A DNA stretch of 64,000 nt from Sphingorhabdus profundilacus (GTDB lineage: Bacteria > Pseudomonadota > Alphaproteobacteria > Sphingomonadales > Sphingomonadaceae): assembly GCF_009769755.1 (NCBI RefSeq), contig NZ_SDWJ01000001.1, positions 124,001 to 188,000 on the forward strand. Reading direction: 5' to 3'. Shown here in pieces: positions 1 to 64,000 of this stretch. The position numbers were made by a program, and so were the translations under genes. The notes beneath the pieces are model-generated. The model searched no databases, had not been told where the DNA came from, and saw only the letters and a program-made list of their open reading frames with translations. Every line of letters starts with the position of its first letter. The stretch's first letter is position 1.

Positions 1-5
1 GTCGA

Positions 6-42
6 GGGAGAACGGAACGGGTCGCAAATATTCCGTTCTCCC
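6..42. repeat. 12-bp perfect inverted repeat upstream of folE
   Basis: GGGAGAACGGAA at 6-17 is mirrored exactly by TTCCGTTCTCCC at 31-42, leaving a 13-nt loop. No T-tract follows on the plus strand, so it is either a factor-assisted terminator of a gene lying before the window or a protein-binding dyad. The rest of 1-245 shows no recognisable gene. Confidence 0.5.
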
Positions 43-245
43 CCAACGCCCCCGTAAAACGAGGAACTGTAGAACGACTCAAAATTAGCATCTCTTGCAG
101 GACATCGCTTGTACGTTTCCGACATCAATGATGATTCTTCTTAACGCGCGGACAAATAGCTATGGGCTATTGTCTGTATAGGATTGAAAGGCGGGCAGGA
201 ATATCATCAGGCCATCGCGAACGGTCGGTTTGCGGGAGCCTGAAT

Positions 246-881
246 ATGAACAAGCCCGAAATGGTGTTTCCCATCGCACATATACATTATAATGACGAAA
301 TTGACGATAATGGTAAGGTTATCGTTCCCGAAGATGTGCAGGACGCGATCCGCACGTTGATCCGCTGGTCCGGCGATGATCCCAGCCGTGAAGGCCTGCT
401 GGATACGCCCGCGCGCGTCGGACGCGCCTGGCGGGAATATTGCGGCGGTTACGCAGAGGACCCGGCAGCGCATCTGTCGCGTACATTTCAGGAAGTCGGC
501 GGTTATCACGAACTGGTGTTGCTGAAGGATATCCCCTTCCAGTCCCATTGCGAACACCATATGGCTCCGATCATAGGCAAGGCGTCGATTGCCTATATGC
601 CTACTGACCGGGTGGTCGGCATATCCAAACTTGCACGCGTGCTGCATGGCTTTGCACAACGGTTGCAGGTGCAGGAACGGCTGACCGCTGAAGTGGCCAA
701 TTGCATCTGGGATAATCTGAAACCCCATGGCGTGGCGGTGGTAATCGAGGCGCAACATGGTTGTATGACGGGCCGGGGGGTTAAAGTGCACGGCGTTGGT
801 ATGGTGACGTCCAAACTTATTGGCTGTTTCCTTGATGACCAATCCAGCCGCAAGGAAGTCATGAGCCTGATGGGATATTGA
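246..881 (+). CDS. folE: GTP cyclohydrolase I
   Basis: Opens GTP to 7,8-dihydroneopterin triphosphate, the first step of tetrahydrofolate synthesis, in the cytoplasm. The 211-residue protein has the family's zinc ligands: Cys102 and His105 in the FQSHCEHHMAP motif and Cys173 in QHGCMTGRGV, plus the GISKLARV segment. The frame is open from 162, but the ATG at 246 has GGGAG seven bases upstream and gives the usual length; the upstream 28 codons look non-native. The CMTGRG motif is a slight variant of the more common CMTMRG or CMTTRG. It is followed after 85 bp by an unrelated sulfatase gene, so it is probably monocistronic. Confidence 0.95.
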   Translation: MNKPEMVFPIAHIHYNDEIDDNGKVIVPEDVQDAIRTLIRWSGDDPSREGLLDTPARVGRAWREYCGGYAEDPAAHLSRTFQEVGGYHELVLLKDIPFQSHCEHHMAPIIGKASIAYMPTDRVVGISKLARVLHGFAQRLQVQERLTAEVANCIWDNLKPHGVAVVIEAQHGCMTGRGVKVHGVGMVTSKLIGCFLDDQSSRKEVMSLMGY

Positions 882-966
882 ATCCCGACATATCTGTGCT
901 GCAAATGTCCAATCGACTTTACATTTAGCTTTCGACGGCGCACCCTCCTCTTCACAGGAGAGCGAT

Positions 967-2913
967 ATGTTGAAACAAGCTTTGATGGCACTGGGCTGCG
1001 GAGGGGCGGTAGTGAGTGGGCCGGCAGCATTTGCAGCTATGCCGGCATCGGTATCGACCGTGGCGGCACAGAAAGAGGCCGCCAATCACCTGCCGGCCGA
1101 AGATGGTCGGGACGCCGATTTTTCCGGCAGGGGCTTTATCGCCACTCTGGCCGATCCAGTGATCAAGACCAAGGATGGCAAGCCAGTGTGGGATGTTGAT
1201 GCCTATGCCTGGATGAACGGCGCTTCGCCTGACACAGTCAACCCCAGCCTGTGGCGGCATATGGGTTTGTTGCGAAAGCATGGCCTGTTCGCGCTTTCCG
1301 AGGGAATGTGGCAAGTGCGCGGTCTTGACGTTTCGAATATGACGGTCATCAAAGGTCAGACAGGCTGGATATTGATCGACCCACTGACCACGCGCGATAC
1401 AGCGGCGGCGGCTCTTCGTCTGGTGAACGAAACGCTCGGTCCACGACCGGTTCGCGCGGTCATTTATAGCCACAGCCATGCGGATCATTTTGGCGGAGTG
1501 CGCGGCGTTGTCGACGAAAACGACGTAAAGGCAGGCATGGTCCAGATCATCGCTCCTGCACATTTCATGGATGAAACGGCGTCGGAAAATGTCATGGCCG
1601 GTTTGGCTATGGGGCGGCGGGCAAATTACCAATTCGGGGGCAGCCTGACCCCTGGCCCCCAGGGGCAGATGGGCAGCGGCATTGGTAAGGGGGTTGCCGG
1701 CGGCGATATCACCCTGATCGCGCCGACAATAGACATTAGTAAAACCGGAGAAACCCGTGTTGTCGACGGCATTACCCTCGAATTCCAGATGGTTCCTGAC
1801 ACCGAGGCACCGGCCGAAATGAATATCTATGTTCCTGCAGCCAGAACCTTTTTGGCAGCAGAGATTGCGACCTGTTCGTTGCACAATATACTGACACCAC
1901 GCGGGGCGAAGGTGCGTGACGCGCACGCATGGGCGGGGTATCTTAATGAAGCCGTCAACCTTTTTGGTGATCGCAGTGATACCATTGCTTCAAGCCACTG
2001 CTGGCCAAGGTTCGGTAGGGAGGAGGTCAAAGGCTGGCTGTCGGGTCAGCGCGACAATTACCGCTATTTGCATGATCAGACCGTAAGATTGATGAATAAG
2101 GGCATGACTCAGGTCGAGATCGCAGAAAAGCTGAGGCCGCCCCCCGCCATTGCCAACCAGTGGTTCAACAAAGGTTATTATGGGACATATAGTCACAATA
2201 GCAAAGCCATCTACCAATATTATCTCGGATGGTATGATGCGGTTCCGGCCAATCTTAACCCTCATCCGCCGGAAATTCGGGCCACAAAATTGGTGGCAGC
2301 TATAGGTGGTGCATCCAAAGTGCTTGCTAAAGCGAAAAAGGCGATGGCGGCGGGGGACTATCGCTGGTCGTCCGATTTGTTGAATAGTCTTGTTTTTGCA
2401 GATCCAAAAAATTCTAAAGGACGCGCCTTACTGGCTGATAGCTATGAACAGCAGGGCTATCAGGCCGAGTCGGCCATTTGGCGCAATATGTTTCTTTCCG
2501 CCGCCCGTGACCTTCGCGAGGGCGTGAAAGCCAGCATTACGACCCAGAGCATAGATTTGATATCGGCCGTGCCAACCGAGCTATTGCTGGATTCAGTGGC
2601 GACCCGGCTCGACCCGCTGGCGCTCGGTGACCGGTCTCTGGAACTGAACTTCAACTTCACCGACCGGAACGAACAAGCGAAAATCAGCGTTGGCAACGCC
2701 GTGATGTTTAGTGAAATGGGTAAGGCACATACCGCACCCGGAGCGACGGTCAGCGGGCCTCGACAACTATTCCTCGCCCTTATGTTCCTGAAAATACCGC
2801 TCACTCAGTTGGAAGCGGCGGGATTGAGGGTGGAGGGCGATCGCAGCCAAGTCGAGATATTGCAAGCCGCGCTCGATCCGATGCCGGGTCCGTTCAATAT
2901 CGCGGAACCATGA
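967..2913 (+). CDS. secreted alkyl/aryl sulfatase, MBL fold (SdsA type)
   Basis: A 648-residue zinc hydrolase expected to cleave alkyl sulfate esters such as dodecyl sulfate. An N-terminal signal peptide (about residues 1-24) implies export. The metallo-beta-lactamase domain carries the metal-binding motif HSHADH at 169-174, followed by FGGVRG. The C-terminal half matches the layout of the family, with an alkyl-sulfatase dimerisation region and an SCP2-like lipid-binding domain ending near residue 640. The ATG at 967 is preceded by AGGAG at about 956-960. It stands alone, convergent with mltG. Substrate is inferred from family only. Confidence 0.88.
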   Translation: MLKQALMALGCGGAVVSGPAAFAAMPASVSTVAAQKEAANHLPAEDGRDADFSGRGFIATLADPVIKTKDGKPVWDVDAYAWMNGASPDTVNPSLWRHMGLLRKHGLFALSEGMWQVRGLDVSNMTVIKGQTGWILIDPLTTRDTAAAALRLVNETLGPRPVRAVIYSHSHADHFGGVRGVVDENDVKAGMVQIIAPAHFMDETASENVMAGLAMGRRANYQFGGSLTPGPQGQMGSGIGKGVAGGDITLIAPTIDISKTGETRVVDGITLEFQMVPDTEAPAEMNIYVPAARTFLAAEIATCSLHNILTPRGAKVRDAHAWAGYLNEAVNLFGDRSDTIASSHCWPRFGREEVKGWLSGQRDNYRYLHDQTVRLMNKGMTQVEIAEKLRPPPAIANQWFNKGYYGTYSHNSKAIYQYYLGWYDAVPANLNPHPPEIRATKLVAAIGGASKVLAKAKKAMAAGDYRWSSDLLNSLVFADPKNSKGRALLADSYEQQGYQAESAIWRNMFLSAARDLREGVKASITTQSIDLISAVPTELLLDSVATRLDPLALGDRSLELNFNFTDRNEQAKISVGNAVMFSEMGKAHTAPGATVSGPRQLFLALMFLKIPLTQLEAAGLRVEGDRSQVEILQAALDPMPGPFNIAEP

Positions 2914-3094
2914 CTAGGCCGTGCACCCATAAATCTAGACGTCTCGAAAGGATTTGACCCATTTTGCCCATGGCTGCGTCAGAAAGCCTTGAGATATATC
3001 TGTATCCCGGCAGTTTCCTTCCTTGCCCAGTGCAAAATGGCCTCAAACCTCGCAAGTGTATTTAATAGGTACCCATGCTAGTCACAAAGTCCGC

Positions 3095-4066
3095 CTACAT
3101 TTCTCCGCGCTGACGCCTGATCGCGTACCATTTTTCTACATTGGCATTATGTTCTTGCAGAGTATCAGCAAACACATGGCCACCTTTGCCATCGGCCACA
3201 AAAAAAAGTGACTTTGTTTCCTGCGGATTCAATACAGCCTCAATAGCGGCGCGGGACGGATTGGCTATTGGCCCCTTCGGCAACCCGACCATCGCATAAG
3301 TATTATAGTCGTTTACATCGGCAATTTCCGATTGCCGGATACGGCGACCCAGCGGCTTTCCCTTAGTTATCGGGTAAATGATGGTCGGGTCAGCTTGCAA
3401 CATCATACCTTGCCGGATACGGTTGGAATAAACGCCCGCGACCATCCGCAATTCAGACTTCAGCGCGGTTTCCTTTTCGACAATAGATGCCAAAGTGACG
3501 GCTTCTTCAGGTGATTTAACGACCGTAGTGGTGCTTCGATTTGGCCATAATTCGTCAATGGTTTTCGACATGGCGTCCTGCATCCGCTTAAGGACGGCGG
3601 CGCGGCTCTCGTTTCTTTCGAAGGCATAGCTGTCGGGCAGCACTGACCCTTCGTCCGGGACGGTAACTTCGCCGGACAATTGTTCGTTGGCCATAAGCCG
3701 TTCGTACACCATGATCGATGGCCAACCTTCTGGAATTGTCACCATGCGCTGCACAGTTTTCCCGCCAGTCAGGATATCTAAAATCGCGGCATTGGATGCG
3801 CGGGCCGGAATAATGAATTCCCCTGCTTTGATCGTACTGGTTACCCCGAAAATCTTGGCGCGATTGACAAAAGCGTCTGCGGATTTGACGACGCCTTCCT
3901 TTTCCAGCAATTCGGCAGCCGAGGTGATACTGGATCCGGATTTGATAACAATCGAGGTTTCACGTTCCAATGGACCCGGCGCTGTCCAGCCATAAACGAA
4001 ATTACCCGCGATAATCACGAGCAGCAACATCGCTGCTATAATCACCCATCTCGCGGCACGTCGCAC
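3095..4066 (-). CDS. mltG: endolytic murein transglycosylase
   Basis: An inner-membrane lytic transglycosylase thought to end glycan-strand growth. The 323-residue protein has one N-terminal transmembrane segment (about residues 7-27), an extracytoplasmic LysM-like region and the YceG domain. The catalytic Glu lies in ASIVEKET. The start is GTG (CAC at 4064-4066 on the plus strand), three bases after the fabF stop, so it is probably translationally coupled to fabF. The fabF-mltG neighbourhood is conserved in many proteobacteria, as in Escherichia coli where pabC lies between them. Confidence 0.93.
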   Translation of the reverse strand: MRRAARWVIIAAMLLLVIIAGNFVYGWTAPGPLERETSIVIKSGSSITSAAELLEKEGVVKSADAFVNRAKIFGVTSTIKAGEFIIPARASNAAILDILTGGKTVQRMVTIPEGWPSIMVYERLMANEQLSGEVTVPDEGSVLPDSYAFERNESRAAVLKRMQDAMSKTIDELWPNRSTTTVVKSPEEAVTLASIVEKETALKSELRMVAGVYSNRIRQGMMLQADPTIIYPITKGKPLGRRIRQSEIADVNDYNTYAMVGLPKGPIANPSRAAIEAVLNPQETKSLFFVADGKGGHVFADTLQEHNANVEKWYAIRRQRGEM

Positions 4067-4069
4067 CGG

Positions 4070-5326
4070 TTAAACGGCTTTCATAATCAGGCTGGCATTT
4101 GTTCCGCCAAAACCAAAGCTGTTGTTAAGTACAGCCTTTACCGACCGCTTTTTGGCAAAATGGGGAACAAGATCGACCCCCTCGGTTCCTTCATCCGGAT
4201 TATCCAGGTTTAATGTTGGGGGAACAATTTGATCCCGCAACGCCAGAATGCAGAAGATGCTCTCCACTGCACCGGCGCCGCCCAGCAAATGTCCGATTGC
4301 CGATTTGGTCGAACTCATCGATACGGTTGATATGGCGTCGCCAAACAGCCGTTTAACAGCACCCAGTTCGATCGTATCCGCCATGGTCGAGGTACCATGG
4401 GCATTGATGTAATCGATATCGGAAGGCGTCATACCTGCTTTTTTCAGCGCCATCTGCATGGACCGATAGGCACCGTCGCCCTCTGGATGTGGTGCGGTTA
4501 CATGATAGGCATCACCCGACAAACCATAGCCTACGACTTCGGCATAGATTTTCGCCCCGCGTGCCTTGGCATGTTCATATTCTTCCAGAACAACGATGCC
4601 CGCGCCTTCGCCCATGACAAACCCGTCGCGGTCCTTGTCATAAGGGCGGCTGGCTTGTTCGGGGCGATCATTATAGGTCATGTTCAATGCCCGCGCCTGA
4701 GCAAAACCGGCAATGCCCAAAGGATTGATCGTGCCTTCCGCACCGCCAGCCAACATGATGTCAGCATCATCGTCGCGGATCATACGCGCGGCGTCACCAA
4801 TAGAATGCGCGCCGGTTGAACACGCCGTGACCACCGCGTGATTTGGGCCTTTCAGGCCATATTTGATGCTGACTTGTCCAGAAATCAAGTTGATGAGACG
4901 TCCGTGCACAAAATGCGGACTCACACGGCCGGGACCTTTTTCGGCCAAGAGCAATGCTTCGCTTTCAATGCCGGGGAGTCCGCCGATACCTGATCCGATC
5001 GAGCACCCTGCACGCAGTTTTTGTTCTTCAGTCAGATCGGTAAGTCCGGCATCTTCCAATGCCTGACCCGCAGCGTCGATGCCGTAAATAATGAAAGGGT
5101 CGACTTGCCGCTGCACTTTGTGATCAACGCGTTTGTCAGGATCAAAGCCCCATGGGTGATCCTTGGGCTTTACTTCACATGCAATATGACATTTCTGGTC
5201 ACTGGTATCGAAGCGAGTGATAACACCTGCACCCGATTTACCCGCGATCAGATTGGCCCAAGCGGTTTCAACATCCGCGCCCAAAGGCGTAACCAGCCCC
5301 AGTCCGGTAACCACAACACGACGCAT
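4070..5326 (-). CDS. fabF: beta-ketoacyl-ACP synthase II
   Basis: Condensing enzyme of fatty-acid elongation that joins malonyl-ACP to acyl-ACP. Its 418 residues match the family length. The Cys-His-His triad is visible: Cys169 in VTACSTGAHS, His in NAHGTSTM and His in SAIGHLLGGAG. The C-terminal SFGFGGTNASL is typical. It lies downstream of acpP behind a 28-bp palindrome and immediately upstream of mltG. Confidence 0.97.
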   Translation of the reverse strand: MRRVVVTGLGLVTPLGADVETAWANLIAGKSGAGVITRFDTSDQKCHIACEVKPKDHPWGFDPDKRVDHKVQRQVDPFIIYGIDAAGQALEDAGLTDLTEEQKLRAGCSIGSGIGGLPGIESEALLLAEKGPGRVSPHFVHGRLINLISGQVSIKYGLKGPNHAVVTACSTGAHSIGDAARMIRDDDADIMLAGGAEGTINPLGIAGFAQARALNMTYNDRPEQASRPYDKDRDGFVMGEGAGIVVLEEYEHAKARGAKIYAEVVGYGLSGDAYHVTAPHPEGDGAYRSMQMALKKAGMTPSDIDYINAHGTSTMADTIELGAVKRLFGDAISTVSMSSTKSAIGHLLGGAGAVESIFCILALRDQIVPPTLNLDNPDEGTEGVDLVPHFAKKRSVKAVLNNSFGFGGTNASLIMKAV

Positions 5327-5387
5327 GTTCTATCTCCTGGTGGGTAATTCCGTTGCCCAATAAAAACAAGTGGAACCAAAATGCAAA

Positions 5388-5415
5388 CGGCTTTCCGGTA
5401 ATTACCGGAAAGCCG
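5388..5415. terminator. 28-bp perfect palindrome between acpP and fabF
   Basis: CGGCTTTCCGGTAA at 5388-5401 is followed directly by its reverse complement through 5415, so the DNA dyad is perfect with no spacer. As RNA it can form a stem of about 12 bp. On the minus strand, the direction of transcription, it is followed by TTTGCATTTTGG, a weak U-rich tail. It may partly terminate or stabilise the acpP end of the operon message, since ACP is needed in far greater amount than FabF. Confidence 0.6.
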
Positions 5416-5459
5416 CGCTATCCTTAAGATGTGCAACGCAAAAGCGCTACTTCACCCAA

Positions 5460-5693
5460 TCAACCGTTGGCGTTGATAAAGTCGATTGCGTCCTTGACGG
5501 TTGCAATCTTTTCAGCCGCATCGTCGGGGATTTCTACATTGAACTCTTCTTCAAAAGCCATGACCAGTTCGACAATGTCAAGACTGTCGGCCCCTAAATC
5601 GTCAATAAAGCTGGCTGCTTCCGTTACCTTATCGGCTTCAACACCCAGATGTTCGACAACGATTTTTTTGACCCGGTCCGCGGTATCACTCAT
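5460..5693 (-). CDS. acpP: acyl carrier protein
   Basis: Small acidic carrier for fatty-acid synthesis intermediates. Its 77 residues include the phosphopantetheine attachment site Ser37 in [18 protein letters not shown] lies just upstream of the ATG. It sits between fabG and fabF, the conserved order. The 81-bp gap to fabG leaves room for an internal promoter, though none is obvious. Confidence 0.97.
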
Positions 5694-5774
5694 TTTTTTG
5701 CCCCTTATAGTTTGGGAGGATTAATATCAGGACTCGCCCTAATGTCCAGAATGGCTGCTGGCAAGTGGCAAGCG

Positions 5775-6515
5775 TCAAAGCATCGCCATCCCGCCGTTAA
5801 CATGTAGTGTCTGGCCTGTGATATATCCAGCCTCCTTTGAAGCAAGATAGGCAATCGCGGCGCCAATATCGGTGCCTTCGCCCATGCGCCCCATTGGAAT
5901 TCGAGTATTTAAAGCTTCCTTTTGGGCATCGGGCAGCACGTCGGTCATCGGCGTCGCGATAAAGCCGGGCGCGACGCAGTTTACCGTAATTCCGCGGCTG
6001 GCAAGCTCTTGCGCTATGGATTTCGACATTCCCACGAGTCCCGCCTTTGATGCGGCATAATTGGCCTGGCCGGGGTTGCCAGTTGCGCCCACGACACTTG
6101 TAACCGAGATCATGCGTCCAAAACGCGCTTTCATCATGGGGCGGCTGGCTGCGCGCATCAGGCGAAACGCGCTTTCCAGATTGATCTGGATCACTTCGGC
6201 CCATTCTTCGTCTTTCATCCGCATAGTAAGGTTGTCGCGGGTCACGCCTGCGTTGTTCACCAGAATGTCGATCTGGCCCAATTTCTCGAGCGCTGCCGGA
6301 ACAAGCGCCTCAACGCTTTCCGCGTCACCCAGATTGCACGGTATCGCGTCATGATCGCCGCCCAGAGAGGCGCGAAACGCCTCCAATTTGTCGACATTGG
6401 ACCCGGAAACTGCCAGACGCGCTCCTTGGGCAGCCAGAGCATGGCAAATCGCGCTCCCAATCCCGCCCGATGCTCCTGTTACAAGGGCGGTCATGCCGGT
6501 AAGATCAAACATCAA
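5775..6515 (-). CDS. fabG: 3-oxoacyl-ACP reductase
   Basis: NADPH-dependent short-chain dehydrogenase that reduces beta-ketoacyl-ACP. Visible features in 246 residues: nucleotide-binding TGASGGIG near the N-terminus, NNAG at 87-90, and the catalytic set Ser140, Tyr153 and Lys157 (YAASK). Two ATGs are adjacent at the start; AAGGAA precedes them. The gene begins 30 bp from the left arm of GxxExxY element 1, so the insertion preserved its ribosome-binding site. Confidence 0.96.
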   Translation of the reverse strand: MMFDLTGMTALVTGASGGIGSAICHALAAQGARLAVSGSNVDKLEAFRASLGGDHDAIPCNLGDAESVEALVPAALEKLGQIDILVNNAGVTRDNLTMRMKDEEWAEVIQINLESAFRLMRAASRPMMKARFGRMISVTSVVGATGNPGQANYAASKAGLVGMSKSIAQELASRGITVNCVAPGFIATPMTDVLPDAQKEALNTRIPMGRMGEGTDIGAAIAYLASKEAGYITGQTLHVNGGMAML

Positions 6516-6526
6516 TTCATTCCTTT

Positions 6527-6554
6527 TGATTGGTTCACGTTGATTGGTTCACGC
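6527..6554. repeat. tandem duplication at the outer edge of element 1
   Basis: TGATTGGTTCACGT at 6527-6540 is followed directly by TGATTGGTTCACGC at 6541-6554. The second copy runs into the left inverted arm of GxxExxY element 1. It could be a trace of how the element end was copied. No matching duplication was seen at the other edge. Confidence 0.8.
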
Positions 6555-6996
6555 GGAGGCGCGGAGACGCGGAGGGTTTGTAGTCGTTTACCACGCGCTT
6601 AAAGCCATCAATAAGTTTAACGCCGCCAAAATTTATCAGGAGACCAACAGACTGCTTAGTAAGCCTCAGATATGTATGAAGTTGTTTGTGATGGGCAGCA
6701 TTTAAGGCGTCAACCGATTTGATTTCTATAATAAGCCAGCCGTCGACGAGCATATCGATGCGAAACGCTTCTTTGAAACACTGATCTTCAAATATGATAT
6801 CTATTGGCTTTTGCCTTTCCACACGATATCCCATGTCCGCTAGCTTTCCCGCCAGTACAATCTCGTAGACACGCTCCATTAAGCCGGGGCCAAGCTCACG
6901 GTGCAATCGAATTGCAGTATCCAGCACGTCGCCCGTTACTTTCTCGCTATCGCGCGTCTCATTCTCTCCGCGCCTCCGCGTCTCCGCGTGAACCAT
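6535..6996 (-). CDS. GxxExxY-family PD-(D/E)XK-like protein (element 1)
   Basis: A 153-residue protein with the family-defining motif GLMERVY at 38-44 and a PD-(D/E)XK-like core: Asp81, then IIEIKS with Glu91 and Lys93. The fold suggests a nuclease, but activity for the family is not established to my knowledge. The ATG at 6994-6996 lies one base after the crotonase stop, so expression may be coupled to the fab operon. The frame runs through both inverted arms, which encode the low-complexity ends (MVHAETRRRGE and PSASPRLRVNQ). It interrupts an otherwise conserved fab gene order, which suggests insertion. It is only a distant paralogue of the protein at 37505-37900. Confidence 0.85.
   Translation of the reverse strand: MVHAETRRRGENETRDSEKVTGDVLDTAIRLHRELGPGLMERVYEIVLAGKLADMGYRVERQKPIDIIFEDQCFKEAFRIDMLVDGWLIIEIKSVDALNAAHHKQLHTYLRLTKQSVGLLINFGGVKLIDGFKRVVNDYKPSASPRLRVNQST
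6545..6574. repeat. left inverted arm of GxxExxY element 1
   Basis: This 30-bp arm reads TGGTTC followed by three octamers ACGCGGAG, GCGCGGAG and ACGCGGAG. It matches the reverse complement of 6966-6995 at 28 of 30 positions. The arm is inside the reading frame of the GxxExxY gene and encodes its last residues. Confidence 0.92.
6966..6995. repeat. right inverted arm of GxxExxY element 1
   Basis: Read on the minus strand this arm is TGGTTC followed by ACGCGGAG, ACGCGGAG and GCGCGGAG. It differs from the left arm at two positions because the order of the A- and G-initial octamers is swapped. It ends 2 bp from the stop codon of the crotonase gene. Confidence 0.92.
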
Positions 6997-6997
6997 C

Positions 6998-7792
6998 TCA
7001 CTCTCCTGTAAACTTCGGCGTGCGTTTTTCCATAAACGCGTTGATGGCTTCGTCATTGTCGGCGGTGGAGTGGGCAAGGGCTTGCATCGCAGCTGACATT
7101 TCGAGGATATTTTTCAACTCTGCGGTTTGCCCTTCGCGCAAGAGACGCTTGGTCATACGGACAGCGTGGGATGGGTTGGCGGCGATTTTGTCCGCGATCC
7201 GGCGCGCGGCGCCCATCAAATCTTCTGGTGCAACTACTTCGGAAACAAGGCCGATACGCAACGCCTCCGCCGCATCAATCATTTCACCGGTGAGCGCCAG
7301 TTCAGTTGCTTTGGAAAATCCGACAATGCGCGGAAGCAGCCAAGCGCCGCCATCACCCGGTATGATGCCGAGCTTGACGAAGCTCTCCGCAAATTTGGCG
7401 TTGTCGGATGCAACACGGATATCGCACATGCACGCAAGGTCGCAGCCCGCGCCGATGGCATGACCGTTGACAGCGGCCACGACCGGAACTTCCAGTGCCT
7501 GGAATAAAAGGGGCAGGCGTTGAATGCCATATTTGTAATTCCGGCGCGTCTGGACAGACTTTGCTGAGCGGAGGCTACCGACGTCGGGCGCCATTTGCTT
7601 CAAATCTCCGCCCGAAGAAAAGGCGCTGCCTGCACCCGTCAAGATAACGCAGCCGATGGTGATGTCCTTATCCGCAGCCTCCATCGCGGCGCATAGGGCA
7701 TCCACCACATCATTGTCGGAGATGGGATTGCGCTTTTCGGGCAGGTTCAATGTTACGGTAAGGACAGCGCCATCGCGTTCTTGCAGGAGCAT
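6998..7792 (-). CDS. crotonase-family (enoyl-CoA hydratase-like) protein
   Basis: A 264-residue crotonase-fold protein lying between fabD and fabG, four bases downstream of fabD. The oxyanion-hole segments are present (AFSSGGDLKQ and GHAIGAGCDLACM). Aligned to rat mitochondrial enoyl-CoA hydratase, the two catalytic glutamates are not conserved: the first is Asp (GAGCDLACM) and the second falls on Phe in ESFVKLGIIPGDGG. It therefore belongs to an IPGDGG subgroup, and hydratase activity should not be assumed. Its substrate is unknown. Confidence 0.85.
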   Translation of the reverse strand: MLLQERDGAVLTVTLNLPEKRNPISDNDVVDALCAAMEAADKDITIGCVILTGAGSAFSSGGDLKQMAPDVGSLRSAKSVQTRRNYKYGIQRLPLLFQALEVPVVAAVNGHAIGAGCDLACMCDIRVASDNAKFAESFVKLGIIPGDGGAWLLPRIVGFSKATELALTGEMIDAAEALRIGLVSEVVAPEDLMGAARRIADKIAANPSHAVRMTKRLLREGQTAELKNILEMSAAMQALAHSTADNDEAINAFMEKRTPKFTGE

Positions 7793-7796
7793 GGTT

Positions 7797-8735
7797 TTAA
7801 AGTTCCTTCAAAAGAGCTTCGATGTCGTCCATCGAAATGATGTTGGCTGTGGAGACATCTTCGCCAGCGCTGCGCTTCACCATGGGGCTCAGGACTTTGC
7901 CGCCAAACTCGACGAAATGGGTGACGCCTGCTCCTGCCATTGCGATTGCAGACTCTCGCCAACGCACTCGGCCGGTCACCTGTTGGACCAACTGCGCGCG
8001 GATGGTATCGGGGTCGACAACCGCATCTGCCGTTACATTGGCGTAGAGAGGCACGATCGGTGTTTGCAGTTCGGTTTTGCTTAGGGCTTCGGCCATGGCG
8101 TCGGCGGCTGGCTGCATCAATGGGCAATGAAAGGGTGCCGATACCGGCAGGAGAATGCCGCGTTTAATGCCGTGCTCTCTCACCAGTTCCACTGCACGAT
8201 CAATCGCGCTTTTGTGGCCCGATATGACAACCTGCGAAGGATCATTGTCGTTCGCCACGGTACAGGTTTCGCCCTCGGCAGCGGCCTTTGCCAAGGCCTC
8301 AGCTTTTTCGATGTCCGCCCCCAGCAAAGCTGCCATCGCGCCGATTCCGACAGGAACTGCCGCCTGCATGGCGCGGCCGCGCAATTTGAGGAGCCGTGCG
8401 GTCGTCGCGAGATCGAACGTCCCTGCCGCGCATAATGCCGAATATTCACCCAGTGAATGGCCAGCGACAAAGCTGCACTTGCTCCCGAGGGAGACGCCAC
8501 CTTCAACCTCCAGCACCCGCAAGGTTGCAATGGCGTTGGCCATGATGGCGGGCTGCGCATTCTCGGTCAGCGTCAGGTCACTTTCGGGGCCTTCGCACAT
8601 CAATTTGAACAGGTGCTGGCCCAAGGCGTCATCGACTTCCTGAAACACGGCCTTCGCGGTGGGGCTGGCCGCCGCAAGGGCCTGACCCATGCCAACGGCC
8701 TGACTGCCTTGGCCCGGAAAGATGAATGCGCGCAT
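7797..8735 (-). CDS. fabD: malonyl-CoA:ACP transacylase
   Basis: Loads malonyl groups onto ACP. The 312-residue protein shows the N-terminal FPGQGSQAVGMG and the nucleophile elbow GHSLGEYS with Ser94; the partner His is expected in APFHCPLM. It is first in the minus-strand operon fabD-crotonase-(element 1)-fabG-acpP-fabF-mltG, with 32 bp to the upstream LD-carboxypeptidase gene, which may be co-transcribed. Confidence 0.96.
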   Translation of the reverse strand: MRAFIFPGQGSQAVGMGQALAAASPTAKAVFQEVDDALGQHLFKLMCEGPESDLTLTENAQPAIMANAIATLRVLEVEGGVSLGSKCSFVAGHSLGEYSALCAAGTFDLATTARLLKLRGRAMQAAVPVGIGAMAALLGADIEKAEALAKAAAEGETCTVANDNDPSQVVISGHKSAIDRAVELVREHGIKRGILLPVSAPFHCPLMQPAADAMAEALSKTELQTPIVPLYANVTADAVVDPDTIRAQLVQQVTGRVRWRESAIAMAGAGVTHFVEFGGKVLSPMVKRSAGEDVSTANIISMDDIEALLKEL

Positions 8736-8767
8736 GAATGCTCCCTTTCAGATATGTTTGCAGCCGC

Positions 8768-9604
8768 CTAGAAAGTGGCGCTGGATGTTGCAAGCCCGAA
8801 CGGCACGATCTTGTTATCCGCGTCGTGGCCAATATCAGCGGCGCCCAGGAAGGTGATGCCGCTGTTTCGGCACCAGCGCTTGGCAATTTCGATTGCGCCT
8901 TCGCCAAAGGGGCGGTCATTGTCGGGCACATCGCTGACCCGGCCGAGCCGCAAACCGGAAAGCCCAGCGTCTTTCAAATGGCTGCTCACATGAAAGAAAG
9001 CGCGGTCAAAGGCATAGAGATATTCGCTAACTTCTTCGATCATGAGAACATGGCCCTTAAGGTCCGGCATCAACGGCGTCCCGACCATCATGGCCAACGT
9101 CATCAGATTGAAGGCCGCATAGCGTTCGCCTGCCTGTATATGCGGCTCCAGCGATTGCGGGTTGCGGTCGGCGATCCAGTCGAGCGCGCGGATGACGGCT
9201 GCCTCGCCACCTGTCCGCCGGATATCTGCCGGCATCGGGCCGTGGGCAAGGTGCAGAAAACCGTGGCGCTTAAGGCAGCCGAGCAGATTGCCCTGATCGC
9301 TATAGCCCATGTAGAGTTTGCGGCGCGCCACGTCCTTCAAGCTGGCAACCGCGCTTTCGGCGATCCGGCATGCGCCATATCCGCCCCGCACAAACCATAT
9401 GGCGTCAACGCCGGGGTCGTTGGCGAGATCGACGAAAGCGGACAGACGCTCCAAATCCGTCCCTGCAAAATGGCCATTCTCGGTGAAGCATTGCGGGTCG
9501 AACAATAACTCCGCATCGGGATGATGCGTGGCCGCCAACGCAGTCACGCGATTGGCGTCTTCGCGGGTAAAGACGGTTGAGGGGGCGCAAATCCCGATCT
9601 TCAT
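8768..9604 (-). CDS. ldcA: LD-carboxypeptidase, S66 family
   Basis: Expected to remove the terminal D-alanine from murein tetrapeptides in the cytoplasm. The 278-residue protein keeps the S66 Ser-Glu-His triad by comparison with the E. coli enzyme: Ser102 in GYSDQG, Glu in LMIEEVSE and His in DIGHDADNK, along with the conserved RGGYGACR segment. It is divergent from the Mur ligase at 9694 across 89 bp. The two activities are consecutive in murein recycling. Confidence 0.88.
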   Translation of the reverse strand: MKIGICAPSTVFTREDANRVTALAATHHPDAELLFDPQCFTENGHFAGTDLERLSAFVDLANDPGVDAIWFVRGGYGACRIAESAVASLKDVARRKLYMGYSDQGNLLGCLKRHGFLHLAHGPMPADIRRTGGEAAVIRALDWIADRNPQSLEPHIQAGERYAAFNLMTLAMMVGTPLMPDLKGHVLMIEEVSEYLYAFDRAFFHVSSHLKDAGLSGLRLGRVSDVPDNDRPFGEGAIEIAKRWCRNSGITFLGAADIGHDADNKIVPFGLATSSATF

Positions 9605-9693
9605 GTCTGCCGTTCCTTCCGCCCGTCAATGTTCAACCACGCTTTAACATCGTGCATGTTGCCAAAGCCAGCGCCACGCAATAGCGGGGATGG

Positions 9694-11085
9694 ATGAGCA
9701 ATACCAAATCCTATTTCTTCTGTGGCATTGGCGGTTCAGGTATGCTGCCGCTCGCCACTATATTGGCGGAGCAGGGCGCAGAAGTCGCCGGGTCCGACCG
9801 TGCGCTGGACCAAGGGCGTCTGGGGGCAAAGTTCGAATATCTGCAAGCGCGGGGCATGGACCTGTTCGCGCAGGATGGAAGCGGCCTGACATGCGGGGGG
9901 CAGATTTTGGTAGCTTCCGCTGCGGTCGAAGACAGCGTGCCCGATGTCGCCAAGGCCAAGGCGCTGGGTTGCGCGCGCATGACGCGGGCCCAGTTGCTTG
10001 CAGAATTGTTCAACGCATCCCCGCGGTCGGTTGCCGTGGGCGGAACGAGCGGCAAATCGACGGTAACGGGTATGATCGGCTGGATCGCCAGCGAACTGTC
10101 CTGCGACCCTACGATAATGAACGGCGCCGTCATGCGTAACTTTGCAGATGCCGACGCACCCTTTGCCAGCAGCCGGGTGGGCAAGGGCGGACTGTTCATC
10201 AGCGAAGTGGATGAAAGCGATGGTTCTATCGCGCTGTTCCAGCCGGAAATTGCGGTGCTGAACAACATCACACTTGACCACAAAAGCCTTGCTGAATTGC
10301 GGCAGTTGTTCGGCGATTTTGCTGCGCGGGCGAAGTGCACGGTTTGGAACGCCGATGATCCCGAAAGTGTCGCGCTCATGGCGGGAAAATCCAAGGCGGT
10401 TTCCTTTGGCTTTGCGGAGAAGGCCGAATATCGGGCTGTCGATCTGGTGGAGGCCCCCCTGTCGGTCGAATTTCGGCTGCTGGTGAAAGGGGCGGAATAT
10501 GCGGTAAAGCTGGCGGTGCCGGGACGACATAATGCGGCCAATGCGCTGGCGGCGCTTGCCGCAAGCGGGGCGCTGGGACTTGATCTGGAAAAGGCCGTTG
10601 CGGCCATCGGCCGGTATAAAGGGCTGGCGCGCCGTTTCGAGATTATCGGCACCACGCGCGGCATTACCGTCATCGACGACTTCGGCCACAACCCGGACAA
10701 GATATCGGCGACTCTCGATACGTTGAAAGCGTTCCCGGGCCGGGTCATTGCCTTTTTTCAACCGCATGGTTTTGGACCCTTGCGGGTGATGGGAAAGGAA
10801 CTTGCCGAGGTGTTCGCGGCAAAGCTGGTTAGCAGCGATCTCCTCTATCTTTGTGATCCTGTCTATTTTGGCGGCACCGTGGACAAAACTATCGGTGCGG
10901 ACAACATCGTTGCACTTGTTAATAGTGCAGGGACGGTGCGCGCCGAACATATTGTTGATAGGGTCGATTGTGCAAAGCAGATAACCGCCGTTGCACGACC
11001 GGGCGACCGGATTGTAATCATGGGCGCGCGGGATGACACGCTGAGCGCTTTTGCCGCAGAAATGTTGGACAATATTCGCGGCTAA
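9694..11085 (+). CDS. Mur ligase family protein, probable murein-peptide recycling ligase (Mpl-like)
   Basis: A 463-residue ATP-dependent ligase with the MurC/Mpl layout: N-terminal GIGGSGMLPLA nucleotide site, the P-loop GTSGKST near residue 115, a central domain with NNITLDH, and a C-terminal domain with DDFGHNP. An Mpl role (attaching recycled tripeptide to UDP-MurNAc) is inferred from the divergent LD-carboxypeptidase and from the absence of a dcw cluster around it. A second MurC cannot be excluded. The start ATG at 9694 has GGGGA just upstream. Confidence 0.75.
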   Translation: MSNTKSYFFCGIGGSGMLPLATILAEQGAEVAGSDRALDQGRLGAKFEYLQARGMDLFAQDGSGLTCGGQILVASAAVEDSVPDVAKAKALGCARMTRAQLLAELFNASPRSVAVGGTSGKSTVTGMIGWIASELSCDPTIMNGAVMRNFADADAPFASSRVGKGGLFISEVDESDGSIALFQPEIAVLNNITLDHKSLAELRQLFGDFAARAKCTVWNADDPESVALMAGKSKAVSFGFAEKAEYRAVDLVEAPLSVEFRLLVKGAEYAVKLAVPGRHNAANALAALAASGALGLDLEKAVAAIGRYKGLARRFEIIGTTRGITVIDDFGHNPDKISATLDTLKAFPGRVIAFFQPHGFGPLRVMGKELAEVFAAKLVSSDLLYLCDPVYFGGTVDKTIGADNIVALVNSAGTVRAEHIVDRVDCAKQITAVARPGDRIVIMGARDDTLSAFAAEMLDNIRG

Positions 11086-11139
11086 GTGCCCGCAAAAAAA
11101 TATGGTAAAGAAAATACGTGGGCGTCCGTTTCTTGGCTC

Positions 11140-12267
11140 ATGAACAATTTATCTCTCGATATGGGTGGCAGCACCGACGCTGCCGGTGGCCTCTTAAAGT
11201 GGCTTTGGGGACGTAAACCCGAGGTCCGCAATCCGAATGTCCGCGAAGAATTATCGCGTGATGACCGGTTTATGATGCGACATGGTGCCATGGTCGAAGA
11301 TATCTGTGAATTTCTGGCGCGCGCCGGACTGGACCCGATCCCCGACCATTATGAGTTAGCTTGGCTCTATTTGGCCGGGGCTTCGAGTACCCAGAGGCAC
11401 ATGATTGAAGCCCATATGCTGGAACATGGCGGCATTGCCCCTGTTCACGCTACCGGCCTGCTTGATGTCATGCGGAATGCCATTAGCGAGCGTGAATTGG
11501 CCCAAATGGTCGAGAAGGCCAAAAGTGATATCAATGAAGCGCAATTGACGGCGGATCGATCAGGTCAGGAAGTTGCGAACTTCGGGGTGGCGCTGGGAAT
11601 TTCAGCCGACTCTCTGGCCGATCCCGATGCGGCGCGTGAGGCCGTCATTAAGCTACAAAATCTGACCAAGAATATGATGGAACGGGCCGCCAAGGCCGAA
11701 GCGGAATTGAAAGAACGCTCCAAAGCCATGTCTCAGTTGAAAAGCCGGTTGGTGCAAAGCCAGAAGCAGGCGCTCAGCGATGCGCTAACTGGACTTCCCA
11801 ATCGCAGGGCGTTCGATCTTCAGTTAGACGAGGCTATCGAAAACGCACATGAAACCAAGCAACCCTTGTCAGTGGCTTTTTGTGACATTGACCATTTCAA
11901 AAGGGTCAATGATACCCACGGCCACGCCGTTGGCGACCGGGTCATCAAACATGTCGCACAGGTGCTGAAAAGCTGCGCCGGGGCAAAAGCCCATGTCGCG
12001 CGGCACGGTGGTGAAGAATATGCCCTGTTGTTCGAAAATATGAACGCATCGTTCGCATGCGATCTCCTCAACAGCGCTCGCGCCCGACTGGATGCCAAAA
12101 GGCTTGTAGCCAAGGACACCAATTCAACGATCGGCGAAGTCACCATTTCCTGCGGTGTTGCCACCTTACAGATAGGCGAAACCGGCGCATCCATGCTCAC
12201 CCGCGCCGATCAGGCGTTATATGAAGCCAAAAACACCGGCCGCAACCGTATCTGCATCGCGCCTTGA
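11140..12267 (+). CDS. GGDEF-domain diguanylate cyclase
   Basis: Predicted to make cyclic di-GMP. The N-terminal 200 residues contain no recognised sensor domain, only a helical, coiled-coil-like segment (about 160-215, ending MSQLKSRLVQSQKQALSD). The GGDEF domain follows, with DALTGLPNRRAFD, DIDHFKRVNDTHGH and the active-site signature RHGGEEY. The inhibitory RxxD site expected five residues before the signature is absent. The start is uncertain: the frame is open from a GTG at 11086, directly after the preceding stop, and 11140 is the first ATG. Confidence 0.88.
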   Translation: MNNLSLDMGGSTDAAGGLLKWLWGRKPEVRNPNVREELSRDDRFMMRHGAMVEDICEFLARAGLDPIPDHYELAWLYLAGASSTQRHMIEAHMLEHGGIAPVHATGLLDVMRNAISERELAQMVEKAKSDINEAQLTADRSGQEVANFGVALGISADSLADPDAAREAVIKLQNLTKNMMERAAKAEAELKERSKAMSQLKSRLVQSQKQALSDALTGLPNRRAFDLQLDEAIENAHETKQPLSVAFCDIDHFKRVNDTHGHAVGDRVIKHVAQVLKSCAGAKAHVARHGGEEYALLFENMNASFACDLLNSARARLDAKRLVAKDTNSTIGEVTISCGVATLQIGETGASMLTRADQALYEAKNTGRNRICIAP

Positions 12268-12395
12268 CTTGCCTCGACTTGGTGATCTGAACTTATCTCA
12301 GGAACCATTGTGGAGCGAAGCCTTTTTGACCGAAGTAAAATGCACCCGTGCAGATATGGCCGAATCGCTTGCATTCCCTGAAAAAGCCACCTAAG

Positions 12396-12448
12396 CGCCC
12401 CACTTCGCTCAGGCCCGCCTGACCGAAACGAAGAAAGCCGGAGGGGCG
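12396..12448 (+). promoter_or_regulatory. candidate S6:S18 autoregulatory leader hairpin
   Basis: The rpsF leader can fold into a stacked stem: CGCCCC (12396-12401) with GGGGCG (12443-12448), CTTCG with CGAAG, and TCAGG with CCTGA around a CCCG loop. The 3' side carries an unpaired AAAGCCGGA. Known S6:S18 operator RNAs have a CCG in a bulge beside a stem, which this resembles. It lies about 46 nt before the rpsF start. Assignment is by inspection only. Confidence 0.45.
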
Positions 12449-12494
12449 TTCGCATGGTGCGGCGTCAGCGATCGGTAGGAACAAGGAAACGCCC

Positions 12495-12941
12495 ATGCCG
12501 CTGTACGAGCATGTATTTTTGGCGCGTCAGGACCTGTCACAGGCTCAAGTCGACGCGCTGGCTGAAAATGCCACCAAGATTGTGGAAGACAATGAAGGTA
12601 AAGTCATCAAGACCGAAACCTGGGGTCTTCGCACATTGACCTATAAAATCCAGAAAAACCGCAAGGCACATTTTGTCATGCTGGACATCGAAGCTTCCGG
12701 CGCAACCATTGCCGAGCTTGAACGCCAGACCCGCATGAACGAAGACGTGATCCGTTACATGACCGTCCGCGTTGACGAACATGAAAAGGGACCGTCGGTC
12801 ATGATGCGTAAGAGCGACCGTCCAGAGCGCAGCGAACGCGGCGGCTTTGGTGGTGATCGCGATCGCGGTGACCGTGGCGACCGTGGCGCCCCGCGTGGTG
12901 ACCGTCCCGACCGCGCACCCCGTGCAGAGCAGGAGGCTTAA
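12495..12941 (+). CDS. rpsF: 30S ribosomal protein bS6
   Basis: A small-subunit protein that pairs with bS18 on the platform of the 30S subunit. The first 100 residues are the typical S6 domain ([29 protein letters not shown]). The tail from about residue 115 is a run of GDR repeats ending in an acidic terminus, a common alphaproteobacterial extension. It leads the operon rpsF-rpsR-rplI, with 3 bp to rpsR. Confidence 0.97.
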
Positions 12942-12944
12942 ATC

Positions 12945-13169
12945 ATGGCACGTCCGTTTTTCCGTCGTCGCAAGTCCTGCCCGTTTCAGGGTAAAGATGC
13001 GCCAAAGATTGATTACAAAGATGTACGCCTGCTTCAGGGCTACATTTCCGAGCGCGGCAAGATTGTCCCGTCGCGCATCACCGCCGTTTCGGCAAAGAAG
13101 CAGCGTGAGCTGGGCCAGGCTATCAAGCGCGCCCGTCACATCGGCCTTCTGCCGTACATTGTGAAGTAA
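12945..13169 (+). CDS. rpsR: 30S ribosomal protein bS18
   Basis: A 74-residue basic protein that binds bS6 on the ribosome. It has the N-terminal [12 protein letters not shown] segment and the conserved core [19 protein letters not shown] followed by [13 protein letters not shown]. It lies between rpsF and rplI with gaps of 3 and 11 bp, so it is clearly co-transcribed. Confidence 0.97.
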
Positions 13170-13180
13170 GGAGCCGGAAT

Positions 13181-13858
13181 ATGGATATCATACTTCTCGA
13201 ACGCGTTGAAAAGCTGGGTGCTATTGGTGATGTTGTCACTGTGAAGGATGGCTATGCCCGTAACTTCCTGTTGCCGAACAAGAAAGCCCTGCGCGCAAAT
13301 GATGCAAATCGCAAGGTTTTCGAAGCCAACCGCGCCCGCATCGAAAGCGATAACGCGACTCGCCGCGACGAAGCGCAAGCAGCTTCGGGCAATGTCGAAG
13401 GCAAGCAGATCGTTCTGATCCGCGCTGCATCGCAAACCGGCCAGCTTTATGGTTCGGTTTCGGTTAAAGACATCGTCGATGGCCTGAACGCACAGGACGC
13501 CAAGGTCGCCAAGTCAATGATCGTGCTCGAACGCCCGATCAAAACACTTGGCCTGTTCGACGTGCGCGTTGTTTTGCACCCCGAAGTTTCGGTGATGGTC
13601 AAGGTCAACGTTGCCCGTTCGGATGACGAAGCCGAACTGCAAAAAGACGGTGTCAATGTTCTCGACCAGATGTTCGAAGCCGAACAAGCCGAGATCGCTG
13701 CCGAAGCCATTGAAGCCCAGGTCGAAGCTGAAGTGGCTGCCGATGCTGCTGATGCAGCCGAAGCTGCCGCAAATGCAAAGCGCCGCGAAGAACAGGCAGC
13801 CGCCAAGGCTGCTGCTGAAGCTGAAGGCGGTTTGTCGGCGGATGCCGGCGACGCATAA
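13181..13858 (+). CDS. rplI: 50S ribosomal protein bL9 with long acidic tail
   Basis: The two-domain L9 fold is evident: N-terminal domain with LLERVEKLGAIGDVVTVKDG and YARNFLLP, and a C-terminal rRNA-binding domain to about residue 150. At 225 residues it is about 75 longer than the usual 148. The extra tail is Ala/Glu-rich and predicted to be helical or disordered. AGGAG precedes the ATG. It ends the operon, followed by a strong terminator. Confidence 0.96.
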   Translation: MDIILLERVEKLGAIGDVVTVKDGYARNFLLPNKKALRANDANRKVFEANRARIESDNATRRDEAQAASGNVEGKQIVLIRAASQTGQLYGSVSVKDIVDGLNAQDAKVAKSMIVLERPIKTLGLFDVRVVLHPEVSVMVKVNVARSDDEAELQKDGVNVLDQMFEAEQAEIAAEAIEAQVEAEVAADAADAAEAAANAKRREEQAAAKAAAEAEGGLSADAGDA

Positions 13859-13880
13859 GTTTTTCGTCACGAAGCAAATG

Positions 13881-13914
13881 AGCCGCTCGATCAACAGGTC
13901 GGGCGGCTTTTTTG
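13881..13914 (+). terminator. rho-independent terminator after rplI
   Basis: AGCCGCTCGA pairs with TCGGGCGGCT across an 8-base loop and is followed by TTTTTTG. It sits 23 bp after the rplI stop. Confidence 0.9.
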
Positions 13915-13935
13915 TGTCTGCTTTTCCTGTTGTCT

Positions 13936-14013
13936 CGTCATCCTGAACTTGTTTCAGGATCTTAATTTTATGTCGCCCGGAAAGTGAGATGCTGAAACAA
14001 GTTCAGCATGACG
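13936..14013. repeat. REP-like inverted repeat, CGTCATCCTGAAC family
   Basis: CGTCATCCTGAACTTGTTTC begins at 13936 (arm to 13961) and its near reverse complement occupies 13988-14013. The spacer is about 26 bp. A second member of the family lies at 55503-55678. These are typical dispersed intergenic repeats of sphingomonads. Confidence 0.85.
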
Positions 14014-14058
14014 AATGGTTGGTGTTGGCCGTGCGCGCCAATGTGCTAAGTCTGCGCG

Positions 14059-14565
14059 ATGACCGCGCCGATCATTATCACTGCCGAAATGGGCAAAGCG
14101 GATCAGGCATGGTCCAACGCATTGCGCCGGGCGCACTTCCCGGCGGAGCGCAACTTTCTGGACGCGCATATAACCCTGTTTCACCATTTGCCGCCCAGTC
14201 ATTTGGCGGAAATTAAATCCCGACTGTCGGCACTGGCGAAAGAATGCCCTGCGCCAGTCGCGACACTGTCCGATGTGATGATGTTGGGACGCGGCGTCGC
14301 CTATCGGGTGGAAAGCCCCGAATTGCTTGCGCTTCGTGATGAGTTGGCGGCGGAGTTCCAGGGGCTTCTCATTCCGCAGGATCAATCGCGCCCACGCTTG
14401 CACATCACGGTCCAGAACAAGGTCGAACCCGCCATTGCCAAGGCCCTGCATGCCGCGCTGGTGCAAGATTTCAGGCCGCGTCCGCTTGCGATTGCGGGAC
14501 TTGGTGCCCATTATTACAGGGGCGGTCCTTGGGACCTAATTGGTCGTTGGTCATTTCGCGGCTGA
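14059..14565 (+). CDS. 2'-5' RNA ligase / 2H phosphoesterase family protein
   Basis: A 168-residue protein with the two HxT motifs of the 2H phosphoesterase superfamily: AHITLFHH near residue 35 and LHITVQNK near residue 115. Members hydrolyse cyclic phosphates or 2'-5' linkages in RNA. The precise substrate is unknown. It lies between a REP-like repeat and the tRNA-Met gene. Confidence 0.85.
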   Translation: MTAPIIITAEMGKADQAWSNALRRAHFPAERNFLDAHITLFHHLPPSHLAEIKSRLSALAKECPAPVATLSDVMMLGRGVAYRVESPELLALRDELAAEFQGLLIPQDQSRPRLHITVQNKVEPAIAKALHAALVQDFRPRPLAIAGLGAHYYRGGPWDLIGRWSFRG

Positions 14566-14571
14566 CAGCCC

Positions 14572-14600
14572 TTGACCCGCCCGAACCCCCCGCTTATAGC
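14572..14600 (+). promoter_or_regulatory. sigma-70 promoter of tRNA-Met
   Basis: TTGACC at 14572-14577 and TATAGC at 14595-14600 are separated by 17 bp, a good housekeeping promoter. The tRNA begins 43 bp after the -10 box. Confidence 0.75.
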
Positions 14601-14642
14601 GCCGCGTGCTTCCCCGCCGATGCAGGGATTCACGCTTGGTAT

Positions 14643-14719
14643 GGCGAAGTAGCTCAGCTGGTTAGAGCGGTGGAATCATAATCCATAGGTCGGGGGTTCA
14701 AGTCCCTCCTTCGCTACCA
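14643..14719 (+). tRNA. tRNA-Met (CAT), elongator type
   Basis: A complete cloverleaf. The acceptor stem GGCGAAG pairs with CTTCGCT, the D arm starts GCTCAGCTGGTTAGAGC, the anticodon loop ATCATAA carries CAT, and the T arm includes GGGTTCAAGTCCC. The CCA end is encoded at 14717-14719. A CAT anticodon could also serve isoleucine after lysidine modification, but the body resembles elongator tRNA-Met. Confidence 0.93.
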
Positions 14720-14726
14720 TTCACCT

Positions 14727-16232
14727 TTACGCAGGTGCCGGACAATATTGCTTCAAATAGGCGTCGTGCGTCGGCATTTGCTGGACGAGGTAGCGGATGG
14801 ATTGCTCCATTTCGTTGATTTCCTTGACCGTCTCCGGTTTGCCGATCACATTGGCCATCGGGTTATGGCCAGTCATTGCGATACCCTGACCCATCATCAC
14901 CGCCGCCCAACTGGTCTCGGTGAACAACTCGTCCTCTTCGCGGAAGATCTGCCCATTCATCTGGAACAATTCGGTCTTTTCCGTCAAGCTGTCGGGCACC
15001 GCCATGTTGCGGCAATAGTTCCAGAATTCGGAGTCATCGCGGCTGGTTGCGTTATAATGCAGAATCAAAAAGTCACGGATGCGGATATATTCTTTGGTGG
15101 TCAGCCGGTTGAATGCATCTTCCTGAGTCTGGGTAATGCCGTCCAGCGACAAGAGGGCGATCAGCTTATTGATGCCGGTGTTCACAAGGTGGATTGAGGT
15201 TGATTCCAACGGTTCCATGAAGCCGGCCGCCAATCCCAAAGCCACCACATTCTTGTTCCAGAATTTCTTGCGCCGGCCTGTGGTAAAGCGCAGGAAATTG
15301 GGTTCGGCACCCGGCTTGCCGGCGATGTTGCCCACTAATATCGAATGCGCCTCGTCATCGGACATATATTCGCTGCAATAGACATGACCATTGCCGTTGC
15401 GGTGTTGCAGGGGGACTTGCCATTGCCAGCCTGCCTTGTGTGCGGTTGCGCGGGTGTAGGGCAGGGGGCCGCTGCCATCTTCGCGAACGCAGGGCAGGGC
15501 CACGGCCCGGTTACAGGGCAGATAGTTGGACCAGTCTTCATATCCGGTCTTCAACGCCTGTTCGATCAACAGTCCGCGAAAACCGGAGCAGTCGATAAAC
15601 AAATCGCCTTTAACAGTGTCACCATTGTCCATGGTCAGCGAGGTGACATACCCGGTTTCACTATCTAATATGACATCAGCAACCTTGCCTTCGCGCCGCA
15701 CGACACCTCTTGTTTCGGCGTAGTTCCGCAAAAAGCGCGCATAGCGGCCCGCATCAAGATGATAGGCATAATTGACAGGCGGCAAATCTTCGCGCTGGAA
15801 ATCCGCTGTGCGGGCAAAGCGGCCGAAATAGGCGGCCATGGTTTCCACGTTAAACGCTTGTATGGGGCGCTTATCGCCTAATTGGCGCATTTTGTGCCAG
15901 ACCTGATGAAATGAAACGCCTTCAATCTGATATCCATACGCACCGAATGGATGGATGTAGCTGTCGCCCAATTTACCCCAATTGACGAACTGGATGCCCA
16001 GTTTGAAACTGCCTTGTGCAGCGGCAAGCATTTCCTGTTCGCTGACGCCCAGCAACTGATTGAATTCGACAAAGGGCGGTATCGTCGCCTCGCCCACCCC
16101 TACTGTGCCGATTTCTTCCGATTCAATCAGGGTGATTTCCACCTGTTTTCCGGTGCAAAGGCGCGACAGGGCGGCGCCCGCCATCCAGCCAGCCGTTCCC
16201 CCACCTACGATTATGATATGTTCAATGGCCAT
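14727..16232 (-). CDS. tryptophan-halogenase family flavoprotein
   Basis: A 501-residue FAD-dependent halogenase-like protein. The FAD site GGGTAGWMAG is at 10-19, the GVGEATIPP motif at 45-53, the catalytic Lys at 77 in SFKLGIQFVNW, the WxWxIP signature appears as WQWQVP at 269-274, and a Glu in EPLESTSIH at 343. The key residues therefore look intact. Homologues are often found beside TonB receptors in glycan loci, where their real substrate is unclear. It is divergent from the receptor gene, and two LacI-type operators lie between them. It begins 8 bp past the tRNA on the opposite strand. Confidence 0.88.
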   Translation of the reverse strand: MAIEHIIIVGGGTAGWMAGAALSRLCTGKQVEITLIESEEIGTVGVGEATIPPFVEFNQLLGVSEQEMLAAAQGSFKLGIQFVNWGKLGDSYIHPFGAYGYQIEGVSFHQVWHKMRQLGDKRPIQAFNVETMAAYFGRFARTADFQREDLPPVNYAYHLDAGRYARFLRNYAETRGVVRREGKVADVILDSETGYVTSLTMDNGDTVKGDLFIDCSGFRGLLIEQALKTGYEDWSNYLPCNRAVALPCVREDGSGPLPYTRATAHKAGWQWQVPLQHRNGNGHVYCSEYMSDDEAHSILVGNIAGKPGAEPNFLRFTTGRRKKFWNKNVVALGLAAGFMEPLESTSIHLVNTGINKLIALLSLDGITQTQEDAFNRLTTKEYIRIRDFLILHYNATSRDDSEFWNYCRNMAVPDSLTEKTELFQMNGQIFREEDELFTETSWAAVMMGQGIAMTGHNPMANVIGKPETVKEINEMEQSIRYLVQQMPTHDAYLKQYCPAPA

Positions 16233-16283
16233 ATTCTCTTGCCCTTCATGAAACGCATCGACCTTGAGCGCAAGTATCGAAAT

Positions 16284-16297
16284 TGTGAACGTTCATA
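16284..16297. promoter_or_regulatory. LacI-type operator 1 (halogenase/TonB receptor region)
   Basis: TGTGAACGTTCATA is a near-palindrome centred on AACGTT. It closely matches the sites at 16306 and 26794. It sits between the divergent halogenase and receptor genes. Confidence 0.7.
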
Positions 16298-16305
16298 TTG
16301 CCTCT

Positions 16306-16319
16306 TGTGAACGCTCTCA
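16306..16319. promoter_or_regulatory. LacI-type operator 2 (halogenase/TonB receptor region)
   Basis: TGTGAACGCTCTCA is a second, more degenerate copy placed 22 bp after the first, about two helical turns. This spacing would put two dimers on the same face of the DNA. Confidence 0.65.
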
Positions 16320-16375
16320 ATTGCCGTTACAACAGCTATTAACATGTGGGAACTATACCCGCAGAGCAAGCATCA

Positions 16376-16389
16376 GGGAGGATCAATTG
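16376..16389 (+). promoter_or_regulatory. ribosome-binding site that fixes a TTG start
   Basis: GGGAGG at 16376-16381 is followed after five bases by TTG at 16387-16389. This defines the start of the TonB receptor and excludes the longer open frame from 16264, which would run through both operators. Confidence 0.8.
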
Positions 16390-19300
16390 GCTCAAACATC
16401 TAAAATTATCGCGTGGCGTTCGCAGCGTTTTGCAGCGCTTACCACGGCATCCACCCTCGCGCTGTGTGCGTTTTCGGTACAACCTGCATTTGCCCAAGCG
16501 ACCGAAACACCGGAAGAAGTCGTGGAAACGGCGGACACCGAAGATGCAATTGTTGTTACCGGCTTCAAAAAATCACTCGAAAGCGCGCAAAATGTAAAGC
16601 GTGATGCAGATACTTTCGTCGACGCCATTACGGCAGAAGACATCGGCGCATTGCCCGACCGTTCAGTCGCCGAAGCGCTGCAACGCGTACCTGGGGTCAA
16701 TATCGGACGCTTCGAAAAGACCACCGACCCTGATCGCTTCTCGGTTGAAGGTACCGGCGTCATTATCCGCGGCCTTCCTTATGTTCGCTCAGAATTGAAC
16801 GGACGCGAGATTTTCTCGGCAACCGGTGGACGCGAACTCAGTTTTAACGACATTTCGCCCGAACTGCTTGGTCGGGTTGAAGTCTTCAAAAACGTAACTG
16901 CGGATTTGGTTGAAGGTGCGATTGCCGGAACAGTCAATCTGGTCACGCGCAAGCCGCTCGATTCGAAGGGTTTGAAAATCGGCGCGACCATCGGCGCAAA
17001 TTACGGCGATTTGCGTAAAGAATGGTCTCCCGAATTTTCCGGTCTGATTTCCAACCGTTGGGATACAGAAGCAGGGTCGTTCGGCCTCCAATTCGGCTAT
17101 GCCTATTCCGAATTGAAAAGCCGCACGGACGCGTCTCAAGTGGCTGACCCTTGTTACCGCGCGCCTACCTTTGACGGACCGTGTCTGCGTGCCGTATCGG
17201 TTGGTTCAGGCGGATTTGTCGGTGATCCCAATTTTAACGCATCCAACTTCCCGCCACCCGGCGCGCTGGTTGTGCCAAAGGGCGCGGGTGTTCGTACAAC
17301 CGATCTTGACCGGACGCGCGAAGCATTTTCCGCTGTTGGTCAATATGAAAGCTCGGATGGCCGGTTCATGGCTACGGTCGAATGGCTCCGGTCAGAAACA
17401 AGCTTTGATACTGAAGAATTTGCGCTGATTTCCCGGGTTGACGACGAAGGTTTGTTCCCCGTTCCTGCTGCTGGTAGCACTTGGACATTTGACGAAAACG
17501 GGGTTTTTCAAAGCGGCATTTTAACCCAACGCCCCGGCGATGCCTATGCCACGCCATTTGGCCGGGGCGGCATTCCGATCGACTCGCTGCGCTTCTTGCG
17601 CGGCACCGAAGGCGTGACCGAGGACATATCGCTCGACTTGAAATTTGAAGCCACCGACCGTTTGCGGTTCAGTCTTGAGGCGCAAAAAATCAACTCAACG
17701 CTCAGCCGGGACTCGGTCTTCGGCGCGCTCAGTACATTTGCGAATGTGGCACTCGACCTGTCGGGCAAGACACCGCAAGTCGAATTCCTGGCGCCTCCCG
17801 GTGCGCCTGCCGACTATTTTAGCGCGGGCCTGAATACTTATTACTGGTTTGGCCTTGATAGCCGCGAGAAGAATGAAGGTGACCTGAAAACGTTAAGCTT
17901 CGATGCCGAATATGACATCAGCGATGAGGGCTTTTTCAAACGTGCTCGTTTTGGCGCGCGTTGGGGCGATCGCGACCGCACTACGCGTAATACGAACTTC
18001 AGCACATGGGGCAATCTGTCTGCGCCTTGGGCCGGTCGTGCAGGCTGCGCCCCTTGGAACGACGGGCCCGGATGTGCTGCGACAGGCGGGTTCGTTCCAG
18101 GTCGTTGGTTTACCGGACTTCAAGGTCAGGAATTCGCCATTGCTGGGGGCGCGTTTACCGACGATTTTCCAAATTATTCGCAATATCGCGCTCCGTTTGC
18201 CAACGGATTCCAACGCGGCAGCGCGCCCGTTCCAATCCAAAATGGCTCCGGCTGGTTTTTTGGCGGAGACGACTTCCTCGGTGAATATCTGAGCGGCCTT
18301 ACCGATCAGCAATTCGAAGAAATCCAGACATTCGGTCAATCGCCACAACGATTCAGTTACGGCGTGAACGGACGTACCCGTACCGATCCATTGACACTCT
18401 TGGCCGTCCCTTGCGATATCGAAGGCGTATATTGCCCCGACGAAGTATCGACGGTCGCAGAAGAAACCAAAGCGGCTTATGCCCGTGTTGATTTCGGACG
18501 TGAATTTGACGGTGGAATAAAGCTTTCGGGCAACTTTGGCCTGCGTTATGTTGAAACCACGGTTACCAGCGGCGGCCGGGTCGGCTTGCCTTCTCCAGTC
18601 CGGTTCGACGCAGTCGCCAATGGTTTTGGCAATGGTGACGGTGTCGTCCAACTTTCAGAAATAGCGGCCAGTTGTGCCGGGCCCGTGATTCCAGGAATCC
18701 CGCGTGGATATTGTAGTCTTTCGGCTGCCCGCCAGGCGGAATTTGCAGCTGCCCATACCGGCGAGATTATTATCGATGACCGGAAAATTAGGTTCGAAAA
18801 CTGGCTGCCCAGTTTTAATGCCAAACTTGATGTGGGTGATGGATTGCTGTTCCGTGCGGCGGTGTCGAAAGGCATTTCACGACCTGACTTGCAGCTTTTC
18901 CGCGCCGGTGGCGGCATTGGAGATAACACCAACGCGCTCTTGATTGCCCAAACGCTTGAGACTGGGCCGTTGTTTGCCTTGCAAACCGGTAACCGTAATT
19001 TGCGGCCGGTTACTTCATGGAACTATGATCTGTCGGCTGAATGGTATTTCAATACGGTCGGTTCGCTGACATTATCGTTATTCTTGAAAGACATACAGGG
19101 TATCGTGAATGATGGTTTTGAAATCGTCAATTACACCAGCGGCAGCGGTGTTTCGACCGATGTGCAGGTTAGCGGCCCCATCAACGACCAGAAAGGCAAG
19201 CTCAAGGGTTTCGAACTTGCTTATCAACAAACCTATGACTTCCTGCCAGGACTTCTGAGTGGTTTGGGTTCGCAACTAACGTACACTTATGTCGATGGAA

Positions 19301-19737
19301 CTGACTTTTCCAACCCCAACCTCGCCGGCGCCGGTCAGTCATCGGTTACGTCAGCTGTAAACCGGTTGAATTCGGGTGCATTTACCGGGCTTCAACCGCT
19401 TGCGGGCTTGTCGAAGCATACAGTAAACGCAACTGTGTTTTACGAAAAGGGGCCCATCGCATTGCGGGCTGCTTATAACTGGCGCTCTGCCTTCCTTATA
19501 ACCGTTCGCGATGACATTTTCCCCTTCTCGCCAATTTGGCAGGAATCAACCGGACAGCTGGACGCGTCGATATTCTATTCGATTACCGACCAGATCAAAG
19601 TGGGTATCCAAGGTGTCAACCTGCTTGACGAAGTTACAAGGACTTCGCAGGTAGTCGATTTTGACGGTACGCGGGTGACCCGTTCTGCATTCCGGAATGA
19701 CCGTCGCTATACATTCCTGGCTCGTTTCCAGTTTTAG
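16387..19737 (+). CDS. TonB-dependent receptor, large glycan-type
   Basis: An outer-membrane receptor of 1116 residues that should import oligosaccharides using TonB energy. A signal peptide ends near AFAQA, a TonB-box-like EDAIVVTG follows, then the plug domain (DIGALPDRSVAEALQRVPGV) and a long barrel ending in Phe (LARFQF). The size is typical of carbohydrate receptors in Sphingomonadales and Caulobacterales. GH16 follows after a terminator, and GH3, transporters and a LacI regulator are nearby. A beta-glucan oligomer is the likely ligand, inferred from the neighbours. Confidence 0.92.
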   Translation: MAQTSKIIAWRSQRFAALTTASTLALCAFSVQPAFAQATETPEEVVETADTEDAIVVTGFKKSLESAQNVKRDADTFVDAITAEDIGALPDRSVAEALQRVPGVNIGRFEKTTDPDRFSVEGTGVIIRGLPYVRSELNGREIFSATGGRELSFNDISPELLGRVEVFKNVTADLVEGAIAGTVNLVTRKPLDSKGLKIGATIGANYGDLRKEWSPEFSGLISNRWDTEAGSFGLQFGYAYSELKSRTDASQVADPCYRAPTFDGPCLRAVSVGSGGFVGDPNFNASNFPPPGALVVPKGAGVRTTDLDRTREAFSAVGQYESSDGRFMATVEWLRSETSFDTEEFALISRVDDEGLFPVPAAGSTWTFDENGVFQSGILTQRPGDAYATPFGRGGIPIDSLRFLRGTEGVTEDISLDLKFEATDRLRFSLEAQKINSTLSRDSVFGALSTFANVALDLSGKTPQVEFLAPPGAPADYFSAGLNTYYWFGLDSREKNEGDLKTLSFDAEYDISDEGFFKRARFGARWGDRDRTTRNTNFSTWGNLSAPWAGRAGCAPWNDGPGCAATGGFVPGRWFTGLQGQEFAIAGGAFTDDFPNYSQYRAPFANGFQRGSAPVPIQNGSGWFFGGDDFLGEYLSGLTDQQFEEIQTFGQSPQRFSYGVNGRTRTDPLTLLAVPCDIEGVYCPDEVSTVAEETKAAYARVDFGREFDGGIKLSGNFGLRYVETTVTSGGRVGLPSPVRFDAVANGFGNGDGVVQLSEIAASCAGPVIPGIPRGYCSLSAARQAEFAAAHTGEIIIDDRKIRFENWLPSFNAKLDVGDGLLFRAAVSKGISRPDLQLFRAGGGIGDNTNALLIAQTLETGPLFALQTGNRNLRPVTSWNYDLSAEWYFNTVGSLTLSLFLKDIQGIVNDGFEIVNYTSGSGVSTDVQVSGPINDQKGKLKGFELAYQQTYDFLPGLLSGLGSQLTYTYVDGTDFSNPNLAGAGQSSVTSAVNRLNSGAFTGLQPLAGLSKHTVNATVFYEKGPIALRAAYNWRSAFLITVRDDIFPFSPIWQESTGQLDASIFYSITDQIKVGIQGVNLLDEVTRTSQVVDFDGTRVTRSAFRNDRRYTFLARFQF

Positions 19738-19760
19738 GACCTTTCTAGGTGTCGCAATGG

Positions 19761-19799
19761 ACGGGCTCTGGTCATATGACCGGGGCCCGTTCTGTTTTT
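19761..19799 (+). terminator. terminator or attenuator between receptor and GH16
   Basis: ACGGGC and CTGGTCAT pair with ATGACCGG and GCCCGT around a short apex, followed by TCTGTTTTT. It lies 23 bp after the receptor stop and could make GH16-lacI-MFS expression lower than the receptor. Confidence 0.8.
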
Positions 19800-19842
19800 G
19801 GATAGTGGGCGTGGCATATCCCACTCGTTAAGGAGCGTTGAA

Positions 19843-20817
19843 ATGCAACCGAGAATATTGGGCATGATATTGCTCGCAGCATTGACGCAGAGTGCCTGCG
19901 CGAAAGCTGACGCACCTGCCAAATCTGGCGGATGGGAGATGGTCTGGTCCGACGAGTTTGAGGGGACGGAACTGGATCGTACAAAATGGAAACCGGAAAT
20001 ATCCTGCTGGGGCGGTGGCAATGATGAACGGCAATGCTACACGGACCGTCCGAAAAACATAAAGGTCGCAGACGGTCTGTTGCACCTGATGGCCCATAAG
20101 GAACGCTTCACCGGCCCCGAACGGCCGCCCGAAATTGCCGAAAAACCGAACCCAAAAAAAACGCAGGGTTTTACATCGGGTAAGGTCCGCACATTGGGCC
20201 TTGCAAGCTGGAAATATGGAAAAATCGAATTTCGTGCCAAGCCGCCCAAAGGGCAGGGAACATGGCCTGCGATTTGGATGATGCCGAGCGGAAACACATA
20301 TGGTGGTTGGCCCCGTTCGGGCGAAATCGACATATTGGAAGGCGTCAACCTTGGTGCAGCCTGCCCGACCTGTGATGGAAATGTCGGCGAAAACCGGATG
20401 ATCAGCGCGCTGCATTTTGGCGATTTTGCCCCCGCCAATAAATTTGTAGACACCCGCGTGGCGTTGCCGTCCAAAATGCTTCCTTCCGATGATTTTCACA
20501 TCTGGACTTTGGAATGGGGCGAAGGGGTTATGCGTTTCTATCTCGATGGCCGCTTTTATTGGGAGGTGACGGCAGATAAATGGGATAGCGCGTCGCCGCT
20601 GGCCAAATCAAATGACGTTGCACCTTTTGATCAACCCTTTTACATCATGGCCAATCTGGCCATTGGGGGTAGGCTTTCGGAAAACAATAATGATAAAGGC
20701 GTGGCAGCAACGGTTACTCCGACGGAGTTTTTGATCGATTGGGTCCGGATTTACCAATGTTCGGAAGACCCGCAAAAGGGATTAGCCTGTATGCAAAAGG
20801 CCAAGAGGGACGAATAA
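19843..20817 (+). CDS. GH16 family beta-glucanase (laminarinase-like), exported
   Basis: A 324-residue secreted endo-glucanase, probably acting on beta-1,3-glucan. The catalytic motif EIDILE is present in SGEIDILEGVN, preceded by WPAIWMMP. The N-terminus is a signal peptide ending near SACAKA, perhaps a lipoprotein with an imperfect lipobox. The ATG at 19843 has AAGGAG eight bases upstream; the longer open frame from 19798 is rejected. It is three bases ahead of the lacI gene and shares its transcript. Confidence 0.9.
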   Translation: MQPRILGMILLAALTQSACAKADAPAKSGGWEMVWSDEFEGTELDRTKWKPEISCWGGGNDERQCYTDRPKNIKVADGLLHLMAHKERFTGPERPPEIAEKPNPKKTQGFTSGKVRTLGLASWKYGKIEFRAKPPKGQGTWPAIWMMPSGNTYGGWPRSGEIDILEGVNLGAACPTCDGNVGENRMISALHFGDFAPANKFVDTRVALPSKMLPSDDFHIWTLEWGEGVMRFYLDGRFYWEVTADKWDSASPLAKSNDVAPFDQPFYIMANLAIGGRLSENNNDKGVAATVTPTEFLIDWVRIYQCSEDPQKGLACMQKAKRDE

Positions 20818-20820
20818 TAT

Positions 20821-21882
20821 ATGGCAAGACGCCGTCAGGCCGTCACCATCAAACATGTAGCTGCCGATGCAGGGGTGTCCCTGCAAACGGTCAGTCGCGT
20901 CATCAATAATGAACCTAATGTCCGACCGGTGATGAAAGACCGGGTGCAGGCATCCATCGACAAGCTTGGCTATGTGCCCTCCATCGCGGCGCAACGCATG
21001 AGTGGCTCGCGATCTTATCTGATCCTTGCTATAAATGATCGAGAACGCACAATCGCCGACTGGCAAACAAGACAGGGCACCGACTGGGTCGACCAGATGT
21101 TGTTCGGCGGCATGCTGAAATGCGCCGAACATGGCTATCGGATGATATTTGAACTGGTCGATACCCATAATGACCATGTCGAACGCGAATTGGGCGCGAC
21201 GATCGCGGCGCTTCAGCCCGATGGAGTCATTTTGACACCACCGCACTCTGAAAATCCGTTGATAACCGGTTTTCTGGCGAAACGGAAAATTCCTTTCGCG
21301 CGCATCGGATCGATTACCGCCGGACCGGGTATCGCAATGACGATGGATGACGAAGGTTCCGCGCGCCGTGCCACCGATTATCTGATCGCCACGGGGCATC
21401 GTCATATCGGCTTCATTGCCGGTTCGAACGAATATGACCTTTCAAACTGGCGTATCGATGGATGGCGCAAAGCGATGGCGGCGGCCGGACTGGCCACTGA
21501 TGACCTGTGTGTTCGCGGGGACTTTAGCTATGATAGCGGGGTTGCGGCGACCCATGCCTTGCTCGACCTTCAAACACCGCCGACGGCGATCATTGCCAGC
21601 AATGACCAAATGACGCTTGCGGCGCTTGATACACTGGGAAAGCGTGGCTTGAATGTTCCCGACGATGTCTCGCTTATCAGTTTCGACAATACCCCTGTCG
21701 TGCGATTTACCGACCCGCAACTCACTGCCGTCGATCAACCCATTGCCGCGACTTTTTCAAAAGCGGTCGAACTGTTGATTACCAACGGAAGCGCACATGA
21801 ACTGCAACAACCCGTTGTAATTGTCGGAAGTCTGGTGGAACGTGGCAGCACTGCCCCGCCGCGTTGCGATGCCGCCAACTGA
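20821..21882 (+). CDS. LacI-family transcriptional regulator of the glucan locus
   Basis: A 353-residue repressor-type protein. The N-terminal helix-turn-helix (TIKHVAADAGVSLQTVSRVI, about residues 9-28) is followed by the hinge and a periplasmic-binding-like sugar domain. It lies inside the locus, directly after GH16. The three TGTGAACGTTNTCA-like sites at 16284, 16306 and 26794 have the central AACGTT dyad typical of LacI-family operators, so they are its likely targets. The effector is probably a glucan oligosaccharide. Confidence 0.9.
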   Translation: MARRRQAVTIKHVAADAGVSLQTVSRVINNEPNVRPVMKDRVQASIDKLGYVPSIAAQRMSGSRSYLILAINDRERTIADWQTRQGTDWVDQMLFGGMLKCAEHGYRMIFELVDTHNDHVERELGATIAALQPDGVILTPPHSENPLITGFLAKRKIPFARIGSITAGPGIAMTMDDEGSARRATDYLIATGHRHIGFIAGSNEYDLSNWRIDGWRKAMAAAGLATDDLCVRGDFSYDSGVAATHALLDLQTPPTAIIASNDQMTLAALDTLGKRGLNVPDDVSLISFDNTPVVRFTDPQLTAVDQPIAATFSKAVELLITNGSAHELQQPVVIVGSLVERGSTAPPRCDAAN

Positions 21883-23092
21883 GCTGCATAACGCGCAAAG
21901 GCAATCGACGACCTTCATGTATCTATACGCGCTCGCAGTGTCGGGCGGCGCAGTGGCCTATATGCCATTTCTGACCATCTTGCTGCCCCTTCGGGTTACG
22001 GTCTTGGCGCCGGATACGATCTTGGCGACTTTGGCTGTGGCGGCATTTGCCGGTGCATTTTCGGCCAGCATATCCAACATTGCATTTGGTTGGGCCAGTG
22101 ATGTCACGCGCCAGCGGCGCGGCTGGATATTGGCAGGATTGATCTTCTCGACCGCGTTACTGCTGGTCATGCCCTATGTGGCAGGCAGTTCCCTGTTGAT
22201 TGTGATGATTGTTCTTTGGCAATTCGCGTTGAACATGATGCTTGCCCCACTTGCGGCATGGGCAGGCGATTGCATACCGGACGCGCAAAAGGGAATGCTG
22301 GGCGGCTTACTGGCCCTTGCCCCGGCGCTCGGCGCTCTGGCGGGGGCCATAGTTACGCTGGATTTTTTCGCGGTATTTCCGCAGCGAGAATTGCTGGTGG
22401 CATGTCTGGTCATCCTCATGGTCGGTCCGGTCCTGCTTTTTGGTCGCCCGCTGCCGATGCCCTGTTTGATGGAACGAAAGGGTAATGAGGCCGGCACATC
22501 AGAAACAGTCGAGCCTCAAGCGCATCCGGTTGCCAGAATGTGGCTGGCCCGTTTGCTGGTTCAGATCGCGGAGGCGTCGCTTTTCGCATTTCTCCTGCTC
22601 TGGTTCCGAAGTCTCGATCCGCAATTTGGCGAAAATGATGCAGCCGGTATTTTTGCTTTGGTGCTTGGAATGGCTGTTTTCCTGTCGCTGGCGGTTGGCT
22701 ATTGGTCAGACCGTGAAAATCGTCCGATCCTCCCGCTGATATGGAGCGCGGGTGCCGCCGCGGTGGGATTATTGATGATGGCCCTGGCAGATGGCTTGTT
22801 GTTCGCCATTCTGGGGTATGTCGCCTTTGGCATTGCCAGCAGCATATTCCTCGCGCTGCATTCCAGCCAGACGTTGCGGGTCCTGCCCCGTCCACAACGG
22901 CGGGGCAGGGACCTTGGTATTTTCAACCTGACAAACACCGTGCCGTCGCTGATCATGCCTTGGCTGACTTTATTATTGGTACCAAAATACGGCTTTGACG
23001 CGCTGTTCCTTTTGCTCGCTGCATTGGCGATCATTGCTTGCCTTCTGTTGCTGACGATGCCGCGCGGGCGTCAGGCGGGTCTGCGGGCGTAA
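21869..23092 (+). CDS. MFS transporter
   Basis: About 407 residues of almost continuous hydrophobic helices, consistent with twelve membrane segments, and an MFS-like loop GWASDVTRQRRG between helices 2 and 3. It overlaps the lacI stop by 14 bp and converges with the next transporter, overlapping its 3' end by 22 bp. Its place in the locus suggests sugar import across the inner membrane. The start could also be the ATG at 21917. Confidence 0.8.
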   Translation: MPPTELHNAQRQSTTFMYLYALAVSGGAVAYMPFLTILLPLRVTVLAPDTILATLAVAAFAGAFSASISNIAFGWASDVTRQRRGWILAGLIFSTALLLVMPYVAGSSLLIVMIVLWQFALNMMLAPLAAWAGDCIPDAQKGMLGGLLALAPALGALAGAIVTLDFFAVFPQRELLVACLVILMVGPVLLFGRPLPMPCLMERKGNEAGTSETVEPQAHPVARMWLARLLVQIAEASLFAFLLLWFRSLDPQFGENDAAGIFALVLGMAVFLSLAVGYWSDRENRPILPLIWSAGAAAVGLLMMALADGLLFAILGYVAFGIASSIFLALHSSQTLRVLPRPQRRGRDLGIFNLTNTVPSLIMPWLTLLLVPKYGFDALFLLLAALAIIACLLLLTMPRGRQAGLRA

Positions 23093-24348
23093 ATACCGAA
23101 AGCGGCAATCACGGCATAACAGGCCATCGGTAAAATGAAGGCGAGCGCCAGGCTGGAGGTCAAATCGGCGATGATGCCCGTCAGCAAGGGAATGACCGCA
23201 CCGCCAACGATGGCGACGTTGATGATCCCCGATCCGTCGGCTGCGCGCGAACCTAGCTTTTCACAGGCCAGCGTAAAAATGGTCGGAAACATAATAGCAT
23301 TGGTCAATCCGACGGCCAGCAGGGCATAGCCCGAAATATGGCCATTGGTCTGGGTCGACAGGGTAATCAGCAGGATAGCGCCGAACGCCACGGTGGCCAA
23401 AAGCTTGCCGGGGCTAACCATACGCAATAGGGCAGAGCCGATGAAGCGGCCGACCATAGCGCCCCCCCAATAGAACGCGATCAGCTTACCTGCTGCCTGT
23501 TCCTGCAACCCCATGACATGGTCCTGCATCAGATAGTTGACGATCAGCGACCCGATGGAAACTTCGGCACCAACATAAAGGAAGATGCACAATGCACCGA
23601 AACCGAAACGGGGGCGCTTAAGCAAATCCAGCCCTGCAAGCCCCTCGCTCGCCTCATGCTTTTCGCCTTTCAGCGCGTTGCGGAACATCCATACGACGCC
23701 GGCAACCAGCGCGAGGGCAACGGCAATCCCCAAATAGCCATTAACAATTGCCTGGCTCTCGGCCGTCCGATAAGCGTCCAATTCAACCCCCGACAATTGA
23801 TCGGCAGTCACGGTCGCCAAGCCGCCCAATATCAGGATTGAGCCGAAAAAGGGGAACACAGTCGTGCCGAGCGAATTAAATGCTTGGGCAAATGTCAGGC
23901 GGCTATGCGCGGTGGCAGGCTTGCCGAGTAGCGAGATGAGTGGGTTTGAAACCACCTGCACAATGACCACGCCGCTTGCGAGGACGAACAAAGCAAGCAG
24001 AAACACGCCATAGGTTGCGGTCTGGCTGGCTGGAATGAACAGCAGGCATCCAGCCATCATCGTCAGCAGTCCGGCAACGGCACCGCGCATATAGCCAATT
24101 TTTTTGACCAGCCGGGCGCCCGGAATGCCAATCACGGCGTAGGCCGTAAAGAAACAGAATTGCACAAGCATCGCTTGCGTATAATTGAGTGTGAACAATT
24201 CTTTCAATTTGGGGATAATGACATCGTTCAGGCTGGTGATTCCGCCGAAAATGAAAAAAAGGCCCATGACGAACAGTTGAAGCTGTGGGGCGTCAATGTG
24301 GGAATCGGTCGATTCCGGGGACGCGACCGCGCCAGGTTGCAAGGCCAT
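23071..24348 (-). CDS. sugar MFS transporter, FucP/glucose-galactose type
   Basis: A 425-residue, twelve-helix proton symporter of the FucP-like group, with FFIFGGITSLNDVIIPKLK near the start and ARLVKKIGYMRGA after helix 2. It is 15 bp downstream of the GH3 gene, so the two form an operon: periplasmic glucosidase and inner-membrane sugar uptake. Glucose is the most likely cargo, inferred from the enzymes nearby. Confidence 0.87.
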   Translation of the reverse strand: MALQPGAVASPESTDSHIDAPQLQLFVMGLFFIFGGITSLNDVIIPKLKELFTLNYTQAMLVQFCFFTAYAVIGIPGARLVKKIGYMRGAVAGLLTMMAGCLLFIPASQTATYGVFLLALFVLASGVVIVQVVSNPLISLLGKPATAHSRLTFAQAFNSLGTTVFPFFGSILILGGLATVTADQLSGVELDAYRTAESQAIVNGYLGIAVALALVAGVVWMFRNALKGEKHEASEGLAGLDLLKRPRFGFGALCIFLYVGAEVSIGSLIVNYLMQDHVMGLQEQAAGKLIAFYWGGAMVGRFIGSALLRMVSPGKLLATVAFGAILLITLSTQTNGHISGYALLAVGLTNAIMFPTIFTLACEKLGSRAADGSGIINVAIVGGAVIPLLTGIIADLTSSLALAFILPMACYAVIAAFGIYARRPA

Positions 24349-24363
24349 ATTTTCTCTCCCTAT

Positions 24364-26772
24364 TTAGCGCGCCTTGCCGGGGCAGGTAACGCTTTCTTTT
24401 GTTTCTTCAATATGAACGGTGCGAATGGTGGCAACAAGCCCTTTTGGCGCCTGCATACGTATGGGGGAGCCAACAGAAGCGAATTTCGCACCTGCATCCG
24501 CAAAACAGCGAAGCGGGATGCGCGTCTGGATACGTGTTCCTGGGGTAGAGGCGGTAATTATGCCCTGAAGATTGAGTGAACCTCCGCTAACGCTCAATAT
24601 GACGGGGCCTTTCACCTGTGTATCTATGCGCCAGTCTATCGCGAGCACCCAACCCTTGGCGAGTTGTGAAGAAAGATTGATCGCAGGGCCATTGATTGCA
24701 AATTCGCTCTTGGCATTCCAAGTGAACTGTCGCGCATCCTCCTGCGCGGTCAAGTCGACGGCGCGGGTGCTGACCGAACCGTTAATGTCGAGATGCCAAG
24801 GCGCGGGAATCTTGCCGCGCAGGATATAATTCGTTGTCTGGCTCATCATTGACAGGTCGACGCGTGGGTCTTCATTGGCAGGCACGAATTTCGCAGTGCT
24901 GCTGTAATCCAGCCCATAACCGACCGGGAAAAGCGGCTTTTCGAGCGAAGCACGTGCATCATCTGGCCACGCAAAAGGCAAACGTCCGGTAAAGTCGCGC
25001 GGCGATTTTCCGTTCGGTCCCGCAATCAGGACATCGGCAATGCCGCGGCCTTGGGTTCCGGGCAACCAAGCGGCCACAAATGCGTCAGCTTGATTGAGCA
25101 ATTTTCCTGTAAACATCGGGCGACCAGACAGGAAAAGAACCACAACCGGAATATTCTGGGATTTCAGGCGAGCAATCAGCGCCTGTTCGTTAGCGGAAGT
25201 CCGATACGCCAGATCGGGCACGTCGCCCTCAAATTCTGCATAGGGCTTTTCGCCCAGAACAATTACGGCGACATCGGGTTTGGTGTCAAATACACCCGGC
25301 GCAGAAATGGTCGCTGATCCGCCACCGCTGGCAATTGCCTCGGACAATGCACGGCCAATGGTTTGGCCATTGGTGAAATCCGCTGCCTTTGTGTCAGTGC
25401 CTTGCCAGCTGATGGTCCAGCCACCCGCTTGCATGGCCATATTGTCCGCGCCGGATCCCGCGATCAAGACGCGTGAACCGTTGCGGACAGGCAATATGGC
25501 ATTGTCATTTTTCAGGAGGACAAGCGATTTGGATACCGCCTCGCGTGCCAGTTCCAGATGCGCTGCCGATCCTATCATCGAGGTATCGCCGCGCTTGGTC
25601 AATGTGTCGCCCATAAGGCCGAGTTTAAATTTCACCCGTAAAATGCGACGGACGGCGTCGTCGATCCTCGACATCGGAATACGACCGTCACGCGCTGCTT
25701 TTAGCGTATTTTTGTATAGGCCGCGCCAACTGTCGGGGGCCATGAACAGATCAAGTCCGGCATTGATGGCATCTGGACAATCGGTTGGTGAACATCCCGC
25801 AACCTGGCCATGGCCGTTCCAGTCACCGACGACCAACCCTGAAAAACCCATCCGTTCCTTCAGCACATCGGTTAAAAGTGAACGATTGCCGTGGTGCTTA
25901 ATCCCGTTCCAACTGGAAAAGCTGGCCATCACGGTCAGCGCGCCCGCGTCAATGGCGGCGGGATAACCTTGTGCGTGCTTCGCGATCAGTTCCGCTTCGC
26001 CAATTTGTGCATCCCCTTGATCGCGTCCGTCGGCGGTACCGCCATCAGCCAGAAAATGCTTGGCCGTTGCTGCAACATTTTGTGCAGCAAGCGGCTGTCC
26101 GGCGACCAGAGTACCTTGCAACCCGATTGTCATCGCCTTTGCATATTGCGCGACGAGCGCCGGGTCAGATGAATATCCTTCATAAGTGCGGCCCCAACGC
26201 AGATCCTGAGGCACAGCCAATGTCGGGGCAAAGGTCCATTCAATGCCGCTACCTGAAATTTCTGCGGCTGTTGCCGTGCCAATCCGTTGCAACAAATCTA
26301 CGTCGCGTGCTGCACCAAGACCGATATTGTGCGGAAAAATTGTGGCATTGGGTAAATTTGAGTGGCCGTGTACGGCATCCACACCAAATAAAATAGGAAT
26401 GGCCGCACCTGTTTTACGCGAAGCATTTCGAAATTGTGCAACCAGCTTGGCCCATTTCGCCGCACTCGCCCGTTCATTGCCATAAGGCCCGGAATTTCCG
26501 CCTGCCAACACCGAACCGAGTGGATAACGGGAAAAGTCGGATGGCTTGACCGCACTGATATCGGCTTGAATCAACTGGCCGACCTTTTGGGCATCAGTCA
26601 TACGCGCAATAAGTGCATCAATTTCGGCTTCGACTTTTGCATCACGCATCTGCGCTGGGCTGGCTGCCGATGGCCAAGCGGCAGGATTCGCCGTCGATTC
26701 CGCTGCCATCAGGGCAGGCGCTGAAATCAGTGACAAAAGGGCAAAAGCGGCCATTGATTTCGGTCGGGGCAT
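24364..26772 (-). CDS. GH3 family beta-glucosidase / exo-glucanase
   Basis: About 802 residues with a signal peptide (MPRPKSMAAFALL...ALMA). The N-terminal GH3 barrel has GVDAVHGHSN and IFPHNIGLGAARD, and the nucleophile Asp in LVVGDWNGHG. The second alpha/beta domain (VVLFLSGRPM) and a C-terminal carbohydrate-binding-like domain follow, as in ExoP-type glucanases. It should release glucose from beta-glucan oligomers in the periplasm. The frame is open from 26856, but that region contains the operator, so the start is 26772 or the ATGs at 26787-26790. Confidence 0.9.
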   Translation of the reverse strand: MPRPKSMAAFALLSLISAPALMAAESTANPAAWPSAASPAQMRDAKVEAEIDALIARMTDAQKVGQLIQADISAVKPSDFSRYPLGSVLAGGNSGPYGNERASAAKWAKLVAQFRNASRKTGAAIPILFGVDAVHGHSNLPNATIFPHNIGLGAARDVDLLQRIGTATAAEISGSGIEWTFAPTLAVPQDLRWGRTYEGYSSDPALVAQYAKAMTIGLQGTLVAGQPLAAQNVAATAKHFLADGGTADGRDQGDAQIGEAELIAKHAQGYPAAIDAGALTVMASFSSWNGIKHHGNRSLLTDVLKERMGFSGLVVGDWNGHGQVAGCSPTDCPDAINAGLDLFMAPDSWRGLYKNTLKAARDGRIPMSRIDDAVRRILRVKFKLGLMGDTLTKRGDTSMIGSAAHLELAREAVSKSLVLLKNDNAILPVRNGSRVLIAGSGADNMAMQAGGWTISWQGTDTKAADFTNGQTIGRALSEAIASGGGSATISAPGVFDTKPDVAVIVLGEKPYAEFEGDVPDLAYRTSANEQALIARLKSQNIPVVVLFLSGRPMFTGKLLNQADAFVAAWLPGTQGRGIADVLIAGPNGKSPRDFTGRLPFAWPDDARASLEKPLFPVGYGLDYSSTAKFVPANEDPRVDLSMMSQTTNYILRGKIPAPWHLDINGSVSTRAVDLTAQEDARQFTWNAKSEFAINGPAINLSSQLAKGWVLAIDWRIDTQVKGPVILSVSGGSLNLQGIITASTPGTRIQTRIPLRCFADAGAKFASVGSPIRMQAPKGLVATIRTVHIEETKESVTCPGKAR

Positions 26773-26793
26773 TGGTTGGATTTCCATCATTCT

Positions 26794-26807
26794 TGTGAAC
26801 GTTATCA
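26794..26807. promoter_or_regulatory. LacI-type operator 3 (GH3/transporter operon)
   Basis: TGTGAACGTTATCA matches the two sites at 16284 and 16306 in the first eight bases and in the dyad core. It lies just upstream of the GH3 start, as expected for repression of the GH3-transporter operon. Confidence 0.72.
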
Positions 26808-26960
26808 TTATGCATCTGACTACATCAACCTGAATGGAAATCAAGGGCCAACGCACGGCCGTCCCATAATTGCGGGTTGTGTCAGTTTATTTGGCAGGAG
26901 GAATATGGAAAAAGGAAAAAGAAAGTCACCCAATACTTTACCGTCGCGGGCCTTATTTCA

Positions 26961-27785
26961 TCATTCGTTTTGCATGGAAACTTCTCTACATCGGGTTTCG
27001 ATCTGTCCGAACAGCCATCTTCGGGAGGCGTTATCCGCAAAGCTGTGGGATGCGCTGTCATACTGTTTCAGGCAAATATCTGACCTCGCCTTTGCCAAGG
27101 TAAACAGGGTGCTTTGCCATACACCCATAAACGCCATTGCTGTCCTATCTTTCCGCGCAATAAATATGCTTGCCGGGACCTCGGACCGTGCCAAAGCCTT
27201 CGCCAAATCTGCGGCCAATTTGGAAGGCTGCTGCTTTTGTGCGGCCGATGCCAAGCCACTGGCCAGTTTACGCAAATCAATTTTTCCAGTCAGCAAATCC
27301 ATCATGCTGCGTGGATTTTTTAGTCTTGCCCAGTAACGGGCGCGAATGGCGTCCGCATTAGGGGAGGGTGGTTGTTCGGTGTCGCCGGACGGAGCATCAA
27401 TAGTCCATGGGTTTGCAAGAATCAGGGCATCAATTGGAAATTTATGGTGGAATAGAACCAAAGCGCTCGCCGCATCACAATTGCCAAAAGCAATGATCCG
27501 CTCGATCTGGGGTGCGGCTGTGCGGAACGCAGCGACGGCCGCCGCAATGTCATCGGCGCTGTTTTCAAAACCGGTGTTCACGCCCTCGCTTTCGCCTATA
27601 CCGCGTCGGTCAAAGCGAAAGACTGGATATCCCAGTGCAGCAAAATGTGCCGCCATTGCCGCTTGCCCGCCAAAGGTACCGCTGCGAATTTCATTACCGC
27701 CGCTGATGATGATGATGCCGGTTTGCAGGTCGCCCTGGTCGAGCGTGCCGACGAGCAAGTCGTCGCCGCATGCGAATGAAGTCAT
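26961..27785 (-). CDS. exosortase A system-associated hydrolase 1
   Basis: A 274-residue alpha/beta hydrolase resembling the hydr1 family that accompanies XrtA exopolysaccharide loci. Visible segments are IIISGGNEIRSGTFGGQ, FRFDRRGIGESEG and a GNCDAASAL elbow with Cys or Asp where a Ser would be expected. The start at 27785 overlaps the hydrolase 2 stop by four bases (ATGA), showing translational coupling. Its substrate is unknown. Confidence 0.82.
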   Translation of the reverse strand: MTSFACGDDLLVGTLDQGDLQTGIIIISGGNEIRSGTFGGQAAMAAHFAALGYPVFRFDRRGIGESEGVNTGFENSADDIAAAVAAFRTAAPQIERIIAFGNCDAASALVLFHHKFPIDALILANPWTIDAPSGDTEQPPSPNADAIRARYWARLKNPRSMMDLLTGKIDLRKLASGLASAAQKQQPSKLAADLAKALARSEVPASIFIARKDRTAMAFMGVWQSTLFTLAKARSDICLKQYDSASHSFADNASRRWLFGQIETRCREVSMQNE

Positions 27786-28471
27786 TTGGCGCATGTGGCA
27801 CTCCACACATCCAGTCTGTGCGCCAATGCCAGGGACATTCGCGCGTCATCTTGCGGTTCAGTCCGCAACCACAAGGGCGACCCATCGATTTCGGCGTGCA
27901 TAATCTGCTGAAACCGGCAGTGTTCGGACGGGATGGCGTCTTGCAAAGATTGCACCATCTCAAGGCTGAGATTATATCCCGAAAGCTCCAGAAAACCTGA
28001 TTTTGCAGATGCCATCAAACTGTCGATTGTTGCGGTGATGCCAGCTTCCTTTTCGGCTACCAATCGGCTCCGCAGCATCGTTTTTAACAAGCTCGCGCCT
28101 TTGACAGGGGCAAGCCGCAATATCGGTATGTCTGCGACATCATCGATCAAGGTGCCGCCGCGGACAGATGCGATGTGGGTTGGCTTTAACTGGGTAGTGG
28201 CGTCGTTAACGGCAAGTCGCCAATCGCTGATGCATTGTTTCGAAATATCGGCCAAGCTTTCATTGCATCCCGGCAGATCGGGCAGCAGTGACCCTATGCC
28301 TAGGTCCGCCAATGCCCGCATTGTTTCAACCAACATCCGGCGCGTGCGATTCATCTCGTCAAATAGCGGCGGTATGATGATGATCGTCCGGGCAGCGTCA
28401 CGTGTACCAAAGCGCAGGCAATGTTCGTGCTGTCCGTTAACGTCATAAGTCAGATATTCAGTCCGGGTCAC
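27782..28471 (-). CDS. exosortase A system-associated hydrolase 2
   Basis: A 229-residue alpha/beta-hydrolase-like protein, somewhat short for the hydr2 family. The characteristic IIPPLFDEMNRTRRM segment is near residue 35 and a SVRGGTLI segment occupies the usual nucleophile elbow, where Ser is not evident. It overlaps the ACP gene upstream and hydrolase 1 downstream by four bases each, so it forms part of a tightly coupled operon. Confidence 0.75.
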   Translation of the reverse strand: MTRTEYLTYDVNGQHEHCLRFGTRDAARTIIIIPPLFDEMNRTRRMLVETMRALADLGIGSLLPDLPGCNESLADISKQCISDWRLAVNDATTQLKPTHIASVRGGTLIDDVADIPILRLAPVKGASLLKTMLRSRLVAEKEAGITATIDSLMASAKSGFLELSGYNLSLEMVQSLQDAIPSEHCRFQQIMHAEIDGSPLWLRTEPQDDARMSLALAHRLDVWSATCAK

Positions 28472-28740
28472 TCTTCGACCTTGGACGATGCGAATGCGAT
28501 AAGGCTACCCAAAGTTGCAAAGATATCGCCATCGACGTCGCCATCATCGATCATGATATCCAGCCGGTCTTCCATTTCGGTCAATAGACCGGCAACAGCC
28601 ATGGAATCCAGCTCCGGCAACGCGCCAAATAACTCGGTGTCGTCATCCATCGCTGCAACCTGCCGCGCTGATAGGCCGAGTACATCAGTTAAAATTGCAC
28701 GGACGGTCTCTTGCGTGTTTATGGACATTCCATTCTCCAT
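28468..28740 (-). CDS. acyl carrier protein of the XrtA-associated cluster
   Basis: A 90-residue acidic carrier with the phosphopantetheine site Ser in LPELDSMAVAGLL. It differs clearly from AcpP at 5460-5693. Together with the nearby acyl-CoA ligase and PLP decarboxylase it suggests acyl or amino-acyl activation for a secondary product or polysaccharide modification. It lies directly after the FemAB gene with no gap. Confidence 0.88.
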   Translation of the reverse strand: MENGMSINTQETVRAILTDVLGLSARQVAAMDDDTELFGALPELDSMAVAGLLTEMEDRLDIMIDDGDVDGDIFATLGSLIAFASSKVEE

Positions 28741-29787
28741 TTATGCGGCATTGCGGCGCATTTGGCGCAAATGCAGGCGGGCAATCAATGGCCAGTTGGC
28801 AAGTGATCTGGGCCAGTACATGTCCAGCCTGTATCGCGGACGAACCGCATCCATCCAGTCCTGTTTATAGGCGTCGCTGCCAGTGCCAAAATCAATTTCA
28901 TCCACTTTGTCGCGCTCAATCACATGCCGGAACAAGGCGGCCGAAAGCAAGGTTCCCGGCGAGGCGTCCAGATGTCTTTCGTCATGGGCAAGTTTATGGA
29001 TCAACGCGATGCCATTTTCGACCGTCCAGAACTGGGCAGCAACGGGCTGGCCATCAATATATGCAAGTCCCAGCCGTAGAGTCCCCGATCCACTTTCATG
29101 CTGCGCCAATTGCTTTAGAAATTCGGGGCTGCCTTCCTGCGGCTTCCAGCTGCGGACGTAGACTTTTTCATAATCCTGCCAGCCTGTTTCAGAAAATTCG
29201 GTTTCGATCCGGATCGAAACGGTATTTTTCTTGGCCTTTCGCTTTACGGTGTTTTTCAATTGCCCGGGTCGGCTATCCCAATATTGTGCGAATGTCCGGC
29301 CATGAAGACGTAAATAGTGGTTCTCGTCGCATGCGGTCACATCCACGACCCAGCCTGCGTCTTTGAATGCCGCTGCAATCTTGCTGGCGGATCCATCTTC
29401 GTCCGGGACCGGGGCCAAGGTCAGGCGGCGGGTGCGCTGGCGTGCGGTATCGGCCAGTTGTCGCAACAATGACTGGCGTTGTTCTTCGCTATGAATGCTG
29501 CTGTAAATCGGGCGCCATGTAAAATTATACCAATTGGCGAGCGCTACATGATGGCCGCTTGCCTGACGCATCAACGGCAGCCATGCGTCGGCATCGCCAA
29601 TCTGCGCCCTTAACAAAAGGGGCGGCTTATCGTGCAGCGCGATACGGTGCAACGGGCCGATCCAGGCCAGCCGGTCGAACAGGCAAGCCTGCCGTTCCCG
29701 GTCCATCCCTCCGCGTGCCGCCGCCTGCACGGTCAGGAAATTATCGTGATATTCACCTTTTACCGGCAAATATGTTACCCCTGACAT
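28741..29787 (-). CDS. FemAB family protein, XrtA/PEP-CTERM associated
   Basis: A 348-residue GNAT-fold acyltransferase of the FemAB type, with the C-terminal LAYIDGQPVAAQFWTV and GTGSDAYKQDWMD segments. Such proteins accompany exosortase A loci and may transfer aminoacyl groups. The ATG at 29787 is chosen over the open frame from 29853, which would overlap the divergent ligase gene. Only 30 bp separate it from that gene. Confidence 0.82.
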   Translation of the reverse strand: MSGVTYLPVKGEYHDNFLTVQAAARGGMDRERQACLFDRLAWIGPLHRIALHDKPPLLLRAQIGDADAWLPLMRQASGHHVALANWYNFTWRPIYSSIHSEEQRQSLLRQLADTARQRTRRLTLAPVPDEDGSASKIAAAFKDAGWVVDVTACDENHYLRLHGRTFAQYWDSRPGQLKNTVKRKAKKNTVSIRIETEFSETGWQDYEKVYVRSWKPQEGSPEFLKQLAQHESGSGTLRLGLAYIDGQPVAAQFWTVENGIALIHKLAHDERHLDASPGTLLSAALFRHVIERDKVDEIDFGTGSDAYKQDWMDAVRPRYRLDMYWPRSLANWPLIARLHLRQMRRNAA

Positions 29788-29817
29788 GCTCCATAAACTC
29801 CAATCGAATATGACCCC

Positions 29818-31338
29818 ATGATAACCGACCTGCCAGCGTTCCCGCTCGACCACTTGCCCTTATTTGGCCAAGCAGATGCGCCTGCGCTCGTCATCCGTGA
29901 CAGGGTGTATAGTTATAAGGAGTTAAATCTCCGTATCGGTCGGCTGGCGGCCTGGTTAATGAGGGCAGGGCTAGCACCGGGTGATCGGGTGGCAAGTTGG
30001 CTCGGTAAAAACGAGATTGCCTGTCTGATGCCCCTTGCGTCGGTGCGCGCGTCGCTGGTTCATGTGCCGGTGAATCCACTTTTGAAAGCGGCACAGGTTT
30101 CTCATATCCTGACCGACAGCGGCGCGCAGCTATTGGTCACTAACGCAGGGCGGGGCGCGACATTAGAACCGCTGGCGCAAAACAAGTCGGGCTTAATTGG
30201 CTTTACAGACGAAAAAGAGGTTCAGGCCATCATCGATGACCCGAACGCCCCAGTTTTGCAGCCGCTGCCGGCCGAAACGGATCTCGATAGCCTGGCAGCT
30301 ATCTTGTATACCAGCGGCTCGACCGGCCACCCCAAAGGCGTGATGCTTTCACACGCAAACCTTGCATTGGGTGCCGTCAGTGTGGCGCAGTATCTCAAGC
30401 TCTTACCTGATGACAAAACCCTCGCGGTTTTGCCTCTAAGTTTCGATTATGGCCAGAACCAGTTGTTGTCGACATGGCGCGCGGGGGGGTGTGTCGTACC
30501 TCTGGACTATTTGACCGCGCGTGACGTCATAAAGGCGTGCGCGAAACATCGCGTCACCACCCTTGCAGCAGTACCGCCGCTTTGGGTGCAATTGATCGAA
30601 CAGAATTGGCCGGAGGACGCCGTCCGGAATATGCGCCGCGTCACAAATTCCGGCGGCGCTCTGACACCCAGCCTTGTAAAAATGCTGCGCAGCATTTTTC
30701 GCGGCGGGACAGATATTATTGCGATGTATGGCCTGACCGAGGCGTTTCGCTCCACCTATCTTGACCCTGAACTGATCGATGAAAATCCGACAAGCATGGG
30801 CAAAGCCATTCCGTTTGCTGAGATCATGGTGGTGACCGCAGAGGGATTGGACGCCGCGCCGGGGGAAGCCGGTGAGTTGGTCCATGCGGGTCCGTTGGTT
30901 GCCAGGGGATATTGGCAGGACAGTGCCCGGACCGCCGAACGATTCAAAGCTGCACCGGCCTTTTCCGATTATGGCGGCTTGGCGGTCTGGTCAGGTGATA
31001 CTGTCACGCGGGACACGGATGGGCTGCTTTATTTTGTCGGGCGTGACGATGCGATGATTAAAACAAACGGCAACCGCGTGTCGCCCACCGAGATTGAGGA
31101 AGCGGCGGTCGAGAGCGGACTGGTCGCCGAAGCCTGCGCTCTTGGCCGCAAGGATGACTGGCTCGGTGCAGCGATTATCTTGTTTGTGCGCGGCAGCGGT
31201 GACGATGCCGGGCTAAAAGCGTATTTGAAGACGAAGCTCCCCAACTTCATGCAACCGGCTGAAGTGGTGTGGCTGGAGTCATTTCCGAAAAATGCCAATG
31301 GCAAACTGGACCGGACGACTTTGGCCCAAAATTTTTAG
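29818..31338 (+). CDS. acyl-CoA ligase (AMP-forming), exosortase A associated
   Basis: A 506-residue ANL-superfamily enzyme that should adenylate a carboxylic acid. The P-loop-like LYTSGSTGHPKGVMLSH lies near residue 163, the adenylate motif MYGLTEAF near 303, and the C-terminal hinge with GRDDAMIKTNGNRVSP follows. The final NANGKLDR holds the catalytic Lys. It is the first gene of a plus-strand pair with the decarboxylase, divergent from FemAB-ACP-hydrolases. Confidence 0.88.
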   Translation: MITDLPAFPLDHLPLFGQADAPALVIRDRVYSYKELNLRIGRLAAWLMRAGLAPGDRVASWLGKNEIACLMPLASVRASLVHVPVNPLLKAAQVSHILTDSGAQLLVTNAGRGATLEPLAQNKSGLIGFTDEKEVQAIIDDPNAPVLQPLPAETDLDSLAAILYTSGSTGHPKGVMLSHANLALGAVSVAQYLKLLPDDKTLAVLPLSFDYGQNQLLSTWRAGGCVVPLDYLTARDVIKACAKHRVTTLAAVPPLWVQLIEQNWPEDAVRNMRRVTNSGGALTPSLVKMLRSIFRGGTDIIAMYGLTEAFRSTYLDPELIDENPTSMGKAIPFAEIMVVTAEGLDAAPGEAGELVHAGPLVARGYWQDSARTAERFKAAPAFSDYGGLAVWSGDTVTRDTDGLLYFVGRDDAMIKTNGNRVSPTEIEEAAVESGLVAEACALGRKDDWLGAAIILFVRGSGDDAGLKAYLKTKLPNFMQPAEVVWLESFPKNANGKLDRTTLAQNF

Positions 31339-31409
31339 CGCGCGGTATGCACCGCATCCTAGCGCGGCATTTATCGAAACTTTACGCCTGATATTTATAT
31401 CCGACAACG

Positions 31410-32636
31410 ATGAAAGCGACGGGACCCATTCCAGCGGGCTATGACAGCATCGATGGTGAACTTGCGATTGGCGGGGTGCCTGCGTCTGCCCTGGCTTCTA
31501 AAGTGGGCGACACGCCGTTATTTGTTTATTCGTCGGACCATATTCAGGCGCGGATTACGGAGTTGCGCGCCGCGATGCCGAAGCGTTTGGCGTTGCATTA
31601 TGCCATGAAGGGAAACCCCTATCCGCCCATACTTGCCCTAATGAATGGGCTTGTCGACGGGTTCGATGTTGCTTCAGGCGGGGAGCTTGAACTGGCTGTT
31701 GCGGCAGGTGTCGATCCGGCGCGGATTAGTTTTGCCGGCCCTGGCAAGCGCGACCGGGAGCTTGAACGCGCGATTTTGCTGGGCATCACACTTAATTGCG
31801 AAAGTGAAGGCGAAGTGACGCGTGCGCTCACAATCGGCGCAAGGCTCGCAAAAACACCGCAGCTTGCCGTTCGTGTAAACCCCAGCTTCGACCTCAAAGG
31901 TTCGGGCATGAAAATGGGGGGTGGGGCAAAGCAGTTTGGCGTCGATGCAGAGCGCGTACCTGCTCTTGTCAAACGCATCATCGCCGCTGGTGCAAAATGG
32001 CAGGGTTTTCACATCTACGCAGGCAGTCAGGCTCTTTCAGCCGATGCCATCATCGCCATGCAGGCGCAGACGCTGGCTCTTGTAGCCGAGCTTACTGAAG
32101 CTATCGGTACGTCACCGCCTAAGGTCAATTTGGGCGGCGGCTTTGGTATTCCCTATTTTCCCGGTGATGCGCCCCTCGACATTCATGCTGTTGGATTGGC
32201 ACTCAACGCAAGCTTAAATGCCTTGCCCGACGCTCTTGCCGGATCAGATTTCTGCATAGAGCTAGGTCGCTTTCTGGTAGGCGAAGCAGGCGTGTATCTG
32301 ACTCGCATCATTGATCGAAAAATCAGCCATGGCGAAACTTTCCTCGTCACCGATGGCGGGTTACACCACCAGTTGGCAGCGAGCGGCAATTTCGGCACGG
32401 TCATCCGGCGCAATTATCCGGTGGCCATTGCAACCCGCTATGGTGCCGAACCGACGGAGGTTGCGACCATCGTTGGATGCCTTTGCACCCCGCTGGATAA
32501 ACTATCCGACAGCGCCCATCTGCCGCGCGCCGAAGTCGGCGATCTGGTCGCTATTTTTTGCGCGGGAGCCTATGGGGCGAGCGCGAGCCCGGCAAATTTC
32601 CTGGGCCAAGGGCCAGCGACGGAATTACTGGTTTAG
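31410..32636 (+). CDS. PLP-dependent decarboxylase, exosortase A associated
   Basis: A 408-residue fold-III PLP enzyme related to diaminopimelate and ornithine decarboxylases. Lys67 in HYAMKGNPYP is the Schiff-base residue; HIYAGSQAL, NLGGGFGIPY and GCLCTPLDKL are other family landmarks. Members of this subgroup accompany XrtA loci and their substrate is not known. The 3' end overlaps the convergent zinc-finger gene by 12 bp. Confidence 0.87.
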   Translation: MKATGPIPAGYDSIDGELAIGGVPASALASKVGDTPLFVYSSDHIQARITELRAAMPKRLALHYAMKGNPYPPILALMNGLVDGFDVASGGELELAVAAGVDPARISFAGPGKRDRELERAILLGITLNCESEGEVTRALTIGARLAKTPQLAVRVNPSFDLKGSGMKMGGGAKQFGVDAERVPALVKRIIAAGAKWQGFHIYAGSQALSADAIIAMQAQTLALVAELTEAIGTSPPKVNLGGGFGIPYFPGDAPLDIHAVGLALNASLNALPDALAGSDFCIELGRFLVGEAGVYLTRIIDRKISHGETFLVTDGGLHHQLAASGNFGTVIRRNYPVAIATRYGAEPTEVATIVGCLCTPLDKLSDSAHLPRAEVGDLVAIFCAGAYGASASPANFLGQGPATELLV

Positions 32637-32822
32637 ACCGTTATCCGCCGGTCCGCCGATCAGGACATAATGTCGGTCGCAATAGCCGCAATCGACATAG
32701 CCTTTGTCGTCGATTTGTAACCAGACACGGGGATGGCCGAGTGCGGCTGGAATATCGCCGCTGCCATCGCATGCTATGCGGGTTTCACGGACGCGGATGG
32801 TTTCGGGCTGAAAATTGCTCAT
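32625..32822 (-). CDS. zinc-finger protein, zf-CHCC type
   Basis: A 65-residue protein with a CHCC zinc-ribbon: Cys19, His in ALGHPRVWL, and Cys-X2-Cys in DCGYCDRHY. It is homologous to the mitochondrial complex I accessory subunit NDUFS6, and alphaproteobacterial versions are probably linked to NADH dehydrogenase. It is convergent with the decarboxylase gene. Confidence 0.85.
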   Translation of the reverse strand: MSNFQPETIRVRETRIACDGSGDIPAALGHPRVWLQIDDKGYVDCGYCDRHYVLIGGPADNGLNQ

Positions 32823-32861
32823 TCGCGGCGCTTAGCAAAAGCGCGCTACGGCTGCAACGGC

Positions 32862-33422
32862 TCAGAAATAGTTGAGTGTAATTGACCAGTTGCCGGTATA
32901 TTTGCCCGGTGCCTGATTAGCACCCACTTCCAATGTCGCGCCGATCGGGAAGGTGAAGATGCCATTTGCTGCGGCGATCCGGAATCGAAGCGGTGCAGTT
33001 GTCAGGACGGCGGTCGGTGTGCTGCCGATCACAAAAGTCCGTACCCGCATCGGCGCGCCGGGACCCGTAATCAGGATGCTATTGGCACCCAGAGATATGT
33101 CGACGCGCTGGTTAAAATTACCCTGTCCGGAAAAAGTGGCTGTGCTTTGGCCGCCACCGACTAGCACGATGCCATTGTTGGCGGTCCGCGTTCCGGTAGG
33201 TGCCATGACGACCGTGCCCGCTAATGTGCCGGGAATGAGGGAGCCAAAATCCAGATTATCATCGATGACAAAAGATAACGGGCGGACAACGGTAATTTCC
33301 GCATTGGCCGGTTCTGTTTCGGCCAATGCGGGGCTAGCGCCCGAAATCGCACAGACGGCAGCGACCGCCATGCCCAGTTTGGCCGGATATTTATAAGATG
33401 CCCCACACATGTTGCTCGGCAT
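32862..33422 (-). CDS. DUF4402 domain secreted protein
   Basis: A 186-residue exported protein with a signal peptide ending near PALAET and a beta-rich DUF4402 domain. Landmarks are ITVVRPLSF, LDFGSLIPG and the C-terminal GKYTGNWSITLNYF. The family is cell-surface or secreted and without a known function. The start could be the ATG four codons later. A fragment of a second copy lies just upstream at 33477-33545. Confidence 0.83.
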   Translation of the reverse strand: MPSNMCGASYKYPAKLGMAVAAVCAISGASPALAETEPANAEITVVRPLSFVIDDNLDFGSLIPGTLAGTVVMAPTGTRTANNGIVLVGGGQSTATFSGQGNFNQRVDISLGANSILITGPGAPMRVRTFVIGSTPTAVLTTAPLRFRIAAANGIFTFPIGATLEVGANQAPGKYTGNWSITLNYF

Positions 33423-33476
33423 AAGGCAACAACAGTAAAGATATTCTAAAAAATCAGGTCTTGATCCACGGCTTTT

Positions 33477-33545
33477 TCAGAGGAAATTGACCGTAACGGT
33501 AAAATTGCCTTGATACGCCCCGCCTATGGCCAAAAACCGGCCGAA
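33477..33545 (-). pseudogene. C-terminal remnant of a second DUF4402 gene
   Basis: On the minus strand the last codons before a TGA at 33479-33477 read GGAYQGNFTVTVNFL, which closely parallels the C-terminus of the adjacent DUF4402 protein (APGKYTGNWSITLNYF). Upstream of about 33545 the frame no longer resembles the family. This is best read as the tail of a deleted duplicate. It was found by translating the gap and is too short for gene callers. Confidence 0.6.
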
Positions 33546-33670
33546 ACAATCGATCCACCCCTTCGATATAATCCGCCGCTATACTGATTTGGTATGCAAA
33601 ATGGGTGAATGGACCCTTATCCATGTTTCGCACGATTGCACCCGTGTCACGGCTTCGCTATCGCTGGTGC

Positions 33671-34588
33671 ATGTCTGATAAAGCAATAACCATTCAAAAC
33701 CTCTCCAAAAAATATGCAGGCGGCAAGCAGGCGCTGGAAGATGTCAGTTTTGACGTAGCTCAGGGGTCCATTTTCGGGCTGCTCGGGCCGAACGGTGCGG
33801 GCAAATCGACGCTGATCAATATCTTGGCTGGTCTTGTGATGAAGACATCCGGATCGGCATCGATCTGGGGATTCGATATTGACGTTAACCCCCGTAACGC
33901 AAAAGCCTCGATCGGGATCGTACCACAGGAGATCATGTTCGATCCCTTCTTCACGCCCAAAGAGGCGCTGGAATTGCAGGCAGGGCTTTATGGCGTGCCA
34001 AAGGCAAAGCGCAAGACCATGGAATTGCTGCGCGCTGTCCGGCTAGAGGATAAGGCAGATGCCTACGCCCGCACGCTTTCGGGCGGCATGAAGCGGCGGT
34101 TGTTGGTAGCCAAGGCAATGGTGCATGCCCCGCCCGTGATCGTACTGGATGAGCCCACCGCCGGCGTCGACATCGAATTGCGGCAGCAACTATGGGATTA
34201 TGTGGTCAAGTTGAACCGCGAAGGCGTGACGGTTGTTCTGACCACCCACTATCTGGAAGAAGCCGAACAGCTGTGCGACCGGATTGCGATCATCAACCAT
34301 GGCAAGCTGATTGCCAACAAACCGACCAGGGAACTGGTCGGGATGGCGCGGGAAAAAGCGGTTGTCCTGACCCTTGACCGGGATGTGACCGAGGCGCCAA
34401 AGCATGCGGCCTTCGAAAAATCGGAACTGGTTGCCGACCGGACCGTGGAAATCACCTATAACAAGGATCGCATGAACGCAGGCGAGGTCCTGGCCGCCAT
34501 GCAGGGGCTTGGCCTTGGCATTGTGGATGTGACCACGAAGGAAGCAGATCTGGAAGATGTGTTCCTGCGGTTGACCAGTAGCACGTGA
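33671..34588 (+). CDS. ABC-2 type transporter ATP-binding protein
   Basis: A 305-residue ABC ATPase with Walker A GPNGAGKST, signature LSGGMKRRL, Walker B VIVLDEPTAG and the switch His in TTHYLEEAE. It has a C-terminal extension typical of drug/polysaccharide-export ATPases. No permease gene is adjacent: nadB overlaps its stop codon (TGATG). The ATG at 33671 is preferred to 33605 because the homology starts there, but no good ribosome-binding site was seen. Confidence 0.88.
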   Translation: MSDKAITIQNLSKKYAGGKQALEDVSFDVAQGSIFGLLGPNGAGKSTLINILAGLVMKTSGSASIWGFDIDVNPRNAKASIGIVPQEIMFDPFFTPKEALELQAGLYGVPKAKRKTMELLRAVRLEDKADAYARTLSGGMKRRLLVAKAMVHAPPVIVLDEPTAGVDIELRQQLWDYVVKLNREGVTVVLTTHYLEEAEQLCDRIAIINHGKLIANKPTRELVGMAREKAVVLTLDRDVTEAPKHAAFEKSELVADRTVEITYNKDRMNAGEVLAAMQGLGLGIVDVTTKEADLEDVFLRLTSST

Positions 34589-36162
34589 TGGAAGCCGATG
34601 TCCTCATCATTGGGTCCGGCGCGGCGGGTTTGACCGCGGCGTTGCAGCTGGCGCAGAAATACAAGGTTGTGGTGCTGGCTAAAGGCGCGCTGTCCGACGG
34701 CGCGACGGCCTGGGCGCAGGGCGGCATTGCGGCGGTGCTGGAACCCGGCGATACGTTCGAAAGTCATATCGAAGATACGATGATTGCAGGCGGAGGCTTG
34801 AATAATCGGGCCACCGTCGAATTTGTCGTCGAAAATGCACCCGAGGCCATCGAACGGCTGGCGAAACTGGGTGTGCCCTTCAACCTTGATGGCAATGACT
34901 GGCATTTGACGCGGGAGGGCGGGCACAGCCACCGGCGCATCGTCCATGTCGATGATGCCACCGGATGGGCCGTGCAGCAGGCATTGGAGGCGGCGGCAAA
35001 GGCGAACCCAAGTATCAAGTTGGTCCCCGATATGGTCGCCATCGACCTGATCATGGGCCGGCATCAGGAACGCTTTTCAACTTCCGGACGTATTCACGGC
35101 GTTTATGCGCTGAACCGCAAGACTGGCAAGGTCGAAACCTTTACCGCGCGCGCGACCATATTGGCGTGCGGCGGTGCGGGGCGGACCTATCTTTATTCCA
35201 CCGCCCCGCGCGGTGCGACCGGCGACGGGATTGCCATGGCGTGGCGGGCGGGATGCCGTATTTCCAACATGGAATTCATGCAATTCCACCCCACATGCCT
35301 CTATAATCTGGAGGTCAAGAATTTCCTGATTACCGAAGCTGTGCGCGGCGAGGGCGGGATATTGAAAAACCCGAAGACCGGGCATCGCTATATGCCCGAC
35401 TATGACGAGCGCGCCGAACTGGCCCCGCGCGATATCGTCGCCCGTGCCAATGACGCCGAGATCAAGCGCGATGGTCTGGACTTTGTGCATCTGGATATCA
35501 GCCATAAGCCTGCGGAATTTGTGAAAGAGCATTTTCCGAACATTTATGAAAAGCTGATCGGTCTTGGCATCGATATCACCAAGGAACCCATTCCGGTTGT
35601 CCCGGCGCAGCATTATACCTGTGGCGGCGTCTTGGTCGATCTCGACGGCCGGACCGATGCCCCGGGACTTTATGCGGCGGGTGAAGTGACTCAGTCGGGG
35701 CTGCACGGCGCAAACCGGTTGGCATCCAATTCGCTGCTGGAATGTTTCGTATTCGGAGATGCCTGCGCGCGGCATATCGACGCCCATTGGGATCGGTTGC
35801 CATTGCCACCGTCAATTCGGCCATGGGACGAAAGCCGGGTCACCGACAGTGATGAAGAGGTTGTGATTGCCCAGTGCTGGCGTGAAATTCGCCAGTTCAT
35901 GTGGAACTTCGTGGGAATCGTCCGCACGACAAAACGGCTGGAGCGCGCGCAGCATCGCATCGATCTGCTGCGCCGTGAAATCGAGGATTATTACAGCCAT
36001 TTCCGTGTTACACCGGACCTGATCGAACTGCGTAATCTGGTCGAGGTCGCCGACCTCATCATCCGGTCTGCTTTGTCCCGTCATGAAAGCCGCGGGTTGC
36101 ATTTCACCCTTGATTATCCGGCTTTGTCGAAACAGGCTATCGATACGATATTGGTACCTTGA
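34588..36162 (+). CDS. nadB: L-aspartate oxidase
   Basis: Flavoprotein that oxidises L-aspartate to iminoaspartate, the first step of de novo NAD synthesis. The 524-residue protein has the FAD site IIGSGAAGLTAAL at the N-terminus, AWAQGGIAAVL, EGGHSHRRIVH and GEVTQSGLHGANRLASNS, all diagnostic. The start ATG overlaps the ABC-ATPase stop (TGATG), so translation is coupled. nadA and nadC are not in the neighbourhood. Confidence 0.94.
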   Translation: MEADVLIIGSGAAGLTAALQLAQKYKVVVLAKGALSDGATAWAQGGIAAVLEPGDTFESHIEDTMIAGGGLNNRATVEFVVENAPEAIERLAKLGVPFNLDGNDWHLTREGGHSHRRIVHVDDATGWAVQQALEAAAKANPSIKLVPDMVAIDLIMGRHQERFSTSGRIHGVYALNRKTGKVETFTARATILACGGAGRTYLYSTAPRGATGDGIAMAWRAGCRISNMEFMQFHPTCLYNLEVKNFLITEAVRGEGGILKNPKTGHRYMPDYDERAELAPRDIVARANDAEIKRDGLDFVHLDISHKPAEFVKEHFPNIYEKLIGLGIDITKEPIPVVPAQHYTCGGVLVDLDGRTDAPGLYAAGEVTQSGLHGANRLASNSLLECFVFGDACARHIDAHWDRLPLPPSIRPWDESRVTDSDEEVVIAQCWREIRQFMWNFVGIVRTTKRLERAQHRIDLLRREIEDYYSHFRVTPDLIELRNLVEVADLIIRSALSRHESRGLHFTLDYPALSKQAIDTILVP

Positions 36163-36231
36163 GCCGATGAAAAGCATTTCTGGAGACCCCATAATCGGGC
36201 ATGAACAGCTCTCGATTTCAGGAGATATCCC

Positions 36232-37470
36232 ATGGCAGGTCGGAACAGCGTGATGACTTTGAACTTACGGCGGATTGTGACCGTTTCAGCTCTCGCATTG
36301 ATCGCAGCCGCTGTCCCGGCAAGCGCTGCAACTCCTGAAGAGACGGCGCGCGAGGTGCTTTCCAAAACGCCCGTGATTGACGGGCATAATGACACGCCGC
36401 ACCAGATTGCCGAGCTGTTTGATCGCGACTTTTCGAAATTCGACCTGAAGGGCCTGTCACCCGACATATTGGCCAAGACGCACACGGATATCCCTACCTT
36501 ACGCGCTGGTTTTCTGGGCGGGCAGTTTTGGTCCGTCTATGTCGACGCAGCATTGCCGAAGCATGAGGCGGTGACCCGCACCGTCGAACAGATCGACGTC
36601 GTGCGCCAGATGATCGCCCGCTACCCCGATGTCTTCGTCTATGCCGACACGGCGGCGACCGCAGAGGCGGCCATGAAGAAAGGAAAGATTGCTTCGCTCA
36701 TCGGGATGGAAGGCGGGCACTCCATTGGCAGTTCGCTGGAGATTTTGCGCCAGATGCATGCCCTTGGCGCGCGTTATATGACGATTACCCACAGCCTGAC
36801 GACCGATTGGGCGGACAGCGCCACGGACGCGCCTAAACATGACGGCCTGTCGCCTTTTGGCTTTGAAGTGATCGCCGAGATGAACCGTCTGGGGATGATT
36901 GTCGACCTCAGCCATGTGTCCGAGGCTACGATGCATGACGTGCTCGACAAAACACGTGCGCCTGTTCTGTTCACGCATAGCAATGCGCGTGCCGTAACAC
37001 CGCATCCGCGCAATGTGCCGGATTCGGTGCTGAAGCGTCTGCCGCAAAATGGCGGCGTGGTGATGGTGACCTTCGTCCCCGGCTTTACGTCGCCCGAACG
37101 CCGCCAATGGGAATATGACCGCTCGGCAGTCGCAGGCCGGGCCAAACTGGAGTTTACGGGAAATCCGGAAGGTGAAAAAGCCGCCGTCGCCACGTGGATT
37201 GCCGCACATCCCCAACCCAAGGCGACACTGGCGCAGGTCGCCGACCATATCGACCATATCCGCAAAGTGGCTGGTATCGACCATATCGGAATCGGTGGCG
37301 ATTTTGGCGGTGTGGACGAGCTACCCGTTGGTTTGGAAAATGTATCGACCTACCCGGCGCTTTTCGCCGAGTTGGTGCGGCGTGGATATTCCAAAACCGA
37401 TCTGGCGAAAATTGCCCAGGGCAATGCGTTGCGGGTAATGCGCGGTGTCGAGGCGGCGGCTGAAAAATAA
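36232..37470 (+). CDS. membrane dipeptidase (M19, renal dipeptidase family), exported
   Basis: A 412-residue zinc dipeptidase with a signal peptide ending near ASAA. Metal and substrate motifs include the HxD in VIDGHNDTPHQ, Glu in GMEGGHSIG, THSLTTDWAD, VDLSHVSE, THSNARAV and GIGGDFGG. AGGAG at 36218-36222 supports the ATG at 36232. Its TAA stop is directly followed by the left arm of GxxExxY element 2, so its own transcription terminator, if any, lies beyond or was displaced. Confidence 0.92.
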   Translation: MAGRNSVMTLNLRRIVTVSALALIAAAVPASAATPEETAREVLSKTPVIDGHNDTPHQIAELFDRDFSKFDLKGLSPDILAKTHTDIPTLRAGFLGGQFWSVYVDAALPKHEAVTRTVEQIDVVRQMIARYPDVFVYADTAATAEAAMKKGKIASLIGMEGGHSIGSSLEILRQMHALGARYMTITHSLTTDWADSATDAPKHDGLSPFGFEVIAEMNRLGMIVDLSHVSEATMHDVLDKTRAPVLFTHSNARAVTPHPRNVPDSVLKRLPQNGGVVMVTFVPGFTSPERRQWEYDRSAVAGRAKLEFTGNPEGEKAAVATWIAAHPQPKATLAQVADHIDHIRKVAGIDHIGIGGDFGGVDELPVGLENVSTYPALFAELVRRGYSKTDLAKIAQGNALRVMRGVEAAAEK

Positions 37471-37501
37471 TCTCACACGAAGACACTAAGGCACAAAGAA
37501 G
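37471..37501. repeat. left inverted arm of GxxExxY element 2
   Basis: The 31-bp arm reads TCTC, then octamers ACACGAAG, ACACTAAG and GCACAAAG, then AAG. It matches the reverse complement of 37909-37939 at 29 of 31 positions and begins at the base after the dipeptidase stop. Confidence 0.92.
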
Positions 37502-37504
37502 AGA

Positions 37505-37900
37505 TTAAGTCAGTTTTGACAGGTCGCCATTGGCGATCCGTCGCACTCCTTCTTTAAACGGTGCTCCACCGAAATTCATCTGAAGCCCAAGCGGCAAATC
37601 GAGCAATCTTAGATAGGTTAATACTTGTCGGCCATGAACGGGTGCTAATCGTTCACAAGACTTTAGTTCGATGAGCAGCTTTCCTTGGACCAGTATGTCC
37701 GCTCGAAATCCTTCGTCGAATACACGTCCATTGAAATGGATCGAAATGGGTTTTTGCCTTTCCACAGACAGCCCTCGCTCGGCGAGGCTGTCTGCCAAAA
37801 CCACTTCGTAAACGCTCTCTAATAATCCTGGCCCGAGGGCGTTATGAATTTTAAAACCGCAGTCAACAGCGACGGTTGCCAGTCTCTCTAACTCTTTCAA
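37505..37900 (-). CDS. GxxExxY-family PD-(D/E)XK-like protein (element 2)
   Basis: A 131-residue protein with GLLESVY at 25-31 and a PD-(D/E)XK-like core: Asp68, then LLIELKS with Glu78 and Lys80, the same ten-residue spacing as in element 1. It is divergent from that protein in sequence, so the two are not a recent duplication. The start appears to be TTG, with AAGAAG from the right arm serving as the ribosome-binding site seven bases upstream. It lies between two convergent genes (dipeptidase and amidohydrolase), so it needs its own promoter or read-through. Confidence 0.85.
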   Translation of the reverse strand: MKELERLATVAVDCGFKIHNALGPGLLESVYEVVLADSLAERGLSVERQKPISIHFNGRVFDEGFRADILVQGKLLIELKSCERLAPVHGRQVLTYLRLLDLPLGLQMNFGGAPFKEGVRRIANGDLSKLT

Positions 37901-37908
37901 ATTTGTAT

Positions 37909-37939
37909 CTTCTTTGTGCCTTTGTGTCTTTGTGTGAGA
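37909..37939. repeat. right inverted arm of GxxExxY element 2
   Basis: On the minus strand it reads TCTC, then ACACAAAG, ACACAAAG and GCACAAAG, then AAG. It ends 6 bp before the stop codon of the amidohydrolase gene. Confidence 0.92.
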
Positions 37940-37945
37940 CCAGAA

Positions 37946-39148
37946 TTACTCAAACCCATCCGTCAAAAACCGCTCCGCGATCGCTGCATGTAACGCCGCG
38001 CCGCGGGCCATGACGCTGTCATCGAGGACCATGCGGTTTGAATGGAGGCCGCAGCAGGAACGCCAGTCGTCGCCTTCGTGGCTGGCACCCAGGAAGAACA
38101 TCGCGCCGGGGACTTTTTCGAGGACATAGGCGAAATCTTCGGCGCCCATGATCGGCGTGTCGAGTGTGATCCAGCTTTCTTCGCCGAACATATCTTCAAC
38201 GACCGATTTTCCGAACTGGACCGCGCGCGCATCGCATAAGGTAACGGGAAATCCTGGCTCGATATGCACGTCGGCAGTGCAGCCATGGGCGGCCGCGATG
38301 TTCGGGGCGAGCCGGTGCAGATGTTCGGCCACCAGTGCCCGCTGACGGGGTGACAGAGTCCGGATCGTGCCCAGCATATGCGCGGTTTCGGGAATGATAT
38401 TGTTGGTCGTCCCCGCCGTGATCTTGGCAATGGTCACGACGGCTGGGTCGAACACAGACACGGTGCGGGTCACCATCGCCTGGATTGCGGACACTATTTC
38501 GCAGGCCACCGGGATTGGGTCGGTCGCATCATGCGGCATCGATGCATGGCCGCCTGCACCCTTGACCGTGATACTCAGCACGTCGGAGGAGGCCAGCAAA
38601 GCACCCGCTCTGCCCGTGAAAACACCGCGCGGTGCGTTCGGCATGATGTGCAGGGCAAAGGCCGCGTCGGGCAGCGGATCGATCAGGCCGTCGTCCAGCA
38701 TGAAGCGCGCGCCATGATGGCCTTCCTCGCCGGGCTGGAACATGAACTGTACGGTGCCCGCCAGTTCGTCACGTCGCGCACATAGCATCTTGGCGGCTCC
38801 CACCAGCATGGCGACATGGGTATCATGCCCGCAGGCGTGCATCGCCCCGTCGGTTGTCGAGCTATAATCCAGCCCGGTATCTTCATGAAGCGGAAGGGCG
38901 TCCATATCGCCCCGCAATAGAACCGTGCGGCCATTGGCTGGACCCTTCAACGTGGCGATCAAGCCCGTTGTTGACGGACCCTCGCGCAGTTCCAGCGGCA
39001 GACCCGCAAGCGCGGCCTTTATTTTTGCAAGGGTTTTAGGGTTTTGCAGGCCAAGTTCAGGCTCTGCATGAATAGCCCGTCGCAGTTCGACAAGATCGGG
39101 CAGTATGGCTTGGGCATCATCGTGCCAGCAGGTGTCGGTCAGGTTCAT
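37946..39148 (-). CDS. M20 family amidohydrolase (hippurate hydrolase-like)
   Basis: A 400-residue metal-dependent aminoacylase of the M20D group. The metal-binding Cys and His are in HACGHDTHVAM, with GEEGHHGARFM and MGAEDFAYVL further on. Members cleave N-acyl amino acids such as hippurate. The exact substrate is unknown. It is convergent with the dipeptidase across GxxExxY element 2. Confidence 0.9.
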   Translation of the reverse strand: MNLTDTCWHDDAQAILPDLVELRRAIHAEPELGLQNPKTLAKIKAALAGLPLELREGPSTTGLIATLKGPANGRTVLLRGDMDALPLHEDTGLDYSSTTDGAMHACGHDTHVAMLVGAAKMLCARRDELAGTVQFMFQPGEEGHHGARFMLDDGLIDPLPDAAFALHIMPNAPRGVFTGRAGALLASSDVLSITVKGAGGHASMPHDATDPIPVACEIVSAIQAMVTRTVSVFDPAVVTIAKITAGTTNNIIPETAHMLGTIRTLSPRQRALVAEHLHRLAPNIAAAHGCTADVHIEPGFPVTLCDARAVQFGKSVVEDMFGEESWITLDTPIMGAEDFAYVLEKVPGAMFFLGASHEGDDWRSCCGLHSNRMVLDDSVMARGAALHAAIAERFLTDGFE

Positions 39149-39191
39149 GGAAGCTGACTAACACCCGCTGGCGCTGATGAACAAGAGAGGA

Positions 39192-40688
39192 TTATTCCTC
39201 GATACGGACCGTTGCATATTGCGTGGTTCCGCCGCGTCGTTTGACACCCAGCAGGATCGCGCTACGACCCGCTGTCTTTGCAGTACGGATGGCGGCGGCG
39301 AGTGCGGCAGGAGATGTTACTGGCTGATAGGTTGCTGACACGATGACGTCACCGCGACGCAAACCTGCCTGAGCACCATTCCCTTGACCGGCAATGTCGA
39401 TCACAACGCCTTTGGTATCACTACCCATGCCCAACTGCCGTGCAATTTCAGCATCCAGCGGGATGACGCTCAGGCCAATGGAATCTCGGATGACCTTGGC
39501 GTCCGGGCCGTCGGTATCCTTGTCAAAATCCTTATTTTCTTCAGGATTGAAATTGCTTTGCGCCAGCTTTTCTTCAGGCGGGCGGGTGCCGACCATGGCG
39601 TTAAGGCGCATGGGTTTGCCTTCACGCAAGATGTCAAGCGGGATGCGGGTGCCCGGTTTGATGTTGGCGACAATGTAAGACAGCGTTGCTTCGGGCGATA
39701 CTTCACGGCCGTCGACTTTCAGGACGATGTCGCCTTCTTTCAAGCCAGCTTTCTCTCCGCCTTCGCCTGCAACAACGCGTGCTACGAATTCGCCGCGGTT
39801 CTTTTCCAGGCCAAGCGCATCGGCAAGATCTTCGCCCACGGGCGTAATACTGATGCCCAGATAGCCGCGTTCAGGCCGGACGCCCTTTTTCAGGGATTCA
39901 ATGACCGGCGTGGCTTCTTCGGCTGGAATAGCAAAGCCGACCCCGATATTCGCACCAATAGGGGAAATCAGACGGTTGTTGATCCCGACGACTTCACCCT
40001 TCAGATTGAAAAGCGGTCCGCCAGAGTTGCCGGGGTTGATTGCCGTATCGGTCTGGATAAACCGATCATAAGCCCCGCCTGCGCCAATGTTACGCTGCAA
40101 TGCAGAGATGATTCCGGCGGTGACGGTACTGCTAAGGCCGAGCGGGTTACCAATCGCAATTACCCAATCACCCACACGACTCTTTTTCGAATCGCCCATC
40201 GCCACAAATGGCAAATTACTGGCCTTGATCTTGAGCAACGCGATGTCCGATTGTGGATCGCGGCCTACGATGTCGGCGGTATATTCTTTTCCGTCAAATA
40301 AAGTGACAGTTACTTTGTCAACGGCATCGCCCGCAGGGCCCCCTGCGACGACATGGTTGTTCGTCACGATATACCCGTCGGCGGAGATCAAAAAGCCCGA
40401 GCCACCGCTCGCCTGTTCCTGGGTTACAGGACGCCGTTCGCCAGTAAAGGGGTTAAAGCTGGTTGCGACCTGCACCTTTTGCTTGGTCGAAATATTGACC
40501 ACCGCGGGCTGAAGCTGAGCGACTAAGTCCGCGAAACTGGCGGGCGCCCCTGCAGGCGCAAGATTGGCCTGGGCTGAAACTGGCAGGGCGGTTTGCGCCG
40601 TGACGGGCGATCCATTGACCAGCGCAAAAGCACTGCCGGTGAGCAAAAGAGCGGTGGTAGCTGCATAAGCGTAACGCACGAATTTCAT
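39192..40688 (-). CDS. Do-family periplasmic serine protease (DegP/DegQ)
   Basis: A 498-residue periplasmic protease-chaperone with an N-terminal signal peptide. The catalytic triad is visible as His112 in TNNHVVAGG, Asp148 in DPQSDIALLK and Ser222 in NPGNSGGPLF. Two PDZ domains follow (about 265-355 and 400-495). It lies downstream of hflKC on the same strand with a gap of 118 bp, a common arrangement for membrane protein quality control in alphaproteobacteria. Confidence 0.93.
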   Translation of the reverse strand: MKFVRYAYAATTALLLTGSAFALVNGSPVTAQTALPVSAQANLAPAGAPASFADLVAQLQPAVVNISTKQKVQVATSFNPFTGERRPVTQEQASGGSGFLISADGYIVTNNHVVAGGPAGDAVDKVTVTLFDGKEYTADIVGRDPQSDIALLKIKASNLPFVAMGDSKKSRVGDWVIAIGNPLGLSSTVTAGIISALQRNIGAGGAYDRFIQTDTAINPGNSGGPLFNLKGEVVGINNRLISPIGANIGVGFAIPAEEATPVIESLKKGVRPERGYLGISITPVGEDLADALGLEKNRGEFVARVVAGEGGEKAGLKEGDIVLKVDGREVSPEATLSYIVANIKPGTRIPLDILREGKPMRLNAMVGTRPPEEKLAQSNFNPEENKDFDKDTDGPDAKVIRDSIGLSVIPLDAEIARQLGMGSDTKGVVIDIAGQGNGAQAGLRRGDVIVSATYQPVTSPAALAAAIRTAKTAGRSAILLGVKRRGGTTQYATVRIEE

Positions 40689-40806
40689 TCCTCTCGTCTA
40701 TCTAACTAAGGCAATATGCCCGAAATCATGTTTCCGATGGCGTCACGAAGCTGAACGCCAATTGAATAGCCACCGGCCCAACCGGCAAATGTCCTTTGCC
40801 GTTCGA

Positions 40807-41637
40807 CTAACGACCATTGCGGAACTTTTCCAGATAGGCATTTTGCGGAGACAATATAACATTGGTTGAACCTTCGCCATTCTGGAAAGTCTGCCGGTAA
40901 CTTTGCATCGCGCGATAGAAATCGTAAAATTCAGGGTCCTTGCCATAGCTGATGGCATAGATGCGGGCGGCTTCTGCCTCTGCTTCGGCGCGGATGATCT
41001 GCGCTTCTTTCTGGCCTTCGGCATCGATGGCAATGGCTTCCTGGTTTCGGGCGGACCGCATCCTGTTATAGGCCGATTGCAATGTGGCAGCCGGTAAATC
41101 GGCGCGTTTGATTCGGACGTCGATAACTTCTGCGCCATATTTGCTCGCTTCGCGATTGAGCGCGGTCTGGATATTTTCCATGACTTCGCCGCGCTCTGCA
41201 CTCAGCAATGTCGCGAATGTGCGCTTGCCAAGTTCGTTCCGTAACGATGAACCCAATATGGTACGCAACTGGTCACGTAACCTGTCTTCGGTGCGTATGG
41301 TGCGATACATCCGGTCCGGTTTGGTAACCCGGAAACGGGCAAAGGCATCGACTTGCAGCCGGAGCTGGTCGGTGGACAGTACTTCCTGTTGCTCCATTTC
41401 AACGCTTAACACGCGCTTGTCGATCAATTGTATCTGTTCAACTAACGGTATCCGGAAAGTCAGCCCTGCCCGTGTTTCGCCAAATACCTCGCCTTTACGA
41501 TAAGGGTTCACAACCCGGTCAACCTTACCATAGCTGCTGATGATGGCTTGCTGGGTTTCGGGCACGATTGTGATCGACATGCTGAGCAGGATCAGCGCGG
41601 CCAGTGCGGCCAGACCCATATATAGCGGATTACGCAT
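40807..41637 (-). CDS. hflC: FtsH protease modulator HflC
   Basis: A 276-residue SPFH/prohibitin-domain membrane protein that forms a cage with HflK around the FtsH protease. One N-terminal transmembrane segment (about residues 7-25) and the band-7 domain with KRADLPAATLQSAYNRM are seen. Its start overlaps the hflK stop by one base, so the pair is translationally coupled. Confidence 0.94.
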   Translation of the reverse strand: MRNPLYMGLAALAALILLSMSITIVPETQQAIISSYGKVDRVVNPYRKGEVFGETRAGLTFRIPLVEQIQLIDKRVLSVEMEQQEVLSTDQLRLQVDAFARFRVTKPDRMYRTIRTEDRLRDQLRTILGSSLRNELGKRTFATLLSAERGEVMENIQTALNREASKYGAEVIDVRIKRADLPAATLQSAYNRMRSARNQEAIAIDAEGQKEAQIIRAEAEAEAARIYAISYGKDPEFYDFYRAMQSYRQTFQNGEGSTNVILSPQNAYLEKFRNGR

Positions 41638-42770
41638 TATTTCTTCCCCGTCACTGTAACGGTTTCATTTTTGGCGGCTGCCTTTTTCTGGAATTCGGGC
41701 AACGGCAAATAAGGGGTTACCCCGCCGGTTTCGACAATTGTCTTGTCGACCTTGCCCAAAATCTGTTCCATCGTTTCATAATAAAGCCGCCTTTTGGTGA
41801 CTTCGGGCGCTTCGCGATATTGAACATAGATTTTATCGAATTCGGTGGTTTCACCAATGGCCAGTTCGGTCACGCGGCTGGCATAAGCGCGGGCGTCATT
41901 CATATAGCTTTCACGCCGTTGCTGGGCCGCATTGACTTCGCGGAAGGCATCATTGACCTCCGCGGGCGGGTCGGATTGCCGGATCGAAATGCTCTGCACC
42001 AATACGCCAGAGCGATATTCGTCGAGCACCTGTTGCATGCGCCTGCGAACCTCCAATTCTATCGCGCCACGACCGGGGCCGATCGCCTGCGTCAGATCAT
42101 AATTGGCGACGGCGGCGCGCATCGCGCTTTCGGCCACTTCCTTGACGGTCGAATCCGCATTTTCAAGCTGGTACAGGTAAAGTTCGGGATCCTTGATCGA
42201 CCAGCGGACATCATAAGCCATGTCGATGATGCTCTGGTCTTTTGTCAGAACAAGATTTTCGCTGCTCGCCTTGGGGGAACCGACGGCAGTTGTCTGAATT
42301 TGTTTGGTGTCCACTTTCTCGATATTCTCTATCGGTGCAGGAAGGGTGAACTGGATGCCTGGCTGCACCGTGCGCGAATATTTGCCGAGGAATGTCACGA
42401 CGCCCTCTTGCTCGGGCCCGATACGGTGGAAACTGGTCCATACCAGCCACAATGCGATAAAGCCGATGGCAAAAATCGGCCACCAGCTTTTCCCGTCGCC
42501 GCGTGAAGGCAGGCCACTAAAGCCGCCGCCTTTGCCTCCGCTTGCGCGGCGCAGCAAATCTTCGAGAGAAGGGCCGCGCTGGCGACCCGTTTGTCCGCCG
42601 CGAATGGGCACCGGATCCCAAGGATTGGATGGCTCAGATTTTGAGCCGCCATCACTGGAACCATCGGACTTGCCGCCCTTTGCGGTATCACCCGAAGCTG
42701 GAGAATCCCAAGGACCCTTGCCATCTACTGCCAATATAATGCTGCCCTGCTGGTCGATTTTTTTGCTCAT
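41637..42770 (-). CDS. hflK: FtsH protease modulator HflK
   Basis: A 377-residue partner of HflC. The N-terminal 90 residues are Gly/Ser/Pro-rich and probably disordered (DGGSKSEPSNPWDPVP), then a transmembrane segment (IFAIGFIALWLVWTSF) and the band-7 domain (SIRQSDPPAEVNDAFREV). First gene of the hflKC pair, divergent from mrp across 71 bp. Confidence 0.94.
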   Translation of the reverse strand: MSKKIDQQGSIILAVDGKGPWDSPASGDTAKGGKSDGSSDGGSKSEPSNPWDPVPIRGGQTGRQRGPSLEDLLRRASGGKGGGFSGLPSRGDGKSWWPIFAIGFIALWLVWTSFHRIGPEQEGVVTFLGKYSRTVQPGIQFTLPAPIENIEKVDTKQIQTTAVGSPKASSENLVLTKDQSIIDMAYDVRWSIKDPELYLYQLENADSTVKEVAESAMRAAVANYDLTQAIGPGRGAIELEVRRRMQQVLDEYRSGVLVQSISIRQSDPPAEVNDAFREVNAAQQRRESYMNDARAYASRVTELAIGETTEFDKIYVQYREAPEVTKRRLYYETMEQILGKVDKTIVETGGVTPYLPLPEFQKKAAAKNETVTVTGKK

Positions 42771-42841
42771 ATTGTCTTTATAGGAACGGTTTTTCAGAAA
42801 AACAGTGTCAATCCCGCAATTCTGATTCTATTCGGCTTTGG

Positions 42842-43816
42842 ATGACCGATTTCGAAAGTTTTTCACGCCTTGTTTTCGCCATCGCCGGGCCGCGTGCAGC
42901 CGGGTTGAAAGTGGATGCAGGCGCCGTGTCTTTGATGCTTGATGTGTCTGAAATGACCACGGACGAGCGTGAACAGATTGAATCCAGGCTGCGCGATGAA
43001 TGCGAACAGGCCGGCGCGCAAAGCGTTCGAATCATGTTGACGGCAGAACGTGTCGCGCCGCGCCTCATCGCTGTGGCCAGTGGCAAGGGTGGGGTTGGAA
43101 AATCCACGCTTTCGACCAATTTGGCGGTTGCCATGGCGATGGCCGGACGTTCCGTCGGACTGGTCGATGCCGATATTTATGGCCCTTCGCAGCCGCGCCT
43201 GATGGGGGCAGAAGACAGCAAACCAGAAGCGGACGGGAAAAAGCTGATCCCGGTAAAGGGTGCTGGCGGGGTCCCATTTTTATCGATGGGCCAATTGGCA
43301 AAGCCGGGACAGGCTATTGCATGGCGTGGACCAATGGCGGGCAATGCATTGTCGCAATTGGTCGACGCTCACTGGGGCAAAGTGCGTGATATCATCGTCG
43401 ATATGCCGCCGGGTACGGGCGATATCCAATTGTCCATGATTCAAAAACATAAACCGATAGGCGCGGTCATCATTTCCACACCGCAGGACCTCGCCTTGAT
43501 GGACGCGACCCGGGCGATTGCATTTTTCGATACGGCCAAGGTTCCGATTATCGGATTGGTCGAAAATATGGCCGGATATCTATGTCCGCATTGTGGAGAG
43601 ATGAGCGACCCTTTTGGTTCCGGTGGCGCCGAAGCTGCGGCGGCCGAACTGGGCATATCATTTCTGGGTCGTATCCCGCTGGATATCGATATCAGATTGG
43701 CGAGTGATGCCGGCACGCCTCCGGCGCTGGGGGACAGTCCGATTGCACGTGCCTATGCCGAAATCGCACGGCAAGTGGGCCATTGGATCGACAATCCCAA
43801 GGCCCCTGCCGCATGA
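42842..43816 (+). CDS. Mrp/NBP35 family iron-sulfur carrier ATPase (ApbC)
   Basis: A 324-residue scaffold thought to deliver Fe-S clusters. It has an N-terminal MIP18-like region, the deviant Walker A GKGGVGKST near residue 82, DADIYGPSQPRLMG, and the cluster-binding CPHC in GYLCPHCGEM. Its stop overlaps the start of the molybdenum-enzyme gene (ATGA), which fits a role in maturing an iron-sulfur or molybdenum enzyme, though that link is inferred. Confidence 0.93.
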   Translation: MTDFESFSRLVFAIAGPRAAGLKVDAGAVSLMLDVSEMTTDEREQIESRLRDECEQAGAQSVRIMLTAERVAPRLIAVASGKGGVGKSTLSTNLAVAMAMAGRSVGLVDADIYGPSQPRLMGAEDSKPEADGKKLIPVKGAGGVPFLSMGQLAKPGQAIAWRGPMAGNALSQLVDAHWGKVRDIIVDMPPGTGDIQLSMIQKHKPIGAVIISTPQDLALMDATRAIAFFDTAKVPIIGLVENMAGYLCPHCGEMSDPFGSGGAEAAAAELGISFLGRIPLDIDIRLASDAGTPPALGDSPIARAYAEIARQVGHWIDNPKAPAA

Positions 43817-46089
43817 CCATGCGCGCTGATGGCGAAAGCGGTTTGACCCGTCGAAAGCTTTTGGTCGGCGGCGGCATTGGCGTTGGATTATTGTTGGCAT
43901 GGGGTGTTTGGCCCCGCCGTTACCAACCAAATTTAAGGCCCGCGCAGGGGGAACATTTATTTGGCCCCTGGTTGAAAATTGCCGAGGATGGAAAGGTTAT
44001 CATCGGCGTTCCACAAAGCGAATCCGGACAGGGGGTCTATACCGCACTGGCCCAGATTGTTGCAGGCGAACTGGGCGCTGACTGGCGTTCTGTCGCGGTG
44101 CAGCCTGTGCCGCCCAATCCGGTTTTTGCAAATTCCGTGCTTGCCCGCGAATGGGCCACTGCATTTTTGCCTGAAAAACTTGGGCTGGATGCACAACAGG
44201 GCCCGGTCGCCAGCATTGTGAACGAGGTCGCGCAGCGCGAAATGTTCGTAATCACCGGCGGATCCTCCTCAATCCGCCAATTTGAAAAGCCATGTCGCGA
44301 AGCGGGCGCAACGGCTCGCTCTCTGCTGTGTCAGGCCGCCGCTGCGCGTTGGGACATTGATTGGGAACAATGTCAGGTCGACAAAGGCTTCGTCACATTC
44401 GGGAAAAAGCGTATCGCCTTTGCCGATCTGGTGGTGGATGCCGCCGGGCTGACACCGCCATCGCCGATTCCCCTAAATCCGTCACCACGCAATCGCCTTT
44501 CAGGACGCGATGCCCCGCGTCTTGACCTGTCGTCAAAAGTTGACGGCAGTGTCAGTTTTGCAGGCGATATCCGTCTGCCTGACATGCTCTATGCCGCAGT
44601 TAAAGGTGGTCCTGTTGGCCAGACGATTTTGAAATCGGTAAACAGCAAGGCAGCAACCAAAGTTCGGGGCGTGGTGAATCTGGTCAGAACCGACCACTGG
44701 GTTGCCGTGGTCGCAACCAACTGGTGGGCGGCCAACAAGGCGCTTGACGTCAGTGCCCCGGTTTTTTCGATCAAGGGCCGCGTCGCCGATAGCGGGAATA
44801 TGGGCGACAACCTGTCTTCTGCCATCGCCAATGGTCCAGGTACGCGGATGGTGCGCTTGGGCGATGTTGATGCGGCTTTGGCAAAGGAAGCGGAAACCCG
44901 CATATTTAATGCAGACTATACTATTTCTGCCGCGGTACATGCGCCGATCGAAACGCGCGCAGCCACAGCGGAGTATCGCAATGGGCGGCTGCAATTATGG
45001 CTTGCAAGTCAGGCCCCGCAGTCGGCGCGGCTGGCAGCGGCAAATGCCATCGGGATCGACGCCGATGATGTAACGCTTTATCCGGTTATTGCAGGCGGCA
45101 GCTTTGACCGGAATTTCGACAATTTGATTGCCGCGCAGATTGCGGTGATCGCCAAAGAGGTTGGCCGCCCGGTCCAGCTGACCTGGTCACGCGCAGAAGA
45201 CATAGTGCGCGACCATGTCCGCACACCAGCACTCGGACGATTGACAGCAGCTCTAGATAGGGACGGACGGGTGGCCGGGCTGTCCGTGCGCGTTGCAGCG
45301 GCATCGACGATGCGCGAACTTGCCAACCGGATCGACGGCCAAAGCCCTGTCAAAGCGCGCAAGTCCGCCGTCGGCGAATTTGATGCCTTGGCGCTTGACG
45401 GCGCAGTTCCGCCCTATGCCATCACCAACATGACGGTTGATCATTTCCCAGTCGATCTGCCGATTATCACCGGACCGTGGCGTTCATTGGCGCATAGTTA
45501 TACCTGTTTCTTCATCGAATCCTTTATCGATGAACTCGCGCAAAAGGCGGGGATCGAGCCTTTGTCTTTCCGTATGCAAATGCTTGTTGACCAGACGCGG
45601 CTGGCCCGATGTCTCACCGGAGTTGCCTCAATGGCAGGGTGGGATGGCGGTTCGTCAGGCAGCAGTAAAGGCCTTGCCTGCCATTCCATGCGCGGTAGCC
45701 ATATTGCAATTGTCGCCAATGCGCGGACCAGCGAAACAGGTGTCAGGGTCGAACGCATTTCGGCCATGGTCGATTGCGGTCGTTTGATAAACCCCGATCT
45801 GGCCCGGCAGCAGATTGAAGGCGGAATTATTTTCGGGCTGGCACAAGCGGTTGGCGCATCCACCGATTTTGCGAATGGATGGCCCACGGTTCGGCGTTTG
45901 CGCGAAATCGATTTGCCTGTTCTTGCCGATATCCCTGAAATCATTGTCGAATTTATTCGCAGCGATGAAGAGCCTGGTGGTGTATCGGAATTGGGTGTGC
46001 CTGCCGTAGCGCCCGCGATTGCCAATGCATTATTTTCTGCCGCCGGGGTCCGCTTGCGTGAACTGCCCTTATTGTCGAGAGGGTTATAA
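43813..46089 (+). CDS. molybdenum hydroxylase large subunit (isoquinoline 1-oxidoreductase beta-like)
   Basis: A 758-residue xanthine-oxidase-family molybdopterin-binding subunit. The N-terminus has a TAT-like signal (LTRRKLLVGGGIGVGLLLAWG), so export to the periplasm is likely. Repeated aldehyde-oxidase segments such as SFDRNFDNLIAAQIAVIA and GGVSELGVPAVAPAIANA support the call. The 2Fe-2S small subunit usually encoded beside it is absent in this window. The start overlaps the mrp stop and its stop overlaps hemH (TAATG). Confidence 0.85.
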   Translation: MTMRADGESGLTRRKLLVGGGIGVGLLLAWGVWPRRYQPNLRPAQGEHLFGPWLKIAEDGKVIIGVPQSESGQGVYTALAQIVAGELGADWRSVAVQPVPPNPVFANSVLAREWATAFLPEKLGLDAQQGPVASIVNEVAQREMFVITGGSSSIRQFEKPCREAGATARSLLCQAAAARWDIDWEQCQVDKGFVTFGKKRIAFADLVVDAAGLTPPSPIPLNPSPRNRLSGRDAPRLDLSSKVDGSVSFAGDIRLPDMLYAAVKGGPVGQTILKSVNSKAATKVRGVVNLVRTDHWVAVVATNWWAANKALDVSAPVFSIKGRVADSGNMGDNLSSAIANGPGTRMVRLGDVDAALAKEAETRIFNADYTISAAVHAPIETRAATAEYRNGRLQLWLASQAPQSARLAAANAIGIDADDVTLYPVIAGGSFDRNFDNLIAAQIAVIAKEVGRPVQLTWSRAEDIVRDHVRTPALGRLTAALDRDGRVAGLSVRVAAASTMRELANRIDGQSPVKARKSAVGEFDALALDGAVPPYAITNMTVDHFPVDLPIITGPWRSLAHSYTCFFIESFIDELAQKAGIEPLSFRMQMLVDQTRLARCLTGVASMAGWDGGSSGSSKGLACHSMRGSHIAIVANARTSETGVRVERISAMVDCGRLINPDLARQQIEGGIIFGLAQAVGASTDFANGWPTVRRLREIDLPVLADIPEIIVEFIRSDEEPGGVSELGVPAVAPAIANALFSAAGVRLRELPLLSRGL

Positions 46090-47087
46090 TGGATAAACCT
46101 GCCGATCATCCCGATATCCCTCAGCCTAAAGTGGGCATTTTAGTGGTCAATCTTGGTACCCCGGATGCGCCGACCACGCAGGCGGTTAAACGATATCTGA
46201 AGCAATTTTTGTCCGACCGCCGGGTGGTGGAAATTCCACCGCTCATCTGGCAGCCGATTTTGCGCGGGATTATCTTGAACACGCGTCCGCAAAAATCGGC
46301 CAAAGCCTATGCCAAGGTGTGGACCGGTGACGGATCGCCTTTGGCATCTTTCACGATCGCGCAAAGCAAGTCACTGGGGCGCCGGATGCAGGCTGTGGCC
46401 GATGTCCGCCATGCGATGCGTTATGGCAATCCGTCGGTTCCCGATCAGTTGGCTGCCATGAAAGCCGCCGGGTGCAACAAAATCCTGATAGCGCCGCTCT
46501 ATCCGCAATATTCGGGGGCGACGACAGGTACGGTTCTGGACGAGGCATATGCTGCGCTGACCAGGATGCGCTGGCACCCTGCGATCCGCACGCTACCCCC
46601 CTATCATGACGATCCCGCCTATATTACCGCACTTAAAATGTCGGTCGAAGCGTCACTGGCGCAGTTAGATTTTACGCCTGATGCGCTGGTCATCAGTTTT
46701 CACGGCATGCCCGAACGCACCTTGCATCTGGGTGACCCCTATCATTGCCACTGCCAGAAAACGGCGCGGCTTTTGTCTGAAGCCATGGGGCGCGAACTGG
46801 TGGTCAGTTTTCAATCGCGTTTTGGCCGTGCCAAATGGCTGGAACCTGCGACCGATGCTACGCTGATGCAACTGGCCCGCGACGGCCGGAAAAAAGTGGC
46901 CATATTCGCGCCCGGATTTTCGGTCGATTGCCTTGAAACGCTCGAAGAGCTGGCCATTCAGGGACATGAACAATTTGAAGAGGCAGGTGGTACGCACTTT
47001 GCCTATCTGCCCTGTCTGAACGACAGCGACATTGGCATGGACATGTTGGAAACCCTCATCCGCCGGGAAGTTTCGGGCTGGGTCTGA
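46089..47087 (+). CDS. hemH: ferrochelatase
   Basis: Inserts Fe2+ into protoporphyrin IX, the last step of heme synthesis, at the inner membrane. The 332-residue protein includes VVNLGTPDAPT at the start, QYSGATTGTVLD, the conserved SFHGMPERTL with the metal-binding His and the Cys-rich YHCHCQKTARLL, and FAPGFSVDCLETLEE. The start codon overlaps the upstream stop. Confidence 0.95.
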   Translation: MDKPADHPDIPQPKVGILVVNLGTPDAPTTQAVKRYLKQFLSDRRVVEIPPLIWQPILRGIILNTRPQKSAKAYAKVWTGDGSPLASFTIAQSKSLGRRMQAVADVRHAMRYGNPSVPDQLAAMKAAGCNKILIAPLYPQYSGATTGTVLDEAYAALTRMRWHPAIRTLPPYHDDPAYITALKMSVEASLAQLDFTPDALVISFHGMPERTLHLGDPYHCHCQKTARLLSEAMGRELVVSFQSRFGRAKWLEPATDATLMQLARDGRKKVAIFAPGFSVDCLETLEELAIQGHEQFEEAGGTHFAYLPCLNDSDIGMDMLETLIRREVSGWV

Positions 47088-47099
47088 ATAGCTATACAC

Positions 47100-47114
47100 T
47101 AACGCTAGCGTCAA
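47100..47114. promoter_or_regulatory. candidate operator upstream of acetoacetyl-CoA reductase
   Basis: TAACGCTAGCGTCAA holds the palindrome ACGCTAGCGT. Read on the minus strand the half TTGACG-N4-CGT resembles the site at 54499, in front of an acyl-CoA dehydrogenase gene. It lies 64 bp before the phbB start. Confidence 0.35.
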
Positions 47115-47177
47115 CTTGCACTTGTTTGCCGTCTGGCTATTCTTTTGTCGAAAAAGGGAAAAACAGGAGAGAGATAT

Positions 47178-47900
47178 ATGTCACGTATTGCGGTCGTCAC
47201 GGGGGGAACTCGCGGCATTGGAGAGGCTATAAGCCTGAAATTAAAAGAGAAAGGTCGTATAGTTGTGGCCAATTATGGTGGCAATGATGCGGCTGCCAAA
47301 GCATTTTCCGACCACACCGGGATAGCGGTCCGCAAATGGGATGTTGGCAATCATGATGCGTGCATCGAATCTTGCGCTGCAATCGAGGCGGAATTTGGTC
47401 CCATTGAAATCATGGTCAACAATGCCGGCATCACCCGCGATGCAACAATGGTGAAAATGACATTCGAACAATGGGATGAGGTAATCCGCGTCGACCTGAC
47501 CGGATGCTTCAACATGGCCAAGGCGGTTTTTGCCGGTATGCGAGAGCGCAAATGGGGGCGCATCGTCAACATCGGGTCTGTCAATGGGCAGGGCGGCCAG
47601 ATCGGGCAGGTCAATTATGCTGCCGCAAAGTCGGGAATCCACGGCTTTACCAAATCATTGGCGATGGAAGGCGCGCGCTACGGAGTAACTGCCAATGCTA
47701 TTGCGCCCGGCTATATCGGCACTGAAATGCTGGCGACGATTCCTGAAAATGTGATGGAAAAGATCGTCGCGCAAATTCCGGTCGGGCGGTTGGGCAATGC
47801 CGACGAAATCGCGCGCGGTGTCGAATTTCTGACCAGCGAAAATGCAGGCTTCATTACCGGATCAACATTATCGATCAATGGCGGGCAGCATATGTATTGA
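47178..47900 (+). CDS. phbB: acetoacetyl-CoA reductase
   Basis: NADPH-dependent reductase making (R)-3-hydroxybutyryl-CoA, the PHA monomer. 240 residues with VTGGTRGIGEAI, NNAGITRDATMVKM, and the catalytic Ser, Tyr and Lys in SVNGQGGQIGQVNYAAAKSG. The GQVNYAAAK and INGGQHMY ends are typical of PhbB rather than FabG. CAGGAGAG precedes the ATG at 47178. PhaP and PhaC are within 10 kb but on the other strand. Confidence 0.93.
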   Translation: MSRIAVVTGGTRGIGEAISLKLKEKGRIVVANYGGNDAAAKAFSDHTGIAVRKWDVGNHDACIESCAAIEAEFGPIEIMVNNAGITRDATMVKMTFEQWDEVIRVDLTGCFNMAKAVFAGMRERKWGRIVNIGSVNGQGGQIGQVNYAAAKSGIHGFTKSLAMEGARYGVTANAIAPGYIGTEMLATIPENVMEKIVAQIPVGRLGNADEIARGVEFLTSENAGFITGSTLSINGGQHMY

Positions 47901-47937
47901 CCGCATCCGGTTTTGGTGGCGGGTGATCGGAGTATTT

Positions 47938-48189
47938 GTGACACATAATTCAATCTATCACCCGCCGGTCAAGCGCAGCATGACGATTGCCGGGCACCAA
48001 ACTTCCATCAGTCTGGAGCCGCTATTCTGGGACGCGCTCAAATCGGCAGCAGACAGCAAAAAATTGCCCGTCAACGCCCTTGTGGCGCAGATTGATGTAG
48101 AACGGCTGGAATCCCAAACCCCCTGTGGCTTGGCCAGCGCCATTCGTTTATGGTTGGTGGCACGGCAAAAAAGTACCGCCGATAGCTAG
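47938..48189 (+). CDS. ribbon-helix-helix domain protein
   Basis: An 83-residue protein with the RHH_4-like pattern VKRSMTIAGHQTSISLEPLFWDAL. It is probably a small DNA-binding protein. A GTG start at 47938 with GGAG five bases upstream fits the family N-terminus better than the ATG at 47980. It follows phbB by 37 bp. Confidence 0.78.
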   Translation: MTHNSIYHPPVKRSMTIAGHQTSISLEPLFWDALKSAADSKKLPVNALVAQIDVERLESQTPCGLASAIRLWLVARQKSTADS

Positions 48190-48472
48190 GCTATGGCGGT
48201 ACAATTGCGACCCGGGTATTGCGTGCAATTTCCGGATGATGCGTTTGGTAAAAGGTTACAGGCGGACGGCAAATGTCTGAGATCATCAGCAGCGGAGGGT
48301 TGCTGCATTCTGACCACAACGCCCTCCATGTCTAAGGAGGGATAAGACCGGGCGTGGATTAGACCAAATTGCCGTTCACCTGTTATAAAGCGTTTTGCGC
48401 CGCCAGCGTAGAAAACAAAATACCGGATTTGGCCTATACAGGTGAACGTCTGTAAAAGCCGACGTCGCGACC
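48190..48472. other. intergenic region between RHH gene and LOV-HTH gene
   Basis: No gene seen in these 283 bp. It has a hairpin straddling the RHH stop (GTACCGCC at 48173-48180 pairs with GGCGGTAC at 48195-48202), a CCCTCC/GGAGGG hairpin near 48331-48348, and an inverted repeat GTTCACCTGT (48374-48383) with ACAGGTGAAC (48438-48447). The two flanking genes converge here. Confidence 0.6.
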
Positions 48473-49099
48473 CTAAAGCCCTGCTTCTACCGCGATGCGG
48501 ACGGCATCGGCGGCGTTCGATGTCGATAATTTTTTAAACATCAACATGCGGTGCATCTGCACCGTTTTTTCGCTTAACGACAGGCGGAATGCGATTTGCT
48601 TGGTGCGAAAACCCTGGGCCATTTGCTGCAAAATCTCGCGCTGACGCGGGGACAGACGGTCAACGATTTCGGCGGCCTGCTGTTGCCTGACCACGGCGAT
48701 ACTCTCTTCTTCGGGCAAGACTTCGATCTGTGACCCGACGAATAGTTCAAGCACGCCTTCGTCGCTGAACAGCGGTGCGATCATGACCGCGTTGCGAAAG
48801 GGTGTTCCATCCTTGCGATAATTGATGAGTTCCGCCAGCGCGGGCCGCCGCGCATGAATGGATTCGCGCAACTTTTCCGTCTGCGAATTTTCGGTGTCGG
48901 GGCCACGCAAAAAACGGCAATTGCGACCGATTGATTCTTCCTCGGTATAGCCCGTCATTGTACAAAAAGCGGCGTTCACGGCGATCAGGGGGTTGTCGGC
49001 CTGCAATGGGTCGCTGACGACGGTCGCAATCGGGCTGTGGCGTATTGATTCCAGAACCGGATGGCGCATTCGCTTTGGCAAAGGGGTCTGGATGGTCAT
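48473..49099 (-). CDS. LOV-HTH blue-light regulator (EL222-like)
   Basis: A 208-residue one-component photoreceptor. The LOV domain carries the flavin-adduct Cys61 in GRNCRFLRG, with the FMN-contacting Asn in NYRKDGTPFRNAVM and Gln in GSQIEV. A C-terminal LuxR-type HTH follows (LSPRQREILQQMAQGF to about residue 208). Layout and size match EL222 of Erythrobacter litoralis, where blue light frees the HTH to dimerise and activate transcription. The start is set at the ATG at 49099; the frame is open to a TTG at 49147. Its targets are unknown. Confidence 0.92.
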   Translation of the reverse strand: MTIQTPLPKRMRHPVLESIRHSPIATVVSDPLQADNPLIAVNAAFCTMTGYTEEESIGRNCRFLRGPDTENSQTEKLRESIHARRPALAELINYRKDGTPFRNAVMIAPLFSDEGVLELFVGSQIEVLPEEESIAVVRQQQAAEIVDRLSPRQREILQQMAQGFRTKQIAFRLSLSEKTVQMHRMLMFKKLSTSNAADAVRIAVEAGL

Positions 49100-49165
49100 A
49101 GGGTCATATCTCGACGTGAAAATGACGCAAAAATCTCGCTTTGGCAAGGGGCGTGATGTGTCCGG

Positions 49166-50446
49166 TCAATCTGACCCGACCCGTTCCACATCTGCCCCGA
49201 CAAGCTGTAACTTCTCTTCCAGCCGTTCATAGCCCCGATCAAGATGGTATAGTCGGCTGACATGTGTTTCACCCTCGGCAACCAGTCCTGCGATCACCAG
49301 GCTCATGGAAGCGCGAAGGTCTGTTGCCATAACGGGCGCACCCGTCAGGCCTTTGACGCCATGGACAATCGCAGTCCGGCCCTTGGTTTCAATATGCGCG
49401 CCCATGCGATTCAGCTCAGGCACATGCATATAACGGTTTTCAAAGATTGTTTCGGTCAATACGCTGGCGCCGTCGGCCATGCACAACATCGCCATGAATT
49501 GCGCCTGCATATCGGTGGCAAATCCGGGGTAGGGGGCGGTTGATATGGTCAGCGGTTTCAACTTGCCGTCCGATGTAACCCTGATACCGGTTTTGGTTTC
49601 TTCAACGGTGACACCGGCCTGACGCAAGGCGTTGACGGTTGCATCCATCTCGTCGGCTTTGGCACCGATCAGTTCGACATCTCCGCCGGTAATCGCTGCT
49701 GCACAGGCATAGCTGCCCGCTTCGATCCGGTCACTCATCACCCGATAGGTTGCGCCGTGCAGCCGGTCCTTGCCGTGGATGACTAGGTCTGACGTGCCAA
49801 TACCTTCAATCTCAGCGCCCATATCGACCAGCAAATTGCATAAATCGACAATTTCAGGTTCACGCGCCGCATTGTGCAAAACACAGGTTCCCTTGGCGAG
49901 GCTGGCCGCCATTAACGCGTTTTCCGTCGCACCCACCGACACCACTGGAAATGTATAGGTGCCACCCGGAATACCGTCAGGTGCCATGGCCTTCACATAG
50001 CCTGCGGCCAGTTCAATTTCGACGCCAAATGCCTCAAGAGCTTTCAGGTGCAGATCGATCGGCCGGTTACCGATAGCGCATCCACCTGGCAGTGAAACTG
50101 TCGCTTCGCCCGCACGTGCCACCATTGGCCCCAATACGAGAATAGACGCGCGCATCTTTCGGACCAATTCATAGGGCGCCACGGTCGTTGTCAGGCGTGT
50201 CGCTTGCAACGTCATGACTCGGCCGAAATCTTCCGGGCGCGAACCTGCGATGGCGGTCGATATGCCAAACTGGTTCAGCAAATGCTGGAACCCGTCAATG
50301 TCGGCGAGTCTCGGCAAATTCCGCAATGTGAGCGGTTCATCAGTCAACAAGGCACAGGGCAGCAGCGTCAGCGCGCTATTCTTGGCCCCTGAAATCGGAA
50401 TTTTCCCCTTAAGCGCGTTGCCGCCGCGTACTATTATCTTGTCCAT
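49166..50446 (-). CDS. murA: UDP-N-acetylglucosamine 1-carboxyvinyltransferase
   Basis: Commits UDP-GlcNAc to peptidoglycan synthesis by adding enolpyruvate. The 426-residue EPSP-synthase-like protein has Cys123 in [11 protein letters not shown], the residue attacked by fosfomycin, and [11 protein letters not shown] near the N-terminus. The 44-bp gap to clpS on the same strand holds no clear terminator. Confidence 0.96.
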
Positions 50447-50490
50447 CGCCGGTATTTAGCGTGAAACGGTTTTCAGGCAAGCAGGTTCCT

Positions 50491-50829
50491 TTATGCCTTT
50501 TCCAATGTGCATTGCAGTGGGTGCTGGTTTTTTGCGGCGAAATCCATCACTTGGGTGACTTTGGTTTCAGCAACTTCGTAGGTAAAGATGCCACACACTC
50601 CGACACCTTTCTGGTGGACATGCAACATCACGCGGGTGGCCTGATCGGTATCCATCGAAAAAAAGGCCTTCAGAACATGGACGACGAATTCCATCGGGGT
50701 GTAATCATCGTTCAGCAACAGCACCTTATACTGGCTGGGTTTCTGGGTCTTGGGCCGCGTGCGTGTGGCGAGGCCTACTCCGGGGCGTCCAGAGCCGCCC
50801 TTGTCGTCGCCATCTTCATCTTCGATCAT
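50491..50829 (-). CDS. clpS: ATP-dependent Clp protease adaptor ClpS
   Basis: Delivers N-degron substrates to ClpAP. The core is complete, with [32 protein letters not shown] and the C-terminal TLEKA; the preceding 30 residues are a charged, flexible tail. The frame is open to 50943, but family length points to the ATG at 50829 or 50841 (AGGG is just before the latter). clpA is not next to it. Confidence 0.93.
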
Positions 50830-50925
50830 GTGTATCTGCATTGCCCTAAAATAGGATAGGGCAGGGGCAGAGCGCAAGGGGCGAATTTGCATTTCGTCGC
50901 CTGTCCCATGGTGACAGGCAAAAAG

Positions 50926-50958
50926 AAACCGCCCTGTCCGCATGGGACAGGGCGGTTT
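50926..50958 (-). terminator. terminator between phasin and clpS genes
   Basis: AAACCGCCCTGTCC at 50926-50939 pairs with GGACAGGGCGGTTT at 50945-50958. On the minus strand it is followed by CTTTTTG, so it can end phasin transcripts before clpS. Confidence 0.85.
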
Positions 50959-51064
50959 TCTATTTCATTGCGCCGGTTCGCCTTTGGCTTTCCCACCGCC
51001 ATTGGGAGGAGGAGAGAGGGCAGCAGGTGCACGTTAGCGCACCGGCACAATATTCAAGCGGTGC

Positions 51065-51703
51065 TTACGCAGCCTTCTTGAAAAACTCGGTCGTTGCCGC
51101 AATGCGGTTCGAAATTGGCTGGAACATGTCGCTTACCAATTTAACCATGGCTTCGGTGTTCTTCGAACCCTGTGCAACCGCAGTGTCAAAGCCCTTGCGA
51201 GCCAACTCGCCTTGCAGCTTGACGAAATCGGTTGGCGACTTGACTGCGGTCATTTCCTTGACAGCAACCTGAACTTCTTCGAAATTCTTCTTGGCATAGT
51301 CCATGTTGGTCTTGCCCATGTCTTGCGCGCCCTTGGCAACGATCTTGCCGGCTTCGATCATGGCTTCAACATTTGCCTTGTTGAATTCAACAGCATCAGC
51401 AGCCATCTTCTTGCCTTTTTCAGCAGCTTCGGTTGCCTTGACGCGGATGTCTGCGAAAAATTCAGTGGCCTTTTCGGTGGTGGCTTTAACGGTATCGGTC
51501 ATTTTTGTTACTCCTTGAGCAATCGGGGTTGTTTCAACAGAGACGATTTTTGTAACCAAAGTTTCAGACTGCGCTGCGGCAACAGGCGCAGGCTTTTCAG
51601 CTTGAACCTTTTCAGCAACCGGAGCCGCCTTGGCAGGCGCAGCTTTCGGCGCTGCGGGTTTCGCAGGTTTGGAAGTTACGGTTGTAGTTGCCTTGCTTGC
51701 CAT
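51065..51703 (-). CDS. phaP: phasin family protein
   Basis: Coats PHA granules. The 212-residue protein has a disordered Ala/Lys/Pro-rich N-terminal third and then an amphipathic helical phasin domain (TDTVKATTEKATEFFADI, KNTEAMVKLVSDMFQPI). The predicted transcription start near 51728 rules out the open frame from 51736; ATG at 51703 or 51715 is likely. Its promoter has two identical boxes that fit PhaR control. Confidence 0.9.
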   Translation of the reverse strand: MASKATTTVTSKPAKPAAPKAAPAKAAPVAEKVQAEKPAPVAAAQSETLVTKIVSVETTPIAQGVTKMTDTVKATTEKATEFFADIRVKATEAAEKGKKMAADAVEFNKANVEAMIEAGKIVAKGAQDMGKTNMDYAKKNFEEVQVAVKEMTAVKSPTDFVKLQGELARKGFDTAVAQGSKNTEAMVKLVSDMFQPISNRIAATTEFFKKAA

Positions 51704-51723
51704 ATCGAGCACCATTTCTGTTG

Positions 51724-51742
51724 TGTTGCACTGCACAATAAT
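51724..51742. promoter_or_regulatory. candidate PhaR box 1 overlapping the phasin -10
   Basis: TGTTGCACTGCACAATAAT, identical to 51771-51789. Its core TTGCACTGCACAA is palindrome-like and TGC-rich, the known character of PhaR sites. It covers the -10 element, so binding should block transcription. Confidence 0.65.
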
Positions 51743-51763
51743 GAGTCGTGCAAGCTATGTCAA
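51735..51763 (-). promoter_or_regulatory. sigma-70 promoter of the phasin gene
   Basis: On the minus strand TTGACA (51763-51758) and TATTGT (51740-51735) are separated by 17 bp. The predicted transcript starts near 51728, giving a leader of only 13-25 nt. Confidence 0.8.
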
Positions 51764-51770
51764 TAAAAAA

Positions 51771-51789
51771 TGTTGCACTGCACAATAAT
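51771..51789. promoter_or_regulatory. candidate PhaR box 2 upstream of the phasin -35
   Basis: Exact 19-bp copy of box 1, 47 bp away, just upstream of the -35 element. Two boxes bracketing a promoter suggest cooperative or looping repression. Confidence 0.65.
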
Positions 51790-51814
51790 TGGGAATGGGG
51801 GCCTACGATATGTT

Positions 51815-51957
51815 CCTCCCCATCGACTTGCGATGGGGAGGTGGCGCGCTGGAGCGTAGCGGAAGCGTGACGGAGGGGACTTCAACGTTGCATGCCCCTC
51901 CGTCAGTCAAAGCAGCCGCTTTGCCTGCCACCTCCCCATCGCAAGTCGATGGGGAGG
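51815..51957. mobile_element. 143-bp MITE-like element with perfect 31-bp inverted ends
   Basis: The first 31 bp (51815-51845, beginning CCTCCCCATCGACTTGCGAT) and the last 31 bp (51927-51957) are exact reverse complements. A second perfect pair, TGACGGAGGGG (51868-51878) and CCCCTCCGTCA (51895-51905), lies inside. There is no coding capacity. The element fills the gap between the phasin promoter and the acyl-CoA dehydrogenase stop. It could also act as a terminator. Confidence 0.8.
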
Positions 51958-51979
51958 AGATACAGTGCGTCAAGCTAAT

Positions 51980-53119
51980 TCACTCCGCCAAGGTCAACTT
52001 TTCAAACCGGTCAAAATGATGATCGGCTGAACCGAACTGGCCTTCAATCATCGTCGCGCGTTTGAAATAATGGCCGATGGCCAGTTCCTGCGTGATGCCG
52101 ATACCGCCATGGGTCTGGATCGCGTTCTGGCCAACAAATTTGGCGGCCCGCGATACCTTTGCCTTGCACGCCGATACGGCCGCCATGCGTTCTGCGGCAG
52201 GTAGGTCGAGCTTCAATGTCGCCATGGTCGTCATGGATTTGCTCTGTTCAACTTCCATGAACATATCGACCATGCGGTGCTGCAGCACCTGGAAGCGCGA
52301 AATAGGCTGGCCGAACTGATTACGCTGCCGCGCATATTCCAATGTGCCCTGATGCAGCTTGAATGTAACGCCGCAGGCTTCGGCGCACACGGCCACAGTG
52401 GCTTCGTCGACAATCTGTTCGATCAGCGGCAGGCCAGCGCCTTCGCCACCGAGCAACGCATCACCGGGGATGGCGACATTTTCGAAATAGATTTCGGATG
52501 CCTGAAACCCGTCCACCGTCGGATAATCGCGGCGCACGATACCGGGCAGATTGGCGTCGATCAGGAACAGCGAAACGCCAGCGGCTTCGCTGCCCGATCC
52601 GCCGGTGCGGGCGGTCACGAGCAGGTGGCTTGCCCAAGGTGCAGCATAAACCACGCCCTTATGGCCGTTCAGCACATATCCTGCGCCATCCTTCTTGGCG
52701 GTGGTCCGCAAATTGGCGAGATTATAACGGCCCTGCGGTTCGGCATAGGCAAAGGCAATCACGACATTGCCGCCGATGATTTCAGGAATAACTGCATCCG
52801 CAATGGCACCGCCAACAGCCTTCAGGGCGCCGCCGCCCAGAACCACGGTCTGCAAATAGGGCTCGATTGCGATGACCTTGCCCAGTTCTTCCATGATCAA
52901 TGCGTTTTCGAGATGTCCGCCACCAAGACCGCCATGTTCTTCGCTAAAAGACGCGCCCAGCATGCCCAGATCCTGCGCCAGTGCTTTCCAGATACCGGCA
53001 TCGCGTCCGGTGGCGCTGGCAATCATCTTGCCGCGGCTGTCGAAATCATAGGTGTCGGCGAGAAACCGGCTGAGTGTCTCGCGGATCATGTCCTGCGTTT
53101 CGGTGTAGCTGAAATCCAT
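51980..53119 (-). CDS. acyl-CoA dehydrogenase family protein
   Basis: A 379-residue flavoprotein with the three-domain acyl-CoA dehydrogenase fold. Features include VLNGHKGVVYAAPWASHLLV in the middle domain and the C-terminal IQTHGGIGITQELAIGHYFKR. The usual catalytic Glu after IQ.HGG is not evident. It lies 147 bp after a second dehydrogenase gene on the same strand; such tandem pairs can form heteromeric enzymes for bulky substrates, though that is inference here. Confidence 0.9.
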   Translation of the reverse strand: MDFSYTETQDMIRETLSRFLADTYDFDSRGKMIASATGRDAGIWKALAQDLGMLGASFSEEHGGLGGGHLENALIMEELGKVIAIEPYLQTVVLGGGALKAVGGAIADAVIPEIIGGNVVIAFAYAEPQGRYNLANLRTTAKKDGAGYVLNGHKGVVYAAPWASHLLVTARTGGSGSEAAGVSLFLIDANLPGIVRRDYPTVDGFQASEIYFENVAIPGDALLGGEGAGLPLIEQIVDEATVAVCAEACGVTFKLHQGTLEYARQRNQFGQPISRFQVLQHRMVDMFMEVEQSKSMTTMATLKLDLPAAERMAAVSACKAKVSRAAKFVGQNAIQTHGGIGITQELAIGHYFKRATMIEGQFGSADHHFDRFEKLTLAE

Positions 53120-53160
53120 GTGGCTGTTCTCTCTTCGTTGTCGTTGTTCGGCGGCTTTGC

Positions 53161-53253
53161 TCCCCTCCCGCTTGCGGGAGGGGCTGGGGGAGGGTCGGTT
53201 GAAGCAATAATCGCTTTCACCCTACCCTAACCCCTCCCGCATGCGGGAGGGGG
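53161..53253. repeat. paired GC-rich hairpins between the acyl-CoA dehydrogenase genes
   Basis: CCCCTCCCGCTTGCGGGAGGGG (22 bp) at 53162-53183 and a near-identical hairpin at 53231-53252 face each other, with GGGGAGGGT and ACCCTA.CC segments between them also complementary. It is a REP-type dyad inside an operon-like gap. Confidence 0.8.
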
Positions 53254-53266
53254 ACCGTCGGATCGC

Positions 53267-54460
53267 TTAAATCCCCAGCACCATCTTGGCGATGATGTTC
53301 CGCTGGATCTCGTTCGATCCACCGTAAATCGTCGTCTTGCGGGTGTTGAAATAGGTCGGCGCTGCGCGGTGGGCGTAATCGGGACCAATGGGATGTTCAT
53401 TGTCGCCTTCGCCGAAGCCGCGGAAATAAGGCGCGCCATAATGGCCCACCGCTTCCAGCGCGAGTTCGGTGATGCGCTGCTGGATTTCAGATCCCTTGAT
53501 CTTCAACAGGCTCGATTCAGGACCCGGGCCTTTGCCCGCTGCTTCACCGGCGAGGCTACGCAGTTCGGTGAATTCCAGCGCGGTCAGGTCGATTTCCAGC
53601 TCCGAAATCTTGCGCTTGAAAAAGGCATTGGCGAGCAAAGGCTTGTCGCCGTCCATTTCGGTGCGGGCGATCTGCTTGATCTTTTCCACGCCGCGCTTCG
53701 AACGGGCAACCGCTGCAATGCCGGTGCGTTCGTGGGCGAGCAGGAATTTGGCGCAGGTCCAACCCTTGTTTTCTTCGTAAATGCGCTGATCGACCGGAAC
53801 GCGGACCTCTTCGAGCCAGACTTCGTTGACTTCATGTTCGCCACCCAAAGTGATGATCGGGCGGACCGTGACGCCCGGCGATTTCATGTCGATCAATAGA
53901 AAGCTGATGCCTTCCTGCTGCTTGGCATCCGGATCGGTGCGAACAAGGAAAAAGCCCCAGTCGGCATGTTGCGCCATCGTCGTCCATGTTTTCTGGCCGT
54001 TGACAATATAATCGTCACCATCGCGAACAGCTTTGGTACGCAGCGAAGCAAGGTCGGAACCGGAACCGGGTTCGGAATAACCCTGACACCACCAGTCATC
54101 GCCCGACAGGATGCCGGGAAGGAAGCGAGCCTTTTGCTCCGGCGTGCCAAAGGTATAAATAACCGGACCGACCATCGACAGGCCGAAGGGCATGGTGCCG
54201 ACGCAATCCGCCGCGGCAAGTTCTTCCGACCAGATGAAACGCTGCGTCGCGGTCCAGCCGGTGCCGCCATATTCGACCGGCCATGCAGGGGCGATCCAGC
54301 CTTTTTTCGCGAGAATGCGGTGCCAGGACAGGAAATCTTCTTTCGAAAGATCATGGCCTTCATCCTGCACAGAGCGCAGGTTTTCGGGGTAATTTTCGGC
54401 GATGAAGCTACGTACTTCCTGCTGGAAGGCGATTTCTTCGGGACTGAATTCCAATTGCAT
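53267..54460 (-). CDS. acyl-CoA dehydrogenase family protein
   Basis: A 397-residue flavoprotein. Typical segments: CQGYSEPGSGSDLASLRTKA (FAD and substrate contact), YIVNGQKTWTTMAQHADWGF and the C-terminal TIYGGSNEIQRNIIAKMVLG. This last motif and the length fit the long-chain/steroid-type subfamily. It is the upstream member of the pair with 51980-53119. A perfect 16-bp palindrome lies 38 bp before its start. Confidence 0.92.
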   Translation of the reverse strand: MQLEFSPEEIAFQQEVRSFIAENYPENLRSVQDEGHDLSKEDFLSWHRILAKKGWIAPAWPVEYGGTGWTATQRFIWSEELAAADCVGTMPFGLSMVGPVIYTFGTPEQKARFLPGILSGDDWWCQGYSEPGSGSDLASLRTKAVRDGDDYIVNGQKTWTTMAQHADWGFFLVRTDPDAKQQEGISFLLIDMKSPGVTVRPIITLGGEHEVNEVWLEEVRVPVDQRIYEENKGWTCAKFLLAHERTGIAAVARSKRGVEKIKQIARTEMDGDKPLLANAFFKRKISELEIDLTALEFTELRSLAGEAAGKGPGPESSLLKIKGSEIQQRITELALEAVGHYGAPYFRGFGEGDNEHPIGPDYAHRAAPTYFNTRKTTIYGGSNEIQRNIIAKMVLGI

Positions 54461-54498
54461 GGCGACTCTCCTCTGAAGCGTTTGGACAGTGTTACCGA

Positions 54499-54514
54499 AC
54501 GTTTACGTAAACGT
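54499..54514. promoter_or_regulatory. 16-bp palindromic operator, acyl-CoA dehydrogenase promoter region
   Basis: ACGTTTACGTAAACGT is a perfect palindrome, extended on the minus strand to TTGACGTTTACGTAAAC. It resembles operators of MerR- or TetR-type regulators of acyl-CoA catabolism (LiuR-like). It lies 38 bp upstream of the dehydrogenase start at 54460 and is therefore probably its control site. Confidence 0.55.
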
Positions 54515-54668
54515 CAACTCGCGCTTGTCGACATTTCGGCTTTTTTGAATGATTTCGTGCTTTGCGCTTGGCAATCGGGAAAACAGAGGGATATAAAAGT
54601 CGCAACGGGTCGCACCATAACATCTGTTTTAGGCAAACCAAGGTTTTGTCATCACCGGAGGGACTGCG

Positions 54669-55436
54669 ATGCGACGGATTATTTCCACATTATTGGCAGG
54701 TGCGTTACTAAGTGCCGGGGCACCTGCCTTTGCGAAGGAAGACAAGTCTTCTGCCAAGAAAGCGCAAGACAAGAATATGACCGAAATCCCGGTCTGCACC
54801 CGTAAATTGGGCACCGTGGCGATTACCGAGCCCGAAACCCAATGGTGGAGTGAACTCGGGCTTTCCAACCCCGAAGCGGTCATCAAATTTTTCGTGCAGA
54901 AATCGGGCTGCTTCTCGCTTGTCGATCGCGGCGGCGGCCTTGCTGCACGTGCGGTTGAGCGTGCTCTCGGCGATTCCGGCGAGTTGCAACGCGGGTCGAA
55001 CATCGGCAAACGGCAGGTGAAGGCCGCCGACTATGTGATCGTGCCCGACATCATCAGCCGCAACAGCAATTCGGGCGGAAGCGGGATCGCGGGCGGCTTG
55101 GCAGGCGCGTTGGGCGGCCGGTTTATCGGCGGGCTGGTCGGCGGACTGAAGGTTTCCAAAAAGGAAGCCAGCGTATCGCTGTCGGTCGTCAATGTGAGAA
55201 CCACCGAAATTGAAGCGCTGTCAGAAGGCTATTACCGCAAGTCCGATCTCAGCTGGGGTGCAGGCGGCGGTGCATGGTGGGGTGGCGGTCTCGCCGGAGC
55301 CGGGGGTGGCAGCTATCAGAATAGCGACATCGGCCAGGTTATCGTGCTCGCTTACCTTGATGCGTACAAGAAAATGGTCACTGAACTGGGTGGCCTGCCG
55401 GAAAATGCAAGCGCGGCAGCGCCAAAGGCGGAGTAG
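54669..55436 (+). CDS. exported CsgG/HfaB-like protein
   Basis: A 255-residue protein with a signal peptide ending at AFAKED. The body resembles the CsgG/HfaB/LpoB nucleotide-free alpha-beta fold, with CTRKLGTVAITEPE, CFSLVDRGGGLAA and ADYVIVPDII, then a glycine-rich stretch (GIAGGLAGALGGRFIGGLVG) and VSLSVVNVRTTEI. No lipobox Cys is present, so an anchored lipoprotein like CsgG is not supported. ACCGGAGG precedes the ATG. Function unknown. Confidence 0.65.
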   Translation: MRRIISTLLAGALLSAGAPAFAKEDKSSAKKAQDKNMTEIPVCTRKLGTVAITEPETQWWSELGLSNPEAVIKFFVQKSGCFSLVDRGGGLAARAVERALGDSGELQRGSNIGKRQVKAADYVIVPDIISRNSNSGGSGIAGGLAGALGGRFIGGLVGGLKVSKKEASVSLSVVNVRTTEIEALSEGYYRKSDLSWGAGGGAWWGGGLAGAGGGSYQNSDIGQVIVLAYLDAYKKMVTELGGLPENASAAAPKAE

Positions 55437-55748
55437 TTTTGTGGGGGTAATTTGAAGGCCTTACTCCTCTCCTGAAAGCGGGAGAGGACAGGGCTATTTT
55501 TTCTCTCACTCCGTCACCCTGAACTCTCTCACTCCGTCACCCTGAACTTGGTTCAGGGTCCATCGTGCAACTGAGGCCAAAAGGTATAAAAACGAACAAC
55601 CGTGCGTCATGGCGTGGCTTGTCACGGAAACGGCGTGACAGGCTGATGAATGGACCCTGAAACGAGTTCAGGGTGACGGTACAGGGTAATTTGACGATTT
55701 TTACACACGCTGTCCCCGAAAGCGGGAGAAGGGGTCGCCTCAATTAAC
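55437..55748. other. 312-bp intergenic region rich in dyads
   Basis: No gene seen between the CsgG-like gene and phaC. It holds a CTCTCCTGAAAGCGGGAGAG hairpin near 55470-55489, the REP-like repeat at 55503-55678 and a CCCCGAAAGCGGGAGAAGGGG segment near 55713-55733. The convergent genes on either side probably use some of these as terminators. Confidence 0.7.
55503..55678. repeat. REP-like repeat with internal tandem duplication
   Basis: The arm CGTCACCCTGAACTTGGTTC starts at 55535 and its near reverse complement is at 55651-55678. On the left side a 23-bp unit (55503-55525) is repeated exactly at 55526-55548. It is the same family as 13936-14013, with C for T at one arm position. Confidence 0.82.
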
Positions 55749-57389
55749 TCATCGCGCTTTCACATAGCTGCCCGGCGCAGATTCCAGCGCCTTTAGCTTG
55801 CCTTCACCGGGTATGCGCGCACCTTTTACGGCAACCATTTTGTCGCTTTGGTGCGTGATCCAGCTCAGCCAGTCGGGCCACCAACTGCCTTTCGTCTCGG
55901 TTGCGCCGGCGATAAATTCCTCCAGCGACGCCACCTTGCCATTGTTGGTCCAATATTGATATTTTTCCAGCACAGGCGGATTGACAACCCCTGCAATATG
56001 CCCGCTTCCGGCGAGCAGGAATTTGATCGGTCCGGTAAAATGATCCTGCAATTTCCAGACACTTTCCACCGGTGCAATATGGTCATCGCGGCCAGCCTGA
56101 ATATAGGTTGGCGTTTTGACTTTGGTCAGGTCGATCGGCGTACCCAGTGCGGATAGCGCACCGGGAATGACCAACTTGTTGTCGCGGTATAGGTCGCACA
56201 AATAGTCGCGGTGCCATTGGGCAGGCAGGTTCGTGACATCGCCGTTCCAGTGCAGCAGGTCGAACGCCGGATATTCCTCACCCAGCAGATAGTTTTTGAC
56301 CACGGTTGACCAGATCAGATCCTTGCCCCGCAACAGATTGAAACTGAGCGCCAGATAGCGGCCATCCAGATAACCCTGCGGTGCGGCGAGGGCCTCGATC
56401 ATCTTGAGCTGATGTTCATCAATGAAATTGAGCAATTCGCCGCTTTGGCTGAAATCCACCTGCGCGGTGAAGAAAGTCGCGCTTTTTACCTTTTCGGCTT
56501 CACCCTTGGCCGACAAAATGGCCAGAGTGGCCGCCAAAGTGGTGCCTGCAACGCAATAGCCGATGGCATGGACGTCATCGACCTTCAACCCGGCACGAAC
56601 CGTGTCGATGGCATCAATTTGGGCTGCGATATAATCGTCCCAAACAACGTCCTTCATCGAACTGTCGGCGGATTTCCAGGACACGACGAATACCGTAATG
56701 CCTTGGTCAACGCACCATTTGATAAAGCTTTTCTCCGCCGTCAGGTCGAGGATGTAGAAGCGGTTGATCCACGGTGGAAATATGATGAGCGGCGTTTCCA
56801 AGACCTTTTCGGTCGTTGGTTCATATTGCAGCAATTGGTATAACGGGGTCTGATGTACGACTTTGCCCGGCGTTGCCGCAATATTTTCACCGAGTCGGAA
56901 CGCATTGGGATCGGTATGGGTCAGTTGGCCGCGTTGCATATCGTTCAGCAAATGCTGCATTCCCGACATCAGGCTAGCGCCTTTTGTCTCAACGGCCTTT
57001 TCAAGCGCAACGGGGTTGGTGAACGGCGAATTGGCCGGGCTCATCGCCTCGACCACCGTGCGGATCGCAAAGCCGATTTTTGCTTTTTCCGCTTCGGGAA
57101 TGTTATCAAGCTGTTCGGCGGCGCCCAGCATATAGTCGGACATCACCTGGTAGCCCTGGCGAACCAAGTCAAATACCGGATGTTCCCATTGCGCCGAGGA
57201 AAAGCGCCGGTCTTTGGGATCAACCTTGTCCCGGCCTGCCTTGGCGAGCGGGGCAAGAACCTGACCCCATGCATCGAGCGCTTTCTGATATGCGGTCAAC
57301 GGATCGGTCGAAACCGCACCGGTGCCGTCGATCATCTTGGCAAATTGTTCAGGGTCCATGAAGGGCGGAAAATTTTGTGAATCGGCCAT
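55749..57389 (-). CDS. phaC: class I poly(3-hydroxyalkanoate) synthase
   Basis: Polymerises 3-hydroxyacyl-CoA on PHA granules. The 546-residue protein has the lipase-like box GYCVAG with nucleophile Cys279, and the Asp and His of the triad are expected around AGRDDHIAP and GSGHIAGVVNPP. Length and the FPPWINRFYILDL segment fit class I. The ATG at 57389 is chosen; the frame remains open to 58472 only because it runs antisense to the helicase gene. Confidence 0.95.
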   Translation of the reverse strand: MADSQNFPPFMDPEQFAKMIDGTGAVSTDPLTAYQKALDAWGQVLAPLAKAGRDKVDPKDRRFSSAQWEHPVFDLVRQGYQVMSDYMLGAAEQLDNIPEAEKAKIGFAIRTVVEAMSPANSPFTNPVALEKAVETKGASLMSGMQHLLNDMQRGQLTHTDPNAFRLGENIAATPGKVVHQTPLYQLLQYEPTTEKVLETPLIIFPPWINRFYILDLTAEKSFIKWCVDQGITVFVVSWKSADSSMKDVVWDDYIAAQIDAIDTVRAGLKVDDVHAIGYCVAGTTLAATLAILSAKGEAEKVKSATFFTAQVDFSQSGELLNFIDEHQLKMIEALAAPQGYLDGRYLALSFNLLRGKDLIWSTVVKNYLLGEEYPAFDLLHWNGDVTNLPAQWHRDYLCDLYRDNKLVIPGALSALGTPIDLTKVKTPTYIQAGRDDHIAPVESVWKLQDHFTGPIKFLLAGSGHIAGVVNPPVLEKYQYWTNNGKVASLEEFIAGATETKGSWWPDWLSWITHQSDKMVAVKGARIPGEGKLKALESAPGSYVKAR

Positions 57390-57488
57390 GTGACTTGCAT
57401 AACCCAAGCAACGCATTTGTCTAAGCATCGTTTTATTGTGCGGCGCAGCATGGACATTGCAACAAAAAGAGCGCATTGGGCGCGATAT

Positions 57489-59342
57489 ATGACATTTGAA
57501 AATATCCCCCCGCTTCTCGACGAAGCGCTTACCGCGCGTGGCTATACCGCGCTGACCCCTGTGCAAACCGCTGTAATCGCGGCTGAAGCTGAAGGGCGCG
57601 ACCTTGTTGTTTCGGCGCAGACCGGATCGGGCAAGACAGTTGCCTTTGGTCTGGCGATGGCCCCGCAGATCCTGGACGGCGGCATCGTCAGCCTCGCCCG
57701 TGAGCCTGCAGCTCTTATTATTGCGCCTACGCGCGAGCTTGCATTGCAGGTTAGCCGCGAATTGATGTGGCTCTTTGGCAAGGCCGGGGTGCGGATCGCA
57801 ACCTGCGTCGGTGGCATGGATGCCTCCAAGGAACGGCGCAACCTGTCGCAAGGCGCACAAATCGTGGTCGGAACGCCGGGCCGTCTGCGCGACCATCTCG
57901 AGCGCGGCGCGCTCGACCTGTCCGCGCTTAAGGTCGCGGTTCTGGATGAGGCCGACGAAATGCTCGACATGGGATTCCGTGAAGAGCTTGAAGAAATATT
58001 GAACGCCACGCCGGAAGGCCGCCGGACGCTGCTGTTTTCGGCGACGATGCCAAAGCCGATCGTATCGCTGGCCAAGCGGTATCAGCGCGATGCCCTGCGT
58101 ATTTCGACGGTCGGCGAAGATCGCGGGCATGGCGATATCAGTTATCAGGTTGTTACGGTCGCCCCGCCGGACATTGAAAATGCCGTGGTCAATTTGCTCC
58201 GCCTGCACGAAGCGGAAACGGCGATTCTGTTTTGCGCGACGCGCGAAAATGTGCGGCATCTGCACGCCAATCTGACCGAGCGTGGCTTCAATGTGGTCGC
58301 GCTTTCTGGTGAGCATAGCCAGAGCGAACGGAACCAGGCGCTTCAGGCGCTGCGTGACCGTCGTGCGCGGGTGTGTGTTGCAACCGATGTGGCTGCACGC
58401 GGGATCGATCTGCCTAACCTGTCGTTGGTGGTTCATGTCGAACTGCCCCGCGATGCCGAAGGATTGCAGCATCGTTCAGGCCGTACGGGACGTGCCGGAC
58501 GCAAAGGTACAGCGGTTCTTATCGTGCCCTATCAACGTCGCAAGCGGGTCGAATCGATGCTGCGCGGCGCGAAGATCGAGGCAGACTGGATCAAGGTTCC
58601 GACCGCCGCCGATATCCGCGCAAAGGATCATGACCGTCTGCTGGAAACGCTTCTGACCCCGGTCGAGGTCGAGGACGAAGACCGCACGCTGGGTGCCCGG
58701 TTGCTGGAAACCATGTCGGCGGAAGATATTGCCGCCGCTTTGGTCCGCGTGCACCGTGCCCGTATGCCGCAAGCCGCCGATATGCTTGATGACGGCAGCC
58801 GCGAACAGCCGCGCGACAACCAGCGCGCCGGTTTTGATGACTCGGTCTGGTTCACCCTCAACATCGGTCGCCGCAACAATGCCGATCCCAAATGGATTTT
58901 GCCTTTGCTGTGCCGCCGTGGCGGCGTGACCAAAAACGACATTGGCGCAATTCGCATCGCTGCCAATGAAACGCATGTCGGAATTGCCGCCGCTGCCGTT
59001 GCAAAATTCGCCAAGGCAATCGCGCAACCGGGTCATGATGAAGACAATGATGTCGAAATCATGCAGGCCAGCGGCCCACCCCGCGAGGCTGCGCGCGAAA
59101 ACAAGCGCCGTGGCCGTGACGGTGACCGTCCGCAACGCGCCCAGTTGGGCGTCAACCCGCGCGGTGACAAGCCCCGCGGCGACCGTCCCTTTGGCGATAA
59201 ACCGCGTGGCGATCGTCCGCGCGGCGATGGCCCGCGTGGTGGTCCGGCCCCGCGTGATGGTGCCCGTCCGTTTCGCAAGGACGGTCCTGCGCCTTCGAAA
59301 CATGGGGTAAAGCACAAGGCAAAGGGCAACCGTCCGCGATAA
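57489..59342 (+). CDS. DEAD-box RNA helicase (DeaD/CsdA-like)
   Basis: A 617-residue ATP-dependent RNA helicase. Motifs in order: Q motif PVQTAVI, motif I AQTGSGKT, Ia PTRELALQ, II LDEADEMLDMG, III SAT, V ATDVAARGID and VI HRSGRTGRAG. A DbpA-type RNA-binding domain (about residues 440-530) and a tail of GDKPRGDRPRG repeats follow, as in cold-shock helicases that assist ribosome assembly. It is divergent from phaC. Confidence 0.93.
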   Translation: MTFENIPPLLDEALTARGYTALTPVQTAVIAAEAEGRDLVVSAQTGSGKTVAFGLAMAPQILDGGIVSLAREPAALIIAPTRELALQVSRELMWLFGKAGVRIATCVGGMDASKERRNLSQGAQIVVGTPGRLRDHLERGALDLSALKVAVLDEADEMLDMGFREELEEILNATPEGRRTLLFSATMPKPIVSLAKRYQRDALRISTVGEDRGHGDISYQVVTVAPPDIENAVVNLLRLHEAETAILFCATRENVRHLHANLTERGFNVVALSGEHSQSERNQALQALRDRRARVCVATDVAARGIDLPNLSLVVHVELPRDAEGLQHRSGRTGRAGRKGTAVLIVPYQRRKRVESMLRGAKIEADWIKVPTAADIRAKDHDRLLETLLTPVEVEDEDRTLGARLLETMSAEDIAAALVRVHRARMPQAADMLDDGSREQPRDNQRAGFDDSVWFTLNIGRRNNADPKWILPLLCRRGGVTKNDIGAIRIAANETHVGIAAAAVAKFAKAIAQPGHDEDNDVEIMQASGPPREAARENKRRGRDGDRPQRAQLGVNPRGDKPRGDRPFGDKPRGDRPRGDGPRGGPAPRDGARPFRKDGPAPSKHGVKHKAKGNRPR

Positions 59343-59423
59343 CCGGCATAGTTTTTCTGGAAATGGGGGAAAAGTTCGACCATGAAGGTCGGACTTGAAA
59401 CCTCAAACCGGAAACGGGAGCCA

Positions 59424-60635
59424 ATGTCCGAAGAATTCTACCGCATCAAGCGTTTGCCGCCTTATGTCATCGCCGAAGTCAATGCGATGCGCGCGACCGC
59501 CCGTGCGGCGGGTGAGGATATTATCGACCTTGGCATGGGCAATCCCGATCTGCCGCCGCCACCCCATGTGATCGAGAAACTGTGCGAAGTGGCGCAGAAG
59601 CCCGATGCCCACGGCTACTCCGCGTCCAAAGGCATACCGGGCCTCAGAAAAGCGCAGGCCAATTATTATGGCCGCCGCTTTGGCGTGGATGTCGATCCGG
59701 AACATGAAGTCGTCGTGACTATGGGTTCAAAAGAAGGTCTGGCGAGCCTTGCCACCGCCATCACCGCCCCGGGAGACGTCGTGCTCGCCCCGAACCCTAG
59801 CTATCCCATTCACACCTTCGGCTTCATTATTGCAGGCGCCACGATCCGCTCTGTGCCGACGACGCCGGATGAGAATTACTTCCGTTCCCTGGAGCGGGCC
59901 ATGGCCTTTACCGTGCCGCGCCCGTCTATTCTTGTCGTGAACTATCCGTCCAACCCGACGGCCGAGACCGTTGATCTGGCCTTTTACGAGCGACTGGTCG
60001 CATGGGCGAAAGAGAATAAGGTCTGGATCCTGTCCGACCTTGCCTATTCGGAACTTTATTTTGACGGCAACCCCACACCCTCCATCTTGCAGGTGAAGGG
60101 TGGCAAGGATGTCGCGGTGGAATTTACATCGCTGTCCAAAACCTATTCCATGGCCGGATGGCGGGTGGGTTTTGCCGTGGGTAACCGGCAGTTGATTGCC
60201 GCGATGACGCGGGTCAAAAGCTATCTGGATTATGGTGCCTTTACCCCGATACAGGCCGCTGCCTGCGCGGCGCTCAACGGACCACAGGACATTGTCGAGC
60301 AGAATCGGCAGCTTTACCTCAAGCGCCGCGACATCTTGGTCGAGGCATTTGGACGCGCAGGCTGGGACATTCCGCCGCCACGTGCATCTATGTTTGCATG
60401 GGCCCCATTGCCGCCCGCGCTCGCGCATCTCGGCAGTCTCGAATTTTCGAAGCAGATGCTGACCCATGCCAAGGTCGCGGTCGCGCCCGGCGTTGGCTAT
60501 GGTGAGGATGGCGAAGGCTATGTGCGGATCGCCATGGTTGAAAATGAACATCGGCTGCGTCAAGCGGCGCGCAATGTGAAGCGGTATCTGCAATCCATGG
60601 GCGTCAACACCCCCGGCCAAGCCAAGGCGATCTGA
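59424..60635 (+). CDS. alaC: aminotransferase class I/II, AlaC-like
   Basis: A 403-residue PLP enzyme whose N-terminus (FYRIKRLPPYVIAEVNAM, then DIIDLGMGNPDLPPPPHV) closely follows E. coli AlaC, a glutamate-pyruvate aminotransferase that makes alanine. The PLP Lys is in SLSKTYSMAGWRVGF. GGGAG lies five bases before the ATG at 59424; the open frame from 59382 is rejected. A role in LL-diaminopimelate formation cannot be ruled out. It is two bases from the thioesterase gene. Confidence 0.88.
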   Translation: MSEEFYRIKRLPPYVIAEVNAMRATARAAGEDIIDLGMGNPDLPPPPHVIEKLCEVAQKPDAHGYSASKGIPGLRKAQANYYGRRFGVDVDPEHEVVVTMGSKEGLASLATAITAPGDVVLAPNPSYPIHTFGFIIAGATIRSVPTTPDENYFRSLERAMAFTVPRPSILVVNYPSNPTAETVDLAFYERLVAWAKENKVWILSDLAYSELYFDGNPTPSILQVKGGKDVAVEFTSLSKTYSMAGWRVGFAVGNRQLIAAMTRVKSYLDYGAFTPIQAAACAALNGPQDIVEQNRQLYLKRRDILVEAFGRAGWDIPPPRASMFAWAPLPPALAHLGSLEFSKQMLTHAKVAVAPGVGYGEDGEGYVRIAMVENEHRLRQAARNVKRYLQSMGVNTPGQAKAI

Positions 60636-60637
60636 CA

Positions 60638-61090
60638 ATGGCCCGCGCTGAATTCGCCTTTCGCCACCGGTTTCGCGTGCGATGGTCAGAAACAGATGCC
60701 CAAGGTGTCGTGTTTAACGCCCGCTATCTGGACTATGCCGATGTCGCGATTACCGAATATTGGCGCGAAACAAAATTACGCGAACGTGCCGATGGGGCGC
60801 CTTTGGAATTTCATGTGAAGAAAGCCACAGTGACGTGGTTTGCGCCGATATTGCCCGATGAAATGATTGACGTCATGGCGCGGACGATTGCGACTGGGCG
60901 GACGAGCATGACGCAAACCGTCGAAATTCACGGCGCGCGGGATGACGGGTCAGAAGATTTGCGCGCAACGGTTGATCTGGTCAGCGTCCATGTCGATCTT
61001 GAAACCCACCGGCCAATATCTTTGCCCGATTGGATAGCACCTGCTTTTGCTGAATTTGATGCAAAGGCAAAATTATTGGCACCGTTATGA
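60638..61090 (+). CDS. acyl-CoA thioesterase, hotdog fold (4-hydroxybenzoyl-CoA type)
   Basis: A 150-residue hotdog protein with the 4HBT signature RVRWSETDAQGVVFNARYLDY, where the Asp is catalytic. It probably hydrolyses small or aromatic acyl-CoAs. The substrate is unknown. It is transcribed with alaC and overlaps the next gene by four bases (ATGA). Confidence 0.88.
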   Translation: MARAEFAFRHRFRVRWSETDAQGVVFNARYLDYADVAITEYWRETKLRERADGAPLEFHVKKATVTWFAPILPDEMIDVMARTIATGRTSMTQTVEIHGARDDGSEDLRATVDLVSVHVDLETHRPISLPDWIAPAFAEFDAKAKLLAPL

Positions 61091-61827
61091 GCTTGGGTCG
61101 TGGGCATATAATTGCTGCCATGCTCATTTTGGGCAGCAGTGGATTGGCATCTTGCAACCAATCATTGCCTTCAAATGATCGAACAGAATCATCCGCTGGA
61201 TTCCCGAGTCCATATCGCCCCGTTTCTGAAGCTGGAGATACCCAGTTTTCCAACGAAGCCGCGCGTGACGAGGCGGGCGAAGCGCAGTTTGTGATGGACT
61301 GGGCTGGCATAAAGCTCGGTACCACAGTCGCCGATATTGGGGCGGGCGAGGGCTATTATACCATTCGTCTGGCCGAGCGTGTCGGACCAAAAGGCCGGGT
61401 GTTGGCGCAAGACATCAATCGGGGTGCGCTAGACCGCTTGGGCGAACGTGTGACGCGTGAGCAACTGGATAATGTGGCGATCAAGGAAGGCGCTGTTGAC
61501 GACCCCCGCCTGCCCGAAAACAGTTTTGACCGTATCTTCATGGTGCACATGTATCATGAAGTAGATGAGCCATATGCATTTCTCTGGCGCATGCGGCCCG
61601 CGATCGCAAAAAGTGGCGAGGTGATCGTGGTCGACAGGGACCGACCAACCGACCAGCATGGCATTCCGCCGAAATTATTGTTCTGCGAATTCGCAGCTGT
61701 CGGATACCGTTTGACCGGATTTAGCGAAGAGCTGAAATTGGGGGGCTATATTGCCCGTTTCACGCCGACAGGGCGTCGACCCGACCCTAAAGAAATCAAA
61801 ACCTGCGGCACGCCGCCTCTGCGCTGA
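61087..61827 (+). CDS. class I SAM methyltransferase with lipoprotein signal
   Basis: A 246-residue protein. The Rossmann methyltransferase core has DIGAGEGYYTIRLAERVGP (SAM site) and FDRIFMVHMYHEV. Unusually, the first 30 residues form a lipoprotein signal with lipobox GLASC, so the enzyme would be periplasmic and membrane-anchored, where SAM is not expected. Similar proteins occur in related genomes. Target unknown. Its start overlaps the thioesterase stop. Confidence 0.8.
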   Translation: MSLGRGHIIAAMLILGSSGLASCNQSLPSNDRTESSAGFPSPYRPVSEAGDTQFSNEAARDEAGEAQFVMDWAGIKLGTTVADIGAGEGYYTIRLAERVGPKGRVLAQDINRGALDRLGERVTREQLDNVAIKEGAVDDPRLPENSFDRIFMVHMYHEVDEPYAFLWRMRPAIAKSGEVIVVDRDRPTDQHGIPPKLLFCEFAAVGYRLTGFSEELKLGGYIARFTPTGRRPDPKEIKTCGTPPLR

Positions 61828-61835
61828 ACTCAAAA

Positions 61836-61959
61836 AATGACCCCCAACCCCTTTCGGGGTAGAGGGTCAGAAGGGGATTGCCTGTTCGGGGTTTCGGGGG
61901 GATGGCAATCCGAAAGGCTCACTCTCAAACTGAACGATGGGGAGAGGCTAGGGGTCATT
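61836..61959. repeat. nested inverted-repeat element
   Basis: Outer arms AATGACCCC (61836-61844) and GGGGTCATT (61951-61959) enclose CCCC/GGGG (61848-61859) and GGATTGCC (61875-61882) with GGCAATCC (61904-61911). The layout could fold as a multi-stem RNA or be a MITE-like relic. Confidence 0.65.
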
Positions 61960-62086
61960 CGTTCGATTTTCGAGTTGAAACAAAGTAACACTTTCGTTTG
62001 ACAATTTTGCGTCAGAAGGAAGAAGAAAAGAAGGTATCAGGGGCGGGGCTACCTCCACCTTTCGTTTGAGATAACCGCGACCCCAG

Positions 62087-62136
62087 TTGTCATTCCGATC
62101 TGCGCGGGAACGACAAAGGGAGGACGGGAATGACAA
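62087..62136. repeat. REP-like inverted repeat, TTGTCATTCC family
   Basis: TTGTCATTCC at 62087-62096 and GGAATGACAA at 62127-62136 are exact reverse complements, 30 bp apart. Confidence 0.7.
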
Positions 62137-62207
62137 TGATGAGTTGAGGTTGGCAAAGACGAGCGAGTGAAACCGTTACGAATGCGCCGCCTAAATGCGA
62201 GGGGCCG

Positions 62208-62744
62208 TCAATCGCCTTCGAAATCTATCAGGCAGTCAACCTTGATACCCTTTGCGCGGAGTTTTGCGGCGCCGCCCAGGTCGGGCAGGTCGACGATGAA
62301 CAATGCCTGTTCGACAATACCTCCACCCCTTGTGATCAGATCGACTCCGGCCAAAGCGGTGCCGCCGGTGGCGATCAAATCATCGACCAGCAACACTTTT
62401 TGTCCGTCACGCACATGGCCGACATGCATTTCTATCCGGTCGGTGCCATATTCAAGGGCATAGTCCGTGCCGATCTTCTCACCGGGCAACTTGCCGGGTT
62501 TGCGAAGCATCAATTTACCCAGCCCCAGCGCGTAAGAAAGACCAGCCGCAACGACAAAACCGCGCGCTTCAATTCCGGCGATCAATGTCGTGTCCGGGGC
62601 GACCATCGCCGCCATCCGGTCGATTGTTGCGCGAAATCCGGGACCGTCGAGCAACAATGTCGAAACATCCCGAAATAATATCCCCGGTTTGGGATAATCG
62701 GGGATCGTGCGAATCAGCGCGGCAAGGTCGGCATTGTCAGTCAT
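62208..62744 (-). CDS. apt: adenine phosphoribosyltransferase
   Basis: Salvages adenine to AMP with PRPP. The 178-residue protein has the PRPP-binding motif LLVDDLIATGGTALA and the flexible-loop region LRKPGKLPGEK. The ATG at 62744 (MTDNADL) gives family length; the frame open to 62795 is rejected. Confidence 0.94.
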   Translation of the reverse strand: MTDNADLAALIRTIPDYPKPGILFRDVSTLLLDGPGFRATIDRMAAMVAPDTTLIAGIEARGFVVAAGLSYALGLGKLMLRKPGKLPGEKIGTDYALEYGTDRIEMHVGHVRDGQKVLLVDDLIATGGTALAGVDLITRGGGIVEQALFIVDLPDLGGAAKLRAKGIKVDCLIDFEGD

Positions 62745-62885
62745 GAAGATTGAGTGCCTTGTCGTCCCGGAAGTTTCAAAGGAAAAGCGTAGCAAAGCCC
62801 ATGTTTATCGAAAAACAATAATGTTCTTGACGTTATTCGAATCATGACATATTGATAATCAATAATACCAATATTGGAGATCGAT

Positions 62886-63416
62886 ATGACTGAAATTACC
62901 GACAACCGTATTTTAAGGGTAACCAGATGGCTGGTGTATCTCATTATGGGCCTTGTCGCTGCGGTAGGAGTTTTTCTCGCGGTGATGAGCGTCATATTGC
63001 CATTCCACTGGACCGACGCGATGGCACAGCTCGCCAAATCCTATCCCAATCTCGACCCGTCGACATTGTTACCGCATCTGCTTTCGATTTTTGCTTTGGG
63101 CATCATGGTGCTTGGAATGTTGTGGACGATCATGCGGAAACTTCTGGCGATAATCGCCAGTGTTGAGCTGGGCGATCCCTTTGTGCGGGCCAACGCCGTC
63201 CGGTTGAAAGCGATCGGCTGGCTGATGGTCGGCTTGCAGATCGTCGGAATGCCACTGGCCTTTGCGGCTGGCGAGCTGGCGGACTTATTCGGGGAATCCG
63301 ATACCGGTCTGGACCTTTCGCTGAACGGTATCTTGTCCATCCTGCTGGTGTTCATCCTTGCCGGAATTTTCGAACGCGGCGCAGAAATGCGTGAAGAGCT
63401 GGAAGGAACCGTCTGA
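62886..63416 (+). CDS. DUF2975 membrane protein
   Basis: A 176-residue protein with four predicted membrane helices (about 13-38, 65-87, 112-132 and 150-170). The family is of unknown function and often paired with a small Xre-like regulator, as here. GGAG lies seven bases before the ATG at 62886. Its stop overlaps the next start (TGATG). Confidence 0.85.
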   Translation: MTEITDNRILRVTRWLVYLIMGLVAAVGVFLAVMSVILPFHWTDAMAQLAKSYPNLDPSTLLPHLLSIFALGIMVLGMLWTIMRKLLAIIASVELGDPFVRANAVRLKAIGWLMVGLQIVGMPLAFAAGELADLFGESDTGLDLSLNGILSILLVFILAGIFERGAEMREELEGTV

Positions 63417-63628
63417 TGCCCGTGACTGTCAAACTGGACGATCTGCTTTATGCCAAGCGGATGACTCTGACCGAATTGGCCGAACGGGTGGACATCACGC
63501 TGGCTAATCTGTCGATCTTGAAAACCGGCAAGGCCAAGGCGATCCGTTTTTCCACATTGGAAGCGATCTGCAAGGTTCTGGAATGCCAACCCGGTGATTT
63601 GCTGGGATTTGAAGAGGGAAACAACTGA
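63416..63628 (+). CDS. Xre/Cro-family small HTH regulator (YozG-like)
   Basis: A 70-residue protein consisting almost entirely of a helix-turn-helix: LTELAERVDITLANLSILKT then FSTLEAICKVLECQPGDLL. It is coupled to the DUF2975 gene upstream and to a mini-protein downstream, both by TGATG overlaps. It probably regulates its own operon. Confidence 0.9.
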   Translation: MPVTVKLDDLLYAKRMTLTELAERVDITLANLSILKTGKAKAIRFSTLEAICKVLECQPGDLLGFEEGNN

Positions 63629-63714
63629 TGCACATCGCATTCAAAATTTCGGTACCGCCGCGTCTGCTGATGATGCTGGCTCTGGTTTCCGCAGCTGCTC
63701 TCATTCTCGGCTAA
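63628..63714 (+). CDS. 28-residue membrane mini-protein
   Basis: An ATG overlapping the Xre stop (TGATG) opens a 28-codon frame ending in TAA at 63712. The product is a short basic start followed by one hydrophobic helix (LLMMLALVSAAALILG). It is too short for standard gene callers. The coupled start and the clean helix followed by a stop suggest a real product; family unknown. Confidence 0.5.
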   Translation: MHIAFKISVPPRLLMMLALVSAAALILG

Positions 63715-63745
63715 GCCTGAAACACCCCTCCGCCAAAATGAAAAA

Positions 63746-63776
63746 GGGCGGCCTATCGCTAGGCCGCCCCTTTTTT
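63746..63776. terminator. bidirectional terminator, rplL and mini-protein operon
   Basis: GGGCGGCCTA (63746-63755) pairs perfectly with TAGGCCGCCC (63760-63769) around TCGC, with AAAAA on one side and TTTTTT on the other. It serves converging transcripts from both sides. Confidence 0.93.
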
Positions 63777-63797
63777 GTCCCGTTAAGGAAAACCGAA

Positions 63798-64000
63798 TTA
63801 CTTCAGTTCGACGGTACCACCAGCAGCAGTGATCTTCGCCTTGATTTCTTCGGCTTCGGCCTTGTTCACGCCTTCCTTGATCGCCTTTGGCGCGGACTCG
63901 ACAAGAGCCTTTGCTTCGGTCAGACCAAGTGCAGTGATCGCACGGACTTCCTTGATGACAGCAATCTTGTTGCCGCCGTCGCCGGTCAGGATTACGTCAA
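63798..64000 (-). CDS. rplL: 50S ribosomal protein bL12 (C-terminal part)
   Basis: The stop at 63798-63800 closes a frame that runs off the window end. The visible 66 residues are the L7/L12 C-terminal domain: [32 protein letters not shown] and the end [12 protein letters not shown]. The C-terminal domain recruits translation factors to the ribosome. The rest of the gene, and probably rplJ upstream, lie outside the window. Confidence 0.96.

Follow-up and report, generated by a model that had tools for sequence, protein, structure and literature searches.

Homing endonucleases with a PD-(D/E)XK fold include I-Ssp6803I, the enzyme of a cyanobacterial group I intron. The PD-(D/E)XK class of homing endonucleases has been named as such (PMC6083498), and free-standing homing endonucleases, the seg and mob genes of T4-like phages among them, are known from intronless homing (PMC2988022). 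A second described arrangement of an enzyme gene and its repeats is the REPIN-RAYT system (PMC3116915, PMC2817692). Here we describe a GxxExxY gene with its inverted arms (element 2) in a 64,000-nucleotide window, by which we mean the whole stretch of DNA that was analysed, and compare it with its relatives in other genomes. Element 2 is probably a copy of a widespread selfish element, in which a Cas4/RecB-like PD-(D/E)XK nuclease gene lies between inverted triple-heptamer arms. No earlier description of such arms was found in the open-licence literature searched, where GxxExxY is mentioned in just two papers that do not deal with arms, nor by searching with the arm letters.

The gene of element 2 (37505..37900, minus strand) encodes a protein of 131 aa from a TTG start and belongs to the GxxExxY / PDDEXK_3 nuclease family by profile matches (PF13366, E=1e-34; TIGR04256, E=6e-35) that exceed the curated cut-offs (120 bits versus 35 for TIGR04256; 119.8 versus 22 for PF13366). 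The inverted arms reported around it from the sequence alone (37471-37501 and 37909-37939, 29 of 31 positions matched) are real, and extension by one base gives a left arm at 37471..37502 (plus strand) that is complementary to the right arm at 37908..37939 (minus strand) in 30 of 32 positions. They score 54, whereas random positions in the window have a median of 16 and a 99th percentile of 24, and four octamer pairs were found where 0.01 were expected, so that chance is excluded for these arms; of the 1500 random positions, the only ones to equal this score probably correspond to the window's two elements themselves. Both arms begin with a TCTCA leader. The original description of three shared octamers holds for the right arm, which reads ACACAAAG ACACAAAG GCACAAAG on the minus strand, but the left arm consists of ACACGAAG ACACTAAG GCACAAAG. 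Element 2 does abut gene stops, as had been noticed: the stop codon of an M19 peptidase gene (37468..37470, plus strand) directly adjoins the left arm (0 bp), and that of an M20 amidohydrolase gene (37946..37948, minus strand), which has the same orientation as the nuclease gene, is 6 bp from the right arm.

The same layout is present in element 1 (6546-6994), with a left arm at 6546..6574 (plus strand; GGTTC leader, ACGCGGAG GCGCGGAG ACGCGGAG), a right arm at 6966..6994 (minus strand; GGTTC leader, ACGCGGAG ACGCGGAG GCGCGGAG), and a GxxExxY domain core at 6592..6942 (minus strand). The core is inside an open frame (6535-7077, minus strand) that runs through both arms. The leader of its upstream arm contains an ATG, so in some members translation may take in the heptamers and yield an RRG-rich tail. 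The proteins of the two elements are 47% identical and thus divergent, in agreement with the sequence-only reading. The source genome has four GxxExxY genes in total, all with inverted purine-rich arms (4/4), and about 20 octamer arrays, mostly gene-less, where a reversed-pattern control yielded none. In the fourth copy (L004, C1:688757) the arm letters differ and are of the CTAGAAGGAAGAAGGCGAAAAGG type; a gene-less stretch resembling this arm occurs in L016 near locus position 1810. Two arrays (L017 and L024, C2:1029197 and 1025118) are outward-facing arm pairs, the reverse of the usual layout, with leaders that face each other across 12-17 bp; the L024 pair is shared with G153 and missing in G168. 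Three heptamer hairpins (L005, L009, and L010; C1:98722, 825000, and 830390) are nested in a second palindromic repeat family, GTCATTCCCGC...GGGAATCCATGG, and comparable nesting is seen in G297 (L304-L314) within GGGGCCAGGGCT...AGCCCTGGCCCC.

The window protein was modelled by AlphaFold (pLDDT 94, pTM 0.88). A fold search returned Cas4 SSO0001 (PDB 4ic1) as its top match (E 1.3e-3, prob 1.0), followed by MGME1, a Holliday junction resolvase, and lambda exonuclease, all at weak E-values; a PDB sequence search with the protein gave no match. Residues E28, D68, E78-x-K80, and Q92-x3-Y96 are invariant or nearly so among 64 sequences. With this D, ExK, and Q-x3-Y pattern the modelled protein is a predicted PD-(D/E)XK nuclease of the Cas4/RecB type. 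It differs from Cas4 proper, as no conserved cysteines for an Fe-S cluster are present in two family alignments. Most measurable pairs have dN/dS values of 0.03-0.09 (0.28 in a pair related by recent transfer), so the gene is evidently maintained for a functional protein, presumably a nuclease.

To place these arms in the wider family, we collected loci from the source genome (4), a Pseudomonadota sample (29), the source family (27), and a genome-wide scan spanning more than 12 phyla (80). A tree was built from 140 proteins, and 136 loci had enough flank for the family tests. Inverted arms scored above the 99th percentile of control flanks taken 500 bp further out in 111 of the 136 loci. Motif learning on the flanks arrived at the heptamer CRCNRAG, occurring three in a row with spacers of 1-3 nt; such triple heptamers are present on both flanks at 93 loci, on one flank at 20, and on neither at 23 (~17%), several of which have inverted arms with other letters. 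Periodic inverted arms, first noticed in two copies, are a property of most of the family. A strict 8-bp period is excluded: with spacers of 1 to 3 nt, heptamers in the family repeat every 8, 9, or 10 bp, and the 8-bp period of the initial proposal is retained as the state of one large sub-clade. Spacer lengths of left and right arms are equal in 72 of the 93 two-armed loci, versus 27 expected. When left and right units are paired by position, they match slightly better than permuted units (1725 versus 1700.5, sd 9.6), which indicates that the repeat grammar counts more than exact pairing. Hairpin pairing as the sole constraint is thus weak, as agreement between units is nearly as good across positions as within a position.

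Arm type tracks protein clade. The leader class, defined by the two letters that precede the first heptamer (AC or CA type), requires a single change on the protein tree across 79 loci, compared with a mean of 26 and a minimum of 20 when shuffled, and the spacer class requires 33 changes versus 48.6. The co-variation anticipated between arm sequence and protein clade is thus found. Arms and gene travel together, so this co-variation is a sign of a functional unit and no proof of binding; part of it could be joint inheritance of arms and gene.

Insertion and decay can be followed at individual sites. The element 2 site is empty in many species of the source genus, where the M19 stop almost adjoins the M20 stop. 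G175 has an intact copy, and G165 an inverted one in which the gene is a pseudogene but the arms are intact; G162 and G178 show internal deletions, and remnants are found in others. Element 1 occurs in both G000 and G153 (97.4% identical, dN/dS 0.03) and absent from G152, G168, G165, G175, and G157; empty sites were also seen for a third full element and two gene-less copies. Empty junctions are tight, for example TAATG or ATGA overlaps, and filled junctions gain the element plus 15-35 bp, within which, judging from the sequence, the downstream gene appears to acquire a new ribosome-binding site. Five comparisons of filled and empty sites revealed no target-site duplication.

Lateral transfer into the same site is seen at the trpD-trpC junction. 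Among 53 genomes of one family (that of G112), this junction holds 22 full-size elements, 10 of intermediate size, and one of 2.7 kb, and is empty in 20; heptamer hairpins, belonging to several arm types, account for seven of the 10 intermediates. GxxExxY distances at this junction are uncorrelated with those of TrpC (r=-0.09) and TrpD (r=-0.04). In one pair of loci from two species (L026 and L124), trpD and trpC are 74-81% identical and the element 92-96%, with the stretch of high identity reaching from the final trpD codons to just beyond the right arm. This step in identity implies that the element entered the shared junction without the genes on either side; the spread is lateral, to the same site, and with short co-converted flanks, as for homing endonucleases, in the one recent event that was dissected in detail. 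Pure vertical inheritance at trpD-trpC is rejected by the uncorrelated distances and by this transfer. At fabD-fabG, GxxExxY distances correlate with those of FabG (r=0.37, p=0.0075), indicating that inheritance there is partly vertical, and much of it may be.

This congruence with FabG is also what would be expected of a strict transposon, in which the arms are the ends and the nuclease itself excises or nicks the element, with a double-strand or single-strand hairpin intermediate, for insertion at other gene junctions; sites held in common would then have been inherited vertically, with losses. The inverted arms at its termini, the gene-less copies, and the slight excess of left/right positional pairing over permutation are in keeping with such an element, as is the occurrence of one protein clade at several sites (fabD-fabG, saccharopine dehydrogenase/nspC, and, for L096, elsewhere). 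However, no target-site duplication was seen in the five site comparisons, the protein has no strand-transfer domain, and the lone same-junction transfer and the uncorrelated trpD-trpC distances fit homing better. Further, the element has a single gene, matching PF13366 only, and no known transposase class of the kind that defines insertion sequences and MITEs. We therefore regard a strict transposon as unlikely, though deserving of serious consideration.

Site statistics were compiled for the 93 two-armed elements, with genes called by a simple longest-ORF rule. On the upstream side 70 of them face a gene 3' end, compared with 21 on the downstream side (p=2.5e-7); the median distance from the upstream stop to the outermost heptamer is 12 bp, and a facing stop lies within 20 bp in 55 of 93, compared with a null of ~20%. 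The proposed association with stop codons thus extends to the family as a whole. The same flanks recur across genera, with 14 loci at trpD/trpC and 11 at fabD/fabG (element 1 included; 11 genera), and smaller groups at saccharopine dehydrogenase/nspC, ribF/ileS, sufB/sufC, pheA/hisC, and homoserine dehydrogenase/phosphoglycerate mutase; neighbour names were read from translations and were profile-checked for the neighbours of element 2 only. This conservation of sites across genera weakens random transposon insertion as an explanation. In one genome (G258, C8:295057-297936), two GxxExxY elements (L104 and L118) flank a single fabG. The nuclease gene is mostly in sense orientation to the upstream gene and often inside core operons, so that members are intergenic, sense-oriented, and between conserved genes, as is typical of free-standing homing endonucleases.

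Sense orientation within operons, arms that are able to pair, and the retention of gene-less hairpins at trpD-trpC could also point to a host-useful mRNA module, in which a hairpin formed by the arms within the polycistronic transcript is the place where the operon mRNA is processed, by the nuclease or by RNases of the host. Presence is nevertheless patchy, relatives have clean stop/start overlaps, arms are present at non-operon sites too, and the predicted fold is that of DNA nucleases of the Cas4/RecB type, which together make this explanation very improbable.

Arm copies without a gene are dispersed through many genomes. These gene-less arrays form hairpins of ~60-185 bp and outnumber gene copies. 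In form they resemble REPINs, which are dispersed inverted doublets of a gene's flanking repeat. Their type matches the resident GxxExxY clade in a double dissociation between two families: AC-type, 2/3-spaced arrays are present in 19 of 20 genomes of G112's family and in none of 20 of the source family, and TC-type, 1/1-spaced arrays in 17 of 20 source-family genomes (up to 152 in a single genome) and in one of 20 of G112's family. A gene-less size class of ~146 bp (L284-L291, L293, and L296) occurs in several genera and bears GCGGCGAAGCCGC / GCGGCTTCGCCGC palindromes in the interior that its heptamer arms enclose. Five genomes (G260, G263, G284, G194, and G213) contain 9-34 heptamer arrays with no GxxExxY gene detected; these arrays may be relics or the product of another trans factor.

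Such array-rich, gene-free genomes, and the REPIN-like form of the hairpins, would be compatible with GxxExxY being a passenger gene while an unrelated transposase, such as RAYT, moves the hairpins. The Y1 transposase (PF01797), however, is absent from the source genome and from G234, G246, G258 (95 arrays), G270, G280, and G293, so RAYT is not required, and its absence from the source genome rejects it as the hairpin mover there. The dissociation of arm types by resident GxxExxY clade and the enclosure of the gene by arms in many phyla likewise argue against a passenger, which we hold to be a shade less credible still than the mRNA module. An anti-phage defence nuclease is the least credible reading of all: PADLOC Cas4 and RT-associated PDDEXK models are each weakly matched by up to 8 of 64 members, but the window protein matches none of the PADLOC defence models, the neighbours are housekeeping genes, and the family is scattered at core operon junctions. 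Carriage by phages and plasmids is uncommon (0 of 50,697 phages, 7 of 72,556 plasmids, and one viral contig), and the element is rejected as phage cargo by its absence from those phages.

Empty sites, deletion derivatives, the lone lateral transfer, gene-less copies, and arms that follow the protein clade all uphold the minimal mobile or selfish unit that the sequence-only reading had suggested. In the mechanism we propose for this selfish element, the predicted nuclease would recognise the arms, in duplex form or folded into a hairpin or cruciform, and make a break. Host recombination would repair this break with the element as template, so that the empty allele gains a copy in a homing-like manner. 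Dispersed arrays would arise by rare copying to new gene junctions and by action in trans on gene-less hairpins. The nuclease gene is probably transcribed from the upstream gene, and this, with the apparent new ribosome-binding site for the downstream gene, may be how host operons tolerate the insert. It is possible, although we propose it only tentatively, that these elements form a class of mobile DNA of their own: a Cas4-like nuclease would cut triple-heptamer hairpins or cruciforms, driving both homing of its gene and trans dispersal of hairpins, and would target operon stop/start junctions.

A selfish element of the kind proposed here would assign a role to the large, widely annotated, and unexplained GxxExxY family and would account for a tandem-heptamer hairpin class present in many bacterial genomes. 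It would also show that chromosomes have an equivalent of the intronless homing of phages, directed at junctions in essential operons. With an arm code that is specific to clades, protein/DNA specificity is open to direct test, and trpD-trpC offers ready-made filled, empty, and decayed alleles within one family.

Among known systems, the element is most likely homing-like in its spread and REPIN-like in its gene-less copies, and a member of neither kind. Like the free-standing homing endonucleases of T4-like phages, GxxExxY is a lone, sense-oriented nuclease gene at junctions of conserved genes, often promoterless and patchy in distribution, and spread with short co-converted flanks (PMC2988022). 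The T4 enzymes, however, are GIY-YIG or HNH and phage-borne, whereas GxxExxY is PD-(D/E)XK and chromosomal, with inverted heptamer arms and gene-less hairpin progeny that are missing from the T4 homing description. Cutting of the empty allele is part of the definition of homing, for which GxxExxY is a candidate. I-Ssp6803I is likewise PD-(D/E)XK, a likeness at the broad superfamily level only, but is intron-encoded and is not known to have arms or gene-less copies. Cas4/RecB (SSO0001, 4ic1) is the best fold match and shares the E, D, ExK, and QxxxY pattern; GxxExxY proteins differ from Cas4 in their size (~117-131 aa), in lacking the conserved Fe-S cysteines, and in having no cas locus in the neighbourhoods read. 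With REPIN-RAYT, GxxExxY shares a low-copy enzyme gene with inverted flanking repeats and many gene-less inverted doublets. The RAYT enzyme is a Y1 HUH transposase, of which the source genome has none, whereas the GxxExxY gene matches PF13366 and is of the PD-(D/E)XK type, and the REPIN repeat is a REP palindrome where that of GxxExxY is a heptamer array.
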